Source: Paludibacteraceae bacterium
GTDB lineage: Bacteria; Bacteroidota; Bacteroidia; Bacteroidales; Paludibacteraceae
NCBI GenBank assembly: GCA_017503075.1
Contig: JAFVTU010000012.1
Coordinates: 124,001 to 188,000, forward strand
Reading direction: 5' to 3'
Length of the DNA stretch: 64,000 nucleotides
A program made the position numbers and the translations under genes. The notes under the pieces are model-generated. The model saw only the letters and a list, made by a program, of their open reading frames with translations, was not told where the DNA came from and made no database searches. This document shows positions 1-64,000 of this stretch, piece by piece; position 1 is the stretch's first letter, and each line of letters starts with the position of its first letter.

Positions 1-1
1 C

Positions 2-673
2 CCATCGTGGTTGCAAATTGAGCATATATTCAACATGAATATTGCCGACCCAACCCTCAGCGACTTGGGTTCTATCCAAATGGGACAAGGCAATGGTGGA
101 TTCATCTCGGGTGTAGGTGGCAGTATCCTGCTCATCTTCTTCCTCATCTTCCTTTGGCATAATTTCAAAGGTATTGGTAGCGCCCCACAAACGGAGAGTA
201 ACGAGGGCTACAAACCCATGTCTGCCAAACGTGCATTGGCATTGATTCTCGGCGGACTGGTGGGTTTGGTTGTCGGTGGCGAGTTGATAGTCAAGAGTGC
301 TACTTCTATTGCACACTCCTTAGGTGTGAGCGATGCAATTATCGGTTTGACGGTTGTAGCGTTGGGTACATCATTGCCCGAACTGGCAACCTCTTGTATG
401 GCAGCATTCAAAAAGAACTGCGATATTGCGTTAGGTAATGTGATAGGTAGCAATATCTTCAATATCTTCTTTATTCTCGGTACGAGCGCATGCGTCAAAG
501 CATTGCCTGGCTACCACGGACTGGAGATTGATGCGTTGATGGCAGCTTTGGGTAGTATCTTTGTGATGCTCTTCGTCTATCTCACCAAGAAACACGAGAT
601 TAAGCGTTGGCACGGAGCCATCCTCCTTCTCACCTACGCTGCTTATCTCACATATCGAATAATAACCCCCTAA
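2..673 (+). CDS. Na+/Ca2+ exchanger-like CaCA family protein, C-terminal half (partial)
   Basis: The reading frame is open to the left edge, so the N-terminal half lies outside the window. The visible part is the second repeat of a CaCA-type cation/Ca2+ antiporter. It has a short soluble stretch and then hydrophobic helices carrying the family motifs VALGTSLPELATS and GNVIGSNIFNIFFILG, whose acidic and polar residues bind the cation in the inner membrane. In-frame TTG and ATG codons near the edge are not true starts. The family is clear; the exact ion (Ca2+, Na+ or K+ coupling) cannot be read from sequence. Confidence 0.88.
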   Translation, partial: PSWLQIEHIFNMNIADPTLSDLGSIQMGQGNGGFISGVGGSILLIFFLIFLWHNFKGIGSAPQTESNEGYKPMSAKRALALILGGLVGLVVGGELIVKSATSIAHSLGVSDAIIGLTVVALGTSLPELATSCMAAFKKNCDIALGNVIGSNIFNIFFILGTSACVKALPGYHGLEIDALMAALGSIFVMLFVYLTKKHEIKRWHGAILLLTYAAYLTYRIITP

Positions 674-719
674 ACACTAAACGGTTGGCGCCTCGCGCCG
701 TCCACTAAACATTAAACAA
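671..719 (+). repeat. 7-bp tandem leader array before mntP
   Basis: The spacer divides into seven consecutive heptamers. The outer four have the core TAAACNN; the inner three are GC-rich and contain a small GGCGC/GCGCC hairpin. The array stops one base before the mntP ATG. The same TAAACNN heptamer occurs twice at 1301-1314, again one base before an ATG. Confidence 0.7.
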
Positions 720-720
720 T

Positions 721-1299
721 ATGTCAACACTCAATATTTTTCTTATAGCCATTGGTATATCAATGGACTGCTTCTCGGTCGCTGCTTGCGAGGGATTAGT
801 TACGCGCTCACCTTTGCCGCGCCACTCTAACCGACAAACTACAACGCCGCTCCTGATGGCTATCATCTTTGGGCTATTTCAAGGAATGATGCCACTGATA
901 GGATATTTTGCGGGTTCCTTGTTTACATCCTTTACAGAACGCTTTGCACCATGGATTGCGTTGGTACTGCTTGGCTATATTGGTGGCAAAATGATTTACG
1001 AATCATTCAAGCCTGAGAAATTTGATACACATGACGGATTATCTCTGCGCATGTTGCTTGCATTAGCATTCGCAACATCAATAGATGCGTTGGTCACAGG
1101 TGTAGTATTTGTCCCTTATTCCGAAATTATATGGCGTGCAATAGGCATTATTGCACTAACTGGTTTTTTATTTTCTCTTGTAGGATTTATTGTAGGAAAA
1201 CTCGCAGGCGACCACTTCCATTTTAATGCCAAATTAATAGGCGGCATTGATCTCATACTGATAGGATTGAAAATATTTATAGAAGGAATAATCAAATAA
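721..1299 (+). CDS. mntP: MntP-like putative manganese efflux pump
   Basis: A 192-residue inner-membrane protein of the MntP (DUF204) family, which exports Mn2+. The two family half-repeats are visible: GISMDCFSVAA near residue 12 and ATSIDALVTGVVF near residue 120, each with the membrane-embedded aspartate. About six hydrophobic segments fit the family. The ATG directly follows the heptamer array. It probably forms a run with the exchanger gene upstream and the phosphatidyltransferase gene 16 bp downstream. No manganese riboswitch is visible in the short spacer. Confidence 0.85.
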   Translation: MSTLNIFLIAIGISMDCFSVAACEGLVTRSPLPRHSNRQTTTPLLMAIIFGLFQGMMPLIGYFAGSLFTSFTERFAPWIALVLLGYIGGKMIYESFKPEKFDTHDGLSLRMLLALAFATSIDALVTGVVFVPYSEIIWRAIGIIALTGFLFSLVGFIVGKLAGDHFHFNAKLIGGIDLILIGLKIFIEGIIK

Positions 1300-1315
1300 T
1301 TAAACACTAAACTAT

Positions 1316-2029
1316 ATGAAACCTGATTCACAAGTCAAACAAGCGACTCGCATTCAAACATCTGTGCTCAATGGCATAGAAAAGAAAGTACTTGTCAAAA
1401 TGGCAAATCATCTCCCCTCTTGGGTTACATCGGATATGCTCACCTTGATAGGCGTATTCGGTGCGTTACTCACTGGCACAGGATTCGTACTAACCTATTT
1501 TAGTTACCAATGGCTATGGCTATCCTCATTTGGATTGATAGTCAATTGGTTTGGCGACTCTTTGGACGGAACACTTGCGCGTGTACGCAACACGCAACGC
1601 CCTATTTATGGCTATTACCTCGACCACAATACCGACCTACTCTGCCAATTAGCCATCTTTGGCGGTATCGGATTATCGCCGATGATGAATATGGGCGTAG
1701 CTATGTTGGTATTGGTGATGTATCTGATGTTAGAGGTCTATGTCTCTATCAATGCGCACCTAAAGAGTGAGTTCCGCTTGACTTATGCCAAAATGGGACC
1801 TACTGAGTTTCGACTATTGGTAATCATTCTAAATACCATTATTATTTGTTCTCCTCATCTGCAAGCGTTTAGCCGCTCACACATACTTCTTGGAGTAGAA
1901 ACCACCTGCCGCTTTATGGATTATGTGGGCTGTATTGTAGCAGCGATTATGTTCCTAATGTATCTGGTCTGCTTTATCAAGGACGCACGCTATTTTGCAA
2001 GAGTTGACCCACTGAAAAAGCATGAGTAA
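1316..2029 (+). CDS. CDP-alcohol phosphatidyltransferase family protein
   Basis: A 237-residue integral membrane enzyme that joins a CDP-activated donor to an alcohol acceptor with release of CMP. The signature D-x2-D-G-x2-A-R-x8-G-x3-D-x3-D is complete, from GDSLDGTLAR to GYYLDHNTD (about residues 80-107), so the Mg2+-binding aspartates are present. The acceptor (inositol, glycerophosphate, serine or other) cannot be told. The gene overlaps the next by 8 bp (ATGAGTAA), which suggests translational coupling with the GtrA protein. Two TAAACNN heptamers precede the start. Confidence 0.88.
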   Translation: MKPDSQVKQATRIQTSVLNGIEKKVLVKMANHLPSWVTSDMLTLIGVFGALLTGTGFVLTYFSYQWLWLSSFGLIVNWFGDSLDGTLARVRNTQRPIYGYYLDHNTDLLCQLAIFGGIGLSPMMNMGVAMLVLVMYLMLEVYVSINAHLKSEFRLTYAKMGPTEFRLLVIILNTIIICSPHLQAFSRSHILLGVETTCRFMDYVGCIVAAIMFLMYLVCFIKDARYFARVDPLKKHE

Positions 2030-2456
2030 TTTCACACAAACCCTTGTTCGCCTTGGCAAGGCATTAGTTTGGTCATTGCTTGGCACGGCAATAGATATGC
2101 TGGTGCTGTGGCTTTGTTCGGATTACTTGTTTCACGGATATCTTGGTGTGTATATTGTGGCTCCATGTATCTCATTTGAGTTTGGAGTTATCACCAACTT
2201 CTTTGTAGCCCAGCGTTTTGTTTGGCAGGATCGAATACAAAATTCTCCTAACATTCCTCTTTGGAAACGTCTTGCCAAATACAATCTATCTTGTATCTTT
2301 GCTTTTTGTGTTAGAGTCGGTATCTCGTTGTTCCTACACCATTGGTCGGGTTGGGATGTAGTGCCGTGCAATTTGATTGCTATGATCTTCTCTGGTATTG
2401 TGAATTTCTTAGTCCAAAACTCGTATGTATTCAGACAGAGCAAAAAGCTGCAGTAG
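2022..2456 (+). CDS. GtrA-like family membrane protein
   Basis: A 144-residue protein with four predicted membrane helices and the GtrA pattern: an early GTAIDMLVLWL segment, FEFGVITNFFVAQRFVW in the middle and a final IVNFLVQNSYVFR. The family is linked to moving lipid-linked sugars (polyprenyl-phosphate glucose) across the inner membrane, or to cell-wall polysaccharide synthesis. Its start lies inside the phosphatidyltransferase gene. The pairing and the convergent glucosyltransferase suggest a role in lipid or glycolipid traffic, which is inference. It ends 13 bp from the stop of the convergent gene. Confidence 0.85.
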   Translation: MSNFTQTLVRLGKALVWSLLGTAIDMLVLWLCSDYLFHGYLGVYIVAPCISFEFGVITNFFVAQRFVWQDRIQNSPNIPLWKRLAKYNLSCIFAFCVRVGISLFLHHWSGWDVVPCNLIAMIFSGIVNFLVQNSYVFRQSKKLQ

Positions 2457-2469
2457 TTCCTGAGTTAAC

Positions 2470-3183
2470 TCACTCTTCCTCTATTGCCGACTGGTGCATG
2501 TCCATCAGTTTATCATAGCGAAGAAAGACAAAAATAGCCACCAACAGACTGCCTACCAAATTCAGTATCATGTCGCCCATGGTGTCGCGCAGTGCCTCGT
2601 GACCGCATAGTGGCACATCTTCCGCCGAAACAATAGAGGCAGTAGTGGTGGCCATGAATTGCTGCGTATTCGTGCCAGCAATGGCATCATACGCATACTC
2701 GCACACCTCCCACACAGCGCCACAACTCAAGCCAAAGAGCAATACATAAAACGCGAGAAACGCCTTGTTTCTCAGCACCACCTGACTGCTGCTTTCAAAC
2801 ATTATACTGATAATCCACAATCCCACAAACGCCAACACACTGCCTGAAAACAGATGTAGCACAGAGTCCCACCAACTGAAGCGACCATAGAAGTTCAGTC
2901 CGTCGCCCATAATCATTGTCACAAAGCCAAAGAGCGCGCATACCACAGTGATAAGTAGCGGAATGTGAATCATGAATCGCTTGCGCAGTAGCACAGGGAT
3001 TGTGAGAATAGCCAATATCACGACATACTGTATTGCGCAGAAAAACAATGCATTAGCCGTAACATCTGGTTGATGCCACAGATATACTATATTGCCTGCA
3101 CCAAAACCAATAGTCAAGACAAATAGCACCGTATAAATGCGTTTCAAACTATCGTGCAATGTGCGTTGTTTCTTATTCTTCAT
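2470..3183 (-). CDS. YjdF-like (DUF2238) integral membrane protein
   Basis: A 237-residue protein with about seven membrane segments. Residues shared with the YjdF/DUF2238 family include WDSVLHLFSGSVLAF, GAVWEVCEYAYD and DTMGDMILNLVGSL. These conserved D, H, E and W residues lie in or next to membrane helices. The function of the family is not established. The start overlaps the end of the upstream glycosyltransferase gene by 11 bp, so the two are co-transcribed on the minus strand. Family call moderately sure; role unknown. Confidence 0.7.
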   Translation of the reverse strand: MKNKKQRTLHDSLKRIYTVLFVLTIGFGAGNIVYLWHQPDVTANALFFCAIQYVVILAILTIPVLLRKRFMIHIPLLITVVCALFGFVTMIMGDGLNFYGRFSWWDSVLHLFSGSVLAFVGLWIISIMFESSSQVVLRNKAFLAFYVLLFGLSCGAVWEVCEYAYDAIAGTNTQQFMATTTASIVSAEDVPLCGHEALRDTMGDMILNLVGSLLVAIFVFLRYDKLMDMHQSAIEEE

Positions 3184-4327
3184 ATACTATCTCTTGTTTG
3201 GTTAATATCAAATCTATCACATCATCCGAAGTGTGCGGATTGCTATTCAAGCGTTGCTGCTGCAACATCCTATTTCTAAATACTTTATCTTCACATAATC
3301 GCATGGCTATTGCTACTTGTTGGTTGGTGTCGTTACTATGATACGACAAGCCATGATTATGAAAAAATCGTGCATTATAGTTCTCTAGACCAGGAATAGG
3401 AGCGGTATGAACTATAGGAATATTCTTGACTATTGCCTCGGTGGAAGTGATACCACCGGGCTTAGTAAAGATCACATCCGAAGCGTCCATCAATAGCGAC
3501 ACTTGATCAGTGAAGCCCAATAAACAGAGTTGTTTATCGTTGGCAAAGGTTGTTTGCAGGTTGTCATACATCTGTTGGTTGCGACCACAAACACAAACCA
3601 CCTTATCTTCCTTACGGATACGCATCAACAACTGATGCATCAGCGCGTCAAGATTGCCATATCCCATAGAGCCAGACATAATTAAATACCAATGTCCACT
3701 ATTCGTAGTCCAATCATGAAGTCCGAGCGTATCTGCCAACAGTTGGCGTGCTTGACGTTTGGGCTTACGAGTGATGAATTTCTGCTCATCTACAGGAATA
3801 CCTATCGGCACCAACTTCTCGCGAGGCACACCTTTCTCCACAAACTCCTCCACCAAATGCTCGTGCGGAATAATGTAGTAGTCTAAGTCTGTTTCTGCTA
3901 AGAAAGGGATGCAGGTATAGTCGGTCATTACAAAATAAGTAGGAATCTGCAACATGGCGTTGCGACGCAGAGCAGTCATCGCCTCTGCAGGAAAGAGGTG
4001 TACGCACACCACCACATCATATGCACCATCACGAATATGTTCGTACAAGGTATTAGCATACATACGATTAACGCCATAAACGAGCGATTGATGGAAGTCG
4101 ATATTATCACTCACGAAACCACCAATCTTATACACCGTTTCAAATAATGCACCTTGTGTAGAAGAGACGTACGCATTAGCTACACGCTGCGATAGTTCAT
4201 CACTGACCAATGCCAATGTATCTTGGATATCGCACACTATACCGCGCCTATCCATGGCTATCTTCAGTGCCTTTGCACAGGAATTGTGCCCCTCTCCTGT
4301 ATTGCATGAAAGAATTAAAATTTTCAT
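3173..4327 (-). CDS. MGDG synthase/UgtP-type glycosyltransferase (GT28)
   Basis: A 384-residue GT-B fold enzyme. The N-terminal SCNTGEGHNSCAKAL is the typical start of the monogalactosyldiacylglycerol synthase domain. The C-terminal half holds the UDP-sugar site, with MSGSMGYGNL and IFTKPGGITSTEAIV. Members transfer glucose or galactose from UDP-sugar to diacylglycerol at the membrane surface. No transmembrane helix is visible, as expected for a peripheral enzyme. It is first in a two-gene minus-strand unit and convergent with the phosphatidyltransferase-GtrA pair. Acceptor and sugar are unproven. I could not find a clean consensus promoter upstream. Confidence 0.85.
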   Translation of the reverse strand: MKILILSCNTGEGHNSCAKALKIAMDRRGIVCDIQDTLALVSDELSQRVANAYVSSTQGALFETVYKIGGFVSDNIDFHQSLVYGVNRMYANTLYEHIRDGAYDVVVCVHLFPAEAMTALRRNAMLQIPTYFVMTDYTCIPFLAETDLDYYIIPHEHLVEEFVEKGVPREKLVPIGIPVDEQKFITRKPKRQARQLLADTLGLHDWTTNSGHWYLIMSGSMGYGNLDALMHQLLMRIRKEDKVVCVCGRNQQMYDNLQTTFANDKQLCLLGFTDQVSLLMDASDVIFTKPGGITSTEAIVKNIPIVHTAPIPGLENYNARFFHNHGLSYHSNDTNQQVAIAMRLCEDKVFRNRMLQQQRLNSNPHTSDDVIDLILTKQEIVYEE

Positions 4328-4806
4328 AGTTAATAATGAATGGTACTACCCATTGCAGAACAAAATCCGTGCCGTAGAGTGCACGCGCTACTTTTGTTAA
4401 TAGACTTGTCGCCATTTGAACAATACCTGTTGCCATACTATCAAGTAAAAAATTTTATTTGTTAAAATTGCTTATATCTCTAAACTTATCAAATCTTGCA
4501 ACATTATTGTAGAAAGCTTTGTTTTTATGGGATGAGAACACTCATAATCAATTAGCCAACAGCAGTCAATGACTCTGTTGGCTAATTTTTGAAATTTGTG
4601 TTGTGTAATGCTTTATTAGGCTATGTTTGTTAATACTACGTCATTATGTGAGGTTGTATGTTGCCTTACAGCAATCCACAACCTCAAAAATCAATGCGAA
4701 GTTAATAAAAATGAATAGAATAGGCAATTTTTTCGGTGTTTTTAGCAAGCTTTATTAATGGCAAACATGTTTTTCCAAAGAATAGACCAAGAAAAAAACG
4801 CTTATT
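4328..4806. other. Gene-free spacer with two hairpins
   Basis: About 480 bp without a supportable gene. It holds a terminator-like hairpin at 4552-4590 and a second inverted repeat (TGAGGTTGT at 4649-4657 with ACAACCTCA at 4678-4686, plus an inner TTGC/GCAA pair). The second is followed by A rather than T on the plus strand. A -7-like TACTTTTG occurs at 4389-4396 on the plus strand but lacks a matching -33 box. The left part must include the leader of the minus-strand glycosyltransferase gene. Confidence 0.6.
4552..4590 (+). terminator. Orphan rho-independent terminator
   Basis: TTAGCCAACAG (4552-4562) pairs with CTGTTGGCTAA (4575-4585), followed by TTTTT. The stem extends inward by AGTC/GACT past one bulged C, leaving an AAT loop. 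It is oriented for the plus strand, but no plus-strand gene ends upstream; the nearest upstream gene starts leftward at 4327. Confidence 0.7.
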
Positions 4807-4838
4807 TTTGCTTATATACATTTTTTTTTGTAACTTTG
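4807..4838 (+). promoter_or_regulatory. Bacteroidota promoter for the dehydrogenase-pepT unit
   Basis: TTTG at 4807-4810, 20 bp, then TAACTTTG at 4831-4838. This matches the -33/-7 consensus of the phylum. Transcription would start a few bases downstream, giving a leader of roughly 10-15 nt before the ATG at 4858. Confidence 0.85.
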
Positions 4839-4857
4839 CAGCCAGATATGATATAGT

Positions 4858-5778
4858 ATGCGTATTGCCTTTACCACATTATTGCCCGAAGAGGGATTCA
4901 GAAGAATCGCTTCGCATGAATTATATACTCCGCTGGAGCTGGCAGAGGTGCTGGTTAGTACCTTTGACAAACCCGTAACGCGGGAGATGATTATGTCTGC
5001 CAATAATCTGCAATTGGTAGCGAACTTCGGTGTGGGGTTCAACAATATTGACCTCGAAGCTTGTAGAGAGCGCGGTATTCGTGTGACCAATACCCCCAAT
5101 CCAGTGATTGAGCCCACTGCCGAACTGGCATTTGCGCTCATGCACGATGTGGCAAGACGTACAGCAGAATTCGACCGCAAACTTCGGGCAGGCAAAGCAG
5201 AGCCCTTTGGAGTGATGAATAACCTGAGCCACTCGCTGTATGGCAAGACATTGGGTATCATTGGCATGGGACGTATCGGACAAGCATTGGCGAGAAGAGC
5301 GGTTGCAAGCGGCATGCGCGTTGTGTACCACAATCGTCGTCCATTAGGCGATGAGGCGATTAGGCGATTAGGCGATGAGGCGATAAGATATGTGAGCAAA
5401 GAGGAGTTGCTAATGGAGGCGGATTTTGTGAGTTTGAATTTGCCCTATACGCCCGAAGTAAAGCATATAATTGATGGCAAGGCACTCCGTATGATGAAGC
5501 CCACTGCTTACCTTATCAACACCGCGCGTGGTGCACACGTGGATGAGCAAGCACTGGTGAAGGCACTGAAAGAGGGTGAGATAGCGGGTGCTGCGATGGA
5601 TGTGTATGAACATGAGCCACAGATTACTCCAGAACTGCTCACGCTTGACAATGTGGTACTCTCACCCCACACGGGCACAGGTACGTGGGAAGGACGTATC
5701 GCCATGTGTGAGAATGTGTGCGATAATATCCTCGCATGGCAAAACAATGAAATTGATAAAATGAATATAGTACTATGA
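4858..5778 (+). CDS. D-isomer-specific 2-hydroxyacid dehydrogenase (NAD-binding)
   Basis: A 306-residue cytoplasmic oxidoreductase of the glyoxylate/hydroxypyruvate reductase type. The Rossmann motif [15 protein letters not shown] lies near residue 140. The catalytic set follows: Arg in [12 protein letters not shown], Glu in YEHEP, His in [13 protein letters not shown]. The substrate is uncertain (glyoxylate, hydroxypyruvate or another 2-keto acid). An 8-bp tandem array at 5346-5385 encodes a doubled LGDEAIR stretch in the loop after the second beta-strand of the Rossmann fold, which relatives lack in this form. The stop overlaps the pepT start (ATGA). A broken fragment of a related gene lies at 17297-17450. 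Confidence 0.88.
5346..5385 (+). repeat. 8-bp tandem array inside the dehydrogenase gene
   Basis: Five consecutive units of AGGCGATN run inside the reading frame. Since 8 is not a multiple of 3, gain or loss of one unit would shift the frame. Units of the same octamer family appear at 9032-9055 and, inverted, near 37553-37569. Confidence 0.85.
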
Positions 5779-6986
5779 CACTTACCGAAAGATTTTTGAA
5801 GTATGTGAGTTTCTGCACCACATCGGATGAAGAGACCAACATGACGCCCTCAACTCCAGGGCAGATGGAGTTTGCGAAGTACCTCGCCAATGAACTCAAA
5901 GAGATTGGCATGCAAGAGGTGACACTCGATGACAATGGCTATGTGATGGCTACCCTACCCGCTAATGTGGAAGGTAAGCCCGTTATTGGCTTTATCGCTC
6001 ATATGGACACTGCCCCTGATGCGAGTGGCAAGAACGTAAAAGCACGCATCGTCACTAACTACGATGGTCAAGACATCCTGCTCAATGCAGAGAAAAACAT
6101 CGTCTTTGAAGTGGCTAAATACCCTGAGATATTGGATTACAAAGGGCAAGACATTATCGTGACCGACGGAACTACCCTGCTCGGCGCAGACGACAAAGCG
6201 GGCTTGGCGGAGATTGTGACCGCATGCGAGTACCTTATTCAACACCCTGAGATTCAACACGGCAAGATTCGTGTGGGCTTTACGCCAGATGAGGAGATTG
6301 GTCAAGGTGCTGACCACTTTGATGTGGAGAAATTTGGTTGCGACTTTGCCTACACCATGGATGGTGGCGCAGTGGGCGAACTAGAATACGAGAACTTCAA
6401 TGCTGCGGGCTGCAAGGTGAAAGTGCATGGCGTGAACGTGCACCCAGGATATGGTTACCACAAGATGATTAACTCTATGCGTATTGCTAATCAGTTTGCA
6501 AGCATGTTGCCTCGTTGGGAGACACCAGAGCACACACAAGGTTATGAGGGCTTCTATCACCTCATCGCAATGAACGGTAGCGTAGAAGAGACCACCTTGC
6601 AATATATCATCCGCGACCACGACCGCGCACGTTTTGAGAGCCGCAAACGCGAGATGGAACACTTGGCACGCAAGATCAATCAGGAGTATGGTGAAGGCAC
6701 CGTAGAGGTTGAACTCCGCGACCAATACTACAACATGCGCGAGAAAGTGGAACCTGTGATGCATATCGTGACACTTGTGGAGGAGGCGATGAAAGAGGTA
6801 GGCGTAACGCCAAAGGTGCAACCTATCCGTGGTGGAACAGACGGCGCACGCCTCTCGTTTGAGGGACTCCCCTGCCCTAACATCTTCGCAGGCGGTGTGA
6901 ACTTCCACAGCCGATTTGAGTATCTGCCTATCCCATCCATGGAGAAGGCGATGCAGGTAATCTTGCAAATCGTACGCAAAGCGTAA
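5775..6986 (+). CDS. pepT: Peptidase T (tripeptide aminopeptidase, M20B)
   Basis: A 403-residue cytoplasmic di-zinc aminopeptidase releasing the N-terminal residue of tripeptides. Metal ligands and catalytic residues are all in place: His in IAHMDTAPD, the bridging Asp in LLGADDKAG, Glu-Glu in [14 protein letters not shown], Asp in [10 protein letters not shown] and His in [10 protein letters not shown]. Length matches the family. The start overlaps the dehydrogenase stop by 4 bp, so the two are likely translationally coupled from the promoter at 4807. Confidence 0.95.
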
Positions 6987-7100
6987 CAATTTTCGTAAAT
7001 GGCGGCTGAGCCGCGAAAGTGGCTAAAGCGAAAATGGTCTTCGACGAAAGTGGTACCTTTGGTACGTAAATAACGTGAAATCATTTACGCGTAGCCATAT

Positions 7101-7164
7101 TTCGTGAGCGCAGCGAACCACTTTCGTGAGCGCAGCTAACCACCTTCGTGAGCGCAGCGAACCA
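7101..7164. repeat. 22-bp tandem repeat upstream of gcvT
   Basis: Three copies of a 22-bp unit begin at 7101, 7123 and 7145, each with the core TTCGTGAGCGCAGCNAACCA. The preceding 7010-7080 holds degenerate relatives (GAAAGTGG words) and a GGTACC-TTT-GGTAC palindrome. That palindrome includes a TACCTTTG -7-like box at 7054-7061 without a clear -33 partner. Related sequence lies between 14895 and 14960. Confidence 0.85.
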
Positions 7165-7196
7165 ATAACATAAACAAAGTGAACTAAAAGAATTAT

Positions 7197-8264
7197 ATGA
7201 AAACTACTCCATTTACAGACATCCATATCGCTCTGGGAGCGAAGATGGCAGATTTTGCGGGCTTTAATATGCCTATTCAATACCCTACGGGAATCAATCA
7301 AGAACACATAATCGTGCGCGAAGGCGTAGGCGTGTTCGATGTGAGCCACATGGGCGAGTTTTGGGTGAAAGGCGAGAAAGCATTGGACTTCCTGCAATAT
7401 ATCACCACCAACGATGTAAGCAAGCTTGAAGCAGGCAAAGCACAATACACTTGTTTCCCTAACGGCAAGGGTGGTATCGTAGATGACCTGATTATCTACA
7501 AGTACTCCACCACCAAGTACTTGCTCGTTGTGAATGCAGGCAATATCGACAAGGACTGGGCATGGGTAAACGAGCACAATACGTTCGGTGTGCAACTTGA
7601 GAACGCCAGCGATCGCTATGGTCAATTGGCAGTGCAAGGACCTAAGGCCACAGAGATGTTGCAACTGCTGACGGATGCCGATTTGAGTGCGATTCCATAT
7701 TACGCTTTCCGCGAGTGGTCATTTGCAGGCGTACAAGGCGTAATCCTCAGTAATACAGGCTATACAGGCGCAGGCGGATTTGAATTGTATTTCCCAAAAG
7801 AGCATAGCAAACAAATCTGGGACGCGCTTTTCGAGGTGGGTAAAGACTTTGGTTTGGCACCTATCGGATTGGGCGCACGCGACAGTTTGCGTCTGGAGAA
7901 ATGGTACTGCCTCTATGGTCATGATATTGATGACACCACTTCGCCATTGGAAGCAGGATTGGGTTGGATTACGAAGTTTGATGCTAAGGACTTTATCGAC
8001 AAAGAGTACTTGCTCAAGCAAAAAGCCGAGGGCGTGAAGCGCAAACTGGTTCACTTCGAGTGCCAAGAGCGTGCTATTCCACGTTGTGGTTACGAAATAT
8101 GTGATGCTGATGGCAACAACATTGGAAATGTGACTAGCGGTATCATGCTCCCTACTACCAAAGTGGGCATTGGTATGGGCTATGTGCAAACAGCGTTTGC
8201 CAAGAAAGAGACCATTATCTATGTGAAAATTCGCGAGAAACTAATCCCAGCAAAGATCGTGTAA
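7197..8264 (+). CDS. gcvT: Aminomethyltransferase, glycine cleavage system T protein
   Basis: A 355-residue protein that releases ammonia from the H-protein-bound aminomethyl group and passes the carbon to tetrahydrofolate. Typical segments: [17 protein letters not shown] near residue 40, [29 protein letters not shown] and a C-terminal [21 protein letters not shown]. Length is normal. gcvP and gcvH are not next to it, so the system is split in this genome. Its mRNA start may be the TACCTTTG box at 7054, but that is weak. Confidence 0.95.
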
Positions 8265-8273
8265 AACCATACT

Positions 8274-8313
8274 ACACAATTCTAAACAATACTAAACAAT
8301 TCTAAACAACACT
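8274..8313 (+). repeat. 10-bp tandem leader array before deoD
   Basis: Four decamers of the form AAACAAtNCT lie between the gcvT stop and the deoD ATG, ending three bases before the start codon. The leader is A-rich and lacks a Shine-Dalgarno sequence. Confidence 0.75.
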
Positions 8314-8316
8314 ACA

Positions 8317-9024
8317 ATGAAACAGACACCTACTCCCCATATTGGGGCACAGTACGGCGAAATCGCCGAGACCGTCATCATGGCAGGTGATCCACTGCGC
8401 GCTAAGATGATGGCAGAGAAATATTTGGAGAATCCAGTACAATTCAATAATGTACGCGGCATGTTGGGCTTCACTGGCACGCACAACGGTAAACGCGTGA
8501 GTGTGATGGGACATGGTATGGGTATTCCATCTATAGGTATTTATACCTATGAGTTGTATAATTTCTACGGGGTCAAAACAATCATCCGTGTAGGTAGTGC
8601 AGGTAGCATACACAAGGATTTGCACGTAGGCGACCTAGTGATAGCTATGGGTGCGTGCACAAATAGCAATTATGCGGCGCAATATGAGTTGCCTGGTACC
8701 TATGCCCCTATTGCCGACTTTGACCTATGTCGTCGCGCAGCCGAAGCAGCTGAGCAATTTGGCTACAAGTACAAGGTAGGCAATGTATTCTCCTCGGATA
8801 CGTTCTACACAGAGAATGCCCACAACGATAAATGGATTAATATGGGGGTATTGGCTGTAGAGATGGAAGCACCTGCACTATATATGAACGCAGCTCGTAG
8901 CGGAAACAAAGCACTCGTAATCTGCACTGTATCAGACAATATCCTCACAGGCGAAGCTACTACAGCGGAAGAACGCCAGAACAACTTCACCCATATGATG
9001 GATGTGGCATTCAGTTTGGTATGA
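8317..9024 (+). CDS. deoD: Purine-nucleoside phosphorylase, DeoD type
   Basis: A 235-residue hexameric-type phosphorylase that splits purine (deoxy)nucleosides with phosphate into base and (deoxy)ribose 1-phosphate. Visible signatures: the phosphate-binding [39 protein letters not shown] for ribose binding, and [11 protein letters not shown] with the catalytic aspartate. Length fits the family. The stop overlaps the next start (ATGA at 9021-9024), which couples it to the secreted protein, an odd partner for a salvage enzyme. Confidence 0.95.
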
Positions 9025-9998
9025 GGTTATTAAGCGATAAGGCGCTAAGGCTATTTGCAATTATTGGACTACTAGCTATAGGTAATGGAATGTTGGCTCA
9101 GGAACGCTGGACTGAGCCAATTCCATATGGTGATATGGACCAATGGCAAGTGCGTTATATCAGAGAGAGCAAACTGCTAGGCGGCAAAACCAAAACACTC
9201 TATGCCCTAGCGGCTACGGATACTATACGCGAGAACAAAGCGTATGTATCTGCGGAAGGTAATCCGTGGGGATGTAGTGCCACCTATGCTAAGTTTATGG
9301 GCATTGAGACAGCAATGGAAGGGTCAGTTGTACCAGAGGCACGAGGATATGGATATTGTTGCCGAATGCGCAATATACTAGAGCATATAAATTTGTGCGA
9401 CATATATGCGATGGTATCGGGCACGATATACATGGGTACTGCGCTTGAGCCTTTAGGCATACAAGCCAAAAGCAAGCCATTCACAGCCATTGATTTTGGC
9501 GTGCCATTTACGAAGCATCCTGTAGCATTGATGTTGGATTATAAGGCTACTATATCTGATGCAGATAGTCTAATCACCACCGAGAGGAATAAGCCAGAAA
9601 TGATTGCAGGGCACGATTGTGCCGTGATCTATATCTATTTGCAACATCGTTGGGAAGACAAAGAGACGGGAAAAATCTATGCTCGTCGTGTGGGCACAGC
9701 TTATGAGCGCATATGTGAGACTATACCCGAATGGATCAATAATCACGAAATACCTATTCGCTGGGGAAATATTACCGATTCTACCAATTACAAAGACTAC
9801 GAAGGGCTTAATCGTGTAGATATGATGGCTCGCAACTCTCAAGGTAAGATGGTGCGCGTGGAAGAAGTAGCATGGAGTATAGATGAGCCTACACACATTG
9901 TGATGTATATTTCGTCGAGTAACGCAGGAGTCTTCCGCGCTTGCGAAGGGAACACCTTATGGATTGATAATCTACGCTTTGTATATGAAAAAGAGTAG
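9021..9998 (+). CDS. Secreted protein, possibly PCMD-domain (putative carbohydrate metabolism) type
   Basis: A 325-residue exported protein with a signal peptide ending near GNGMLAQ. The body is a predicted beta-rich fold with segments such as [26 protein letters not shown] and [22 protein letters not shown]. These resemble the Bacteroidota PCMD domain, a cell-surface module of unknown chemistry; this assignment is moderate. The signal-peptide coding region contains three octamers of the AGGCGATN family (9032-9055). The start overlaps the deoD stop. The stop codon lies inside the palindromic terminator. Confidence 0.6.
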
Positions 9999-10020
9999 CA
10001 AATTTGCTACTCTTTTTCAT
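9985..10020. terminator. Perfect bidirectional terminator
   Basis: An 18 + 18 bp perfect palindrome with GAGTAGCAAA at its core and A/T tracts on both sides. It serves the convergent genes ending at 9998 (plus strand) and 10043 (minus strand). The TAG stop of the plus-strand gene is within the left arm. Confidence 0.92.
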
Positions 10021-10042
10021 ATGATTATTATTCAAGAGAAAA

Positions 10043-12958
10043 TTATCTTCCCACTACATTACCACGGACATCATACACAACTCCATCAGGCATGATGAGG
10101 TAGAGCGCACCATTGATAATCATCTTACGAGGCATTGGTTTGTTAGTCACCAGTTCTTCTACATCTGTAGGTTCGCCACAAATTTCTGTTACTTGTGAAG
10201 TACATTGGATGCTACCTTTGTTACTGCCCGTATATAAACCTTGATTGGTAAACTTCAAATCTGCAGTTTGATTACCTGAACCATCGTTCCAAATAATCAT
10301 CCAATTATCGTTGATTGCAGGCGCAGAAGCAGGAATATCAAAGCGATATACATTGTTGTACAAATGAGTAGCAGCCTTACCTGGCCAATTGCCACAAATT
10401 TGAGTAGTTCCGCCATTAGTAAACCAAATATAGCAGTGGATATTATTACCAAAATCGTTGGATTTTTCAAAGAACACCACGCGCTCATCAGCCGACTTCA
10501 AGCACATCTCTGAAGGTTGCGGAATATTTGGGTTATCAGGATTATCAGGTGTCTCACCTGTATCACCCCCGTCGCATAATGTAGTCACAAGATTTTGATA
10601 ACCATCTTTGCTGTACAATCCGCGCATTTGGAACTTCAAATCGGCTGTTTGCTTACCATTACCATTGTTATTCCAAATGATTTGCCAATCCGAGCCACTA
10701 ACATCCACATTCTCAGGAATCAGATACTTAAAAGTACCACCACCAAGATGCTCGGCACGTTGTCCTGGCCATCCTGCAATATTGCCATTGTTATTCCACA
10801 TATATACAGCTACCGAAGTACCCCATTCTTTTTCTCCTTTAAAGAATACAGCACGCTCTGTAGCAGATGCCAAACATGGCTCTACTGGCTCACCCCAATC
10901 GGTGTTGCCCTCTTGACCAAAACGATCGTCCAGTTCCTCTTGTGTGCCATCCCAACTTGGATAGTTACCGGCGTTCTTTGTTCCATACACATACTTTCCA
11001 TCCACACCAATTTTACCAGGAGCGTTGGTCTTTTCTGTATTCAGTACGTACACGCGCATATTACCCTTACCTGAGCAAGAGACACTAAGAGTACCATTGT
11101 TTACAGTTTTAGTATCACCAGTCACACAATCCACATATGTACCATTCTCAACGCCTGAGAAAGTAGCACCACCAGAGATGGTAACAAGTGCATAAGAATC
11201 GGTAGTAGCATCAGTATAACGGCGTTTGAAAGCAAACGAACCTGAACAACCTTCTGTAGAGTATTGTCCTTTACGTAATGCAGGTACAGCCATACGAATC
11301 TTAGCCAAACGTTGGATATGCAATGCCAATGGATGATTCAGTGTCTGCGCAATATTGCCAGAAGCATTGCTATATTCGGCAAAATCGGTTACATTGATTT
11401 CACCTTTGATATAGCCACCATAATATGCACGACCTGTCTCTTTCAATGCGATATTTGGACCTTTGTCGATAGGGCAACCTTTCTTAAATTGAATCTCCGA
11501 GCCATAATAAATACAAGGAATACCACGGAAAGTGAACATCAATGCCAAGTTCTCAGCCCAAGTGTCCTCTGATTGGTCAAAACGTGTACTCTCTGGCGCA
11601 CCGTCAGGAGCATAGTCGTGAGAATCCACATACACTACATTCCATGTAGCATCGTTGTAGTATTTATCGCCATATTTCACACCAAACGCTTCACCAGCAG
11701 TGCGAAAGTTCCAGTGCATTGGGAAGTCAATCACACTCAGTTGAGAGTGCTTGCTATAATCAGGGGTATGATAGTTATTTCCTTGAAGAAAAGCGTTATT
11801 AGAGTTTGGCAATGATGAATCATCCATATCATCTTTACCTTGTTGATCGGTGGAGTTGATATTGGTATGATTACCTTTTTGACCTTCCATCACAACGATA
11901 TTATTCCATGAGGTTTCGCTGGTGTCCCATGCATAATCTTTGCTTTCTTTCCATGTGTAGTAGAATGGCGAGCAGTTCTCGTGATTGCGATACACCACAT
12001 TGCGTTCGCGCGCACAAACCTCTGCATACATAAAGAAGTCTCCACCATTACGTTTCGCCTTGTATTGCTCTGCAAGTGCTTCGAATTGAGGAATGAAGCT
12101 GTTGTTAAACGTTAAACGCGAGATGTGTCCTCCCGTGTCAATACGGAATCCATCCACACCCATCGCAATAAACTTGCCATAGCACTCCACGAGGTAATTA
12201 GAAACGGCAGGATTCTCTGTGTTTAAATCCACGCAATCGCCTGCAATCTGTCCGTACCAACGCGAATAGTCATCCCAGTTCCACTCATTGCCAACATGGT
12301 GCCAATAGTTATTCTTATCGTGGTTTTGACCATCGGTATTCTTCATCTCAGCTAACCGCTTTGCATATTGCTCACCACTAGGCAATTGAAGATAATTGTC
12401 GGGTAATCTTCCACCATCTTTCTCGGTGTATGGCACCATACAATCATCAATTCTGCTTTGATCCGTCTCCCAATCACGGGTGAAGAGTTTGCAGAGGTTC
12501 TCCTCGCCGAAGTTACCTGTGTGATTCAATACAATATCAAGAATAATCTTCATACCTCTTGCATGGGCAGCGTCAATCAAGTCTTGAAACTTAACATCCT
12601 CACTCTCATATCGTTTGTCCACTTGCGAGAAATCGCGCGCATGATAACCGTGGTAATCATAACCAGAAGCATTCTCCACCACAGGAGTAATCCATACAGC
12701 AGTAAAGCCAAGAGCCTTGATGTAGTCCAACTTCTCAATCAGACCCTTGAAGTCGCCACGCCAAGCAGGGTCGCCTACGTTGTAGTTTTGCGCGTCCCAA
12801 CATTGGGTATCATTACTTGGATCACCATTGTAGAAACGGGTGGTCATCACAAAATAAATCTGCTCATCGCGAAAGTCCGTACGACTGGGAAAAGTGGTTG
12901 CAGCTTGTAATGAGATTACCGCGCCCCATAGAATTGCCAATAGTAATGTTTTTCTCAT
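10043..12958 (-). CDS. Secreted alpha-amylase (GH13) with two CBM26-like starch-binding modules
   Basis: A 971-residue exported glycoside hydrolase that cuts alpha-1,4-glucans. After a signal peptide (cut near LQAA) comes the GH13 barrel, residues ~25-600. It holds the conserved regions DIVLNHTG, GFRIDTGGH (nucleophile Asp), FFMYAEV (acid Glu) and YVDSHD (third Asp). Two CBM26-like modules follow at ~700-790 and ~820-930, each with AVYMW/HCYIW, WPG and QTADLKF, joined by a Pro/Asp-rich linker. The last ~25 residues, NGALYLIMPDGVVYDVRG, resemble the tail of the BspA-like protein at 30677 and may be a type IX sorting signal. Substrate beyond starch-like glucan is not decided. Confidence 0.93.
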   Translation of the reverse strand: MRKTLLLAILWGAVISLQAATTFPSRTDFRDEQIYFVMTTRFYNGDPSNDTQCWDAQNYNVGDPAWRGDFKGLIEKLDYIKALGFTAVWITPVVENASGYDYHGYHARDFSQVDKRYESEDVKFQDLIDAAHARGMKIILDIVLNHTGNFGEENLCKLFTRDWETDQSRIDDCMVPYTEKDGGRLPDNYLQLPSGEQYAKRLAEMKNTDGQNHDKNNYWHHVGNEWNWDDYSRWYGQIAGDCVDLNTENPAVSNYLVECYGKFIAMGVDGFRIDTGGHISRLTFNNSFIPQFEALAEQYKAKRNGGDFFMYAEVCARERNVVYRNHENCSPFYYTWKESKDYAWDTSETSWNNIVVMEGQKGNHTNINSTDQQGKDDMDDSSLPNSNNAFLQGNNYHTPDYSKHSQLSVIDFPMHWNFRTAGEAFGVKYGDKYYNDATWNVVYVDSHDYAPDGAPESTRFDQSEDTWAENLALMFTFRGIPCIYYGSEIQFKKGCPIDKGPNIALKETGRAYYGGYIKGEINVTDFAEYSNASGNIAQTLNHPLALHIQRLAKIRMAVPALRKGQYSTEGCSGSFAFKRRYTDATTDSYALVTISGGATFSGVENGTYVDCVTGDTKTVNNGTLSVSCSGKGNMRVYVLNTEKTNAPGKIGVDGKYVYGTKNAGNYPSWDGTQEELDDRFGQEGNTDWGEPVEPCLASATERAVFFKGEKEWGTSVAVYMWNNNGNIAGWPGQRAEHLGGGTFKYLIPENVDVSGSDWQIIWNNNGNGKQTADLKFQMRGLYSKDGYQNLVTTLCDGGDTGETPDNPDNPNIPQPSEMCLKSADERVVFFEKSNDFGNNIHCYIWFTNGGTTQICGNWPGKAATHLYNNVYRFDIPASAPAINDNWMIIWNDGSGNQTADLKFTNQGLYTGSNKGSIQCTSQVTEICGEPTDVEELVTNKPMPRKMIINGALYLIMPDGVVYDVRGNVVGR

Positions 12959-12986
12959 ATCATTATTGTAATTTCAATTTTGGTGA

Positions 12987-13018
12987 CAAAGGTAGTATAT
13001 TTTTTTCAACTCCGCAAA
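12987..13018 (-). promoter_or_regulatory. Promoter of the amylase gene
   Basis: On the minus strand TTTG (13015-13018), 20 bp, TACCTTTG (12987-12994). The leader to the ATG at 12958 is about 20 nt. No operator for a SusR- or LacI-type regulator is evident. Confidence 0.85.
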
Positions 13019-13088
13019 TCTACAGCTTATATAATAGTTATAATCCCTCTGCCAACGTTTGCATAATGTGTCCATCAACTAACTAAAA

Positions 13089-13123
13089 AAACTAGTGGCA
13101 CTAAATTCTAGTGCCACTAGTTT
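13089..13123 (-). terminator. Terminator of the Na/Pi symporter gene
   Basis: A 15-bp stem (AAACTAGTGGCACTA with its complement) around a 5-nt AATTC loop; on the minus strand it is followed by TTTTTTAG. It lies about 40 bp after the stop of the gene at 13165. Confidence 0.88.
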
Positions 13124-13164
13124 ATCATCAGCGTATCCACAGCGAGTGATAACGGAAAAGAGTA

Positions 13165-14865
13165 TCAATCCTCGCCGACGTGGAGTTGGCGGATGGATTT
13201 GGCTACGTTCAAGAAGTGGTCGGCAATACGCTCGGTATCCGAAGCAAACTCTTGATATACTTGACCTACGCTAGCTGGATAGACACCATCCATCAAACGT
13301 TGCAAGTGCATCTTCTCAATACGGGCCACCATATCGTCCACCTGATCTTCGTAACGATTTACCTCAATCAACGCATCGAAATCGTGATCCATATACGTTT
13401 TCATCGTAGCTTGATAAAGCGAACCCATCATCTCACGCAATTGCTCTACCTCAAAGAGAAGGTCCTTGCTAAACTTCTCGTCGAAGTTCTTTAGTAGTTC
13501 CGCATACTCGGTCAAATTCACCGCATAGTCACCTACTCGCTCCAAATCACCAATTGTACGAATAGCGGTCGCCAAATAGCGGTTGTCTTCCTCACTAATA
13601 GGTAAAGTATTCAATTGCACGATATACGGAATGAGGTTGCGGTTGAGATAGTTGAGCTGTTTCTCGTTCTCATTAAACTCGTCCATCTTGTCGAAGTTCA
13701 CGGTAGAAATGATATCCATAGCTAGATTGAAGTTGTGGATAGCGATAGCTGCCATATTCTCAATCTCCAATTTTACTTGGTTGACAGCAATAGCAGGAGT
13801 ACGGAGCATTTGCTCGTCCACAAAGTGGAAGTGAGGTTGTCCCTCTTGCAATGCCTCGTCCACGCGATTCTTCTCGGGCAAAATCTTCACAACCAGACTA
13901 ACCAGATAATCCGTCAATGGCAAGATGATACATACGGTTATACAGTTGAAGATGGTGTGGAACATCGCCAATTGCAATTGTGGTGCGCCTGGGAACATGG
14001 TCTCAAAGATAACGCCATAGTTCAGTGCGCCCGAAGTTACGAGGTGCATTACCCATGCTGCAATGAGGAAGATAAAGACACCAAAGCAGTTGAATAGCAA
14101 GTGGATAAGGGCTGTACGTTTCGCATTGAGACCTGATGTCAAACCTGCTATGATAGCCACCACACACGAACCGATATTCGAACCCATGGTGAGGTAGATA
14201 CCCTGATTAAGTGAGATAAGTCCCGTTACCGCCATGGTCAATGCAATAGAAGTAACTACCGAAGAAGACTGTACAATAGCCGTCAATATCGCACCAAAGA
14301 GCACGAGCATCAAAGGATGCTCAATGGAAGCAAGGAAATCCTTGATTTCTTGCAACCCAGACAACTCTTTCATGGAACCACTCATCAAACTGAGACCGAC
14401 GAAGAGCATACCAAAGCCAGTGATGATACCGCCCCACGTCTTCCATGTATCTTTCTTTGAGAAGAGTTCGATAAAAGCACCCAAACCTGCGAAAGCAGCA
14501 AAGATAACAGTGGTAGAGATACCGCCACCCCCACTAAGGCCGAGGGCAACGATTTGCGCGGTAATCGTAGTACCGATGTTCGCACCATAGATAATAGTAG
14601 CCGCTTGCGCCAAAGACATGATGCCGACATTCACGAAACCGATGACCATCACGGTTGTGGCACCAGAAGACTGGATGGCAGCTGTGGCTACTGTACCAAT
14701 ACCCACACCCAACATGCGAGAGTTGGACATGCGAGAAAACAGACTTTTGAGGCGGGCACTGCTGGCTGTCTCCAAGTTGGAAGACATCATCTGGCATGCC
14801 ACCAAGAAAATACCAATACCTGCAACGAGTTGCAAGATAGCTTGAAGGAGGATAGTTATGTCCAT
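13165..14865 (-). CDS. Na/Pi cotransporter family protein with C-terminal PhoU-like domain
   Basis: A 566-residue inner-membrane protein. The membrane half (to ~residue 330) contains two inverted repeats, each with a QSS motif (AAIQSSGATTVMVIG and AIVQSSSVVTSIALT). These form the sodium/phosphate site in NaPi-II transporters. The C-terminal ~220 residues are helical and PhoU-like (SEEDNRYLATAIRTIGDLERVGDYA), the usual architecture of the YjbB/NptA-like group. It probably imports or exports phosphate using Na+; direction is unproven. A single-gene unit by its own terminator. Confidence 0.9.
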   Translation of the reverse strand: MDITILLQAILQLVAGIGIFLVACQMMSSNLETASSARLKSLFSRMSNSRMLGVGIGTVATAAIQSSGATTVMVIGFVNVGIMSLAQAATIIYGANIGTTITAQIVALGLSGGGGISTTVIFAAFAGLGAFIELFSKKDTWKTWGGIITGFGMLFVGLSLMSGSMKELSGLQEIKDFLASIEHPLMLVLFGAILTAIVQSSSVVTSIALTMAVTGLISLNQGIYLTMGSNIGSCVVAIIAGLTSGLNAKRTALIHLLFNCFGVFIFLIAAWVMHLVTSGALNYGVIFETMFPGAPQLQLAMFHTIFNCITVCIILPLTDYLVSLVVKILPEKNRVDEALQEGQPHFHFVDEQMLRTPAIAVNQVKLEIENMAAIAIHNFNLAMDIISTVNFDKMDEFNENEKQLNYLNRNLIPYIVQLNTLPISEEDNRYLATAIRTIGDLERVGDYAVNLTEYAELLKNFDEKFSKDLLFEVEQLREMMGSLYQATMKTYMDHDFDALIEVNRYEDQVDDMVARIEKMHLQRLMDGVYPASVGQVYQEFASDTERIADHFLNVAKSIRQLHVGED

Positions 14866-14986
14866 AAATTTTAATTACGCTGCACTTCATGTAAATGGTT
14901 CGCCACGCAAACGAAAATGATTCGCTACACTCATGAAAGTGGTTCGCTACGCGAACGAATTTCACACAAAAGACAAACAATGTAAA

Positions 14987-15019
14987 AAGGACTTATGCAC
15001 CGTATGTGCATAAGTCCTT
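14987..15019 (-). terminator. Terminator of the rubrerythrin gene
   Basis: AAGGACTTATGCAC (14987-15000) pairs with GTGCATAAGTCCTT (15006-15019) around CGTAT; a T-run follows on the minus strand. It lies only 6 bp after the rubrerythrin stop. Confidence 0.9.
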
Positions 15020-15025
15020 GAGTAT

Positions 15026-15562
15026 TTAGAAGTTGTTGAGTTGCAATTGGAAGTATGCTTGTGGGTGTTTGCATACAGGGCAAACTACAGGAGCATCCTG
15101 ACCAATATACAAGTGTCCGCAGTTGCGGCATTGCCAAATAGCATCACCATCGCGGCTGAACACCAATTTATCCTCGATGTTCTTCAGCAGTTTGAGATAA
15201 CGCTCTTCGTGCGCTTTCTCCACAGCAGCTACACCTTCCATCATGATAGCAATCTCCTCGAAGCCTTCTTCGCGAGCTTCTTTTGCCATACGTGGATACA
15301 TGTCTGTCCACTCCTCGTTCTCACCCATTGCGCCGTCTTTGAGGTTCTCCATAGTAGAACCAATGCCGTGGATAAGTTTGAACCACAATTTTGCGTGCTC
15401 TTTCTCTTGCGCAGCAGTCTCCTCGAAGAGAGCAGCTATTTGCTCATATCCGTCTTTCTTAGCTTTGCTAGCGTAGTAAGTGTACTTGTTGCGAGCTTTA
15501 GATTCGCCTGCGAATGCCTCCCATAGGTTGGCTTCGGTCTTTGTGCCTTTAAGATCTTTCAT
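15026..15562 (-). CDS. rbr: Rubrerythrin
   Basis: A 178-residue cytoplasmic peroxide-reducing protein. The N-terminal ferritin-like di-iron domain shows the ligand segments [27 protein letters not shown] and [15 protein letters not shown]. The C-terminal rubredoxin-like domain has two CxxC pairs, CRNC and CPVC, for a FeS4 centre. It reduces H2O2 in anaerobes, here using an unidentified electron donor. Own promoter and terminator frame it as a single-gene unit. No PerR-type operator could be recognised by eye. Confidence 0.96.
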
Positions 15563-15612
15563 TGTTGTAGTTATTTATAAGTTGTTTAAATTATTGGACA
15601 TTATATCGGGTG

Positions 15613-15643
15613 CAAAGGTAGTGAATTTTTTTGAAATGTGCAA
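15613..15643 (-). promoter_or_regulatory. Promoter of rubrerythrin
   Basis: Minus-strand TTG (15641-15643), 20 bp, TACCTTTG (15613-15620). The leader to the ATG at 15562 is about 45 nt. Confidence 0.8.
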
Positions 15644-15864
15644 GAAATATGCCAATTTTATGAGAAATAGATAGTGAAAGGACAACCATATTCCATAGCA
15701 CTAGCCATTTGTATACCCTTAGTATACCTTTGGTATAGGAAAAGCGACTTGCTGATTTCAGGACTACTATAGGAGATCTGTGAGTTTTCGGTGGCTGCTA
15801 GGTTGCTCTCTAGTTGACTGCGGGCTACGCGAGCACTTCGCGACCACTGTAGCATATCTGTTGC
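15644..15864. other. Spacer with 11-bp tandem repeat
   Basis: No convincing gene. At 15711-15739 there are 2.6 copies of an 11-bp unit GTATACCYTTN; overlapping TATACC-TTT-GGTATA words make it partly palindromic. A 65-codon minus-strand frame runs through it but has no homology I recognise. The stretch CGGGCTACGCGAGCACTTCG near 15828-15847 resembles the GAGCG/AGCGA words of the 22-bp family at 7101. Confidence 0.55.
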
Positions 15865-16185
15865 CTAAATGTTCCCTATCTGTGGCTTTTGTGTTTTCAA
15901 TTTTCTTTTTTCCGAAGGGATACCGAACCCTTGCCGAAGTTCCCTATTCACTTTTAGCTTTTGGGCTGATCCATAGCCATTTACTGTATTATTCTTGTCT
16001 TTTTTGTCCTCAATATAGAACACGCGGTCTGCACTAAAAAAGTCTACACCTTTATCCCTGCACACATCTCTCAAATCTTGAAGATACTGCATATACAAAT
16101 CAATTTGATCTTCACCATTTGTTATGCTCACCACTTTAGATGAGCATGCGGATGCAAAAACTGTAACCACTAATAACCAAAGCAA
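15865..16185 (-). pseudogene. Short lipoprotein gene lacking an ATG start (probable 5' truncation)
   Basis: The frame gives a lipoprotein signal (LLTLLWLLVVTVFASAC, lipobox ASAC) and about 85 polar residues including QYLQDLRDVCRDKG and SADRVFYIEDKKDKN. The only initiators are TTG codons inside the hydrophobic core. The signal continues upstream as HCLLT with no ATG before homology ends, exactly where the plus-strand gene at 16185 begins. This looks like a lipoprotein gene cut a few codons into its 5' end. I do not recognise the family. A functional TTG start cannot be excluded. Confidence 0.5.
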
Positions 16186-17015
16186 TGTTAGTAAACAATG
16201 ACCTTGAATTGCGCAAGTACTTGCCTAATGTACTTGCCACCGTAGAGGGCGAATCCTCGCTCTTTGATAAGTTGGATTTTTTCCTGTCTGCTGCTGAGAG
16301 ATGGCTTGCAGAGAATTTTACAGGCACACCTGTGCTTGTAAAAATTTCTGCTATGGAGGAAGCTGCACCTATGCGTACGCTTGCTTGCCAAATTGTTGTA
16401 GCTGACGCTTTCTCTCGCGCTATACCTTCTTTGGACCTTGTACTGACTCCCAACGGCTTTGGGATAGTTAGTAATAACAACATCGCACCAGCGAGTGCGG
16501 ATCGTGTGAATCGCCTCATAAAGTCGCTCATCACGAACCGCGACTCGCTTTTAGACCAACTCCTATCACTACTCCCCGAAGCTGATGGTTGGTTAGAGTC
16601 AGCACAAAGTCAGTTCTTCGCTAATACGCTGTTCCCGCGCTTCAACTTGGTCACTCTCCTTGGCTTGAACCAGGAGGTATGGCGCAACTATCAATCGCTC
16701 CGTCTACAGCTCATTTCTATCGAAGATGAACTTGCAGAAAAGTACATCTCTCGTGAGTTGTACCGTCGCTTTCGTCAGCATGTTCTTCTTCGCAGCACGA
16801 CTGCTGAAGAACTTACAATAATACAGTCACTCCAACAAGTTGAGATTGACCTTTTGGCAGGCAAGCCCCTCAACTATCGGCTACTAATTAGCCTCGTTGA
16901 TTGCATACGGAAAAATACAGAAGATTTTCCCGAGTGGCAAACCTCCTCCACCGCTCAATACTTTCGGCAGCAATCGTTTCGAAGTGAGAAAAAATCCGGA
17001 GGTTATTGGTGGTAA
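16185..17015 (+). CDS. Hypothetical protein, possibly phage-type DUF6712
   Basis: A 276-residue protein without signal peptide or membrane helix, mostly helical. The N-terminus (NNDLELRKYLPNV, AERWLAENFTG) and overall layout recall DUF6712-like proteins from Bacteroides phages and prophages, thought to act near the head-tail junction. I hold this weakly. No other phage gene is near, so it would be an orphan remnant or a domesticated gene. It abuts the start-less lipoprotein gene head to head and is followed by a promoter for the next small gene. Confidence 0.45.
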   Translation: MLVNNDLELRKYLPNVLATVEGESSLFDKLDFFLSAAERWLAENFTGTPVLVKISAMEEAAPMRTLACQIVVADAFSRAIPSLDLVLTPNGFGIVSNNNIAPASADRVNRLIKSLITNRDSLLDQLLSLLPEADGWLESAQSQFFANTLFPRFNLVTLLGLNQEVWRNYQSLRLQLISIEDELAEKYISRELYRRFRQHVLLRSTTAEELTIIQSLQQVEIDLLAGKPLNYRLLISLVDCIRKNTEDFPEWQTSSTAQYFRQQSFRSEKKSGGYWW

Positions 17016-17067
17016 ATTGCTGCAATTTCAAGAAAATTACACTTTTTTTGCATTTTTTTTGTAGAGT

Positions 17068-17101
17068 GGACACCGATTGTCCGCTTGATGTATTATCTTT
17101 G
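17068..17101 (+). promoter_or_regulatory. Promoter of the small lipoprotein gene
   Basis: TTTG (17068-17071), 22 bp, TATCTTTG (17094-17101). The spacing is two bases longer than most promoters in the window. The leader to the ATG at 17146 is about 35 nt. Confidence 0.75.
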
Positions 17102-17145
17102 CGCAAAAATTTGAGCAACTTATATTAACATAAAAATTTGGTATT

Positions 17146-17355
17146 ATGAAAAATTTAATTTTAGCTTTGTTTGCTATTGCACTATTGGCAGCATGTAATC
17201 CTGTGCCTAACAAGTCAATTTTTGAAGAATTGACAACGGAAGAATTAGCGTCTATAATTAAGTCAGAACCTGAATTTGCTGAAGCTTATGAGAGAAGGCT
17301 TTCTATTATGATAAATAACCTTCATTCCGCTGGCGAGTGCTCTGCGTGCGAGTGA
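17146..17355 (+). CDS. Small lipoprotein, C-terminus replaced by foreign sequence
   Basis: A 69-residue frame with a clean lipoprotein signal ([11 protein letters not shown], Cys17) and an acidic helical stretch [19 protein letters not shown]. From about residue 51 onward (17297 on) the codons are antisense to a 2-hydroxyacid dehydrogenase fragment. The last ~19 residues, including GECSACE, are therefore an accident of the junction and not native. The promoter and 5' part look intact. Most likely a truncated gene; whether a product is made is unknown. Confidence 0.6.
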
Positions 17356-17450
17356 TAGTCCTATGCGTCCCATGCCGATGATACCGAGTGTCTTGCCGTA
17401 TAGCGAGTGGCTGAGGTTCTGCATGACTCCAAAGCGTAGTGGTTCTGTTT
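17297..17450 (-). pseudogene. Internal fragment of a second 2-hydroxyacid dehydrogenase gene
   Basis: Read on the minus strand, about 150 bp encode [18 protein letters not shown], then [19 protein letters not shown] and KVIYHNRKP. This is the Rossmann region of the dehydrogenase at 4858, where the counterparts are [18 protein letters not shown] and RVVYHNRRP. It differs from that gene at many silent sites, so it derives from a diverged homologue and not from a recent copy. It has neither start nor end, and joins glmS sequence on one side and the small lipoprotein gene on the other. Confidence 0.85.
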
Positions 17451-17611
17451 GCGGCCACTTTGCCTTTCGCCTTGTATATATTCAGTTGTCCTTGTTCGTT
17501 GATCAGTGCTACACCTGCACTGTCATACCCTCTGTACTCCAGGCGATGCAGTCCCTTAATCAAAATCGGATACTCCTTGCGCTTGCCGATATATCCTACT
17601 ATTCCACACAT
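17450..17611 (-). pseudogene. glmS: 5' fragment of glmS (glucosamine-6-phosphate synthase)
   Basis: The first ~54 codons of glmS are present: [20 protein letters not shown] with the catalytic Cys2 of the glutaminase domain, then [17 protein letters not shown] and [11 protein letters not shown]. After that the frame runs into dehydrogenase sequence out of frame and stops at 17306. The full enzyme has about 600 residues, so this cannot work. glmS is essential for amino-sugar synthesis, so an intact copy is expected elsewhere. It sits 3' of dapF-dapL with a repeated TAAATAG/TAAATGA leader between. Confidence 0.88.
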
Positions 17612-17637
17612 AATGTCATTTACTATTTAGTCATTTA

Positions 17638-18804
17638 CTATTTAATCATTTCCTTCATTCTGACAAGAGCAGCGATACAGTCTTCCCGTTTCGAGAAAGC
17701 AGAGAACCGCACAAATCCCTCGCCGCATCTGCCGAAACCGACACCGGGAGTGCAGACCACTTGACATTGCTGCAACAGGTGGTCGAAGAATGTCCAGGAG
17801 TCCCATCCATGCGGAGCTACGCAGAATATATACGGTGCGTTCGTTCCTCCGTACACTTCGTACCCCATATGTTTCAGACCATCCATGATAACAGCTGCTG
17901 TCTCTCTGTAATAGTTCAGATTGTCCGCTATACCTTTTTGCCCTTCCGGTGTTAAAGTGGCTTCTGCTGCACGCTGGGCTATGTATGCTGTGCCGTTATA
18001 CTTGGTGCATTGCCGCCGCATCCACATCGCCTGCAATCCTGTCTCGTACGGTACTACGGTATAGCCGCATCGCACTGCCGTGAAACCGGCACTCTTGCTG
18101 AAACTGTGCACTTCTATTGCCACCTCCTTGGCGCCTTCTATCTCATAGATACTATGCGGAATGCCCGGTTCCGAGACAAAGGCTTCGTAGGCGGCATCGA
18201 AAATAATAATACTCTTGTGTTCACGGGCATACTCCACCCACAAGCGCAGCTGGTCATGCGTGAGCACGACACCTGTTGGGTTGTTGGGAAAGCAGAGGTA
18301 AATGATGTCCACCGGCTGCTTGGGCAGTTCCGGAACAAAAGCATTTTCTTTCATACACGGTATAAAAACTATCTCCCTGCCTGCCATGATATTCGCATCC
18401 ACATAGGCAGGATAGGTAGGGTCAAGAATCGCCACTGTGTTCTTTTGGTCAAATAGTTCGCTGAGATTGCCTAAATCGCTTCCTGCGCCATCGCTGATAA
18501 ACACCTCGTCGGGTTCAAAACAAATCCCGCGAGGGCAGTAAAAAGAGTCGATGATACGCTGCTGCAACCATTGGTAACCGTTTTCGGGACAATAACCACG
18601 GAATGTATCGGCGTGAGCCAACTCTTCTGCAGCGGTGTGCATGGCATCTACGATGACACGGGGCAGCGGACGCGTCACATCGCCCACGCCCATACGCAGC
18701 AGCCTCTCATTCGGATGATGTGCCAGATAAGCGTTCACCCGCAGTTCGATGTCACGAAACAGATAATTAGCCGGTAATTCGGCATAATAGGGATTGATTT
18801 GCAT
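17638..18804 (-). CDS. dapL: LL-diaminopimelate aminotransferase
   Basis: A 388-residue PLP enzyme that converts tetrahydrodipicolinate directly to LL-diaminopimelate with glutamate, the short lysine/peptidoglycan route used by Bacteroidota. Features: RMGVGDVTRPLP near the N-terminus, LDPTYPAYVD, LCFPNNPTG, FDAAYEAFV and the PLP-binding lysine in HSFSKSAGFTAVRCGY. It follows dapF by 2 bp, so the two form an operon. Codon choice (CGG, CCG, many C/G third positions) looks more GC-rich than flanking genes, by eye. Confidence 0.93.
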   Translation of the reverse strand: MQINPYYAELPANYLFRDIELRVNAYLAHHPNERLLRMGVGDVTRPLPRVIVDAMHTAAEELAHADTFRGYCPENGYQWLQQRIIDSFYCPRGICFEPDEVFISDGAGSDLGNLSELFDQKNTVAILDPTYPAYVDANIMAGREIVFIPCMKENAFVPELPKQPVDIIYLCFPNNPTGVVLTHDQLRLWVEYAREHKSIIIFDAAYEAFVSEPGIPHSIYEIEGAKEVAIEVHSFSKSAGFTAVRCGYTVVPYETGLQAMWMRRQCTKYNGTAYIAQRAAEATLTPEGQKGIADNLNYYRETAAVIMDGLKHMGYEVYGGTNAPYIFCVAPHGWDSWTFFDHLLQQCQVVCTPGVGFGRCGEGFVRFSAFSKREDCIAALVRMKEMIK

Positions 18805-18806
18805 GA

Positions 18807-19640
18807 TTATTCCTCCCAGCTATAGGTACCCCGGAACACTTCTGTTGCCGGACCTGTCATGGTAATTCTGTTTTCCAACGGGTCATAATGAATCAATAAC
18901 TCACCTCCCTTGAGGTGCACGATAATCTCCTCTCCTGTCTCACCCATCCGGTACGCCGCTACGGCTGCTGCGCAGGCTCCTGTGCCGCATGCCATAGTCT
19001 CGCCGCTGCCGCGTTCCCACACGCGTACATCTAATTCGCGCGCATTGCGCACATGAGCGAACTCCACATTGGTGCCTTTCGGGAAATGCGGGTGCGTACC
19101 TATTCGTTCGCCCAAATCTGCCATTTCCGCATCGGAGATTACCTCGCTGTGGAAAAATACGGCGTGCGGATTACCCATATTGACGGAGGTGAAACCCAAG
19201 AGGTCACGACCTTTCAAGGCAAGCGAATCAGTGGCTGTCTTCGGGGTGCCCATATCTGCTGTCACTTCGTGTACCAAACCGTTTTGGATGTGAAGACATA
19301 ACTTCCGGATACCCGCAATCGTCTTGATTCTCATCTTTGGCTGTGTACATAAACCGCTTTCGTACAGATATTTGCCTACGCAACGGATGGCATTGCCACA
19401 CATCTCCGCCTCCGAACCATCGGCATTGAAGATACGCATCGACGCTTCGGCTTCTTTGCACGGAAGAATCAGCACTAACCCGTCTGAACCTATTCCGAAA
19501 TGGCGGTCGCTGACAGTACGCGCCAAGGCGGATAAATCCGTACTTGCTATTATGGCGGCTGCGGTTGCAGGGAAACAGTCTATATACACATAGTCATTCC
19601 CTAAGCCGTGCATCTTGACAAATTTCAGCTCTTTTCTCAT
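18807..19640 (-). CDS. dapF: Diaminopimelate epimerase
   Basis: A 277-residue cofactor-free racemase that turns LL- into meso-diaminopimelate for peptidoglycan and lysine. The two catalytic cysteines lie in EMCGNAIRCVGKYLYE and MACGTGACAAAVAAY; HGLGNDYVYID is the usual N-terminus. It heads a dapF-dapL unit behind the promoter at 19718, ahead of the broken glmS. Base composition resembles dapL and the glmS fragment more than the surrounding genes. Confidence 0.95.
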   Translation of the reverse strand: MRKELKFVKMHGLGNDYVYIDCFPATAAAIIASTDLSALARTVSDRHFGIGSDGLVLILPCKEAEASMRIFNADGSEAEMCGNAIRCVGKYLYESGLCTQPKMRIKTIAGIRKLCLHIQNGLVHEVTADMGTPKTATDSLALKGRDLLGFTSVNMGNPHAVFFHSEVISDAEMADLGERIGTHPHFPKGTNVEFAHVRNARELDVRVWERGSGETMACGTGACAAAVAAYRMGETGEEIIVHLKGGELLIHYDPLENRITMTGPATEVFRGTYSWEE

Positions 19641-19717
19641 TTTCGCGCTTTTTCTTTCCCGGGTGACCGTTCATCTTGCGACCCGTTTGCCGGATTGTTA
19701 ATTTTAAAATTCGGGCA

Positions 19718-19748
19718 CAAAGATACAACAAAAACTGCACATACGCAA
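19718..19748 (-). promoter_or_regulatory. Promoter of dapF-dapL
   Basis: Minus-strand TTG (19746-19748), 20 bp, TATCTTTG (19718-19725). The leader to the dapF ATG is about 70 nt. Confidence 0.8.
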
Positions 19749-20190
19749 GTGTATGGGTGTTTTTTTTCTGAGGGCGGTGATAGGCCGCATATGCTCGTAT
19801 AAAGTACAACGAAAGGAGCACCAAGGTGCTCCCTTCTTTAGTACAGAGTAGTGAGTAGTGAGTAGGGAGTACAGCTCCTAACATACGCATAAGATACGCG
19901 TAACATACGCCGCTTTGCAATAGTTGTTCGAACACCATTCAAAGCCTTTTGATTAGTAAACATTTTTCGTACTCCAGTCAACCTTTTTAGGAATCGAGTC
20001 AAAAGTTTACGTTTTTTAAGATCATAACTCAGTAATCGAGTCAACCTTTTTCAGGTTTAGTCAAAAAGTACTTTTTTGTAATTTGGAGTTCTTAGGTTCA
20101 TCCTTGGTTCGTCTTTGGTTCATCCTTGGTTATTAACACGGAAAAGATAGAGAAGGAACAAAGGAAGATAATCTTAACAAACAGCACATA
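19749..20190. other. Gene-free spacer packed with tandem repeats
   Basis: No gene is supported. From left to right: a perfect hairpin GGAGCACC-AA-GGTGCTCC at 19815-19832; four heptamers GAGTAGN at 19846-19873; scattered direct repeats ATCGAGTCAA and GTCAACCTTTTT between 19970 and 20060; and 3.6 units of an 11-bp repeat GGTTCRTCYTT at 20095-20134. This is the space between the dapF promoter and the infB terminator. Confidence 0.7.
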
Positions 20191-20230
20191 AATAATCCAT
20201 CGCACCTCAAATGAGATGCGATGGATTATT
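20191..20230 (-). terminator. Hairpin 3' of infB
   Basis: AATAATCCATCGCA (20191-20204) pairs with TGCGATGGATTATT (20217-20230), with CTCA/TGAG pairing inside the loop. It lies about 60 nt after the infB stop, and a modest T-rich stretch follows on the minus strand. Confidence 0.7.
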
Positions 20231-20231
20231 A

Positions 20232-20276
20232 CTAGTTATTCTAGTTGGGCTAGTTAAGCTAGTTGAACTAGTTGGC
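20232..20276. repeat. 9-bp tandem array CTAGTTNNN in the infB 3' UTR
   Basis: Five nonamers in exact register share the six bases CTAGTT, while the last three differ in every unit (ATT, GGG, AAG, GAA, GGC). A second array with CTAG every 9 bp is at 58005-58040. Confidence 0.9.
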
Positions 20277-20287
20277 TAGATTATTTT

Positions 20288-23062
20288 TTATAGGGTCTTA
20301 GCTACCTCGATTTGCTCGAAGGTCTCGATGAGGTCGCCTTCTACAATATCGTTGTAACTCTTGATGCTCAAACCACATTCCATATTGAGACCTGCCTCCT
20401 TGATATCATCCTTACCATGCTTGAGCGAAGACAACTCGCCAGTATGGATAACGATACCGTCACGGATTACGCGGCATTTATTAGCACGTTTGGCCTTACC
20501 CTCACGCACGATACAACCTGCGATAGTACCCACCTTGGAGATACGGAAAGTTTGCAATACCTCGAGCGTAGCAGTAACCTCCTCCTTGATATCTGGCGAA
20601 AGCATACCAGCCATAGCCGACTTGATCTCTTCGATAGCATCGTAGATGATAGAATAGATGCGGATGTCCACTTCTTCGCCCTCTGCCATCTTACGCGCTG
20701 TGCTGGTAGGACGGACATTAAAGCCGACGATAATCGCATCCGAAGCAGCAGCCAACAGCACATCAGAGTCGGAGATTGCACCCACAGCACCGTGGATAAC
20801 ATTGACTTGGATATTCTCGGTAGAGAGTTTGATGAGCGAGTCTTTGAGCGCCTCCACAGAGCCGTCCACATCACCCTTGACGATGATATTGAGCTCTTTG
20901 AAGTCACCAATAGCCAGACGACGACCAATCTCGTCCAAACCAACGTGTTTCTTGGTGCGGAGCGACATCTCGCGTTGCAATTGCTCGCGTTTGTTAGCAA
21001 TATCGCGTGCCTCTTGCTCGGTAGCCATCACATTGAACTCATCACCTGCCTGTGGTGCGCCATTAAGACCAAGAATCAAACATGGCTCGCCAGGAAGGGC
21101 TTGTTGGATACGTTGTCCGCGCTCGTTGAACATGGCTTTGATCTTACCATGATAGATACCTGCGAGGACTATATCGCCATGATGGAGGGTACCATCCTGC
21201 ACAAGCACAGTAGCCACATAGCCGCGACCTTTGTCGAGCGACGACTCGATGATAGAGCCCTTGGCACGGCGGTTTGGATTGGCTTTGAGTTCGAGCATCT
21301 CGGCTTCGAGAAGCACTTTCTCAAGGAGTTCGAAGACGCCTTCACCCTTCTTAGCTGAGATATGTTGGCATTGGTAAGAACCACCCCAATCCTCTACGAG
21401 GATATTCATATTGGAGAGTTGCTCCTTAATCTTATCTGGATTAGCACTTGGTTTATCGCACTTGTTGATAGCGAAAATCATTGGCACACCAGCTGCTTGC
21501 GCGTGGTTGATGGCCTCGATAGTCTGCGGCATGACGGCATCGTCGGCAGCCACAATGATAATCGCGATATCCGTCACTTTCGCACCACGGGCACGCATGG
21601 CGGTAAACGCCTCGTGACCAGGAGTATCGAGGAAAGTGATATGCTGACCATTCTTCAGCTTCACATTATACGCACCGATGTGCTGGGTGATACCACCTGC
21701 CTCACCCGCAATCACGTTGGCATTACGGATATGGTCGAGGAGCGATGTCTTACCGTGGTCCACGTGACCCATGACGGTTACGATTGGGCAGCGTTCGGTG
21801 ATATCCTCTTCGTTGATAACCTCATCGGCATTGATTTCCTCAACCACTTCGGCAGAAACGAACTCGGTGGAGAAGCCAAACTCCTCGGCTACGAGGTTGA
21901 TGGTTTCGGCGTCCAAACGTTGGTTGATACTAACCATGACGCCAAGCATCATACAGGTACCGATGACCTTGGTCACTGGCACGTTCATCATCACGGCGAG
22001 GTCGTTGGCAGTCACAAACTCGGTGAGTTTGAGCACTTTGCTTTGCTCTTGCTCCGCAGCGCGCTCTTGCGCCATCTTCTCGCGCTCTAACTCGCGACGC
22101 TCACGTTTGTGCTTGCTGGTAGTACTCTTACCTTTGTTGCCTTGGAGGCGTTGGATAGTCTCCTTGATTTGGCGCTGTACCTCCTCGTCATCGACCTCCA
22201 CTTTGAAGCCTTTGGCTTTGTTGTTCTTCTTTTGAGGTTTTTGATTGCGTGCATCATTTACGTCCACCTTGTTTTGTTTGATGCGTTCGCGTTTGCGTTT
22301 CTCGCCTCCATCTTTAGGTGCATCAGCCGCATTGCCTGATTTGCCTCCATTGTTGTTGGTAGCAGGTTTGTTGGCTTTGCGTTGTTGCTCACGTGCTTCG
22401 CGCTCTTTGCGCTTCTCCTCTTTGGTTTTCTTTGTTGGGTGAGTAGCTTGGTTGATACTACTTAAGTCAATCTTACCCAACACCTTAGGTGCATTTTTGA
22501 GCACAGGTTTACCCAAGCGGAAGATTTCTTCTTCCTCTTTTTCTTCTTGCACAGGTTCCTCTACTGGTTCTGTAGCTTTAGCAGCTTCCGCAGCTTTCTT
22601 GGCCTCGGCTTCTGCTTTCGCTTTGGCGTCCGCTTCGGCTTTTGCCTTAGCGGCAGCTTCTTTCTGAGCAGCGATGCGTGCCTCCTCCGCTTTTTTTGCC
22701 TCTTCAGCGGCTTTGCGAGCAGCTTCCTCCTCTGCCTTGCGCTTTTTATCAGCATCAAGGTCAATAGAGCCAACTATCTTGGGCTTAGGAACCTCAGTTG
22801 GTATATGTTCAGGCTTCTTTGGCTCATCTATAGCTACGGATTTAGGGATATCCTGCTCTTGACGAGCTTGCGCCTGACGTTCTGCTTCCATCTTCAAGGC
22901 CATGTCCTTGTTAAATTCTTTAGCAAGCAAAAGGTACAAGTCGTCTTCGATACGGATGTTTGGATCCATAGCGATCTCCTTACCCTGCTTTTTACAGAAT
23001 TCCACGGCGGTGGACATGCCAATGTTTAATTCTTTACAAGCTTTGATAAGTTTAATTGCCAT
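20288..23062 (-). CDS. infB: Translation initiation factor IF-2
   Basis: GTPase that places fMet-tRNA on the 30S subunit. From this start it has about 924 residues. Layout: a short N-terminal IF2N segment ([15 protein letters not shown]), a long charged Ala/Lys/Glu-rich linker (~residues 80-330), the G domain ([35 protein letters not shown]) and domains III-IV. An in-frame ATG at 23119 would add 19 residues, but those lie in repeat-like sequence (a CGCAAAG/CTTTGCG hairpin). I prefer the ATG at 23062, which starts the conserved segment. Last gene of rimP-nusA-infB. Confidence 0.95.
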
Positions 23063-23263
23063 ATCGTCGGAATTGGCTTGTCGCAAAGAATCCGCTTTGC
23101 GAATTAAGGCGACCGCCATCCCTCCTCTTAACTCGAGCCCACGAGGCTCTCGTTAGTAAGCGGCTTTCGCCGCCATGGCGGTTTCCCGCCTGTCAGGGGA
23201 CTTCGTGGATTTTAGAGCGAGGAGGCCCTCCATTCCGAGAGGGGATTTATTATTTATACTTAA
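23063..23263. other. nusA-infB spacer with palindromes
   Basis: An unusually long spacer for this operon. It holds CCGCCATGGCGG (23170-23181, perfect palindrome), CGCAAAG/CTTTGCG around 23083-23102, and GC-rich words such as CTGTCAGGGGACTTCG and CCCTCC/GAGGGG. These may form hairpins in the polycistronic mRNA between nusA and infB. Confidence 0.6.
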
Positions 23264-24523
23264 TTATTCTTCAAACTCAGATGCTAAGATAGAGAGAACT
23301 TCGTCAATGGTTTCTTCTTCAAGGTCAACTCTCTTAATCAAATCTTCCTTACCAACACCCAAAACTGCCTTTGCGGTATCTAAGCCAATAGCTTTGAATG
23401 CATCCAATACCCATTGATCGATCTCGTCATTAAATTCATCAAGATAAATATCTTCGGTGTCAGCATCATCCATCTCACGATACACATCAATTTGATAACC
23501 AGTCAACATACTTGCCAACTTGATATTATAACCACCCTTACCGATTGCCAAAGACACCTCGTCTGGTTGCAAATACACATCTACTTTCTTCTCCTCTTCG
23601 TTAACAGTCATAGAGGAAATCTTAGCTGGTGCCAGTGCACGTTGGATATAAAGATTGATATTCGAGGTATAGTGAATGACATCAATATTCTCATTGCGCA
23701 ACTCGCGCACGATACCATGTATACGTGCACCCTTGATACCTACACACGCACCTACAGGGTCAATTCGATCATCAAATGACTCTACCGCAACTTTAGCTCG
23801 TTCACCTGGGATTCGAGCAATATTCTTAATCGCGATCAACCCATCATGCACCTCAGGTACCTCCTGCTCAAACAAGCGTTGCAAAAACAAAGGAGATGTA
23901 CGAGAAAGAATAATCTTAGGATTTTGATTGGTATTATCTACTTTCACGACCACCGCGCGAACGGTATCACCTTTGCGATAAAAATCAGTTGGTATCTGAT
24001 TTTGTTTTGGTAAGTAGAGTTCGTTGCCTTCCTCATCCAAAAGGAGCATTTCTTTCTTCCATACTTGATATAACTCACCACTTACCACTTGACCGAGCAT
24101 TTCGCTATAGTGCAAATACAAGTTTTTCTTTTGTAAATCTAGAATACGACTAGCCAAAGTCTGACGGAGGTTTAGAATCATACGACGACCAAAAGAAGAA
24201 AACTCCACTTTATCTGTCACTTCTTCTCCTACTTGTGCTTCGTCATCCAATAGTAATGCTTCTGACAATGCAATTTGGGTATTCTCATTAGCCACATCAT
24301 CATCTTCCATAACAACACGGTTACGATAAATCTCCAAATCACCTTTATCGGGATTGATAATCACATCATAATTTTCGTCGGTGCCATACATTTTTGCTAT
24401 TACATTGCAGAACGACTCCTTGAGTACCGTCATCAATGTTTGACGATCAATGTTTTTAAATTCTTTGAATTCTGAAAAGTTATCAATCAAGTTGATACCT
24501 TCTTTTTGTTGTTTTGTTGCCAT
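23264..24523 (-). CDS. nusA: Transcription termination/antitermination factor NusA
   Basis: A 419-residue RNA-polymerase-binding factor. Order: N-terminal domain binding the flap (LMTVLKESFCNVIAKMYG), an S1 domain (~130-205), two KH domains (VGACVGIKGARIHGIVREL; VSLAIGKGGYNIKLASMLTG) and a short acidic tail, with no extra C-terminal repeats as usual outside Proteobacteria. It lies 25 bp after rimP and is expected to be co-transcribed with rimP and infB. Confidence 0.96.
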   Translation of the reverse strand: MATKQQKEGINLIDNFSEFKEFKNIDRQTLMTVLKESFCNVIAKMYGTDENYDVIINPDKGDLEIYRNRVVMEDDDVANENTQIALSEALLLDDEAQVGEEVTDKVEFSSFGRRMILNLRQTLASRILDLQKKNLYLHYSEMLGQVVSGELYQVWKKEMLLLDEEGNELYLPKQNQIPTDFYRKGDTVRAVVVKVDNTNQNPKIILSRTSPLFLQRLFEQEVPEVHDGLIAIKNIARIPGERAKVAVESFDDRIDPVGACVGIKGARIHGIVRELRNENIDVIHYTSNINLYIQRALAPAKISSMTVNEEEKKVDVYLQPDEVSLAIGKGGYNIKLASMLTGYQIDVYREMDDADTEDIYLDEFNDEIDQWVLDAFKAIGLDTAKAVLGVGKEDLIKRVDLEEETIDEVLSILASEFEE

Positions 24524-24548
24524 TTTTTATATTGTTTTAATATTTATC

Positions 24549-25016
24549 TTAAAATTTCAAATCATACTTAGCATACTTCAAAGCGTCATATGCAAAAGTT
24601 AGTGTTTGAATTTCTTTTTGTTTGCGCTTTTTTCCTTCTACCGCCACCATCACTTCGGTGTCAATGGAAAATGTATCTTCATCTACACTAACTAATGCGC
24701 CACGGTATTTCTTGCCATCTGATGCTAGAACCTCCACATCATGACCAAGGTGCTTCATATACTGCATTTTGGTTACAAATGGAGCAGTCAAACTTACGCT
24801 GCCCACCTCCAAAGCATAATCCTCAATTCCTTGCGCATCTAATTGCTCTACAAGGAAATGATTAAGCGTAGCACAAAAATCAACGTCCACACCTTCCATC
24901 TTATCCACTTCTACAAGAATCTCATTTTGTGCACTAACCTTCAAAGTTATGAGCTCATAGCCAGTACCTTGCAGTTGCTCTTCCACGAGCGTTTGTATGT
25001 ATTGTTTATCCACCAT
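24549..25016 (-). CDS. rimP: Ribosome maturation factor RimP
   Basis: A 155-residue protein needed for 30S maturation. The N-terminal alpha/beta domain carries VEVDKMEGVDVDFCATLNHF and LEVGSVSLTAPF; the C-terminal part is an SH3-like barrel (GKKYRGALVSVDEDTFSID). First gene of the classical rimP-nusA-infB operon. Its leader contains a strong hairpin just before the start codon. Confidence 0.93.
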   Translation of the reverse strand: MVDKQYIQTLVEEQLQGTGYELITLKVSAQNEILVEVDKMEGVDVDFCATLNHFLVEQLDAQGIEDYALEVGSVSLTAPFVTKMQYMKHLGHDVEVLASDGKKYRGALVSVDEDTFSIDTEVMVAVEGKKRKQKEIQTLTFAYDALKYAKYDLKF

Positions 25017-25035
25017 AGTCCTATTTTCATAAAAT

Positions 25036-25061
25036 CGAGGGAACCTTTTCGGGTCCCCTCG
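25036..25061 (-). promoter_or_regulatory. Leader hairpin before rimP
   Basis: On the minus strand CGAGGGGACC pairs with GGTTCCCTCG (ten pairs, one G-U) around a CGAAAA loop, followed by ATTTTATG. It sits between promoter and rimP start, so it is in the 5' UTR and looks like a short attenuator or protein-binding hairpin. Confidence 0.65.
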
Positions 25062-25074
25062 TTCATTTCCGCTG

Positions 25075-25106
25075 CAAAATTACAACATTTTTCTGATATA
25101 TACAAA
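25075..25106 (-). promoter_or_regulatory. Promoter of rimP-nusA-infB
   Basis: Minus-strand TTTG (25103-25106), 20 bp, TAATTTTG (25075-25082). The leader to the rimP ATG is about 50 nt and contains the hairpin at 25036. Confidence 0.83.
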
Positions 25107-25141
25107 TATTTTTGAAAAAAAATGCTTTTTTCTTTATAACC

Positions 25142-26086
25142 TTACCGCAACCACGGATATTTTTGTTGCAAGTCCTGCATTTTTTGCGCTATTCGTTGCT
25201 CAAATTTCATTGCCTCTTCTGATTCAGGATGCAAGAAGCGATGTTGACGATCAAGCCACAATTGATGCAGCGTTCGCATCTCATTCTTCGTGTCGGCTGT
25301 CATATACGTATCTACAAAACGTTGCCAGATGTAATCCACCGCCACTTGCGAGGGATGAACCATATCTTCCGCATAGAAGCGATAATCGCGTAACTCGTCC
25401 AGCATGATTTCGTAAGCAGGGAAATAAGAGTATGTGGATGTTGGATTCAAATCTTTGGCACGGGCTATCAAGACATCAATAGCTTGCAGCAGATTGGCCT
25501 TGCTCAAATGATTGGCATGTAGTCCATCTTTGATATGGCGAATAGGACTAACCGTAAAAATCCAATGTTTATTGGGTATTTGGTCCAATAAAGGCAACCA
25601 ACTTTCTATAATTTCAGATGCTGACATACAATAACGATTAAATCGCTCTGCTGGCATTTTGTGGCAGTTGGTTACAACCATACCATCCATTTTATACACC
25701 CATGATGTGCCAAAAGTCACGATGATAGTACTTGCCTCCTGCAAAGCTGTACACAAGAGCGTTTGACTCTCTTCGCAACGCGCTAATAGTACGTCCTTGT
25801 CTAGATGTGAGAAACTGCCATGGTGCATCATCGAGTGCCACAAGCCATTATGCTGAACAATCCCGATACCCATTTCCCGATTCACGACTCCCGACAATGT
25901 CTTAGCGATTGACGCAGGATTATACAATGTACCAAACGGATTAACTGTTGTTTGAAAATAATGCTCTCCAAACTTCGCACCTATATTGTCGGCAAAACAT
26001 GACCCCAAGAGCAGGATCTTGTCATCATAACCTATCTTCTTCTCCGAAGGAGCGATATCTACTGATGTATAAAGTTTCATATCCAA
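25142..26086 (-). CDS. GSCFA domain protein
   Basis: A 314-residue protein named for its motif, seen here as LLGSCFADNIGAKFG. It belongs to the SGNH-hydrolase-like GSCFA family, widespread in Bacteroidota and of unproven substrate, possibly an esterase acting on glycans. A further family-like block is MVHPSQVAVDYIWQRF, with Asp/His-type catalytic residues. Five heptamers of the TCCCGAT type (25861-25895) lie inside the frame and encode SGVVNREMGIG. It follows the FtsX-like permease gene by 6 bp, so the two are probably one operon. Confidence 0.85.
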   Translation of the reverse strand: MDMKLYTSVDIAPSEKKIGYDDKILLLGSCFADNIGAKFGEHYFQTTVNPFGTLYNPASIAKTLSGVVNREMGIGIVQHNGLWHSMMHHGSFSHLDKDVLLARCEESQTLLCTALQEASTIIVTFGTSWVYKMDGMVVTNCHKMPAERFNRYCMSASEIIESWLPLLDQIPNKHWIFTVSPIRHIKDGLHANHLSKANLLQAIDVLIARAKDLNPTSTYSYFPAYEIMLDELRDYRFYAEDMVHPSQVAVDYIWQRFVDTYMTADTKNEMRTLHQLWLDRQHRFLHPESEEAMKFEQRIAQKMQDLQQKYPWLR

Positions 26087-26092
26087 ACTTCC

Positions 26093-27349
26093 TTATTCAA
26101 AATGCATTACTTTGGCAGGGCTAATCTGTGATACGATGGCAGATGGTGCCAACATAATCATCCATGCCACCAACAACACGCCCACGTTCAATGCTGCCAA
26201 CCAACCCCATGGGAAAGCCATTGGCACATAGCTCACGTAATATACCGCAGCGTCCAATGGTATTATTTGCGTGAAATACTGCAGTGCCACTATTCCTAAA
26301 CCTAGCACATTTCCCCATAGCATACCTTTGCCCACCAACAATATCGCTTCGTAAATAAAAATACGACGCACAAAACGATTATCTGCTCCCAATGCTTTCA
26401 GCGTTCCAATCAATGTAATACTCTCCAATATCAAGATAATCAATCCTGTAATGATACTAAATCCTGATACCGCCAACATCAATGCAATAATTATTACCAC
26501 ATTCATATCCAGCAAATCCAACCACCCAAAAATCTGTGGATTCAACTGCTCAAGTGTTTGAGTGTAAAACGCATTGCCCGCTTCGTCCAACCGATTGGCG
26601 GTTGCAAAATACACACAGTCGGCAGCTTCGTGCAAATGTTTCAAGTCATCTACCGATACCTCTATGCCAGAAGCTTGCGATGCTTTCCAGTGATTCAGTT
26701 GGCGCACCAACTCAATATCTCCTAATATAAACAAGCGATCCATTTCGCTCATATATGTGTTATATAGTCCTGATATATACAGCTTGCGCACGCGCAAATC
26801 TTCTTGTACGAAATAACACAAAATAGGATCACCTACCGACAAATGCAGTTGGTTAGCCAATACAGTAGAGATGATTACTTCGTTCTTTTCTTTTGGCAAT
26901 GAGCCACATATGAGGTTCTCATTGAAATAACTCCAATAATCTGTACCCTTGAAAATGATTCCTTGAAATGCACTATCAGTTTTCAATATACCTGGTTTAG
27001 ATGCAAAGAGTGATACATGCTCCACGTGAGGTAATCCCCGCAATTTCATCAGCAACGAATCCGACACTTCCACTGGTTGTAGTTCGTAGGTCGCATTATT
27101 GTCAAAATTCACCACTTGGATATGGCTGCCAAAGCCCGCCACCTTGCGCTGAATCTCTTGTTTGAAGCCTACCACTACACAAATCGCTACAATCATCACC
27201 ATTACTCCTATCACTATTCCACCAAGAGCTACACGCACCGCAGGACGCGATGCACGCGCTTTCCCCTCATCAGAAAAGTACAATCTACGAGCAATTTTCC
27301 ACTCCGAAGAATGATTAAACATTTTGTTTGGCATAATTTTTGTAGGCAT
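26093..27349 (-). CDS. FtsX/LolC-E-like ABC transporter permease
   Basis: A 418-residue inner-membrane protein with the MacB/LolE pattern: one N-terminal helix (VALGGIVIGVMVMIVAICVV), a large periplasmic domain (~60-275) and three C-terminal helices. It resembles lipoprotein-releasing permeases, which pass lipoproteins to a periplasmic carrier; no LolD ATPase gene is adjacent. The start is uncertain: in-frame ATGs also occur at 27334 and 27325, and the divergent gene begins only 8 bp away, so a start inside the listed frame is likely. Confidence 0.83.
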   Translation of the reverse strand: MPTKIMPNKMFNHSSEWKIARRLYFSDEGKARASRPAVRVALGGIVIGVMVMIVAICVVVGFKQEIQRKVAGFGSHIQVVNFDNNATYELQPVEVSDSLLMKLRGLPHVEHVSLFASKPGILKTDSAFQGIIFKGTDYWSYFNENLICGSLPKEKNEVIISTVLANQLHLSVGDPILCYFVQEDLRVRKLYISGLYNTYMSEMDRLFILGDIELVRQLNHWKASQASGIEVSVDDLKHLHEAADCVYFATANRLDEAGNAFYTQTLEQLNPQIFGWLDLLDMNVVIIIALMLAVSGFSIITGLIILILESITLIGTLKALGADNRFVRRIFIYEAILLVGKGMLWGNVLGLGIVALQYFTQIIPLDAAVYYVSYVPMAFPWGWLAALNVGVLLVAWMIMLAPSAIVSQISPAKVMHFE

Positions 27350-27357
27350 TTACTACG

Positions 27358-27804
27358 ATGAAACACCTCTGCGTTATAATATTAAATATATTGTTTGTTC
27401 CGTTGCTACTACAAGCTCAGCACAATTGCCATCCTCAGCGAACTGCGGAAGATATTGCCCGTAAGCAAACAGAGATGTTAGTGCGTGAATTGAGCATTCA
27501 AGATAGTATTATTCGTGATACACTTTACCATCTTCATCTCAAGTTTGCTCGCAAACGCGAAATCAGCAATACTCGTGCAGAAGCTATGCAATATATGCAA
27601 GAGGCCAATGCTGAATTACAAACGATTCTCACTCCAGAGCAATACCAGCAGTACATGAATCAACAAGTTAATTACGCTCCACATCGTCATCGTGCGCCTC
27701 ACAATCGTATCACTACTATTTCAGTGGACAGCGTTTCTACTCCACCAAATGACAGCGCCGAAGCCCCCAGAATCCAACTACCGCTACCAGTGAGCCGACT
27801 ATAA
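27358..27804 (+). CDS. Small periplasmic CpxP/Spy-like protein
   Basis: A 148-residue exported protein with a signal peptide ending near LLLQAQ. The mature part is helical and charged and contains LTPEQYQQYMNQQ, a motif typical of Spy/CpxP-type periplasmic chaperones and metal-responsive proteins. It ends in a His/Pro-rich tail. The 3' end overlaps the convergent PAP2 gene by 68 bp. The start is 8 bp from the divergent permease start, so the two promoters must lie inside each other's coding region. Family call moderate. Confidence 0.65.
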   Translation: MKHLCVIILNILFVPLLLQAQHNCHPQRTAEDIARKQTEMLVRELSIQDSIIRDTLYHLHLKFARKREISNTRAEAMQYMQEANAELQTILTPEQYQQYMNQQVNYAPHRHRAPHNRITTISVDSVSTPPNDSAEAPRIQLPLPVSRL

Positions 27805-28333
27805 GTCCTCCCAAAATATCCGTGGGGTAATGCACCCCTAGATACATTCTGCTATAGCAATTTGCAGCCACCCAAAGCATCAAGCCAGAGGTGGCTATTT
27901 TGTTGCGCCAAATGAGTGAGAAGAGCAACGCACATGCCATCGTATTCGCCGCATGGCTACTCACAAAACCATATTGCCCACTTCGATAGCCATTTACCAA
28001 ATGCAATACACCTTCTAATTCGGGTACGCGCGTGGGGCGTGGGCGAGCAACGAGGTCTTTCAAAATACCTGAAGCGATAAAATCTGCCGCACCTACTGCG
28101 AGTGCAATCAGCACTATCATCACAACGCAGGCAGGCACTTTCTGTAGCCATTTGATAGGCGTAGAAGCAGGTTGGCGGTAACGCCAAACGAGCAAGCCAA
28201 TCAATAGCACATACAGCGGAATCCAGGTCGCCTTCGCCGAGATAATCCACATAAGCGAATCAGCCCATGGCGCATGCCATCCGTTGATTGCCAACAGCAT
28301 CTCCGTGTCAATATGTAATAGTTGTTCGAGCAT
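27737..28333 (-). CDS. PAP2-family membrane phosphatase
   Basis: A 198-residue inner-membrane phosphatase with about five helices. The three catalytic motifs are present: KDLVARPRP, FVSSHAANT (SSH in place of the common SGH) and SRMYLGVHYPTD with the nucleophilic His. Typical substrates are undecaprenyl pyrophosphate, phosphatidylglycerol phosphate or lipid A phosphates; which one is not visible. Third in the rsmE-TonB-PAP2 minus-strand run. Confidence 0.9.
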   Translation of the reverse strand: MLEQLLHIDTEMLLAINGWHAPWADSLMWIISAKATWIPLYVLLIGLLVWRYRQPASTPIKWLQKVPACVVMIVLIALAVGAADFIASGILKDLVARPRPTRVPELEGVLHLVNGYRSGQYGFVSSHAANTMACALLFSLIWRNKIATSGLMLWVAANCYSRMYLGVHYPTDILGGLIVGSLVAVVGFWGLRRCHLVE

Positions 28334-28365
28334 ATAGCCTTCTATATATTCTCAGAGAGATTACA

Positions 28366-28863
28366 TTATTTTGGTTCATTCTTATCCCTATAACTTTGAA
28401 CCATTCCTACCGATATAGGAAATGCTGATTTCGCACGTACTGGGTATCCATCTATTTTTCCTGGTATCCAAGGAGGCATCTTTCTCGTTAATTTAATTGC
28501 TGCACGATCAAACTTTCTGTTTCCTGAGGTTTTATATTTTTTGACACGACTAATACTACCATCAGTTTCTACTATAAACATACAAATGATACGACGTGAT
28601 TTCTCTTGAATTTTAGAGCAATCATAGTCAAGATTATCTGCAATATATTGCATTAAAGCAGCCCAACCGCCAGGAGGTATTGGCAATTCATCCACGTAGT
28701 TATATGCTCGTACTCTTTTGTCATATATACGAGTAGAATCTACTTCATCTCTATGCACTATAACCTCATCAGAAAATTCTTGTAAGGTATCATTAGGTAT
28801 GTGCGCAAAAGCAAAATTCCCAATCATTATTACAACAACAATCAATAGATACTTCATTTCCAA
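28366..28863 (-). CDS. Periplasmic protein with TonB C-terminal-like domain
   Basis: A 165-residue exported protein (signal ending near NFAFA). The C-terminal ~100 residues follow the TonB_C fold, with PPGGWAALMQYIADNL, RIICMFIVETDGSIS and FDRAAIKLTRKMPPWIPGKIDG. There is no Pro-rich spanning linker and the only N-terminal hydrophobic segment looks cleavable. It is therefore unlikely to work as a classical energy transducer. Located 7 bp after rsmE in the same orientation. Confidence 0.72.
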   Translation of the reverse strand: MEMKYLLIVVVIMIGNFAFAHIPNDTLQEFSDEVIVHRDEVDSTRIYDKRVRAYNYVDELPIPPGGWAALMQYIADNLDYDCSKIQEKSRRIICMFIVETDGSISRVKKYKTSGNRKFDRAAIKLTRKMPPWIPGKIDGYPVRAKSAFPISVGMVQSYRDKNEPK

Positions 28864-28870
28864 TGTCTAT

Positions 28871-29578
28871 TTATTCATTCAACAACACCGCCGTATGGCA
28901 TGCCACCACACCAGCTGTTTCCGTACGCAGACGCGAGCGACCTAATCCTACTGGCACAAAGCCCTGAGCGATAGCTTGCTCTACCTCCTGCTCTGAAAAG
29001 TCGCCTTCCGGACCAATCAAAATAAGCACATCCCTACCCTTTCGCAGCGCGTCTTTGAGTTCACGTTTCTCATCCTTGTAGCAATGGGCGATAAACTTGT
29101 CTATATTCTCATTGCCACCATACTGCTGCATGAGTGCCGCGAAGTCCGTCAACGGATTCAATTTGGGCAAATAGGGCGTAAGTGACTGTTTAGCAGCCGA
29201 AAGGATAATCTTCTCCAGTCGGTCATTGCGCAGATTCTTACGCTCCGAGAATCGGCACAATAGCGGCGTAATCTCATCCACACCAATCTCTGTGCACTTC
29301 TCCACCATCCACTCCAATCGCTCGATATTCTTCGTAGGTGCAATCGCCACATGAATATAAACATTATGTGTCTTCTCTTGCTTCTCTTGGCTCAGAATCT
29401 CAAACTCACAATGTCTTGGATGGGGATTCGTGATACGCGCATGGTAGGTTGTACCACGACCATCGGTGAGCAGTATCTCATCGCCACGGTCATAGCGCAG
29501 CACACGCACGCAGTGCGCAGACTCCTCCTCGCTGAGGAAATGATTGGTTTCTATGTCTGGTGTGTAAAATAAATACAT
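28871..29578 (-). CDS. rsmE: 16S rRNA (uracil(1498)-N3)-methyltransferase
   Basis: A 235-residue SPOUT methyltransferase. The N-terminal PUA-like domain begins YLFYTPDIETNHFLSEEES; the C-terminal trefoil knot has LILIGPEGDFSEQEVEQA and VGLGRSRLRTETA for SAM binding. A longer frame exists to 29650, but the consensus promoter at 29596-29627 lies inside that extension, so the ATG at 29578 is the start. The leader is therefore about 10-15 nt. Confidence 0.93.
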   Translation of the reverse strand: MYLFYTPDIETNHFLSEEESAHCVRVLRYDRGDEILLTDGRGTTYHARITNPHPRHCEFEILSQEKQEKTHNVYIHVAIAPTKNIERLEWMVEKCTEIGVDEITPLLCRFSERKNLRNDRLEKIILSAAKQSLTPYLPKLNPLTDFAALMQQYGGNENIDKFIAHCYKDEKRELKDALRKGRDVLILIGPEGDFSEQEVEQAIAQGFVPVGLGRSRLRTETAGVVACHTAVLLNE

Positions 29579-29595
29579 TCTACTCCAATTTCGTG

Positions 29596-29627
29596 CAAAG
29601 GTACAACAAAATTTGCACATTCGCAAA
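29596..29627 (-). promoter_or_regulatory. Promoter of rsmE
   Basis: Minus-strand TTTG (29624-29627), 20 bp, TACCTTTG (29596-29603). It decides the rsmE start codon. Confidence 0.85.
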
Positions 29628-29676
29628 TTTTGAGTGGAAAAATGTTTCATGCGGCAGAGCCGCTTGTTTCAGAGTT

Positions 29677-30054
29677 TCAAGGTTTCATGCGCTGGTGGAG
29701 TTGGGCGATGACAAAACCGCGAAGGGTGGTATAGCGTTTTTGGTTGGGTTGGGGATGTTTGAACTGGCGCTCGAAAAGCGGTTGCCAGTAAGCGAGGCGG
29801 TCAGGGTCGCTCAGTTCTTGTTTAGCAAGCGTTTGGACTTGCTGAAAAAGAAGGCGGTTATTCGTGGCACCCTCCGACCATTTGCCTTCGTGGCGATGAT
29901 AGACGTAGGTTTCGCCTGGCCCATAGACAGGTCTGCCTTTGGCATCCTTGCCATAGCATTTGCGACGAGAAACAATGATACGACCATCCGCGTTGCGGGA
30001 TGAAATCTTGCCAGTGAAGTTCTCAACTGGAGCGATGTAGGTGGTTTGAGACAT
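29677..30054 (-). CDS. Conserved-looking hypothetical protein
   Basis: A 125-residue soluble, basic protein without signal peptide. Visible segments include GKISSRNADGRIIVSRRKCYGKD, cut here as YGPGETYVYHRHEGKW in the centre and YTTLRGFVIAQLHQRMKP at the end. I do not recognise the family or a catalytic motif; the His/Arg-rich middle could bind nucleic acid. Its start codon is preceded by heptamers with core AAYTCAT, as at thyA. A run through this locus shows no mobile-element signature. Confidence 0.55.
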   Translation of the reverse strand: MSQTTYIAPVENFTGKISSRNADGRIIVSRRKCYGKDAKGRPVYGPGETYVYHRHEGKWSEGATNNRLLFQQVQTLAKQELSDPDRLAYWQPLFERQFKHPQPNQKRYTTLRGFVIAQLHQRMKP

Positions 30055-30056
30055 GG

Positions 30057-30091
30057 GAATTATGAGTTATGAATTATGAATTTTGAGTTAT
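30057..30091 (-). repeat. 7-bp tandem leader array before the hypothetical gene
   Basis: On the plus strand five heptamers GARTTAT/GAATTTT; on the minus strand the unit reads AAYTCAT and ends at the ATG (30054). The same AACTCAT unit precedes thyA at 60946. Confidence 0.85.
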
Positions 30092-30146
30092 GGGTGATGT
30101 TATTGGGTTATAGTTTGCTTACTGCTTTCTTCTGTGTGGATAATAG

Positions 30147-30245
30147 ATTGTGCGTCTATTGTACGTTTATTGTGCGTCTATTGTCCGTATATTGTGCGTG
30201 TATTATGCGTCTATTGTCCATGTATTGTGCGTGTATTGTGCGTAA
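30147..30245. repeat. Nine-unit 11-bp tandem array
   Basis: Nine consecutive 11-mers with consensus ATTGTGCGTNT cover 99 bp without a register break; changes concentrate at positions 6, 7 and 9-11. Two units of the same 11-mer recur at 38087-38108. No gene is present between 30092 and 30317. Confidence 0.92.
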
Positions 30246-30317
30246 CCTACAATACTCTGCAAAGGTACAATAAAAATTGCACATATGCAAGAAAATAATT
30301 AAAATTTTGTCATTTTT

Positions 30318-30349
30318 TTTGCATTATTCAATAAATTTCACTACCTTTG
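30318..30349 (+). promoter_or_regulatory. Promoter of the structured RNA
   Basis: TTTG (30318-30321), 20 bp, TACCTTTG (30342-30349). The transcript would start near 30356, over 300 nt before the next gene, and meet a terminator at 30587-30612. Confidence 0.85.
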
Positions 30350-30355
30350 CAACCG

Positions 30356-30612
30356 CAAAGCAAATAGCAGAAGATAGTAACTATAATAATGAGTAACTGC
30401 AAACTGCTTTGCAGACATATTTAATATAGCGTTATAAGCCCAAACTTGATTCATTGAAAACTGGACACTTTCAATAATCATTTATTCTTCAAGTACGGTT
30501 TATGCACGCTCATGCTTTCAGCGTGAGTTTTCCGTGCGTAGATTTGAAGAATAAAGGTAGTCCAGAACCTCAATGAATCAAATTGAAGCGAACGAAAGTT
30601 CACGCTTTTTTC
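30356..30612 (+). ncRNA. Structured non-coding RNA candidate (rod-shaped, own terminator)
   Basis: Stems in order: CTGCAAA/TTTGCAG hairpin (30397-30403/30408-30414); closing stem TTGATTCATTGA/TCAATGAATCAA (30446-30457/30570-30581); CTGGAC/GTCCAG (30461-30466/30560-30565); an asymmetric bubble of 14 nt against 4 nt; TTTATTCTTCAA/TTGAAGAATAAA (30481-30492/30544-30555); and a tip hairpin CACGCT/AGCGTG. The last element is a GAAA-loop hairpin AGCGAAC/GTT-CGCT followed by TTTTTT (30587-30612), an intrinsic terminator. A possible 11-codon frame begins at 30389. It does not match RNase P, tmRNA, SRP RNA or a riboswitch I know; the closed rod with a one-sided bubble recalls 6S RNA. Confidence 0.7.
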
Positions 30613-30676
30613 TGTCTATATACCCCATCGCCATAGCAAAATAAACAACAATACTAACTCATAAAAGTAAATGATT

Positions 30677-32947
30677 ATGAAAAAACATTTATCTTCATTA
30701 TTCTCCACCCTTCAAGGGGGAAGTAGATGGGGGCTTCTTTTCGTGGCACTCCTCGCCACCACCGCCCTCTGGGCGCAACGTTTCCAATCTGATAACCTGT
30801 ACTACCGCATCACCAGCAGTTCCGCACCTTGTACCGTGGAGGTGACATATGAATATAATTCATCTGATAACAACTACTCTGGCCTTACCACTGCCACTAT
30901 CCCCGAAACAGTCACGTACAACGGCACCACCTACAGCGTAACGAGCATTGGAGATGATGCTTTCTGGGGTTGCTCCTCCCTCACCTCCGTTACTATTGGC
31001 AACAGCGTGACGAGCATTGGATATGAGGCGTTCCTTAATACAGGTATCTACAACAATGAGTCCAATTGGGAGAATGGTGTACTCTATATCAGCAACTGCC
31101 TAATAGATGCAAAAAATAACATAACAGGCGCATATACCATTAAGGGTGGCACACGAGTGATTGGATATAAGGCTTTCTCTAATTGTTCCTCCCTCACCTC
31201 TATCACCATCCCCAATAGCGTAACGAGCATTGGGAAATATGCTTTCTCTAGTTGCTCCTCCCTCACCTCCGTCACTATTGGCAATAGCGTAACTAGTATT
31301 GGATATTATGCTTTCGATAATTGCTCCGCACTTAACAAAACTAATTTTACAGGTGACATTGCGGATTGGTGTATGATAAAATTTGATGGTTACTCTGCCA
31401 ATCCAATCTCTATCTCCCGTAATCTATACCTCAATGATATTGAAGTAAAAGAACTAATAATCCCAAACAGTGTGGATACTATTTATGAGTATGCTTTCGA
31501 TAATTGCTCTTCCCTCACATCGGTCACGATAGGCAACAGCGTCACTAGCGTAGGAAATAGTGCATTCTATGGTTGCTCTGCTCTTATCTCTGTTACCATA
31601 GGAAACAGCGTAACGAGCATTGGAGAGCGGGCTTTCTCTGGTTGCTCCGCACTTAACAAAACTAATTTTACAGGTGACATTGCGGATTGGTGTATGATAA
31701 AATTTGCAAGTTCCTCTGCCAATCCAATCTCTATCTCCCGTAATCTATACCTCAATGATATTGAAGTAAAAGAACTAATAATCCCAAACAGTGTGGATAC
31801 TATTTATGAGTATGCTTTCTATAATTGCTCCTCCCTCACATCGGTCACGATAGGCAACAGCGTCACCAGCATAGGGTATAGAGCATTCTATGGTTGCTCT
31901 TCTTTGACCGCGGTGACTATCGGTGCAAGTGTCACCAGCATTGAAAGTAGTGCATTCGAAGTTTGTAATTCATTAGATAAATTCATTTGCTACAGCAAAA
32001 CACTAACAGAGTTTGGCGGATTAAAGTTGTCAGCAAATATAAATATAGATACAGTAGTTGCACCTGCAATATTTTTTGACATTCCTGAAAATATTTGGGC
32101 TAGTGCACCAAAATCCATTTCATATGCAGAAGTTGTGGCAGGTGAACTCACTACGGATGCTTTTGGATTTATCAATCGCAGCTATAAAACTCTACGTACA
32201 CTCGACCTTGCTGCCACTACCAACACTACTATCGCAGAGGAAGCATTCAAAAACTGCTACAAGTTAGAGAACCTGATGCTGCCTTCACAACTAGAAACAG
32301 TGCCATATATGGCTGTAGCAGAGTGTGTGAAGCTTCAGTCTATCACTATCCCTGCTACCGTTACCGAGATTGCAGACCGTGCTTTCGAGAACTGCCGCAG
32401 TATCAAATCCATCATCTTTGAGGGCGCAGAACCCGCACAAAGCCCTGCACGTCACGCAGCAGCCAGTGGTTCGGCACTCTGGCGCATTGGCAGTTGGGCG
32501 TTCTACAACTGCCACCAGTTAGAAGACCTCACTATCCCTGAAGGCGTGACCGAAGTGGGCGATGCGGCTTTCTATGGTTGCAGTTACCTCACAGATATGA
32601 CCCTGCCAAGCACCATACAATCCATCGGCGACAATGGCTTCGCACTCTGCGCTAAACTGCAAAAGATTTATGTGAACGCCCTCACACCGCCTACTATCCA
32701 AGCCAAGACTTTCTACGATGTCAATCGTCAGATACCTGTATATGTGCCAGATGAAGTAGTCGATGCATATAAGAGCGATCCTTATTGGAAGGAGTTCAAT
32801 ATCCAAGGCAAGAGCAATGCACCTACGGCAGTAGAGAATATCGGTGCGGGTAACAAAGCCGATGCGCAAAAGATAATGCGCAACGGTCAACTCCTCATCC
32901 TGAAGGACGGAAAAACGTACAATGTAGTTGGTCAAATAGTAGAGTAA
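30677..32947 (+). CDS. BspA-like leucine-rich-repeat surface protein
   Basis: A 756-residue secreted protein built of LRR_5 (Treponema pallidum-type) repeats of 23 residues, e.g. AFYNCSSLTSVTIGNSVTSI, the fold used by BspA adhesins. The signal peptide (to ALWAQ) contains an odd insert, TLQGGSRWG, encoded by a GGGGGAAG repeat element. Repeats at ~215-315 and ~322-420 come from a recent 322-bp DNA duplication. The C-terminal tail NGQLLILKDGKTYNVVGQ matches the amylase tail at 10043 and may direct type IX export. ATG at 30671 is an alternative start two codons upstream. Confidence 0.9.
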   Translation: MKKHLSSLFSTLQGGSRWGLLFVALLATTALWAQRFQSDNLYYRITSSSAPCTVEVTYEYNSSDNNYSGLTTATIPETVTYNGTTYSVTSIGDDAFWGCSSLTSVTIGNSVTSIGYEAFLNTGIYNNESNWENGVLYISNCLIDAKNNITGAYTIKGGTRVIGYKAFSNCSSLTSITIPNSVTSIGKYAFSSCSSLTSVTIGNSVTSIGYYAFDNCSALNKTNFTGDIADWCMIKFDGYSANPISISRNLYLNDIEVKELIIPNSVDTIYEYAFDNCSSLTSVTIGNSVTSVGNSAFYGCSALISVTIGNSVTSIGERAFSGCSALNKTNFTGDIADWCMIKFASSSANPISISRNLYLNDIEVKELIIPNSVDTIYEYAFYNCSSLTSVTIGNSVTSIGYRAFYGCSSLTAVTIGASVTSIESSAFEVCNSLDKFICYSKTLTEFGGLKLSANINIDTVVAPAIFFDIPENIWASAPKSISYAEVVAGELTTDAFGFINRSYKTLRTLDLAATTNTTIAEEAFKNCYKLENLMLPSQLETVPYMAVAECVKLQSITIPATVTEIADRAFENCRSIKSIIFEGAEPAQSPARHAAASGSALWRIGSWAFYNCHQLEDLTIPEGVTEVGDAAFYGCSYLTDMTLPSTIQSIGDNGFALCAKLQKIYVNALTPPTIQAKTFYDVNRQIPVYVPDEVVDAYKSDPYWKEFNIQGKSNAPTAVENIGAGNKADAQKIMRNGQLLILKDGKTYNVVGQIVE
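31320..31912 (+). repeat. Segmental duplication inside the BspA-like gene
   Basis: About 270 bp at 31320-31590 recur nearly unchanged at 31642-31912 (offset 322 bp). Differences cluster in a few codons after AAATTTG and at the ends. This is DNA-level identity well beyond what the protein repeat needs. Confidence 0.88.
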
Positions 32948-32964
32948 TCAACTCTTCAACAACA

Positions 32965-32992
32965 AAATAAGCACCCGCTTGGGTGCTTATTT
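32965..32992. terminator. Bidirectional terminator between the BspA-like gene and prfA
   Basis: AAATAAGCACCC (32965-32976), loop GCTT, GGGTGCTTATTT (32981-32992), with T-rich flanks both ways. It lies 18 bp after one stop and 26 bp after the other. Confidence 0.93.
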
Positions 32993-33017
32993 TTATTCTC
33001 GCCTATAAATCAAAATT

Positions 33018-34118
33018 CTATAGTTCACTCTCCTTCATTCTTTCCGCATTCTCTGCCACTTGCAGCGCATCAATCACACCTTGAATCTCGCCGTCCATAA
33101 AGGCGGTAAGGTTGTATATCGTATAACCGATACGGTGGTCAGTGATACGCCCTTGAGGATAGTTGTAGGTGCGAATCTTCGCAGAGCGATCGCCTGTGCT
33201 GACCATTGTCTTACGGCGTGCAGCAATATCGTCGATATACTTTTGATGCTCCTTATCATATATTTGCGTGCGCAGGCGCGAAAGTGCACGCTCCTTGTTC
33301 TTTGGCTGGTCACGCGTCTCGGTACACTCAATCAATATCTCTTGCACCTCGCCCGTGTTGGGATTCTTCCAGTTGTAACGCAGACGCACACCCGACTCCA
33401 CTTTGTTCACGTTCTGACCACCAGCACCGCCCGAACGGAAAGTCTCCCACTTGATCTCGCCTTCGTTGATATGCACCTCAAACTCGTCTGCCTCTGGCAA
33501 CACCGCCACCGTAGCAGCCGACGTATGCACACGCCCTTGTGTCTCGGTGACAGGCACACGCTGTACGCGGTGTACACCCGATTCGTACTTCAATGTGCCA
33601 TACACATTCTCGCCCGACACGTTGAAGATAATCTCCTTGAATCCGCCCACGGCTCCTTCGGAGAAACTGCTGACAGTCATCTTCATGCCGTGCGTCTCAA
33701 AGTATTTGCTATACATACGGAACAAGTCACCTGCAAAGATACTCGCCTCATCGCCACCTGTTCCAGCACGAATCTCCATCACTACATTTTTGCCGTCCTC
33801 TGGGTCTTGAGGCAATAGCATGAGTTTCACTTCTTCTTCCAGAGCAGGAATCTGTGGTTCCAACTCATCTATCTCTGCACGTGCCATCTCGCGCAAATCG
33901 GCATCCGACTCATTATAGAAAATCTCCTTCGCTTCCGCCAAGTTATTTACGGCTTTCTTGTACTTCTCTGCCGACTCCAATACACGCTCCAAGTCGCGAT
34001 ATTCACGATTGAGTCGCACATAACGCGCTTGATCGGCAATCACCGAAGGGTCAGTAATCAGCAGACTCACCTCGTGAAACTTGGCTTCAAGTCCATCTAT
34101 TCTTTCTAATATATCCAT
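33018..34118 (-). CDS. prfA: Peptide chain release factor 1
   Basis: A 366-residue class I release factor for UAA/UAG. The GGQ motif is in RSGGAGGQNVNKVESGVRL; the codon-recognition region includes GVHRVQRVPVTETQGRVH, whose PVT tripeptide fits the RF1 P-x-T pattern rather than the SPF of RF2. No internal frameshift site of the prfB type is present. The leader is a heptamer array that abuts the ATG. Confidence 0.95.
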   Translation of the reverse strand: MDILERIDGLEAKFHEVSLLITDPSVIADQARYVRLNREYRDLERVLESAEKYKKAVNNLAEAKEIFYNESDADLREMARAEIDELEPQIPALEEEVKLMLLPQDPEDGKNVVMEIRAGTGGDEASIFAGDLFRMYSKYFETHGMKMTVSSFSEGAVGGFKEIIFNVSGENVYGTLKYESGVHRVQRVPVTETQGRVHTSAATVAVLPEADEFEVHINEGEIKWETFRSGGAGGQNVNKVESGVRLRYNWKNPNTGEVQEILIECTETRDQPKNKERALSRLRTQIYDKEHQKYIDDIAARRKTMVSTGDRSAKIRTYNYPQGRITDHRIGYTIYNLTAFMDGEIQGVIDALQVAENAERMKESEL

Positions 34119-34119
34119 T

Positions 34120-34154
34120 GTTTTAGTTGAAAGTTTAAAGTTGAAAGTTTAAAG
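34120..34154 (-). repeat. 7-bp tandem leader array before prfA
   Basis: On the minus strand CTTTAAA and CTTTCAA alternate (four units), followed by CTAAAAC and one base before the ATG at 34118. The stop codon of the upstream gene (34149-34151) lies inside the array. Confidence 0.85.
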
Positions 34155-34778
34155 GCTGGGCTGTTTGTCAACAGCACTCCAATACGCATCATCTACCACG
34201 ATACCTTCTGCACGGAGTTTCAAGTTAGTCACAAAGCGTATCAGTCGCCAATCGATTGTTTCGCTATACACTTTGCGCGAGATAAAGATGCGGAAAAACC
34301 AACCAAACTTCACATGCACATCCATACCAATCTTCGCACTCTTCTCGCCCATTGACAATACATGAAACGTACCATATGCCTCCTTAATCAGCGTACCCGC
34401 ATAGTGAATATCCACTCGTATATCACGCTGTTCTCCCCGCATAGAATCAGTCACTTGACTCTCAATTACCACATCCGACAAGAAAGGTCGCTCGTTCACC
34501 AGCACATCCAATACCAATTTGCTATACTGCTTCTCAGGCAAGTATTCCGATGCTTTCCAAATCAAGTAAAACGCATTCTTCTTCGCATCTTCTTGCTTAC
34601 CTAAACCTGCAAAAAACTGTTCGGATAACTTTGCAGGATCCGTTTGCAGGTAATAAATCATCGAATCTATCACCACATTGCACGCCTCTGCGCTCGTACT
34701 GACCTCAGTCTCATACTGCGTATGAAACATGCCGTCAGACAACGTAGTCAATACCGAAAACAATATCGCAAATACCAT
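34149..34778 (-). CDS. Hypothetical exported protein
   Basis: A 209-residue protein with a probable signal peptide (MVFAILFSVLTTLSDG). The mature part has alternating helical and beta segments (EQFFAGLGKQEDAKKNAFYL, DIRVDIHYAGTLIKEAYGTF). I do not recognise a family or catalytic residues. It lies between the AmgK-RapZ fusion gene (34 bp upstream) and prfA on the same strand, and the spacing suggests co-transcription with the fusion. The stop codon falls in the prfA leader array. Confidence 0.6.
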   Translation of the reverse strand: MVFAILFSVLTTLSDGMFHTQYETEVSTSAEACNVVIDSMIYYLQTDPAKLSEQFFAGLGKQEDAKKNAFYLIWKASEYLPEKQYSKLVLDVLVNERPFLSDVVIESQVTDSMRGEQRDIRVDIHYAGTLIKEAYGTFHVLSMGEKSAKIGMDVHVKFGWFFRIFISRKVYSETIDWRLIRFVTNLKLRAEGIVVDDAYWSAVDKQPSL

Positions 34779-34813
34779 CTTTTCTAACTTCTCTCAGCGC
34801 AGCGGTTTAACAC

Positions 34814-36265
34814 TCAGTCCTTAGAATTGAGTACGCGCTCCATATTCTGCTCACGGTGAATCAGTTGTACCTCTACGCCGAACTTCTCATTGATATGCTG
34901 TGCCATCTTCTCTGCTGCATATACAGAACGATGTTGCCCCCCCGTACAACCAAACGATACCATCAAGTTCTGAAATCCTCTATCCTTATAACGCTTTACT
35001 GAGAAGTCTACCAATTGGTATGCTTGTTCTAAGAATGGCAAAATTTCGCCATCTTCCTCCAAAAAAGTAATTACAGGCTCATCCATTCCTGTAAAATGAG
35101 TATATCGCTCGTATTTACCAGGGTTATTCACCGCACGGCAGTCAAACACGAATCCACCACCATTGCCCGATGGGTCAGCAGGAATACCTTTTTTATACGA
35201 GAAGCTCATCACTCTCACCACCAATGGTTTGCGCACGCCCACATCCTTAAACTGCTTCATCTCTGTCATCTTCTGCAGTACCTCTATCAAGTATGGATAA
35301 TCCTCGCTTGCATGCTTCAGCAAGTGGCGCAAGTTGTCTATCGCAAATGGAATAGATTGCAAGAAGTGTGGTTTTTTCTCAAAGTATCCTCTAAATCCAT
35401 ATGCACCTAGCACTTGCATCGTGCGAAACAAGACAAAATGCTTCAGTGTATCATAGAAGACATCTTTATCTACAGGCATGTATTTCTGCAACTCCTCCAA
35501 ATACACCTCAACCAATTCTTCTCTCAAGTCAGGATGAAAGTTGGCTTTAGCTTGCCACAAGAAGGATGCTACATCATAGAACACTGGGCCGCGTCTTCCG
35601 CCTTGAAAATCAATAAAGTATGGCACTTCATTCCCGTCCGCATCCTTACATACCATCACGTTGCGTGATTGGAAATCGCGGTACATAAACGCATTCATAC
35701 GGTTTTGCAGCAGGATATATGCCAAACGTTCAAACTCATTCTCCAACTTATCTTCTTGAAAATCCAACCCTGTCGCCTTCAGGAAACAGTACTTGAAATA
35801 GTTCAAATCCCACAATATCGAGCGCAAATTAAATTCGGGTTGTGGATAACATTGATTGAAGTCAAACTCTTCTGCACCAACCACTTGGAAACGCGCTAAG
35901 CCACGCATCGTCTTGCGTAGCATCTCTTTCTCTCGTGCGCTAAACACACCTGTCTTGCGCCCTTCTGCGATATAATCAAACAGCAGCACATTACCCAGGT
36001 CTTGTTGCACATAGTTCATCTCATCATCGCTTACAGCCAGCACTTTAGGCACATTCAGCCCCTTCTTCATAAAATGCTCAGCCATATAGAGAAAGGCATG
36101 ATTTTCATCACGCGATGTGCCTTGTACACCTATCAGCGAAGTAGTTTTGTCTTCACTTTCTATGCGATAATACCTGCGATTGCTACCAGAAGCAGTCAAA
36201 GCAGTTTGCTCACCAGCTTTCTTAGCAGTTGCTTCAAAAAATAATTGACTTAATGATTGCGCCAT
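34814..36265 (-). CDS. Fusion of AmgK-like sugar kinase and RapZ C-terminal domain
   Basis: A 483-residue two-domain protein. Residues ~1-330 form an aminoglycoside-phosphotransferase-like kinase with YRDFQSRNVMV (catalytic Asp and Asn) and PYFIDFQGGRRGP (Mg2+-binding Asp), like AmgK, which phosphorylates MurNAc/GlcNAc at C1. Residues ~340-483 are the RapZ C-terminal domain: FDCRAVNNPG, then SFGCTGGQHRSVYAAEKMA and IHREQ. In enterobacteria this half senses glucosamine-6-phosphate and binds small RNAs. The P-loop kinase half of RapZ is absent. The substrate is inferred, supported by the MurU-like gene at 37265. Confidence 0.85.
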   Translation of the reverse strand: MAQSLSQLFFEATAKKAGEQTALTASGSNRRYYRIESEDKTTSLIGVQGTSRDENHAFLYMAEHFMKKGLNVPKVLAVSDDEMNYVQQDLGNVLLFDYIAEGRKTGVFSAREKEMLRKTMRGLARFQVVGAEEFDFNQCYPQPEFNLRSILWDLNYFKYCFLKATGLDFQEDKLENEFERLAYILLQNRMNAFMYRDFQSRNVMVCKDADGNEVPYFIDFQGGRRGPVFYDVASFLWQAKANFHPDLREELVEVYLEELQKYMPVDKDVFYDTLKHFVLFRTMQVLGAYGFRGYFEKKPHFLQSIPFAIDNLRHLLKHASEDYPYLIEVLQKMTEMKQFKDVGVRKPLVVRVMSFSYKKGIPADPSGNGGGFVFDCRAVNNPGKYERYTHFTGMDEPVITFLEEDGEILPFLEQAYQLVDFSVKRYKDRGFQNLMVSFGCTGGQHRSVYAAEKMAQHINEKFGVEVQLIHREQNMERVLNSKD

Positions 36266-36289
36266 AGTTATCCAAAGTAAAATAGGCTA

Positions 36290-36321
36290 CAAAGATACTG
36301 CTTTTTTATGAAATATGCAAA
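36290..36321 (-). promoter_or_regulatory. Promoter of the AmgK-RapZ fusion gene
   Basis: Minus-strand TTTG (36318-36321), 20 bp, TATCTTTG (36290-36297); leader about 20 nt. It is back to back with the tRNA promoter, whose -33 begins 25 bp away. Confidence 0.83.
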
Positions 36322-36345
36322 AAAAAGCGTTTTTTTGTAAAAATA

Positions 36346-36377
36346 TTTGGTCAATTCAAAAAAAAGCAGTACCTTTG
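36346..36377 (+). promoter_or_regulatory. Promoter of tRNA-Lys
   Basis: TTTG (36346-36349), 20 bp, TACCTTTG (36370-36377), 25 bp before the mature tRNA 5' end. Confidence 0.87.
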
Positions 36378-36401
36378 CATCCGCTTTCGAGAAAGAGGCG
36401 A

Positions 36402-36474
36402 GTCTTCCTAGCTCAGTTGGTAGAGCAACTGACTCTTAATCAGTGGGTCCAGGGTTCGAGTCCCTGGGAGGACA
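36402..36474 (+). tRNA. tRNA-Lys (anticodon CTT)
   Basis: A 73-nt cloverleaf. Acceptor GTCTTCC/GGAGGAC has one G-U pair; D arm GCTC/GAGC; anticodon stem ACTGA/TCAGT around CTCTTAA gives anticodon CTT (reads AAG); T arm CAGGG/CCCTG with TTCGAGT. The discriminator base is A and CCA is not encoded. Own promoter and terminator. Confidence 0.96.
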
Positions 36475-36475
36475 C

Positions 36476-36506
36476 AAAAAGACATCCAGATGGATGTCTT
36501 TTTTTT
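36476..36506 (+). terminator. tRNA-Lys terminator
   Basis: GACATCCA/TGGATGTC (36481-36498) with flanking A5 and a T8 run, directly after the tRNA. Confidence 0.93.
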
Positions 36507-36513
36507 GTATTTA

Positions 36514-36545
36514 TTTGCAATATTCAAAAATTTGTATTAATTTTG
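36514..36545 (+). promoter_or_regulatory. Promoter of the DUF975-murU unit
   Basis: TTTG (36514-36517), 20 bp, TAATTTTG (36538-36545), right after the tRNA terminator; leader about 25 nt. Confidence 0.83.
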
Positions 36546-36576
36546 CAACAAAATTATAATTGTTTAATATTTTCTT

Positions 36577-37263
36577 ATGAAAACACCTTATGAATATCGT
36601 GCGCAGGCGCGCGAAGCACTTCGCAATCAATGGGGCGATGCCGCCATTGCATCATTAATCATTCTCTTTATCGCTATTGCCATTTCCACACCGTCTGTCA
36701 TTACCTCGCTCAAGGGTTCCGAATGGGGAAGCTCCATTACCACCTTACTCTCAATATTGGTATTGCCATTGCAATATGCGTTCTACATATCTTTGCTTGA
36801 TCGCGTGCGCAGCAATGAAACAAACATTGTAAACTACACCATCACCTATGCCCGCCAACACGCCTATGCCAATATGCGCTTCCTTGTTGCTGGACTGCTC
36901 ATCATGATTCTCAGTTCATTGCTGGCTGTTGTCACATTGGGTATTGGTGCCATCATTCTCAGCTATGCCTATGGCATGGTGCCATACTTGCTCCACGACT
37001 ATCCTGAGCTCTCTGCACGCGAGGCGATGAAGATTAGTCGCGAGATGATGCGCGGACAGAAGTGGAACCTCTTTGTCCTTGACCTCACTTTCATTGGTTG
37101 GATTCTGCTAGCACTGTGCACCGCAGGTGTTGGTATGCTCTTTGTGCAACCATACATGCTAACCGCTCGTGCTGCCTTCTACGACGACCTCAAGGCAACA
37201 ACCATCGTAGATGACACCGACAACACAACCGAAGAAGCAACTGCCGAAGAAGTAGCCAATTGA
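36577..37263 (+). CDS. DUF975 family integral membrane protein
   Basis: A 228-residue protein with the DUF975 start YEYRAQAREALRNQWGDAA and about five membrane helices, then an acidic Thr/Glu-rich cytoplasmic tail. The family has no proven role and is common in Firmicutes and Bacteroidota. It lies 1 bp before the nucleotidyltransferase gene, so the two are co-translated; a link to envelope precursor metabolism is only positional. Confidence 0.82.
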   Translation: MKTPYEYRAQAREALRNQWGDAAIASLIILFIAIAISTPSVITSLKGSEWGSSITTLLSILVLPLQYAFYISLLDRVRSNETNIVNYTITYARQHAYANMRFLVAGLLIMILSSLLAVVTLGIGAIILSYAYGMVPYLLHDYPELSAREAMKISREMMRGQKWNLFVLDLTFIGWILLALCTAGVGMLFVQPYMLTARAAFYDDLKATTIVDDTDNTTEEATAEEVAN

Positions 37264-37264
37264 T

Positions 37265-38050
37265 ATGAAAGCTATGATCTTTGCTGCGGGACTGGGTACA
37301 CGCCTCAAGCCGCTGACCGACACACTACCCAAGGCACTTGTCCCCCTGGCAGGCAAGACACTCCTGCAATGGCAGATTGAGCGTCTCAAAGCCGCTGGTA
37401 TCACCGATATTGTGGTGAATGTACATCATTTCCCAGATATGATTATCAATTACTTACGCGAGAACGACAACTTCGGTTGCCGTATCGCTGTAAGCGATGA
37501 GCGCGATATGTTGCTCGAGACAGGTGGCGGCCTACGCAAAGCAAAAGAATTACTAACCTCATCGCCTAATCCTCTCCCCCATGAGGGGGAGTCGGAGGGG
37601 GCACCTATATTGGTTTGCAACGTCGATATCCTCTCCAACATCGACATCCCTACCCTGCTCAATGCATACAATCCAGATGAGATGGGTGTGGTAGTAGTCA
37701 GCCCACGCGACACACAACGCTACTTGCTCTTCGATTACGACAACCGCCTCTGCGGTTGGACCAATATCGCTACTGGCGAAGTCCGAGGACCATTATCCGA
37801 CAACCACTATCCGATAGCCAATACCCGAAAGTTAGCCTTCTCAGGTATGCAAGTGCTTAATCCTCGTATTTTTGAAGTGATGGCAAAGGTAGTTGCTGAA
37901 AAAGGAGAGAAGTTCTCGTTGATTGACCTCTACCTCAGTATTGCTGAAAAAGAAATTCTCAAGGCATTTATCCCCAAGAATTATCGTATGATGGATGTTG
38001 GAAAAATCAACCAATTATCCGAAGCAGAAGCGTTTGCAGAAGCATTGTAA
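37265..38050 (+). CDS. MurU-like sugar-1-phosphate nucleotidyltransferase
   Basis: A 261-residue nucleotidyltransferase. The signature FAAGLGTRLKPLTDTLPKAL, with the nucleotide-binding loop and catalytic Lys, is complete; ETGGGLRKAKELL and LVCNVDILS (metal-binding Asp) follow. It is closest in style to MurU, which makes UDP-MurNAc from MurNAc-1-phosphate made by AmgK. Between these motifs an insert of about 17 residues (TSSPNPLPHEGESEGAP) is encoded by a repeat element. Relatives have only a short loop there. Together with the kinase at 34814 it could form the anomeric cell-wall salvage route. Confidence 0.83.
   Translation: MKAMIFAAGLGTRLKPLTDTLPKALVPLAGKTLLQWQIERLKAAGITDIVVNVHHFPDMIINYLRENDNFGCRIAVSDERDMLLETGGGLRKAKELLTSSPNPLPHEGESEGAPILVCNVDILSNIDIPTLLNAYNPDEMGVVVVSPRDTQRYLLFDYDNRLCGWTNIATGEVRGPLSDNHYPIANTRKLAFSGMQVLNPRIFEVMAKVVAEKGEKFSLIDLYLSIAEKEILKAFIPKNYRMMDVGKINQLSEAEAFAEAL
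37553..37607 (+). repeat. In-frame repeat element inside the MurU-like gene
   Basis: Contains an inverted octamer-family segment (complement of GATTAGGCGATGAGG), the hairpin CTCCCCC-ATGA-GGGGGAG (37574-37591) and TCGGAGGGGGC. The right half resembles the BspA-like gene at 30714-30734 (GGGGGAAGTAGATGGGGGC). Confidence 0.75.
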
Positions 38051-38086
38051 GCCCTCCCAAAAAACGGGGCACTATATCCGCCACGA

Positions 38087-38108
38087 ATTGTGCGGTTATT
38101 GTGCGGTA
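38087..38108. repeat. Two-unit 11-bp repeat
   Basis: ATTGTGCGGTT followed by ATTGTGCGGTA between two convergent genes; same 11-mer family as the array at 30147-30245. Confidence 0.75.
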
Positions 38109-38130
38109 CGTACAGGAAGCCCGATAGATT

Positions 38131-39072
38131 TCACGCAAACTCTTTTGGTACAATCATTTGCAGCGCATGTTTCATACAGGTCACTTGGCATGGACCAGTT
38201 ACGTCCATCACGATGCCATCTGCTTCAAACGACTGATGCTTCTTGGTGTGCATTAGCAGGTTATCTGCCACCACTGGGTGAATAAATGGCAGTTCGTGCA
38301 AACGCCCATCAAACAAACGAGGCACTGCTTGACAAATCTCCTTAAACGATGGAGGTGTCAAGAACATCGCATGCAGCACACCGTCGCATGGGTCGGCATC
38401 GGGATTCAGTTTCATACCACCGCCTACATACGAACCATTGGCGATACTAGTAACAAACATCTTTCCTTCCACCACGGTCTTGCCATCCACATCCAAACGC
38501 AAGTGTGGATTCATGTATTTGGTGAGCGACCAAATCAGCGCAAAGAAATAGTTAATATGGTGACTACCAATGTAATATTTCAATTGTTCTGCCCCTCGGC
38601 AAACCATCGGTTCAATACCAAAACCCAGCGAGTTGATGAAATAGCGATGATGCTCAATATTATTGCGCCAATACGTCACGCAGCCCACATCAATTGGCTT
38701 GCTATGCCCTTGGAAGAATATATCTAACGAACGTTTAAAGTCTTTGTTCAGCCCCCAGTGACGCGCAAAATCGTTGCCCGTGCCACGTGGCATCAGTCCA
38801 AATTGTATCTGCGCACGTTGCTCTGGCGTAAGATCGGCACGCATGATGCCGTTGATCACCTCACTGAGCGTACCATCGCCGCCCAGCACAAGGATTTGCG
38901 TACATCCTTTCTCCTCTACAAGCTCACGCGCGAGCTCAATAGCATGATTAGCATACTTAGTAACGCGATATATAAAAGGCTGACGACGTGCCTTCAGCAG
39001 TTTCCATAGGTACAAGCGTTGCATACGAAACGCACGCTTACCAGATTTGGGGTTAATAATAATTCCTAACAT
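38131..39072 (-). CDS. Diacylglycerol kinase-family lipid kinase (YegS/DgkB-like)
   Basis: A 313-residue cytoplasmic or peripheral lipid kinase. MLGIIINPKSGKRAF is the usual N-terminus; VLGGDGTLSEVINGIM is the ATP-binding GGDGT motif and LMPRGTGNDFARHW the second conserved block. Substrates may be diacylglycerol, phosphatidylglycerol or sphingoid bases. The frame extends to an ATG at 39096, but the family begins at 39072. Its promoter's -33 box lies in the loop of the neighbouring terminator. Confidence 0.88.
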   Translation of the reverse strand: MLGIIINPKSGKRAFRMQRLYLWKLLKARRQPFIYRVTKYANHAIELARELVEEKGCTQILVLGGDGTLSEVINGIMRADLTPEQRAQIQFGLMPRGTGNDFARHWGLNKDFKRSLDIFFQGHSKPIDVGCVTYWRNNIEHHRYFINSLGFGIEPMVCRGAEQLKYYIGSHHINYFFALIWSLTKYMNPHLRLDVDGKTVVEGKMFVTSIANGSYVGGGMKLNPDADPCDGVLHAMFLTPPSFKEICQAVPRLFDGRLHELPFIHPVVADNLLMHTKKHQSFEADGIVMDVTGPCQVTCMKHALQMIVPKEFA

Positions 39073-39129
39073 ACTTTTACATAGTATCTTACACACAATT
39101 CAAACCCAATATTCAATCAAATTCAATTG

Positions 39130-39161
39130 CAAAGGTAGCAAAAAAAAAGCATACTACCAAA
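39130..39161 (-). promoter_or_regulatory. Promoter of the lipid kinase gene, embedded in a terminator
   Basis: Minus-strand TTTG (39158-39161), 20 bp, TACCTTTG (39130-39137). The TTTG falls exactly in the 7-nt loop of the rpm operon terminator. Confidence 0.85.
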
Positions 39162-39178
39162 TTTAGTATGCTTTTTTT
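39142..39178 (-). terminator. Terminator of the rpmB-rpmG-DUF4295 operon
   Basis: A 15-bp stem with core AGCATACTA/TAGTATGCT and flanking A/T runs (39142-39156/39164-39178) around the loop CCAAATT. It is 20 bp after the DUF4295 stop. Confidence 0.92.
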
Positions 39179-39197
39179 CAGATTTTTATTGCGTTTC

Positions 39198-39350
39198 TTA
39201 CTTAAAGTAAGCTGCAACTTTGTCGTTTTCTACGATTTCCTCTTGGAAGATGTAAGCACCCGTTTTAGGGCTCTTCACCATCTTGATGCACTTAGTGTGG
39301 TTACGTCCAGCGTTACCAGTGTGCAATGTAGCGACCGCTTTCTTTGCCAT
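39198..39350 (-). CDS. DUF4295 family small protein
   Basis: A 50-residue basic protein, MAKKAVATLHTGNAGRNHTK at the start and EEIVENDKVAAYFK at the end. This short family is specific to Bacteroidota and regularly sits behind rpmB and rpmG, so it is likely ribosome-associated; the function is not proven. Third gene of the operon. Confidence 0.9.
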   Translation of the reverse strand: MAKKAVATLHTGNAGRNHTKCIKMVKSPKTGAYIFQEEIVENDKVAAYFK

Positions 39351-39382
39351 AGTTCTAAGCCTTTCTTAATTTTAGGGGTTAA

Positions 39383-39571
39383 TTACTTGATCTCCTTGTG
39401 TACTGTGTACTTTTTGAGGATCGGATTGTACTTCTTCAACTCCAAACGATCAGGAGTGTTTTTGCGGTTCTTCGTGGTGATGTAGCGCGAAGTTCCTGGC
39501 ATACCGCTGGCCTTGTGCTCTGTGCACTCCAAGATTACTTGGACGCGTGCTTCTTTAGTTTTCTTTGCCAT
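39383..39571 (-). CDS. rpmG: 50S ribosomal protein L33
   Basis: A 62-residue large-subunit protein ([36 protein letters not shown]). It lacks the CxxC pairs of zinc-ribbon L33, leaving a single Cys, so it is the zinc-independent form. Between rpmB and DUF4295. Confidence 0.95.
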
Positions 39572-39583
39572 AACGATTCCTCC

Positions 39584-39832
39584 TTAGCATTCGTAAATTT
39601 TAATGTACCCTTTCGCACTTGCTTGCTTGAGAGCAGCGTCAAGTCCGATTTTGTTAATTGTTCTCAGACCAGCTGCACTCACGTTCAGCATGATCCATGC
39701 ATCTTGTTCTACCCAGTAGAACTTCTTGTGGAACAAGTTCACATCAAAAGTGCGCTTTGTATGGCGCTTTGAGTGCGAAACATTGCATCCTACCATGGCT
39801 TTTTTGCCGGTAATTTGACAGATTTTTGACAT
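39584..39832 (-). CDS. rpmB: 50S ribosomal protein L28
   Basis: An 82-residue large-subunit protein: [20 protein letters not shown] at the start with the family's N-x-(V)SHS, and [17 protein letters not shown] later. First gene of the operon, behind a ~120-nt leader from the promoter at 39961. Confidence 0.95.
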
Positions 39833-40135
39833 TTTATTTAGTATTTTAGTTTATTTCTATGTAATCCATTGGCAATATTACAGCCTCAAACCCTCTCATC
39901 CACAACCATTTACATGTATTTCTCCCCAGTACATCACTCCACTATACACGAAAAATCGTGCAAAGTTACTACTTTTTTTTGATATACACAAATATTTTTA
40001 CTTTTTTTTTTACAAAAAATATTATTCATGCTATTTTTTTCATTCCTTATATCCAGAATCTAACATTCTGAAGTGCCACTTTCTTCTTCACGCGCGAGCG
40101 CACCAAAAATATATATATAAAAAAAGCAACAACAG
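39833..40135. other. Divergent spacer between rpmB and the amidase-like gene
   Basis: No gene. Contains the rpmB promoter at 39961-39992 and a ~120-nt rpmB leader with a small CACGA/TCGTG hairpin at about 39947-39960. The rest is A/T-rich with an (AT)n stretch near 40110. Confidence 0.7.
39961..39992 (-). promoter_or_regulatory. Promoter of rpmB-rpmG-DUF4295
   Basis: Minus-strand TTTG (39989-39992), 20 bp, TAACTTTG (39961-39968). Confidence 0.85.
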
Positions 40136-40167
40136 TTTGCATATATCAAAAAAAAGTAGTACTTTTG
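40136..40167 (+). promoter_or_regulatory. Promoter of the amidase/golvesin gene
   Basis: TTTG (40136-40139), 20 bp, TACTTTTG (40160-40167); leader about 37 nt to the ATG at 40211. Confidence 0.85.
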
Positions 40168-40210
40168 CAGAATGTTTTGAAAATTGATTTTACTAACTAA
40201 TAATGCCTTT

Positions 40211-43147
40211 ATGAGACGATTTTTCATTCTGTTTTCTCTGGTGATTCTAAGTATATCCGCTTATGCCATAGACAAGCAAGTCTTAGCGGATAGTTTGACG
40301 GCTATTGTTCATCAGCATGCTTTTGCTGGCAAAGTAGATGTTAGCCGTATTCGCGTCAAGAATCAATATGTACATGTATATACTAATGCCACACTAAGTC
40401 ACATTTCTTTAACTCCTAAAGAGGTGAGTAAAATCCGCATGATGGTTAGTAAAATGATATTGGGTAATAAACATGGGAAAGTAACTATATATAGCGGTGA
40501 TTATGAATTAGGTGAACTCATTACCAGCATCTATCGCAATCGTGCTAATTCTATGCGATATACATTGAAGGATACACCTGCATGGGTTCGAAACATATCT
40601 CACCCCTACTCGACGAACCAAGGACTCAGCGGCAAGCATATTGCTTTGTGGGGTAGCCATGGCCGCTACTATCATCAAACAATGGAGACATGGTTGTGGC
40701 AACGCGCTAAATTGTGGACTACCGTAGAAGATGTCTACACATCCTCTTACACAATGCCATTTTTGGTGCCGATGTTGGAGAATGCAGGTGCAGTAGTAGT
40801 ACAACCACGGGAACGAGACACGCAAGAGATAGAAGATGTCGTGGATGATACAAGGGCTGTTGTTGAAGATGGAGAAAATATGTTCACTCGAATTCAAGAT
40901 GGCGGTTGGGGAGAAGATAATGATGAGATACTCCTAGAAGGTGAAAATCCTTTTGAAAAAGGCGGATATTTGGTCGCCCCAGTAAGCAATAAACAGATTT
41001 CAGAATTGCGCTATACGCCATATCCGTTACCGTACGGCGAATATGCAGTATATGTATCGTATAAAACATTACCGAATAGTACATCCGCTGCTAAATACAC
41101 AGTTATGCACTGTGGGCAGAAGACTGAATATGAAGTAAACCAACAGATGGGAGGTGGCACTTGGGTATATCTTGGCACTTTCACATTCGACTCTGATGAA
41201 ACCCAAAACTATGTATCCGTTACCAACGCAGGCAAAGGCAAATTTGTAGTTACATCCGATGCTGTGAAGTTTGGTGGTGGCTATGGCAATGTAGCACGCT
41301 ATCCTCAACCCGACAAGATTGAAAACACACCTTCATCACAAGAATTCACACTGCAAGAAGTGGAGATAGACAGTGTACAATTATTAGCCAATCAAACATG
41401 GGCAGAGACTAGTGGTATACCTCGTTATTTAGAGGCTGCACGCTATTGGATGCAATACGCAGGTATACCTGATAGTATATACAATTTTACCGACAGTCGA
41501 AACGATTATACCGATGATTACTGCGCGCGAGGCCAATGGGTAAACTATCTAGCGGGTGGCAGCCAAGCTAATCCCGAGCAAGAAGGGCTTAAGGTACCAT
41601 TACATTTGAGCCTAGCATTTCATTCTGACGCAGGTGTCAAGCGTGGTGACACCATAATTGGTACATTGATGATATACACAGACTTTGATGATGATCAAAA
41701 CAAAGCATATCCTACTGGTTGCAGCCGCCAAGTAGCGCGTGACTTAGGAGACTTTATGCAAACACAAATCGTCAACGATGTACGCGCCCTCTACACTCCT
41801 CATTGGCAGCGTCGTCAACTACAAAACTCATCTTATGCAGAGGCGCGTCATCCTAAAGTACCTGGAGTATTACTGGAATTGCTCTCGCACCAGAACTATA
41901 ACGACATGCGTTATGGTCTTGATCCACGCGTCAAATTTACAGTTTCTCGCGCTATCTACAAATCTATGCTTCGATTTATTCACGAGCAATATGGCTCAGA
42001 CTATGTGGTACAACCGTTACCTGTACACTCTATGCAAATGAGGCGTAAGGACCAGCAATTGACAGTCAGTTGGCAGCCTACAAATGACCCGTTAGAAAAA
42101 ACAGCCACACCAAATTATTACATTGTATATACTCGTCAAAATAATGGCGATTGGGATAATGGAAAGCGAGTTACCAATACCACATATAGCTTTACTGCAG
42201 AAGTAGGGGTACGCTATGACTTGCGCGTTGTAGCAGGAAACGCAGGAGGTATTAGTATGCCTAGCGAAGTGATGTCTGCATACATCGCACCAGAAGAAAA
42301 AGGACGAATTTTGGTACTAAACGCGTTTACTCGTGTAAGTGGTCCAGATTGGTTTGAAGACAGTACCTATGTTGGCATCAAACCACAAAGTCAAGGTGTA
42401 GGTTATGGTAAAGATATTTCATATATTGGAGAGCAATTTGATTTTGATTCGCGTCGTCCATGGATAACAGATGACGAATGCGGATGGGGCTCGTGCTACT
42501 GTGATCAACAAGGAGTATTGACTATGGGCAACACATTCGATTATACAGTGAAGCACGGCAAAGTGCTAGCACAAATGGGATACTCTTATATTAGTGCCAA
42601 CGCATATGCAATAGACACTATATTTGGATGCGATGCAGTAGACTTGATTATGGGTAAACAGAAAACTACAGTATTGGGAACAGACACTGCATTTAAGACC
42701 TTCACACCACACATGCAAAAGATTTTAGCGAACTATCTACAAAAGGGAGGTAATCTATTGGTTTCTGGAGCATATATCGCAAGTGATATGCAAAGTTATG
42801 AAGATAAGGAATTTATTCAAAATTATTTACACTACACATATCGTTGCGACCATGCATCTCAACAAGGCAGTATCGTAGTCAATCGTCGTGTATTATCTCC
42901 TAATTATTACTTATTCCACTCTACCCCAAATGCAGAATGCATCCATACAGAGAATCCAGATTGTATTCTACCAACTAATGGTGCGCAATCAGTAGCCCGC
43001 TATGGCGATACCAAACTAAATGCAGCAGTAGCATATAACGGACAAGAGGACAATTTGGGCAAGACTCTCAGTTGGGCATTTATGCTAGAGAGCGCGCACG
43101 ATTTTGACACATTGTACAAAGACTGTATAAATTGGTTGATGCAATAA
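40211..43147 (+). CDS. Secreted multidomain protein: amidase-like core with golvesin-like insert, FN3 and C-terminal domain
   Basis: A 978-residue exported protein (signal to SAYA). An N-acetylmuramoyl-L-alanine-amidase-like fold appears split: HIALWGSHGRYYHQ near residue 140 and SLAFHSDAG plus PGVLLELLSHQNYNDMRYG near 480-570. Between them lies a golvesin/xanthan-lyase-type beta domain (EYAVYVSYKTLPNSTSAAKY, ~260-370). Then come an FN3-like domain (LTVSWQPTNDP) and a C-terminal alpha/beta domain (RILVLNAFTRVSGPDWF). Similar proteins are labelled xanthan lyase or amidase in Bacteroidota. The His residues are suggestive but the zinc site is unproven. An upstream TTG at 40184 is less likely as start. 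Confidence 0.68.
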   Translation: MRRFFILFSLVILSISAYAIDKQVLADSLTAIVHQHAFAGKVDVSRIRVKNQYVHVYTNATLSHISLTPKEVSKIRMMVSKMILGNKHGKVTIYSGDYELGELITSIYRNRANSMRYTLKDTPAWVRNISHPYSTNQGLSGKHIALWGSHGRYYHQTMETWLWQRAKLWTTVEDVYTSSYTMPFLVPMLENAGAVVVQPRERDTQEIEDVVDDTRAVVEDGENMFTRIQDGGWGEDNDEILLEGENPFEKGGYLVAPVSNKQISELRYTPYPLPYGEYAVYVSYKTLPNSTSAAKYTVMHCGQKTEYEVNQQMGGGTWVYLGTFTFDSDETQNYVSVTNAGKGKFVVTSDAVKFGGGYGNVARYPQPDKIENTPSSQEFTLQEVEIDSVQLLANQTWAETSGIPRYLEAARYWMQYAGIPDSIYNFTDSRNDYTDDYCARGQWVNYLAGGSQANPEQEGLKVPLHLSLAFHSDAGVKRGDTIIGTLMIYTDFDDDQNKAYPTGCSRQVARDLGDFMQTQIVNDVRALYTPHWQRRQLQNSSYAEARHPKVPGVLLELLSHQNYNDMRYGLDPRVKFTVSRAIYKSMLRFIHEQYGSDYVVQPLPVHSMQMRRKDQQLTVSWQPTNDPLEKTATPNYYIVYTRQNNGDWDNGKRVTNTTYSFTAEVGVRYDLRVVAGNAGGISMPSEVMSAYIAPEEKGRILVLNAFTRVSGPDWFEDSTYVGIKPQSQGVGYGKDISYIGEQFDFDSRRPWITDDECGWGSCYCDQQGVLTMGNTFDYTVKHGKVLAQMGYSYISANAYAIDTIFGCDAVDLIMGKQKTTVLGTDTAFKTFTPHMQKILANYLQKGGNLLVSGAYIASDMQSYEDKEFIQNYLHYTYRCDHASQQGSIVVNRRVLSPNYYLFHSTPNAECIHTENPDCILPTNGAQSVARYGDTKLNAAVAYNGQEDNLGKTLSWAFMLESAHDFDTLYKDCINWLMQ

Positions 43148-43173
43148 GGTAACAATGGCAAATGTAAAATAGT

Positions 43174-44580
43174 ATGAAAAAGAAAAAGAATCTTCCACTA
43201 TACGAGCATATAGAAATCACAGGAATCGCAGCTGAGGGCAAGGCTATTACGCGCATTGATGACATGGTACTATTTGTACCCTACTGTGTACCAGGTGATA
43301 TCGTAGATATACAAGTAACGAGAAAGAAGCACTCATTTATGGAGGGTCGTGTAGAGCGCATCGTAAAGCCATCACCAGTTCGCTGTGAGCCCGTATGCAA
43401 ACACTATGGCGAATGTGGTGGATGCAAGTGGCAAATATTACCATATGAGGAGCAACTGCGTCATAAGCAACAGCAGATCGTAGATAATCTCACACGCATC
43501 GGCAAGGTAGAACTACCAGAAATCTCACCTATCTTGGGTAGCAAGCATATCTATGAATACCGTAACAAATTGGAGTTTACATGTTCGGATCGCAAGTGGC
43601 TGAGTTGGGATGTTATTCGTGCAGCAGGTGGCATGGAGAATGTGGACAATAGCTATGGCCTTGGCTTCCATATTCCAAACTGCTTTGATAAGGTACTGGA
43701 TATCACCGAATGTCACCTCATGCCTGAGATTAACAACCGCATACGCAACAGCATACGCGAATACGCACGATCATTGGGTATCACCTTTTATAATGAACAC
43801 GCGCACGAAGGACAGTTGCGCACACTTATCCTCCGCTCCAACCACAAGGGCGAAGTAATGCTCATTGTCGTTTGGGCGGACGAACCCGATATGCGCGTGA
43901 TGGAGTATATCCGCGACTCTTTCCCCGAGATTATCAGTTTGCTATATGTTGTGAATCGTAAATTCAACGATACCATAAGCGACCAAGAAGTGCTGGTATT
44001 TGCAGGACAAGATCATATTATGGAGGAAATGGAGGGCTTGCTATTCAAGGTTGGACCGAAATCTTTCTACCAAACCAACACGGAACAAGCATATGAACTA
44101 TATAAAGTAGCTCGTGAGTATGCCGGATTGACGGGCAAGGAATTAGTTTTTGACCTTTATACAGGTACGGGTACAATTGCCAATTTCATAGCTCATCAAG
44201 CTCGACAAGTGATTGGTATAGAATATGTGCCAGAAGCGATTGAAGATGCAAAAGTGAATACGCGTATTAATAATCTAGACAACACACTCTTCTTCGCTGG
44301 AGATATGAAAGACATTCTCAACGAAGATTTTATTGCGCAATATGGTCATCCAGATGTGATTATTACAGACCCTCCACGAGCGGGAATGCATGAGGATGTG
44401 ATCAACACAATCTTGTTTGCAGAACCACAACGCATTGTATATGTAAGTTGCAATCCAGCGACACAAGCACGCGACTTAAATATGCTAGATACCAAGTACC
44501 GTGTCACAAAAGTGCAACCCGTAGATATGTTTCCCCATACACACCATGTTGAGAATGTGGTGCTACTGGAAAAGCGATAG
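43174..44580 (+). CDS. rlmD: 23S rRNA (uracil-5-)-methyltransferase, RlmD/RumA family
   Basis: A 468-residue SAM-dependent enzyme forming m5U in 23S rRNA. A TRAM domain (~10-65) comes first, then the 4Fe-4S cysteines in CEPVCKHYGECGGCKW. The methyltransferase domain has DLYTGTGTIANFIA for SAM and the catalytic cysteine in YVSCNPATQARDL. Exact target position (U1939 or U747) cannot be told in Bacteroidota. Follows the amidase-like gene by 26 bp and converges on DUF4293 with a 10-bp gap. Confidence 0.92.
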   Translation: MKKKKNLPLYEHIEITGIAAEGKAITRIDDMVLFVPYCVPGDIVDIQVTRKKHSFMEGRVERIVKPSPVRCEPVCKHYGECGGCKWQILPYEEQLRHKQQQIVDNLTRIGKVELPEISPILGSKHIYEYRNKLEFTCSDRKWLSWDVIRAAGGMENVDNSYGLGFHIPNCFDKVLDITECHLMPEINNRIRNSIREYARSLGITFYNEHAHEGQLRTLILRSNHKGEVMLIVVWADEPDMRVMEYIRDSFPEIISLLYVVNRKFNDTISDQEVLVFAGQDHIMEEMEGLLFKVGPKSFYQTNTEQAYELYKVAREYAGLTGKELVFDLYTGTGTIANFIAHQARQVIGIEYVPEAIEDAKVNTRINNLDNTLFFAGDMKDILNEDFIAQYGHPDVIITDPPRAGMHEDVINTILFAEPQRIVYVSCNPATQARDLNMLDTKYRVTKVQPVDMFPHTHHVENVVLLEKR

Positions 44581-44590
44581 TACAACGAAA

Positions 44591-45043
44591 TTATCTCAAG
44601 CGATCAGCTGCACGTACCAGTGCTTCGTCTTTCAAGATACGACGCGTAGCCATCAGAGTCAGTACAATATTCACAAGCGGAATAGCAGCCCATACACTCA
44701 GGTACCACTTCGCGCCTGCTAGAGTATTGTCGCCCAATGGCTCATAACCTTTTACAATATACGCTATATACAATGCCAATATAGCGTAATATCCTATACA
44801 CAACACTACATTGACAATATTCAATCGAGATTGCAGCAAACGATGCTTATAGAGGAATATATTGACAAATGCCAAAGCTGGTATAACCACTGTTATTACT
44901 GCTAATGCCCACTTATCAAAAGGCATTAATGAGATATAGTCCGTGGCTTCGGGTAAAAGAAATTGCACGGGAGAAAAGAAGCACAACAATGCGCCCAAAA
45001 TAACTACAAGCAGTAGATACAAAGTTTGAATGCGTTGAATCAT
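44591..45043 (-). CDS. DUF4293 family membrane protein
   Basis: A 150-residue protein with four membrane helices, beginning MIQRIQTLYLLLVVILGALL, the diagnostic start of the Bacteroidota-specific DUF4293 family. Function unknown. Last gene of the run small membrane protein-dxr-rseP-acetyltransferase-DUF4293 on the minus strand. Confidence 0.9.
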   Translation of the reverse strand: MIQRIQTLYLLLVVILGALLCFFSPVQFLLPEATDYISLMPFDKWALAVITVVIPALAFVNIFLYKHRLLQSRLNIVNVVLCIGYYAILALYIAYIVKGYEPLGDNTLAGAKWYLSVWAAIPLVNIVLTLMATRRILKDEALVRAADRLR

Positions 45044-45061
45044 AAATTCTATTGTGTAATA

Positions 45062-45646
45062 TTATTTAGTAATGTCAATAAGTTGGCATAAGTCATTGAC
45101 TAATTGATATTTCTCGCCAGTTACAGGACAAGTAGCATTGCCATTTTTATCAAACTTTAGTTTCTCTCCGTGGCGACTTACCCACCCTATCCTGCGCGCA
45201 GGATTACCTACCATCAGCGCATATGCAGGAACGTCCTTTGTTACCACCGAACCTGCACCGATAAGACAATATTCACCCAACGTGTTACCACATACGATAG
45301 TTGCATTAGCACCCACTGAAGCACCACGACGAATAAAAGTATCCTTATACTCATTCTTGCGAGATACTGCCGAACGAGGGTTAATCACATTAGTAAATAC
45401 CATACTAGGACCTAGGAACACATCATCACCACAGCGCACCCCCGTATAGATAGACACATTGTTTTGCACCTTACAATTGCGGCCTAATACGACCCCTGGA
45501 GATACCACAACATTTTGCCCGATATTGCAATTTTCACCTATCTGGCAACTTGACATCACATGGGAAAAATGCCAAATCTTAGTACCTGCACCTATGCTAC
45601 ATCCCTCATCTACATACGAGGATTCATGAACAAACACCCCATCCAT
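45062..45646 (-). CDS. Left-handed beta-helix N-acetyltransferase (WlbB/WbpD-like)
   Basis: A 194-residue hexapeptide-repeat acyltransferase. Many [LIV]GxxxxI turns (VDEGCSIGAG, IGENCNIGQNVVVSPG, GASVGANATIVCGN, IGAGSVVTKDVPAYALMVG) and the C-terminal NPARRIGWVS match enzymes acetylating UDP-3-amino-sugars for O-antigen. The frame extends to 45685, overlapping rseP, but the family starts MDGVFVHESSYVDEG at 45646. That ATG is one base after the rseP stop. Confidence 0.85.
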   Translation of the reverse strand: MDGVFVHESSYVDEGCSIGAGTKIWHFSHVMSSCQIGENCNIGQNVVVSPGVVLGRNCKVQNNVSIYTGVRCGDDVFLGPSMVFTNVINPRSAVSRKNEYKDTFIRRGASVGANATIVCGNTLGEYCLIGAGSVVTKDVPAYALMVGNPARRIGWVSRHGEKLKFDKNGNATCPVTGEKYQLVNDLCQLIDITK

Positions 45647-45647
45647 A

Positions 45648-47186
45648 TCAAAAAAATGCTTTAAAGATATCATTACCATTCGCATAAATCATCAGCGCAA
45701 GCAGCAGCCAAAATCCAATCGTGTTAGCGATTTCCAAAAACTTATCACTTGGCTTGCGTCGCGTAATAATTTCCCATAGTAGAAATAGTATATAGCCGCC
45801 ATCTAACGCGGGTATAGGCAAAAAGTTCATAAATGCTAGTATCAAACTAATAATCGCAGTTATTCGCCAGAAAGAATACCAATTCCATGTTTCTGGGAAC
45901 ATATTACTAATCGCTCCAAAACCACCCACCGATTGCGCTCCTTCTTTGGTAAATATCACACGAAACTGCTTCACATATGACATCAAGAAATCCCATCCGT
46001 ATTCTATTCCCGCAGGGATAGCTTGCAACAAAGTATAATCCTCGTGATGTATCTCAAAGAACGAAAATGGATGCCTTGCCAAAACACCTATCTTTGCTTG
46101 GTCTCCAATAAATAAACGGGCTTGCAGCGGCTCTCCTGCACGATAGAAATCCACCGTCACACTATCGCATGGGTGTTTCGCTAGTTCATTTGTAATTTCT
46201 ACATAACACAATCCATCCAACCCATTCACACCCACGATACTATCACCTTTCTGCATCGCAGCATACGATGCCGCACCTCCAGGCACAACGGAATCTATTA
46301 CAAATGGCGTGTAGTAATATATCAAATTATATTTAGTCTTCTGATACGACTTATCCGCACGAGCTTTCTCGCGTTCCTGAGCGTCATGTTCGTTCATTAT
46401 CGCCATACAGCGTTTGCTCAAATCTTCTGACATCGTCAATGCTACAGTGTCCTTATCGCGCACTACCACAACATCACGCTGACCTTCAATTACTACATAT
46501 TGTACTACATCACCTATCTCTTGAGGAACGACACCATTGATAGTCAATATTTTATCCCCTTGTTCAAAGCCTTCTTCCAATAATACTGGAGAATAGTACA
46601 ATCCACTTGTCACATGGCTAAGCGGCAATGTGCTCTTACCCCAACAGAAGAATATCATACCAAAGATCAATAGGGCTGCTATAAAGTTTACAAAGATACC
46701 ACCAATAATGATACACAAGCGTTGCCATACGTTCTTCGCACGGAACTCCCATGGTTGTGGTTCTGAAGCCAAGTCTGTAGCATCCTTTGTTTCATCCACC
46801 ATACCTGCGATAGCACAATAACCACCAAAAGGCACCCAACCGATACCCCATTCCGTATTGTCGGGATACCTACGCCAATCATCTTCTGGCAAAGCACGCA
46901 ACTCATCATCAGTCATCGGACGATAAATCGGATTGCCTTTTTCATCCTTCTTCTCATTACCAACCGCATCTAGCACAGGAGCAATAGGAGCGTCCACATT
47001 AGGTGCAAAAAATTTTACTTGCCACTTACCATTAATCTTCTTTGCCCGAACTAACGAAAATTTTGGATTAAAAAACATATAAAATTTCTCTACACGCACT
47101 TTAAAAAGTCGCGCAAAGAAAAAGTGACCCAACTCGTGAATTACCACGAGAAGACTAAGAGCTAATATCAGTTGTATCCACTGCAT
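45648..47186 (-). CDS. rseP: Site-2 protease RseP (RIP metalloprotease)
   Basis: A 512-residue inner-membrane zinc protease. HExxH lies in the first helix (VVIHELGHFFFARLF) and the third zinc ligand in the C-terminal FLPIPALDGGYILF. Periplasmic PDZ sequence lies between (FEQGDKILTINGVVPQ; AMQKGDSIVGVNGL). It cleaves anti-sigma factors or signal-peptide remnants inside the membrane. It follows dxr by 41 bp, the common dxr-rseP order. Confidence 0.94.
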   Translation of the reverse strand: MQWIQLILALSLLVVIHELGHFFFARLFKVRVEKFYMFFNPKFSLVRAKKINGKWQVKFFAPNVDAPIAPVLDAVGNEKKDEKGNPIYRPMTDDELRALPEDDWRRYPDNTEWGIGWVPFGGYCAIAGMVDETKDATDLASEPQPWEFRAKNVWQRLCIIIGGIFVNFIAALLIFGMIFFCWGKSTLPLSHVTSGLYYSPVLLEEGFEQGDKILTINGVVPQEIGDVVQYVVIEGQRDVVVVRDKDTVALTMSEDLSKRCMAIMNEHDAQEREKARADKSYQKTKYNLIYYYTPFVIDSVVPGGAASYAAMQKGDSIVGVNGLDGLCYVEITNELAKHPCDSVTVDFYRAGEPLQARLFIGDQAKIGVLARHPFSFFEIHHEDYTLLQAIPAGIEYGWDFLMSYVKQFRVIFTKEGAQSVGGFGAISNMFPETWNWYSFWRITAIISLILAFMNFLPIPALDGGYILFLLWEIITRRKPSDKFLEIANTIGFWLLLALMIYANGNDIFKAFF

Positions 47187-47227
47187 ATTTTAATAAAGTT
47201 ACAAAGTTCTATAAAATTTTAATAATT

Positions 47228-48379
47228 TCAACGTTTCAGTATTTCCAATGCTATTCTCCTAACTTCTGCATCCGTCTGCACATAATCTTCGTAGGTTGGA
47301 TTAGCAATATATGATGCTCTATCCATCGCCTTCGCAATCACATCCGACATCTGCAAGAAACCGCATTTCCCGTCCCTAAATGCTTGATTCACAACCTCAT
47401 TAGCTGCATTAAGCACACACGGAATATTGCCACCTTTCTCTATGGCTTCATACGCCAATCTAAGATTAGGAAAACGCTCCATATCTGGCGCTTCAAAGCT
47501 CAAATTATTTGTCGCAAACAAATCCAAACGAGGAACATCACTCTGCCAACGCTCCGGATAAGTAAGTGCATACTGTATTGGAATACGCATATCTGGTGTA
47601 CCCAACTGAGCCTTCACACTGCCATCCACAAACTGTACGGCCGAGTGCACCACCGACTGAGGATGCACCAACACCTGTATCTTCTCCACTGGCATATCAA
47701 ACAACCAGCGTGCCTCAATCACTTCAAACCCTTTATTCATCATACTTGCCGAATCAATCGTAATCTTCGCACCCATATCCCAATTAGGATGCTGCAATGC
47801 TTGAGCGGCAGTAACACGCAACATCTGGTCGTGTGTAAAGGTACGGAACGGTCCTCCACTAGCCGTCAATAGCAACTTCTCCACTCTATTCCTATCTTCT
47901 CCCACTAAGCACTGATAAATAGCCGAATGTTCACTATCCACAGGCAAGATTGGGACTTTGTATCGCTGTGCTAGACGACAAATGATTTCTCCCGCTACCA
48001 CCAATGTCTCCTTATTGGCTAGCGCTATCATCTTCTTAGCGCGTATAGCTTGCATGGTAGGTTGCAACCCCGCATATCCCACCATAGCTGCAACTACCAC
48101 ATCAATAGCTGGCAAAGTAACCATCTCTGATATGGAATTCTTACCTGCCATCACCTTAATAGGTAAATCACTCAACGCATCACGCAAACGCACGTAGCAC
48201 GACTCATCGGCAATACACACAACGGCGGGATTAAACTCCAGCGCTTGCTGAATCAACAACTCCACGTTACGATGGGCAGAGAGTGCATACACCGAAAACT
48301 CACTCGGATATTGTCGCACTACATCCAACGTCTGAGTGCCAATACTACCTGTACTACCTAATATAGCGATTTGTTTCAT
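47228..48379 (-). CDS. dxr: 1-deoxy-D-xylulose 5-phosphate reductoisomerase
   Basis: A 383-residue NADPH enzyme making MEP, the first committed isoprenoid step. GSTGSIGTQTLDVVRQYP binds NADPH; LPVDSEHSAIYQCL holds the metal-binding Asp and Glu; TASGGPFR, HPNWDMGAKITIDSASMMNK and GFEVIEARWLF complete the active site. Second in the operon, upstream of rseP. Confidence 0.96.
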   Translation of the reverse strand: MKQIAILGSTGSIGTQTLDVVRQYPSEFSVYALSAHRNVELLIQQALEFNPAVVCIADESCYVRLRDALSDLPIKVMAGKNSISEMVTLPAIDVVVAAMVGYAGLQPTMQAIRAKKMIALANKETLVVAGEIICRLAQRYKVPILPVDSEHSAIYQCLVGEDRNRVEKLLLTASGGPFRTFTHDQMLRVTAAQALQHPNWDMGAKITIDSASMMNKGFEVIEARWLFDMPVEKIQVLVHPQSVVHSAVQFVDGSVKAQLGTPDMRIPIQYALTYPERWQSDVPRLDLFATNNLSFEAPDMERFPNLRLAYEAIEKGGNIPCVLNAANEVVNQAFRDGKCGFLQMSDVIAKAMDRASYIANPTYEDYVQTDAEVRRIALEILKR

Positions 48380-48397
48380 CTATCAAAAATTATTTCC

Positions 48398-48607
48398 CTA
48401 TAGATCTTTGGTTTTTATCCTATTCTTATTTCGCCTTCTAACTTCTCTATCTTGCGAGGTCGCACAATGAATTCCATCTTGCTTCATACGCTTATTTTCA
48501 GATATATGCTGACTACTAAACCTGCCATTTTTCTTAATTAAAACACGAACTGAAAGCAACAACATCGCCACAGCCAAGACCCCTATTACAATCAATATTT
48601 CCTTCAT
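48398..48607 (-). CDS. Small single-pass membrane protein of a Bacteroidota family
   Basis: A 69-residue protein: one N-terminal helix (EILIVIGVLAVAMLLLSV), then a basic region with HISENKRMKQDGIHCATSQ. I recognise the pattern from short conserved Bacteroidota membrane proteins of unknown role. A frame to 48664 exists, but the promoter (48636-48665) lies inside it, so the ATG at 48607 is the start. First gene before dxr. Confidence 0.7.
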   Translation of the reverse strand: MKEILIVIGVLAVAMLLLSVRVLIKKNGRFSSQHISENKRMKQDGIHCATSQDREVRRRNKNRIKTKDL

Positions 48608-48635
48608 ATGCCGCACACATTTCTTTTGCGCTGCA

Positions 48636-48665
48636 AAGTTACCACTTTTTTCTTGAATTACCAAA
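48636..48665 (-). promoter_or_regulatory. Promoter of the small protein-dxr-rseP operon
   Basis: Minus-strand TTTG (48662-48665), 18 bp, TAACTTTG (48636-48643). It decides the start codon of the first gene. Confidence 0.75.
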
Positions 48666-48776
48666 TATTTTATACTTTTTTCCCTTTTCTCTCCCGCCTT
48701 TACACCTTACACTATACACCTTAGACCTACACTTTACGCTTTAACTCCTTTATCCCGAAGATAGTTCATACATAAT

Positions 48777-49079
48777 CAGCGAATATTTCAAATAGATTCA
48801 ATCTATTTTACCAGAATGCATATGGTTGTGTGAGCTTGCTCAAAAACAATCATATGCGTTCAGGTAACAAAAAGTTTACTTTGTGAAAGATGAGCAATTA
48901 TGTATGTACCGCGTATCAAGGCAGTATCTTTGAGGTGGGCGAGCGTAGCGAGGTCGGTGCCCTCAAAGATACCCCTTCTCTCAGCGAATATTTCAAATAG
49001 ATTTACCTATTTTTTACTAGGATGCATATTTGTGTGTGTGAACTTGCCCAAAAACAATCATATGCGTTCGGGAAATAAA
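48777..49079. repeat. Two 95-bp direct repeats flanking a 12-bp-stem palindrome
   Basis: Copy 1 at 48777-48873 and copy 2 at 48982-49079 share CAGCGAATATTTCAAATAGA at the left and AAAACAATCATATGCGTTC at the right. Each can fold, since GCATATgg/tTGT pairs with ACAATCATATGC. Between them GTATCTTTGAGG (48924-48935) and CCTCAAAGATAC (48961-48972) form a perfect inverted repeat; both arms contain a -7-like TATCTTTG facing inward. Confidence 0.85.
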
Positions 49080-49113
49080 AGCACTTAGCTTGTTAAACAT
49101 TTTTTAACACACT

Positions 49114-49371
49114 CTACTTCCACATTTCCACACTTCCACATCATTTTATGAGCGAAATTCTGCTTCACACTACCGAAACATCCAAATCATACTTTACGAA
49201 AAATGGCAAAAATTTAAGGGGAAGGGGGGGCAATAGGGGATAGGGTTATAATATTATAATAATATATAATTTTAATTATATATTATTTATATTATATAGG
49301 TGCAAACTGAAAATAGTAGACATACCATTCGACTCTTTTTTTAATGTGGAAGTGTGGAAGTGTGAAAGTAG
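49114..49371. repeat. Inverted repeat enclosing G-rich and AT-rich core
   Basis: CTACTTCCACATTTCCACAC and following bases (49114-49143) are repeated inverted at 49344-49371, with 26-28 bp of near identity. Inside are a G-rich tract (49217-49255) and an AT palindrome centred near 49276 (AATATATAAT and its complement). No DnaA-box TTATCCACA was seen. Confidence 0.8.
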
Positions 49372-49474
49372 CACAAGCAATATACAATTTACTAAAATTT
49401 ATTAAAATTCACTACATCTATAATTCGAAAAACACATAATGAGCAGGGGTATCATTCACAAAAACACACATTTT

Positions 49475-49506
49475 CTTGCATATGTCAAAAAAAATTACTA
49501 CCTTTG
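49475..49506 (+). promoter_or_regulatory. Promoter of the bactofilin gene
   Basis: TTG (49476-49478), 20 bp, TACCTTTG (49499-49506); leader about 70 nt. Confidence 0.82.
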
Positions 49507-49583
49507 CGCGATTTTTTTAAGAAACACCGTCACCTATAGGTGAAGAATTGATCTAGTTCGTAACTAAACTAAATAAATTTTAT

Positions 49584-49955
49584 ATGGCAACACAACAACA
49601 AAATGGAGGTACATTGTACAACGCATTGACCTCAGGAAGTAAAATCATTGGTACCGTCATCACGGATAGTGACATGCGCGTAGATGGCACGATTGAAGGT
49701 GATGTGCGCTGTAGCGGAAAACTTGTTATTGGAGAGCACGGCGCAGTTAAAGGCACTGTAGAGTGTCAAAACGCTGAAATCATGGGCAAATTAGAAGGAA
49801 AAATCGATGTGCAACATACATTGGCACTGCGCGCTACTAGTGCACTTAATGGTGATATCTGCACAGGTACATTGATGATTGAACCAAACGCCACATTCAA
49901 CGGCACTTGCAAAATGGGAGCAAAAAAACAAGACCAAGTAGCAAAGACAAAATAG
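49584..49955 (+). CDS. Bactofilin (polymer-forming cytoskeletal protein)
   Basis: A 123-residue protein forming a right-handed beta-helix that polymerises into filaments and positions cell-wall enzymes. The core shows repeated short turns (GTIEGDVRCSGKLVIGEHG, VKGTVECQNAEIMGKLEGKI). Short polar tails flank it, with a Lys-rich C-terminus. It is 50 bp before the DUF1015 gene. Confidence 0.92.
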   Translation: MATQQQNGGTLYNALTSGSKIIGTVITDSDMRVDGTIEGDVRCSGKLVIGEHGAVKGTVECQNAEIMGKLEGKIDVQHTLALRATSALNGDICTGTLMIEPNATFNGTCKMGAKKQDQVAKTK

Positions 49956-50005
49956 TTAAAAACGCAACATAGTTATCATAGCTCAAAGAATAAAGGTTAC
50001 AAATC

Positions 50006-51250
50006 ATGAAAATCAAGCCATTTCGCGGCATTCGCCCACCAAAAGCCCTAGCCAAACAAGTGAGCAGTCGTCCATACGATGTACTTAGTTCGGAGGAAGC
50101 ACGCACAGAAGCTGCAGGCAATGAGATGTCGCTATATCACATCATTAAGCCCGAAATCAATTTCGAAATCGGGACAAACGAACACGACGAGCGTGTGTAC
50201 AAGGCTGCTCGCGAGCAGTTTGATTTATTTCGTAAAAAAGGCTGGCTCGTACAGGATCAAGAAGAGCAGTACTATGTATACGCTCAAACTATGGAGGGGC
50301 GTACACAATATGGTCTAGTAGTGGCGGCATGGGTAGAAGACTATATGGAAGGCCGTATCAAGAAACATGAATTGACTCGCCGCGACAAAGAAGAGGACCG
50401 TATGAAACATGTGCGTGTCAACAATGCCAACATAGAGCCAGTATTCTTCGCATACCCACACCATGAGGAATTAGACACCATTATTGCTCGCATAGCAAAT
50501 GGAGAACCAGAATATGACTTCGTATCCGACTTGGATGGATTTGGTCACACTTTTTGGGTTATAAGCGACAAGCAAGACATCACTCGCATCACAGAAATCG
50601 TAGCAGAAATGCCCGCAATGTATATTGCTGATGGACACCACCGTAGCGCTGCTGCTGCTCTAGTTGGCAATGAAAAAAAACTACAGAACCCTAACCACAA
50701 AGGGGATGAGGAATACAACTATTTTTTAGCCGTATGTTTCCCTGATGACCAACTGCATATCATGGACTACAACCGAGTTGTAAAGGATTTGAATGGTATG
50801 TCAGAAGAGGAGTTTTTGAACGCACTACACGAAGATTTTGAAGTAACAGATATGGGTACAGAAATTTACCACCCAGAAGCATTGCACATTTTCTCGTTGT
50901 ATGTAGCAAAACATTGGTATAAACTAACAGCTAAACAAGGTCGCTACGACGATAATGACCCTATCGGTGTATTGGATGTGACTATCTCATCAAATCTGAT
51001 TTTGGACAAACTACTTGGTATCAAAGATTTGCGTTCGGATAAACGCATTGATTTCGTAGGTGGTATCCGTGGGTTGGGCGAACTAAAAAATCGCGTTGAT
51101 AGCGGTGAAATGAAAATGGCATTGGCCTTGTATCCTGTAACGATGAAACAACTGATTGATATTGCCGACACTGGTAATATCATGCCACCAAAAACAACAT
51201 GGTTTGAACCCAAACTGCGCTCCGGATTAGTTATCCACGAATTGAAGTAA
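50006..51250 (+). CDS. DUF1015 family protein
   Basis: A 414-residue cytoplasmic protein of DUF1015, beginning KPFRGIRPPKALAKQVSSRP YD-like and containing MYIADGHHRSAAA, the family's conserved Asp-His-His-Arg cluster. Related families act on small phosphorylated or serine-like substrates, but no activity is proven here. Neighbours (bactofilin, Skp) do not clarify it. Confidence 0.9.
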   Translation: MKIKPFRGIRPPKALAKQVSSRPYDVLSSEEARTEAAGNEMSLYHIIKPEINFEIGTNEHDERVYKAAREQFDLFRKKGWLVQDQEEQYYVYAQTMEGRTQYGLVVAAWVEDYMEGRIKKHELTRRDKEEDRMKHVRVNNANIEPVFFAYPHHEELDTIIARIANGEPEYDFVSDLDGFGHTFWVISDKQDITRITEIVAEMPAMYIADGHHRSAAAALVGNEKKLQNPNHKGDEEYNYFLAVCFPDDQLHIMDYNRVVKDLNGMSEEEFLNALHEDFEVTDMGTEIYHPEALHIFSLYVAKHWYKLTAKQGRYDDNDPIGVLDVTISSNLILDKLLGIKDLRSDKRIDFVGGIRGLGELKNRVDSGEMKMALALYPVTMKQLIDIADTGNIMPPKTTWFEPKLRSGLVIHELK

Positions 51251-51296
51251 AATCGAAAAAATCATTAAATAACAAAAAACAATCATACAAATTAAC

Positions 51297-51884
51297 ATGA
51301 ACAAGATTCAAATTTTAGTAAATGTAGTATTAGTAGCCGCAGTGGCTGCATTGTTTGCAATAGTGTTGGTCAACAATAAGAGCAGTGAGACCCCTGCCGT
51401 GGTAGCAGAAAATTCTGAGACAATGCCTATCGCCTACCTGAATGTTGATAGTTTGCTAGTAAATTATACTTTTGCACAAGAAGCAAACGAAAAACTGATG
51501 AAGAAGCAAGAAGATGCGCGCCTAAAGATGAACACTAAATTGCGTACATTCCAAAACGAAGTTGCTGACTTTCAACGCAAATTGGAGAATAATGCATTCT
51601 TGAGTCGTGAACGCGCTGAAAAAGAACAACAACGATTGGCAAAGAAAGAGCAAGAGTTGCAAGAACTAGAGGCAAAATTGACACAAGATATCATGCTTGA
51701 GAACCAAAAGTTGAATATGCAGTTGGCTGACTCGTTAAATACATTCTTAAAGATTTTCAACGCAGATGGTCGTTACCATGTAATTTTGAGCAATAGCGCA
51801 AAAGACAATGTACTGATGGCCTCCGAACAATATGATATAACCTCTGAAGTTATAGAGGGAATGAACGCTAGATATAAGAAGTGA
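51297..51884 (+). CDS. OmpH/Skp-like periplasmic chaperone
   Basis: A 195-residue protein with an uncleaved or cleaved N-terminal helix (VLVAAVAALFAIVLV), a short beta strand (IAYLNVDSLLVNY) and a long coiled coil (~60-150, ERAEKEQQRLAKKEQELQEL), then the closing strand (GRYHVILSNS). This is the Skp tentacle layout; it would hold unfolded outer-membrane proteins. The N-terminus looks more like an anchor than a classic signal peptide, so it may be membrane-tethered. Confidence 0.83.
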   Translation: MNKIQILVNVVLVAAVAALFAIVLVNNKSSETPAVVAENSETMPIAYLNVDSLLVNYTFAQEANEKLMKKQEDARLKMNTKLRTFQNEVADFQRKLENNAFLSRERAEKEQQRLAKKEQELQELEAKLTQDIMLENQKLNMQLADSLNTFLKIFNADGRYHVILSNSAKDNVLMASEQYDITSEVIEGMNARYKK

Positions 51885-51908
51885 TAGCCAACTGTTGATT
51901 ATTGAAGT

Positions 51909-53429
51909 GTGAAATTGCTCTATCGTCCATATTGGCGGTATCTAATAGCAGATGCAAGCGCGTTATTAGTGAGTGTACTGATTGTGTTGGCATGGTTCCC
52001 ATTGTCCACTGAGGTTCCTTTTCAGAAATACAGCGTATTTGTACTGATATTTTCTAGCATGTGGCTCCTTTGGAGTTACATATGCCATCGTTATGTACCT
52101 GTCAAGTATATGAAGATGGGGCAAGATATCATTCGATTGATAGTTGCATCCGTCATATTATTCGGCTGCATGTGCGGCTATATGGCACTGATGGAGGGAA
52201 AGAACTTCTCTATTTGGGTACTGCTCACACTATGGCTAGCAATGCTTGGTGTATCCATTGTGTTCCTTGTATTTAAGCACGCATATCGCTATGCGTTAGA
52301 TGCAGACGAACAACCGATAGAAGCACCCAAGCGTCAACCACAAGGAGTTCTTAAAGAAGCAGAAAACATCTCGGATTCCGACAAACAAGCACTCAGGGAA
52401 AGCATCTTGGAGTTTGCACCTGAGAAAGTGCTGCGCTATATAGAAAAAAACATTGATCTCTACAGCACAAATACTTTTACCCTACGCTCCACCGACTTAT
52501 ACAACATTAAGAAACTATCTAATTATCGTTTTGACGCAATTGTAAACTTTATGCCGCTAAATCAAATTCGTGGTGTAAACAAGTTATTTACAACCGTGAA
52601 CGATAAGTTGCCAGATAATGGTATATGGATTTGCTGCTACGAACCTCAATCGGTCACCAAGCGTAACATTCTAAATCGTTTTCCTGTCATAATAGGTTGG
52701 TTGTACTACATCGCATTCTTTTGCTACAAGCGCGTGCTACCTAAGATGTTTATGACATCACGATTGTATTTTGACATCACAGAGGGGAAGAATCGTGTGC
52801 TGAGTAAGGCCGAAGTTTTGGGACGCTTATGTTATTGTGGATTTGAAATTATTGACGAGCGCAAAAAAGGAGATTTAAACTATGTGGTTGCCCGTCGTAA
52901 ATTCCGTCCAGAGATTACAGTAAGGCGTCTATATGGCATACTAGTCAAACTGAATCGTGTGGGTAAGAATGGCAAATTATTCAAGGTATATAAGTTCCGT
53001 ACAATGCACCCATATAGTGAGTTCTTGCAGTCATATATCTATGAACGATATTCACTACAGGAAGGAGGAAAGTTCAATCACGACATTCGAGTGACTACAT
53101 TAGGACGATGGATGCGTAAATATTGGATTGATGAATTACCAATGCTACTAAACCTAATCAAAGGTAATATGAAATTGGTAGGGGTTCGCCCTATCTCGCA
53201 ACATTATTATTCACTGTACAGTAAGCAACTACAGGAGCAACGCACACGGCATAAACCTGGCTTACTACCTCCATTCTATGCAGATATGCCAAAGACATTG
53301 GATGAGATACAAGAGTCTGAAATTAGATACCTAACCATGTGTGAGCAGAAAGGTACTTTGGTTACAGATTTTGTGTATTTTTGGAAGATTATTTATACTA
53401 TCGTTTTTAAGCGAGCAAGGAGTAATTAG
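51909..53429 (+). CDS. Polyprenyl-phosphate sugar-1-phosphate transferase-like protein
   Basis: A 506-residue membrane protein with about four N-terminal helices, a central ~200-residue soluble region and a C-terminal bacterial sugar transferase domain. That domain holds KLFKVYKFRTMHPYSEF, TTLGRWMRKYWIDELPML, LIKGNMKLVGVRPIS and HKPGLLPPF. Such enzymes put the first sugar-phosphate on undecaprenyl phosphate. The catalytic Asp-Glu pair is present as IDELP. The usual basic KR segment before FK(M/V)YKFRTM is weaker than normal. The start is GTG. Confidence 0.85.
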   Translation: MKLLYRPYWRYLIADASALLVSVLIVLAWFPLSTEVPFQKYSVFVLIFSSMWLLWSYICHRYVPVKYMKMGQDIIRLIVASVILFGCMCGYMALMEGKNFSIWVLLTLWLAMLGVSIVFLVFKHAYRYALDADEQPIEAPKRQPQGVLKEAENISDSDKQALRESILEFAPEKVLRYIEKNIDLYSTNTFTLRSTDLYNIKKLSNYRFDAIVNFMPLNQIRGVNKLFTTVNDKLPDNGIWICCYEPQSVTKRNILNRFPVIIGWLYYIAFFCYKRVLPKMFMTSRLYFDITEGKNRVLSKAEVLGRLCYCGFEIIDERKKGDLNYVVARRKFRPEITVRRLYGILVKLNRVGKNGKLFKVYKFRTMHPYSEFLQSYIYERYSLQEGGKFNHDIRVTTLGRWMRKYWIDELPMLLNLIKGNMKLVGVRPISQHYYSLYSKQLQEQRTRHKPGLLPPFYADMPKTLDEIQESEIRYLTMCEQKGTLVTDFVYFWKIIYTIVFKRARSN

Positions 53430-53439
53430 GTGATGTGAT

Positions 53440-53501
53440 ATCGGGATACGAGACTCGGGAGTTCATTGTTGGAATCGGGAGTCGCAAATAGAGGGTCTGA
53501 T
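53440..53501 (+). repeat. 7-bp array of the ATCGGGA type before the Wzi-like gene
   Basis: Heptamers with ATCGGGA or CTCGGGA recur in near-perfect register (one 6-bp slip) up to the ATG at 53508. The same heptamer lies inside the GSCFA gene (25861-25895, complement) and the S9 peptidase gene (62881-62922). Confidence 0.7.
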
Positions 53502-53507
53502 AAAAAA

Positions 53508-55328
53508 ATGAAAAGAACATTAATCATATTAATTGCAATGGGATATGGGCTATTAGTTATAGCTCAAAATATACCCGTACCATTGACGCAAGTGAAGTTG
53601 TACGACTTCTTAGACGAATTGCTCACGGATGGTGTGGTAGTACATCAGACGGCTGTGCGCCCATATAGTCGCCAACAAGTTGCTAAGATGTTGATGGCGG
53701 CACAAACAGCAGATTCGTTACTGAATGTAAGGCAGAAGAAGGATTTAGCGTTTTACCTCAATGAGTTTGCCCTTGAGCGTGATACGATGGTGAGCAATTA
53801 TGTGCAATATACTGACCACAGTACCTATAACTTGTCTTTGGCTGATCCGCAGTTTAGTTATCGTAGCAAGAACTCAATGTTCAAAATGCGTTTGCGTCCT
53901 ATCTTGGGAGCAGACGTTACTGCTAGTAAAAAAGGTGTGCTATTGCAACGTTGGTGGGGTGCAGAGTTGCAGATGGATATAGCCAACCATGTAAGCATAT
54001 GGGGTAGTCTGCGTGATAATTCGTGGAGTGGTAATTGGTTGAGCAAAAAATACTATCCCGATGATAATGACCGTATGTATGGTGCTCGTATTCATTACGG
54101 AGCATCACGCATACAACCCGCGCTAACGCCAATGACGGGCGTACAATACAAAGAAGCGAACTATGGAGGTGACTTCTCCGATTCAAAAGGTGGAATCAGT
54201 TTATATTCATGGTGGGGAAATATAGCTGTGCAACGAGAGAACATCCGTTGGGGAGATGCATATCACGCATCCAACATCTTGTCAGGCAGAGCGCCTGCCG
54301 TACCAATGATAAGCTTGCAACTAACACCATGTAAATGGTTTCAATTTGATTATTTCCACGCATGGCTAGTTTCAAACATCATGGATTCCACTTATTATTA
54401 TTTGGAAAACACAACCAAAGGTGATGTACAGGTAAAAAATTATCGCCCTATGAATAAGTTTATGGCAGCAAATATGTTTACCTTCACCCCTATCAAGCAT
54501 TTGTCTTTTTCCGTCGGAAATTCCATCATTTACGCCGAGCAAACTATTCAAGCAGCCTATTTGATACCTATCGCGTTTTATAAGTCACTAGATCACTTAC
54601 TGACCAAAGGATTGATTACCCAAAATCAAAATTCACAAGCATTTGCGTCGCTATCCGTTCGACCAGTGAAGCACCTACAACTATACGGCTCATTCTATTT
54701 GGACGAATTCTCTATAAAGCGCCTCAAACCATCCAACCAAGAGAACAACCCCATCTCATATTTGGTAGGATTTAATTGGAGTGGATGGCCAATCAAGGGA
54801 CTGAGTTTAAAAGGCGAGTTTATGCGCTCATATATAGCATGTTATACCCACTCAATAGATGCACTAACTTGGCAGAGCAATTCCTTTGATATGGGACACT
54901 ACATGGGTGATAATGCACAGTCAATTTATGCAGAATTAGCATATCGTCCAACACGAGGTATGCTCATCAAGATGAGTTATACGCATGATACCAAATACAA
55001 TTCGTATGCCTATCTACGCAGGTATAGAACTGCAACCGAAGATATTCGCGATGGCGGTATTAGCGAAACGCTCGCACAAAAACCTTTTGACCATGCAATC
55101 TTTCGCAACGAAGTGGTGCGTTTGGATGGCATCTACGAGGTACACCCAAATATGTATCTAACATTGGCTTTGGAATATAATAATGCCCGCGGGTTTAACA
55201 ATCAAAAGACCAATGCTATTAAGAGTGAAGACATCGGGGATGCACAATACTATTTAGATAAATATATGCCGTTGTACTACCAAGGAAAAAACCTTACCGT
55301 ATCAGCAGCTTTTAGTTTCGGATTTTAA
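53508..55328 (+). CDS. Wzi-family capsule assembly outer-membrane protein
   Basis: A 606-residue outer-membrane beta-barrel protein with a signal peptide (to LLVIAQ). N-terminal helices (LYDFLDELLTDGVVVHQTAVR) precede a barrel rich in aromatic-girdle strands (RWWGAELQMDIANHVSIWGS; GFNWSGWPIKGLSLKGEFM) and a C-terminal TVSAAFSFGF ending in Phe. Wzi proteins anchor capsular polysaccharide at the surface. The frame extends to 53466, but the extra 14 residues are encoded by the repeat array, so ATG 53508 is the start. Confidence 0.85.
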   Translation: MKRTLIILIAMGYGLLVIAQNIPVPLTQVKLYDFLDELLTDGVVVHQTAVRPYSRQQVAKMLMAAQTADSLLNVRQKKDLAFYLNEFALERDTMVSNYVQYTDHSTYNLSLADPQFSYRSKNSMFKMRLRPILGADVTASKKGVLLQRWWGAELQMDIANHVSIWGSLRDNSWSGNWLSKKYYPDDNDRMYGARIHYGASRIQPALTPMTGVQYKEANYGGDFSDSKGGISLYSWWGNIAVQRENIRWGDAYHASNILSGRAPAVPMISLQLTPCKWFQFDYFHAWLVSNIMDSTYYYLENTTKGDVQVKNYRPMNKFMAANMFTFTPIKHLSFSVGNSIIYAEQTIQAAYLIPIAFYKSLDHLLTKGLITQNQNSQAFASLSVRPVKHLQLYGSFYLDEFSIKRLKPSNQENNPISYLVGFNWSGWPIKGLSLKGEFMRSYIACYTHSIDALTWQSNSFDMGHYMGDNAQSIYAELAYRPTRGMLIKMSYTHDTKYNSYAYLRRYRTATEDIRDGGISETLAQKPFDHAIFRNEVVRLDGIYEVHPNMYLTLALEYNNARGFNNQKTNAIKSEDIGDAQYYLDKYMPLYYQGKNLTVSAAFSFGF

Positions 55329-55342
55329 TTCATACTTCAAAG

Positions 55343-56347
55343 GTGAAATGTAGCGTGGTCATATTGAATTGGAATGGGTCAAATACTCTGCAGCAGTTTT
55401 TGCCATCAGTATTGCAGCATACGCAACGCCAAGATGTGGAGATTGTTGTAGCAGATAATGGTTCAACGGATGACTCATTAGATTACCTACATACGCAACC
55501 CGTACGAGTGATTGCATTAGCTGACAACTATGGCTTTGCGGGCGGATACAACCGTGCTATAGAACAAATAAATGCCGAATATACTGTCCTACTCAATTCA
55601 GACGTGGAGGTCACGCCCAAATGGCTCGACCATATGCTTGATTATATGGACGCTCATGCTGAAGTGATAGCTGCTCAACCTAAAGTACTATCTTGGCATT
55701 CCAAACAGCAGTTTGATAGAGGGGAAACTGCGGCTATTCGTTTTGAGCATGCAGGTGCTGCAGGAGGAATGATGGATATATTAGGATACCCATATTGCAA
55801 AGGGCGACTAATGACACATATAGAAAAAGACTACGGGCAATATGATGAACCTACACCTATCTTCTGGGCAACAGGCGCATGTCTACTTATACGCACTGAG
55901 GCGTATCGGAAGATGGGAGGTCTGGATGCAAACTTCTTCGCACATCAAGAGGAGATTGACCTCTGTTGGAGGTTACAGAATCAATATCCGATGTCTGTAT
56001 ACAGTCTTCCTTTCTCGACTGTATATCATGTAGGCGGAGCAACTTTGGGGTATGAAAATCCTAAAAAGACTTTCCTCAACTTCCGCAACAACTTATTAAT
56101 GTTGCGCAAAAACTTACCATTGAAACGTCTTTGGTGGGTATTGGTGGTACGATTTTTTATGGATTATATGGCAGCATTGCAAATGCTCGTGACCAAACAA
56201 TTGCCTAATGCAAAGATGGTTGTGAAAGCACGCTACGCTTACCACAAAATGAAAAATCAATATCCTAAAAGCAATGCCGACATCAGCCCTTTGCTTGCAA
56301 AAAGAAGCATAGTATGGGATTTTTATATAATGAGAAAACGAAAATAA
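55343..56347 (+). CDS. Family 2 glycosyltransferase
   Basis: A 334-residue GT-A enzyme similar to rhamnosyl/galactofuranosyl-type transferases. VVILNWNGSNTLQQFLPSVL opens the domain; VADNGSTDDSLDYL and LLNSDVEVTPKWL carry the nucleotide- and metal-binding Asp residues (DxD-like SDVE); HQEEIDLCWRL is the typical ED-x-D-x-W-like catalytic segment. The start is GTG, 12 bp after the Wzi-like stop. Likely adds a sugar to the surface polysaccharide. Confidence 0.9.
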   Translation: MKCSVVILNWNGSNTLQQFLPSVLQHTQRQDVEIVVADNGSTDDSLDYLHTQPVRVIALADNYGFAGGYNRAIEQINAEYTVLLNSDVEVTPKWLDHMLDYMDAHAEVIAAQPKVLSWHSKQQFDRGETAAIRFEHAGAAGGMMDILGYPYCKGRLMTHIEKDYGQYDEPTPIFWATGACLLIRTEAYRKMGGLDANFFAHQEEIDLCWRLQNQYPMSVYSLPFSTVYHVGGATLGYENPKKTFLNFRNNLLMLRKNLPLKRLWWVLVVRFFMDYMAALQMLVTKQLPNAKMVVKARYAYHKMKNQYPKSNADISPLLAKRSIVWDFYIMRKRK

Positions 56348-56359
56348 AACAAAATAATT

Positions 56360-58000
56360 ATGGAATTCAAGTATGCACCCATGTTTCAGTTGGGTAAAGA
56401 TGAAACAGAGTATTATCTGCTGACCAAAGACCATGTATCGGTTGGCGAGTTTGAAGGCAAACCTATCCTCAAGATTGAGGCTGAAGGATTGACAAAAATG
56501 GCTAATGCAGCCTTCTCGGACGTGAGTTTTATGCTGCGTCGTAGTCACAATGAGCAAGTAGCAAAGATACTGCGCGACCCAGAGGCAAGCGATAATGATA
56601 AGTATGTAGCATTGACCTTCTTGCGCAATGCAGAAGTGTCATGCAAAGGTCAGTTGCCACTCTGTCAAGACACTGGTACCGCTATTATCCACGGCGAGAA
56701 AGGTCAGCAAGTATGGACTGGCTATTGCGACGAAGAGGCACTTTCCAAGGGTGTGTATCTGACCTATACAGAGCGTAATCTCCGCTACTCGCAAAACGCT
56801 CCGTTGAATATGTATGATGAGGTGAATACCAAGTGCAATCTGCCTGCGCAAATCGACCTCGAGGCTACAGAAGGTATGGAATACCATTTCCTTTGCGTAA
56901 CCAAAGGTGGTGGTTCTGCCAACAAGACCTACCTCTATCAAGAGACCAAAGCGCGTATCCAAAATCCAGGCACATTGATTCCATTCCTCGTAGAGAAAAT
57001 GAAGAGTTTGGGTACTGCAGCATGTCCACCATACCATATCGCGTTTGTGATTGGTGGTACGAGTGCGGAGAAGAACTTGCTGACTGTGAAGTTGGCCTCT
57101 ACTCACTACTACGACACCTTGCCAACTACGGGCGATGAGACAGGTCGTGCGTTCCGCGACATAGAGTTGGAGGAACAACTGCTGAAAGAAGCATACAAGA
57201 TTGGACTGGGTGCACAGTTCGGTGGCAAATACATGGCACACGATATCCGTGTGATTCGTTTGCCTCGTCACGGCGCAAGTTGCCCAATCGGCTTGGGCGT
57301 AAGTTGCTCGGCTGACCGCAATATCAAGTGTAAGATCAACAAAGACGGTATTTGGATTGAGAAGATGGATAACAACCCTGCTTCGCTCATTCCAGAAGAA
57401 CTGCGTAATGCTGGCGAAGGCGATGCTGTACGCATTGACCTAAATCAACCAATGGCGGATGTGTGCAAGATTTTGACTCAATATCCAATCGGTACACGTC
57501 TGAGTTTGAATGGTACGATTATTGTAGGTCGTGATATAGCACATGCTAAGATTAAAGCCCGTCTGGATGCAGGCGAGGGTATGCCAGAGTATCTGAAGAA
57601 CCATCCTATCTACTACGCAGGTCCTGCCAAAACACCAGCAGGTATGCCTTGCGGTTCGATGGGCCCAACTACAGCAGGTCGTATGGATCCATATGTGGAT
57701 GAGTTCCAAGACAATGGCGGAAGTCTAATCATGTTGGCAAAGGGTAATCGCTCAATTGATGTGACCAACGCTTGCCAAAAGCATGGTGGCTTCTATCTCG
57801 GCTCGATTGGTGGTCCTGCTGCTATCCTCGCACAAGAGAATATCAAGTCGATTGAGTGCGTAGAATATCCAGAATTGGGTATGGAAGCCATTTGGAAAAT
57901 CGAAGTGGAGAACTTCCCAGCATTCATCCTCGTGGATGACAAGGGCAATGACTTCTTCAAGCAATTAAAACCATGCGAGGGTTGCACAATTATTAAGTAA
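56360..58000 (+). CDS. Class I fumarate hydratase
   Basis: A 546-residue 4Fe-4S enzyme interconverting fumarate and malate in the TCA/fumarate-respiration branch. [14 protein letters not shown] contains a cluster cysteine; GGSANKTYL and [14 protein letters not shown] follow in the alpha part. The beta part starts near residue 365 ([16 protein letters not shown]) with [21 protein letters not shown]. Alpha and beta domains are fused in one chain as in FumA/FumB. Follows GT2 by 12 bp. Confidence 0.95.
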
Positions 58001-58004
58001 TTTT

Positions 58005-58040
58005 TCTAGCTAATCTAGCATATCTAGAATGTCTAGACTT
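58005..58040 (+). repeat. 9-bp tandem array TCTAGNNNN spanning a start codon
   Basis: Four nonamers in register share TCTAG and differ in the remaining four bases. An ATG at 58029 is inside the third unit; it is in frame with the next gene. Confidence 0.88.
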
Positions 58041-58049
58041 ATTCATCCT

Positions 58050-58889
58050 ATGGACGAAACAAAGAAAACATCTCTTTGGCAACGCCTACGAGAAAGGTAT
58101 CGTATCAGCGTGCTGAATGAAGATACATTGGCAGAGAAATGGTATCTCCACCTTAGCGGGTGGGGAGCCATTGTGATTGTAGGGCTAATGTTTGCTATTA
58201 CATTGGGATTATTCTCCCTAGTAATATTATATACTCCTATTCGCAATTATTTGCCTGGATACTCCGAAAATATTCGTCAGCAATTGGTGGAAGAATCCAC
58301 ACGCCTAGATTCACTAGGCACTACACTTGAGATGCAACGCCAATATTTGGACATTATCAAACAAGTGATGGCTGGTGAAGTACATTCTGACACCGTGCAA
58401 AGTCTTGACTCGATGCAAATCATCATGCGCGAACAACTACTCGAAGCTAAAAAGCAAGCCACAGAAGAGTTTATTGCGCAGTATGAGGAAAAGGAGAAGA
58501 ACAATATGCAATTGTTTGCTAACAACACCAATCAAGGCATCCCTATCACAGTCTTTTTTGTGCCAATACATGGTGCTATTACCCAGCAATTCTCTGTACA
58601 GGAGAAGCATTACGGTATTCTTATCAATTCTACAGATAATGAGAATGTAGCATCTGTCTTGAATGGCGTGGTAATCTATGTCAATAGCGAAATTAACAAT
58701 GTGCATACAATGATAATCAAACATACCGACTATTTGTCTATTTATCGAGGACTTAAGAAGCCATTGAAGCAGATAGGCGACAGAGTACAAGCAGGAGAAT
58801 GCATCGGAATTGCTGGAGAAGGACAATTAGGTTTTGAGTTGTGGAAAAATGACCTAGCAGTAGATCCTGAAAAACTGATTGCATTTTAG
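58050..58889 (+). CDS. M23/LytM-like protein with degenerate active site
   Basis: A 279-residue bitopic protein: cytoplasmic N-terminus, one helix (WGAIVIVGLMFAITLGLFSL), a periplasmic coiled coil (~80-150) and a LytM fold (~175-279; PIHGAITQQFSVQEKHYGIL, GDRVQAGECIGIAGEGQLG). M23 peptidases need HxxxD and HxH; here H-YGIL-I has lost the Asp, and the second site reads IYRGL where YxHL is usual. It is probably an EnvC-like regulator rather than a hydrolase. Start: ATG 58050 is preferred because the seven residues from 58029 come from the 9-bp array. Confidence 0.8.
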   Translation: MDETKKTSLWQRLRERYRISVLNEDTLAEKWYLHLSGWGAIVIVGLMFAITLGLFSLVILYTPIRNYLPGYSENIRQQLVEESTRLDSLGTTLEMQRQYLDIIKQVMAGEVHSDTVQSLDSMQIIMREQLLEAKKQATEEFIAQYEEKEKNNMQLFANNTNQGIPITVFFVPIHGAITQQFSVQEKHYGILINSTDNENVASVLNGVVIYVNSEINNVHTMIIKHTDYLSIYRGLKKPLKQIGDRVQAGECIGIAGEGQLGFELWKNDLAVDPEKLIAF

Positions 58890-58910
58890 ATGATAATAGG
58901 GTAAAATCGT

Positions 58911-60947
58911 ATGCGGTATAAGAATATTCTATACATAATAATTGCTTGCTGCCTCATGGTAGGATTCAGTTCGTGTAGCGTATCTGCTCGCATTAAGCGA
59001 GCTGACAAACGCTACAACATCGGAGAATATTATCAAGCTTCCGAGATGTACAGACAAGTCTATCGACAAATCAACAGCAAGGACAAGAGTATGCGCGCGC
59101 ATGTTGCGTTTCAGCAAGGAGAATGTTATCGTATTCTCAACAATGGAAAAGCAGTTAACGCATATAAGAATGCTATTCGCAATAACTATCCCGATTCCAT
59201 CGTGTTTCTACACTATGCACAAGTATTGCAGTTTCAAGGCAAATACAAAGAAGCAGCAGCGCAATACGCTATCTACCTGCAAGCACATCCTACTGACTAT
59301 ATAGCCACTGCTGGTAAATATGCTTGTAGTCAAGCCGACACATGGAAGAAACAGCCTTCACGCTATAAGATTGCTCCTGCTAAAGAGTTCAACGCGAAGC
59401 GATCGTCTAACTTCTCTCCAACGTTCATTGGAGAAGACGGAGATGCACTCATATTCACCTCCAACCGACAAGAGCAAAAATCCAACACCAAGAAGAAGGT
59501 GCGCACATCCTCCGTCACAGGTATGCCATCCTTCAATCTCTACTCTGCCAGAAAAAATGCTGCTGGTAAATGGGAGGAGATTGAACTATGCGAAGGACTC
59601 TATGCCGAAACGGAAGCAGAGGACGGAGAGGGTACTCAAAAACAAACATCCACAGCCGAACTAGGAGTAGCGTCACTTTCGGCTGACGGACGAACAATGT
59701 ACTTCACTTACTCCAAACCTATTAACGGACAAGATCTCGGTGCTAAAATATACATTTCACAGCGTGCTAGCGGAGAATGGGGAGAAGCACAAGAACTCAA
59801 ACTCTTCAAAGATAGTAGTATCACAGTAGGACATCCTAGCATCAATGCTAGCGGTGATACTTTGTATTTCGTCAGTGATGCACCAGGTGGTTATGGCGGA
59901 AAAGACATCTATATGGCTATCTCTAGTGGAGAGGGGTGGGACGATATTCGCAACCTTGGTCCGGAAGTCAACACTAGCGAAGATGAACTCTTCCCATGTA
60001 TTCGTCAAGACGGTCGCTTGTATTTTTCCTCAAAAGGACATCCTGGCTATGGAGGCCTTGATTTATTCTATGCTACTGCAAAAGATACCATATGGGAGAT
60101 CTTCAATATGGGTGCACCATTCAACTCCAATGCCGATGACTTTGGTATCACTTTCGTTGGAAATACCGAAAATGGATTCTTCTCATCCAATAGAGGACAA
60201 AAGAAGGGGTATGACTTGATATATTCATTCGTTTTACCACAATTGGAATTCATCGTAGAAGGTACTGTAACAGACAATAATGGCGAACACTTGTCAGAAG
60301 CCACATTGCGACTAGTAGGTAACGACGGCACAAATGTAAAAACGCAAATTCGACGAGATGGTACATATCGCCTCAAACTAAACAAAAACACACGATATGC
60401 CATGTTGGTCAACGCACGAGGATTTCTCAATGAAAAACAAACTTTTACCACAGAGAACCTCTCCGACAGTTATACATACCAACATAATTTCATTCTATCG
60501 CCAATCTCTAAACCGGTGAAGATGAATAATATATTCTTCAAGTTTGGTAGTTGGGAACTCACTCCCGATTCCGAACAAGGACTCAATGCGCTTGTCAAAC
60601 TACTCAACGACAATCCAAATATCACCATCGAATTAGCTGCGCATACCGACCTCGTAGGCAATAATGCCGACAACCAGCAATTGTCGCTTCGCCGTGCACA
60701 ATCGGTAGTAGATTACCTCATCAAGCATGGCATCGAGCAAGAGCGATTGACCCCTGTAGGATATGGCGAAGAGAAACCCGTAGTGGTAGACGAAGTGCTA
60801 CACAAGCAATATCCATTCTTGCCCAAAGAGCAGGCGTTAGACGAAGCCTTCATTACTACCCTACCTGCTGACAAACAAGAAATATGCAACTCGCTCAACC
60901 GTCGTACCGAGTTCCGCGTACTCAAAACAACATATAATTTGTATTAA
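58911..60947 (+). CDS. porE: PorE-like lipoprotein (TPR, beta-propeller, CRD, OmpA)
   Basis: A 678-residue outer-membrane lipoprotein (lipobox at Cys22, VGFSSC). Domain order: TPR helices (~25-150), a PD40 beta-propeller (~160-440; DALIFTSNRQ, GDTLYFVSDAPGGYGGKDIY, GRLYFSSKGHPGYGGLDLFY), a carboxypeptidase-regulatory-like domain (~450-530) and an OmpA peptidoglycan-binding domain (~545-678; ELAAHTDLVGNNADNQQLSL, RRAQSVVDYL). This exact order is that of PorE, a type IX secretion component in Porphyromonas. Other OmpA-PD40 proteins share it, so the T9SS role is likely but unproven. Confidence 0.75.
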   Translation: MRYKNILYIIIACCLMVGFSSCSVSARIKRADKRYNIGEYYQASEMYRQVYRQINSKDKSMRAHVAFQQGECYRILNNGKAVNAYKNAIRNNYPDSIVFLHYAQVLQFQGKYKEAAAQYAIYLQAHPTDYIATAGKYACSQADTWKKQPSRYKIAPAKEFNAKRSSNFSPTFIGEDGDALIFTSNRQEQKSNTKKKVRTSSVTGMPSFNLYSARKNAAGKWEEIELCEGLYAETEAEDGEGTQKQTSTAELGVASLSADGRTMYFTYSKPINGQDLGAKIYISQRASGEWGEAQELKLFKDSSITVGHPSINASGDTLYFVSDAPGGYGGKDIYMAISSGEGWDDIRNLGPEVNTSEDELFPCIRQDGRLYFSSKGHPGYGGLDLFYATAKDTIWEIFNMGAPFNSNADDFGITFVGNTENGFFSSNRGQKKGYDLIYSFVLPQLEFIVEGTVTDNNGEHLSEATLRLVGNDGTNVKTQIRRDGTYRLKLNKNTRYAMLVNARGFLNEKQTFTTENLSDSYTYQHNFILSPISKPVKMNNIFFKFGSWELTPDSEQGLNALVKLLNDNPNITIELAAHTDLVGNNADNQQLSLRRAQSVVDYLIKHGIEQERLTPVGYGEEKPVVVDEVLHKQYPFLPKEQALDEAFITTLPADKQEICNSLNRRTEFRVLKTTYNLY

Positions 60948-60973
60948 CTCATCACTCATAGTTCATAACTAAC
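60946..60973 (+). repeat. 7-bp tandem leader array before thyA
   Basis: Four heptamers with core ANNTCAT fill the spacer from the PorE-like stop codon to one base before the thyA ATG; same unit as at 30057-30091. Confidence 0.8.
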
Positions 60974-60974
60974 A

Positions 60975-61769
60975 ATGAAACAATATCTTGATTTATGCGA
61001 GCGCGTACTCCGCGAGGGTACCGAGAAACATGACCGCACAGGCACAGGCACTATCTCTGTTTTTGGACATCAAATGCGATTCAATCTCGAGGAGGGATTT
61101 CCACTACTCACGACCAAAAAACTCCACCTCAAGTCTATCATCTACGAACTGCTGTGGTTCCTGAAAGGTGATACCAACGTCAAGTACCTACAAGAGCATG
61201 GCGTACGTATCTGGAATGAGTGGGCAGATGAGAATGGCGAATTAGGACCTGTCTATGGTCATCAATGGCGTTCATGGCCAGATTACCAAGGCGGACACAT
61301 TGACCAGATTGCCCAGTTGGTAGAGCAAATTAAGAATAATCCTGACTCACGCCGCCATATCGTCAGTGCATGGAACGTGGCTGAGGTCAACAATATGGCT
61401 TTGCCTCCTTGCCATACGCTATTCCAATTCTATGTAGCCGATGGTCGTCTCTCCCTGCAACTTTACCAACGCTCGGCGGACATCTTCCTCGGTGTGCCAT
61501 TCAATATCGCATCCTACGCGCTGCTCTTGCAGATGATGGCACAAGTCACAGGACTTAAGGCTGGCGATTTCGTACACACCTTTGGTGATGCGCATATCTA
61601 TCTCAATCACATTGAGCAAGTGAAACTGCAACTCACTCGCGACACGCGCGCGCTACCGAAGATGCTTATCAACCCTGATGTGAAAAACATCTTCGACTTC
61701 AAGTTTGAAGACTTCACCCTTGTGGACTACGACCCACACCCACATATCCCTGGAGTCGTAGCCGTATAA
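60975..61769 (+). CDS. thyA: Thymidylate synthase
   Basis: A 264-residue enzyme methylating dUMP to dTMP with methylene-tetrahydrofolate. The catalytic cysteine is in [55 protein letters not shown] and [10 protein letters not shown] are all present. Length equals the E. coli enzyme. Paired with folA, which regenerates tetrahydrofolate. Confidence 0.97.
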
Positions 61770-61798
61770 TCAACCACTAACCACTAAAACCCAAGAAT

Positions 61799-62287
61799 AT
61801 GTTAAATCTCATCGTAGCAATCGCTGAAAACAACGCTATCGGCAAAGCAGGCGACCTGCTCTGCCACTTGCCAAGTGACCTCAAATACTTCAAAGAGAAA
61901 ACCCAAGGATGCACCGTTATCATGGGCGAACGTACTTTCTTCTCGCTACCCAAGCACCCACTGCCCAATCGACGCAATATCGTGCTTTCCGACCGCGAGG
62001 ATTTTACATTTGAGAACACCGAAGTAGTACATTCCATCCCAGAAGCACAAGCGGCCGTGGCTGCCGATGAAGAGGCTTTCATCATTGGTGGCGGTATGGT
62101 CTATCGCCAATTCTTGCCGTTGGTAGATAAGCTGTATATCACCCATATCCACCATTCTTGGGAAGATGCCGACACGTTCTTCCCCGAGATTGATCCTGCT
62201 ATCTGGCAATGCGTCAGCAAAGACCGCCACGAAGCAGATGAGAAAAACCCTTATCCATACACTTTTGCTATTTATACAAAAAAATAA
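61799..62287 (+). CDS. folA: Dihydrofolate reductase
   Basis: A 162-residue NADPH enzyme. LNLIVAIAENNAIGKAGDLL with the Leu-rich M20-like loop, LPSDLKYFKEKTQGCTVIMG (catalytic Asp27 position is Asp in this segment), and FIIGGGMVYRQFLPLVDKLY are canonical. It follows thyA by 29 bp; the spacer contains CAACCAC/TAACCAC heptamers reaching the ATG. Confidence 0.96.
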   Translation: MLNLIVAIAENNAIGKAGDLLCHLPSDLKYFKEKTQGCTVIMGERTFFSLPKHPLPNRRNIVLSDREDFTFENTEVVHSIPEAQAAVAADEEAFIIGGGMVYRQFLPLVDKLYITHIHHSWEDADTFFPEIDPAIWQCVSKDRHEADEKNPYPYTFAIYTKK

Positions 62288-62289
62288 AC

Positions 62290-64000
62290 ATGCGCAAACT
62301 TATCATAATGGCTACACTTGCCCTACTTGCTGCCTCTTGTCAAACCAAAGAGGACGCTACCAAAGCACCTATCACCAAACCCGAAATCACCATTGAAGGC
62401 GGACGCCTAACACCTGAAGCATTGTGGGCGATGGGACGTATCAATAGTGTTCACCCTGATGAGCAATCAGGGCGGATAGCATATACAGTGAGCTACTATA
62501 GCGTAGAGGAAAACCGCTCTACTTCGTGGATTCGCGTCGCGCAAGAAGAAGATGGCAAACTAGTCACAATCAATGAGTTCGTGGGTCATAGCCCTGCATG
62601 GCACAATGGGCAACTCTGTTATATCAACGCCAAAGGCGAACTCATCATTGGCGATAAGACGCTCACTGGATTCGAAAAAGATATAGAAGGGTTCCTACTC
62701 TCTCCACAAGGCGATAAAATTATCCTTATAGCACAGGTAAAAACCGTAGCTAGCACGGCAGATAAATATCCCGACCTACCATTGGCTTCTGGACGCGTGG
62801 TAGATGACCTGATGTATAAGCATTGGGACGAGTGGACAGAGACTGCGCCACATCCTTTCCTCTGTGAATTCAAGGAAGGTGTCGCGACTCCGGAATCGGG
62901 AAGCCAGAAACTGGGAATAGCCAACTGTATCGACCTGCTCGAGGGTACGCCCTACGAATCGCCAATGAAGCCTTTTGGAGGCGTGGAGCAGTTGGCATGG
63001 AGCCCCGATGGGCAAACCATCGCATATACCTGCCGTAAGAAAAGCGGACTTGATTATGCAGTTTCCACCAACTCGGATATATACCTCTATAATGTACACG
63101 CGCGCACGCATACAAATCTAACCGAAGGCAACTTGGGCTACGACACCAACCCTGCTTATTCGCCTGACGGACAATATATCGCATGGCAATCCATGGAGCG
63201 CGACGGTTATGAGAGCGACGAAAATCGACTCATGATTTGCCACCTCGCTACAGGCAAACAAACATACCTCAGCCGTGGGCTCAACACCAATGTAGACAGC
63301 TACTATTGGAAAGACAACAACTCACTCGTTTTCAGCGCAGTATGGCATGGTACTTCTCAACTCTACAAGATCAATCTACAAGGCGAGCGTACTTGCCTTA
63401 CCACTGGTCAATATGACTATGTTCCTGCTGCGAATATAGGCGATACATACTACTGCCTACGCCATTCGATGCGCGAAGCAAACGAGATTTTCCGATTTAC
63501 CACAGCCAATAATAGCCAATTGCCTATAGCCGAAGATGATATTGTGCAATTGACCCACGAGAACGAAAACATCTACTCACAAATCACAATGGGTACAGTC
63601 GTGCCACGCTGGCAAAAGACTACCGACAACAAGGATATGCTCACATGGGTTATTTATCCTCCACACTTCGACCCAAACAAGAAATACCCTACTCTGCTCT
63701 ACTGCGAAGGTGGTCCACAATCGCCTGTTAGTCAGTTCTGGAGTTTCCGTTGGAATTTCATGATGATGGCTGCCAACGACTATATCATCGTTGCACCTAA
63801 TCGCCGCGGATTACCCGGTTTTGGTAATGAGTGGAACGAACAAATCAGTGGCGATTACGGAGGTCAATGTATGAAGGATTATCTTACTGCTATTGACGAG
63901 TTTGTGGCTAGCGAGCCATACGTAGATAAAGATCATTTAGGTTGCGTAGGCGCTTCTTTTGGTGGCTTCAGCGTATATTGGTTGGCAGGACACCACAACA
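62290..64000 (+). CDS. S9 family peptidase (DPP/acylaminoacyl-peptidase-like), partial
   Basis: Open to the right edge; about 570 residues visible of an expected ~700. A lipoprotein-like signal (MATLALLAASC) is followed by a beta-propeller with WSPDGQTIAYTCR and YSPDGQYIAWQS. The alpha/beta-hydrolase domain then starts (PTLLYCEGGPQSPV, APNRRGLPGFGNEW), reaching the nucleophile in GCVGASFGGFSVYW. Catalytic Asp and His lie beyond the window. It likely degrades peptides in the periplasm or at the surface. A heptamer array at 62881-62922 encodes VATPESGSQKLGIA inside the propeller. Confidence 0.9.
   Translation, partial: MRKLIIMATLALLAASCQTKEDATKAPITKPEITIEGGRLTPEALWAMGRINSVHPDEQSGRIAYTVSYYSVEENRSTSWIRVAQEEDGKLVTINEFVGHSPAWHNGQLCYINAKGELIIGDKTLTGFEKDIEGFLLSPQGDKIILIAQVKTVASTADKYPDLPLASGRVVDDLMYKHWDEWTETAPHPFLCEFKEGVATPESGSQKLGIANCIDLLEGTPYESPMKPFGGVEQLAWSPDGQTIAYTCRKKSGLDYAVSTNSDIYLYNVHARTHTNLTEGNLGYDTNPAYSPDGQYIAWQSMERDGYESDENRLMICHLATGKQTYLSRGLNTNVDSYYWKDNNSLVFSAVWHGTSQLYKINLQGERTCLTTGQYDYVPAANIGDTYYCLRHSMREANEIFRFTTANNSQLPIAEDDIVQLTHENENIYSQITMGTVVPRWQKTTDNKDMLTWVIYPPHFDPNKKYPTLLYCEGGPQSPVSQFWSFRWNFMMMAANDYIIVAPNRRGLPGFGNEWNEQISGDYGGQCMKDYLTAIDEFVASEPYVDKDHLGCVGASFGGFSVYWLAGHHN

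Follow-up and report, generated by a model that had tools for sequence, protein, structure and literature searches.

A conserved rod-shaped RNA class of Bacteroidota and its candidate role as an attenuating leader of exported-protein genes

The window, a stretch of 64,000 nucleotides from a Paludibacteraceae bacterium, encodes a conserved rod-shaped RNA whose stems are under selection. Model searches place this RNA in a class that spans several orders of Bacteroidota, with many copies per genome in part of that range. On balance, the genomic arrangement of the copies argues that the RNA is probably a cis-acting leader, one of a structured class, that attenuates a downstream gene for an exported protein. 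The best reading of its competing helices is a co-transcriptional attenuator, which would be coupled to the ribosome in part of the class.

Architecture of the RNA and its locus

The initial annotation of this locus listed three perfect stems (12, 6, and 12 bp), a one-sided bubble, a cap hairpin, a promoter, and a GAAA terminator, all of which are present in the sequence. These features lie on the forward strand. The promoter, of Bacteroidetes type and also retrieved by the promoter-pattern listing of the window, consists of TTTG (30318–30321), a 20-nt spacer, and TACCTTTG (30342–30349). The RNA begins at ~30352 and contains an upstream hairpin, H1 (CTGCAAA-CTGC-TTTGCAG, 30397–30414), crossed by an 11-amino-acid ORF (ATG..TAA, 30389–30424). 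The annotated length of ~255 nt stands approximately, as promoter to T-run measures ~260 nt; the accompanying statement that no gene lies inside must be qualified by this short ORF. Many copies elsewhere are preceded by hairpins that differ in their letters from H1 of the window, as judged by eye.

The rod proper extends from 30446 to 30581. Covariation supports all three main stems: the 12-bp P1 (30446–30457 with 30570–30581), for which swap tests speak as well, the 6-bp P2 (CTGGAC, 30461–30466, with GTCCAG, 30560–30565), and the 12-bp P3 (30481–30492 with 30544–30555). Between P2 and P3, a 14-nt one-sided 5′ bubble (30467–30480) is opposed by GGUA only. The 3′ strand of P2 lies in the segment 30556–30569, where it is preceded by GGTA and followed by AACC; the GGT and ACC that flank it can pair with each other (hairpin B). 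Pair counts define the apical part, composed of P4 (30499–30508 with 30533–30542; 10 bp, including two G-U pairs) and P5 (30509–30514 with 30522–30527). A possible closing helix, P0, would join AGCGT (30428–30432) to ACGCT (30602–30606). The AGCGT strand is nearly invariant among close copies (by eye), and because of this near-invariance the support that P0 draws from its own variation is weak, with a swap-test z of −4.3 in other genera.

The element ends in an intrinsic-terminator-like hairpin with a GAAA loop and a run of six T residues (30586–30611; −7.1 kcal/mol). Downstream, at 30671–32947, lies the presumed regulated gene, an ORF for a BspA-like protein that matches Pfam LRR_5 (E 1.8e-113) and has a signal-peptide-like N-terminus by a crude signal rule. 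The gene-like ORF upstream of the window copy lies on the opposite strand. Two small proteins encoded upstream of two copies, at 29677–30054 (−) of the window and at 3595–4008 (−) of locus L035, have N-termini that look alike by eye and match no Pfam family. Directly before the promoter, the segment 30140–30250 carries imperfect short repeats around TTGTGCGTCTATTG.

Fold strength and covariation of the rod

The transcript region 30352–30620 folds with a minimum free energy (MFE) z-score of −7.8 and the rod with −8.2; in both cases, none of 200 shuffled sequences folded as well. The window has a single case of nested 11-bp inverted repeats at this spacing, whereas 20 first-order Markov simulations of it have none.

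An alignment of 28 sequences has 93.0% of its stem cells paired (82.1 ± 0.5 shuffled) and contains 139 double-sided changes versus 39.6 in shuffled alignments, with 22 of the 46 base pairs changed on both sides; slid controls reached at most 41.3% pairing. A second alignment, from other genera, was fitted to the covariance model and comprised 85 rows, two of which are wrong-strand matches. Its 83 distinct rows are 90.9% paired, against at most 46.3% in slid controls, and double-sided changes affect 41 of the 46 pairs, in 855 cells versus 271.5 after shuffling. P2 illustrates the compensatory pattern, occurring as CUGGAC/GUCCAG, UUCGAC/GUCGAA, and CUAGAC/GUCUAG types. P4 is a weak helix, paired in 69.1% of cells in other genera, and G-U pairs are common throughout that alignment. 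The annotation had argued that such stems need selection and had named compensatory changes in relatives as the check; the heavy stem covariation in the 28-sequence and 83-row alignments confirms this view.

Distribution of the class

In a BLAST search, the element found matches in 30 of 36 further genomes of its genus, limited in G028 to the promoter part, and in 1 of 24 genomes from other families, over 35 nt at the promoter part. From 168 places, we extracted 140 distinct full-length close copies, drawn from same-genus genomes and from pattern matches whose genus is not confirmed; depending on the flanks or motifs required, 129, 128, 121, or 108 of them entered a given count. The pattern matches in named genomes were, among the matches listed, mostly to metagenome-assembled genomes (MAGs) of Paludibacteraceae or ‘uncultured Bacteroidales’, many from ruminant or horse guts; a few of the listed records carry other, unconfirmed labels (a cyanobacterium, Brevundimonas). 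The genome that contains the window is accordingly of a gut-type Bacteroidales.

A first covariance model, built from 28 close copies, had matches (E ≤ 0.001) for 76 of 150 genomes and 25 of 33 genera of a family sample, as many as 18 of them in a single genome, and for 48 of 247 genomes and 39 of 173 genera of an order sample. A second model matched 37 of 395 genomes and 18 of 171 genera of a phylum sample. These E-values are rough, computed without decoy genomes, and searches of more than 40 genomes ran under stricter filters; two wrong-strand matches, at 23.9 and 25.5 bits, mark the noise level. The window’s own genome contains six copies by the first model and eight by the second.

For comparisons outside the close copies, we used a divergent set of 77 of 83 loci. 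Four loci near contig ends (L274, L281, L286, and L320) were excluded by hand, as were L247 and L289, for no good reason; L251 and L253 are absent too. L268 and L297 are one place entered twice, so that counts over 77, 76, and 47 contain one duplicate.

Genes and promoters around the copies

The copies lie on the same strand as, and shortly before, a gene. A co-oriented ORF starts within 400 nt downstream of 105 of the 108 close copies with enough flank, compared with 39 divergent starts upstream. An ORF of at least 80 amino acids starts within that distance of 117 of the 140 close copies (median 74 nt), and about half of the remaining 23 are at contig ends. In other genera, an ORF follows the RNA in 76 of 77 loci, mostly ~80–130 nt past the rod (by eye). 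Both sets of copies (105/108 and 76/77) hence occupy the same-strand 5′ position expected of an attenuator or riboswitch leader.

The downstream products are largely of exported type. By a crude rule, signal-like N-termini were found in 82 of 103 downstream ORFs of at least 150 amino acids (79.6%). The figure for 883 control ORFs of the same loci is 33.9%; this control set was not restricted to real genes, and the downstream genes are themselves counted in it. In other genera, 57 of 76 are signal-like (56 of 75 without the duplicate) and 31 also have a lipobox-like motif, versus 7 and 2 of 30 controls. Exceptions that are not exported include ABC-transporter and restriction-type genes (by eye). 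Co-oriented placement before genes that mostly encode secreted proteins or lipoproteins favours a leader RNA.

A promoter of the window copy’s kind is not general. Among close copies, 37 of 129 have the −33/−7 pattern upstream (15 and 9 in the controls); in other genera, 33 of 76 copies do (2 and 2 in the controls). The genes upstream of close copies (e.g., L034 3916–4230 and L036 896–1363) are often small accessory ORFs; among those scanned, two match KilA-N and DUF3990, and the others match no Pfam family.

A second, different structured RNA occurs in the own genome at 1768–2020 of locus L036 (C29), with its own TACCTTTG promoter, a hairpin, GACATATTAACATAGC, and long complementary arms. It precedes a gene for a sulfatase-type membrane protein (by eye) and has no Rfam match. 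Of 41 genomes of the genus, 26 match parts of it, some at the promoter only.

A third strand predicted to compete for the P1 5′ strand

The 14-nt bubble complements the P1 5′ strand, and the two can form an alternative hairpin, A. We compared duplex energies of each copy’s own strands with those of strands swapped among copies, using 123 unique sequences of the 140 close copies. P1 itself averaged −14.56 kcal/mol versus −7.88 ± 0.19 after swapping, and the duplex of the bubble with the P1 5′ strand −8.21 versus −5.70 ± 0.14 kcal/mol. The same test in other genera gave z = −29.6 for P1 and −5.4 for the bubble; since swapping leaves relatedness in place, such z values cannot be read as probabilities. 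In 78 rows from other genera, hairpin A was paired in 86.9% of cells (83.1 ± 0.7 expected) and showed 20 both-sided changes versus 8.6. The P1 5′ strand thus keeps complementarity to two competing partners, which suggests a switch.

MFE folds of the window RNA at growing lengths pair the P1 5′ strand with the bubble from 30481 to 30561, partially from 30511 to 30531, and with the P1 3′ strand from 30581 on. From this order of folds, strand exchange is predicted ~25 nt ahead of the T-run. A putative hairpin B, in which AGGU and ACCU flanking P2 would pair, would turn P2 into a kissing loop.

RNA 3′ ends and helices that cross the T-run

Close copies and copies from other genera differ at their 3′ ends. 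In close copies, the terminator-like hairpin has a median energy of −6.6 kcal/mol, 92.6% of 121 reach −4 kcal/mol or lower, and T-runs of mostly 4 to 6 follow. Among 75 copies from other genera, only 16% have a hairpin this stable, and the T-runs are longer, mostly 5 to 7. In these genera, two helices reach beyond the T-run: P-1, which pairs bases past the T-run with the H1 3′ arm and its surroundings (z −11.3), and P6, which uses a strand beyond the T-run (z −10.1). Two loci lacking the T-run pattern were dropped from these swap tests, and in close copies neither P-1 (z 1.2) nor P6 (z 0.9) is supported. Forty copies with a mini-ORF gave z = −5.0 for H1 and −9.7 for P-1, which share a strand, and 0.1 for a control pairing. 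This suggests a switch-like competition, in related genera, between the upstream hairpin H1 and a helix crossing the T-run. Mutually exclusive conserved pairings, as expected of an attenuator, were accordingly found twice, as P1 versus hairpin A and, in other genera, as H1 versus P-1.

Some tails from other genera (e.g., L272, L294, and L301), taken from the RNA to the start codon, contain a compact motif, CGGA..NNN-GAAAA-UCCG..AGAGUAG-NNN, that resembles an H-type pseudoknot. This CGGA/UCCG motif is present in 22 of 77 loci, and its 3-mer finds a complement in its own tail in 19 of the 22, versus 11.2 ± 1.8 after swapping.

A two- to three-codon reading frame ahead of the rod

The motif GCCTATG is found upstream of 47 of the 76 copies in other genera (46 of 75 without the duplicate), 46 of them 52–89 nt before the rod, compared with 2 downstream and 0 on the reverse strand as controls. 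A stop within three codons, ATG included, follows in 42 of the 47 (41 of 46 without the duplicate) versus 12.5% of 472 control ATGs, and TAA, TAG, and TGA are all in use. The resulting 2–3-codon ORF, AUG-X(-X)-stop, often ends directly before H1. GCCTATG also occurs in 25 of 129 close copies (controls 0 and 9), 18 of which have a stop within three codons versus 9.0% of 708 control ATGs. The window copy has no GCCTATG mini-ORF; its 11-amino-acid ORF through H1 is of another type and occupies the same place as the mini-ORF of many copies in related genera, a match by position only.

Proposed mechanism

The annotation described the RNA as free-standing and named a leader that terminates before the BspA-like gene as its alternative. 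An own promoter, a terminator-like end, and the rod do hold for the window copy. Its free-standing nature is doubtful in view of the 105 of 108 co-oriented ORFs with their signal-like N-termini, and further so in view of the pairing strands conserved past the T-run in related genera. The leader is the better fit, given the placement just before start codons and the exported products.

In the attenuator that we propose, the nascent RNA would first form hairpin A from the P1 5′ strand and the bubble, and exchange it for P1 once the 3′ strand emerges. In the lineage of the window, closure of the rod would pair AGCGT with ACGCT in competition with the terminator hairpin; closing of the rod, or its failure, may then set read-through. 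In related genera, a ribosome terminating at the 2–3-codon ORF would sit on the 5′ arm of H1 and free the 3′ arm for the long-range helix P-1. The output in either case would be termination or read-through. Several observations weigh against this attenuator: the window copy lacks the mini-ORF, P-1 and P6 find no support in close copies, the terminator hairpin is mostly lost in other genera, many close copies follow a co-oriented ORF with no recognised promoter, one downstream gene has an orthologue that does without the RNA, and some of the downstream genes are not exported. A bolder version, possible if doubtful, is a Bacteroidota-wide riboregulator in which the 2–3-codon gene is a ribosome sensor: the terminating ribosome would mask a hairpin arm and pick between two strand-exchange folds of the rod, and the state of translation would be the one signal that sets the output of a scattered regulon, made up of exported and surface proteins. 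If a leader role is right, a large RNA class that is not in Rfam 15 would control cell-surface content in a dominant phylum of gut and rumen. The proposal is directly testable, as the copies are short, portable leaders for which on and off structures are predicted.

Alternative explanations

The main rival is a trans-acting sRNA, whether by itself or as a side product of the leader. Such a multicopy sRNA would end at the T-run and act elsewhere by base pairing or protein binding, its position near genes being incidental. The promoter and terminator-like end of the window copy and the stable terminator hairpins of nearly all of the 121 close copies suit an sRNA, whereas the lack of a recognisable promoter in many close copies does not. 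The most distant relatives lend it some support, as 8 of 9 phylum-level loci have a TAnnTTTG box ~30–100 nt upstream and most have a T-rich stretch behind the rod (by eye), and genomes outside the order that match the second model carry only 1–3 copies. Multicopy sRNA families are also known in Bacteroides, as the main text on FopS reports (PMC11697453). An RNA acting in trans would not, however, account for the strong same-strand bias directly before start codons or for the P-1 and P6 strands conserved beyond the T-run in other genera, and we rate it as unlikely.

We consider it very unlikely that the copies are DNA-level mobile or recombination sites, whose hairpins would work as folded DNA and which would have spread before surface genes. 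The element is multicopy, and several copies lie near contig ends. One outer membrane protein (OMP) gene is preceded by the RNA in the own genome, whereas its orthologue in the closest relative found (L191) is not, with no model match at E 0.1; that gene therefore does not need the RNA. Another orthologue (L192, 1270–1490) has, in the same place, an unrelated leader of promoter, hairpin, structure, and T9 (by eye), which matches only itself among 63 genomes. Comparison with these two loci revealed no clean insertion boundary. A recombining site would also be at odds with the fixed orientation, the short distance to start codons, the promoter- and terminator-like parts, and the common G-U pairs, and there was no match in viral contigs to one exact pattern or in phage and plasmid collections by nucleotide similarity. 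Two specific element types were dropped, in a survey of neighbouring genes that was not systematic: integron attC sites, with no array or integrase beside the copies whose genes were read, and IS605/OMEGA-type elements, with no nuclease beside those copies.

In the lineage of the window, the RNA might instead be the end-of-transcript structure of an upstream accessory gene. A co-oriented ORF of at least 60 amino acids ends within 300 nt upstream of 106 of 128 close copies (median 101 nt), and 82 of the 128 combine such an ORF with no recognised promoter. This co-operonic reading is very unlikely: the window copy has its own promoter and an upstream gene-like ORF on the other strand, and many copies in other genera have a promoter and a mini-ORF.

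The 6S-type RNA suggested by the annotation, a rod that would hold RNA polymerase by imitating an open promoter, agrees in outline, internal bubble, and length (~260 nt) and is most improbable in view of 6–8 copies in the genome, a one-sided bubble complementary to P1, gene-proximal placement, and no Rfam 6S match.

Comparison with known systems

6S RNA has one gene, rarely two, per genome and a large central bubble that resembles an open promoter; it binds RNA polymerase and templates product RNAs. The window RNA shares with it (Rfam 6S; RF01685) the rod outline with an internal bubble, and differs in being multicopy, in a one-sided bubble able to re-pair with P1, and in matching no 6S model. 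The covariance search that the annotation proposed, against Rfam with its 6S models, gave no match at the window element, and no Rfam 15 family matched it or 16 related loci; at a permissive E-value only chance-like matches appeared, the top-scoring of which was Phe_leader, with 22.5 bits where the gathering score is 55. In nine phylum-level loci, the sole Rfam match was a chance-like one to a microRNA, off the element, and no 6S model matched. A search of the own genome with 6S-Flavo (RF01685) gave no match, with controls silent too, so the 6S RNA of this genome is not located. Bacteroides has a validated 6S RNA according to the main text of PMC7366714.

Bacteroidales-1 RNA (RF01693) is also a structured Bacteroidales RNA of similar size. 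Its sole match in the own genome is elsewhere (C30:68280–68480, L031; 70.8 bits), with none at the window element, and membership was rejected. FopS, by the main text of its report, is a multicopy Bacteroides sRNA family with canonical promoters that has been deposited in Rfam (PMC11697453). Like FopS/GibS, the window class consists of multicopy paralogous Bacteroidales RNAs linked to surface-protein expression. According to the same text, FopS acts in trans and consists of a single-stranded 5′ region and one terminator hairpin, whereas the window class is a long covarying rod in cis. Membership of FopS/GibS was rejected, as a long covarying rod was found in place of the unstructured 5′ seed and single terminator hairpin described there.

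Further candidates were compared by the descriptions in main texts alone. HMP2_4205 and HMP2_1032 are structured Bacteroidetes RNA candidates of 106–132 bp with predicted terminators near genes, described as palindromic, a point of apparent difference from the window RNA (PMC8040213). Rfp18 of Flavobacterium psychrophilum resembles it as a conserved structured RNA linked to secreted proteins, with a reported effect on secreted proteases, and is presented as an independent sRNA; the transcriptome of that species includes 64 structured 5′ regions (PMC9723704). The main texts of the literature consulted, including PMC11697453, PMC7366714, PMC9723704, PMC8040213, a survey of 104 motifs (PMC2864571), and a Porphyromonas reannotation (PMC5771137), contain no recognisable description of the element.

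A parallel of a general kind is with transcription attenuators and riboswitch leaders, which likewise have a structured 5′ leader, mutually exclusive pairings, and a T-run before the gene. The window class differs from these in the ORF of only 2–3 codons in many copies, in having no known ligand, and in a regulon of exported proteins, with as many as 18 copies of the RNA in one genome. If our reading is right, it would add to the known sensing modes of leaders a three-strand exchange and, in many genera, a near-minimal reading frame.
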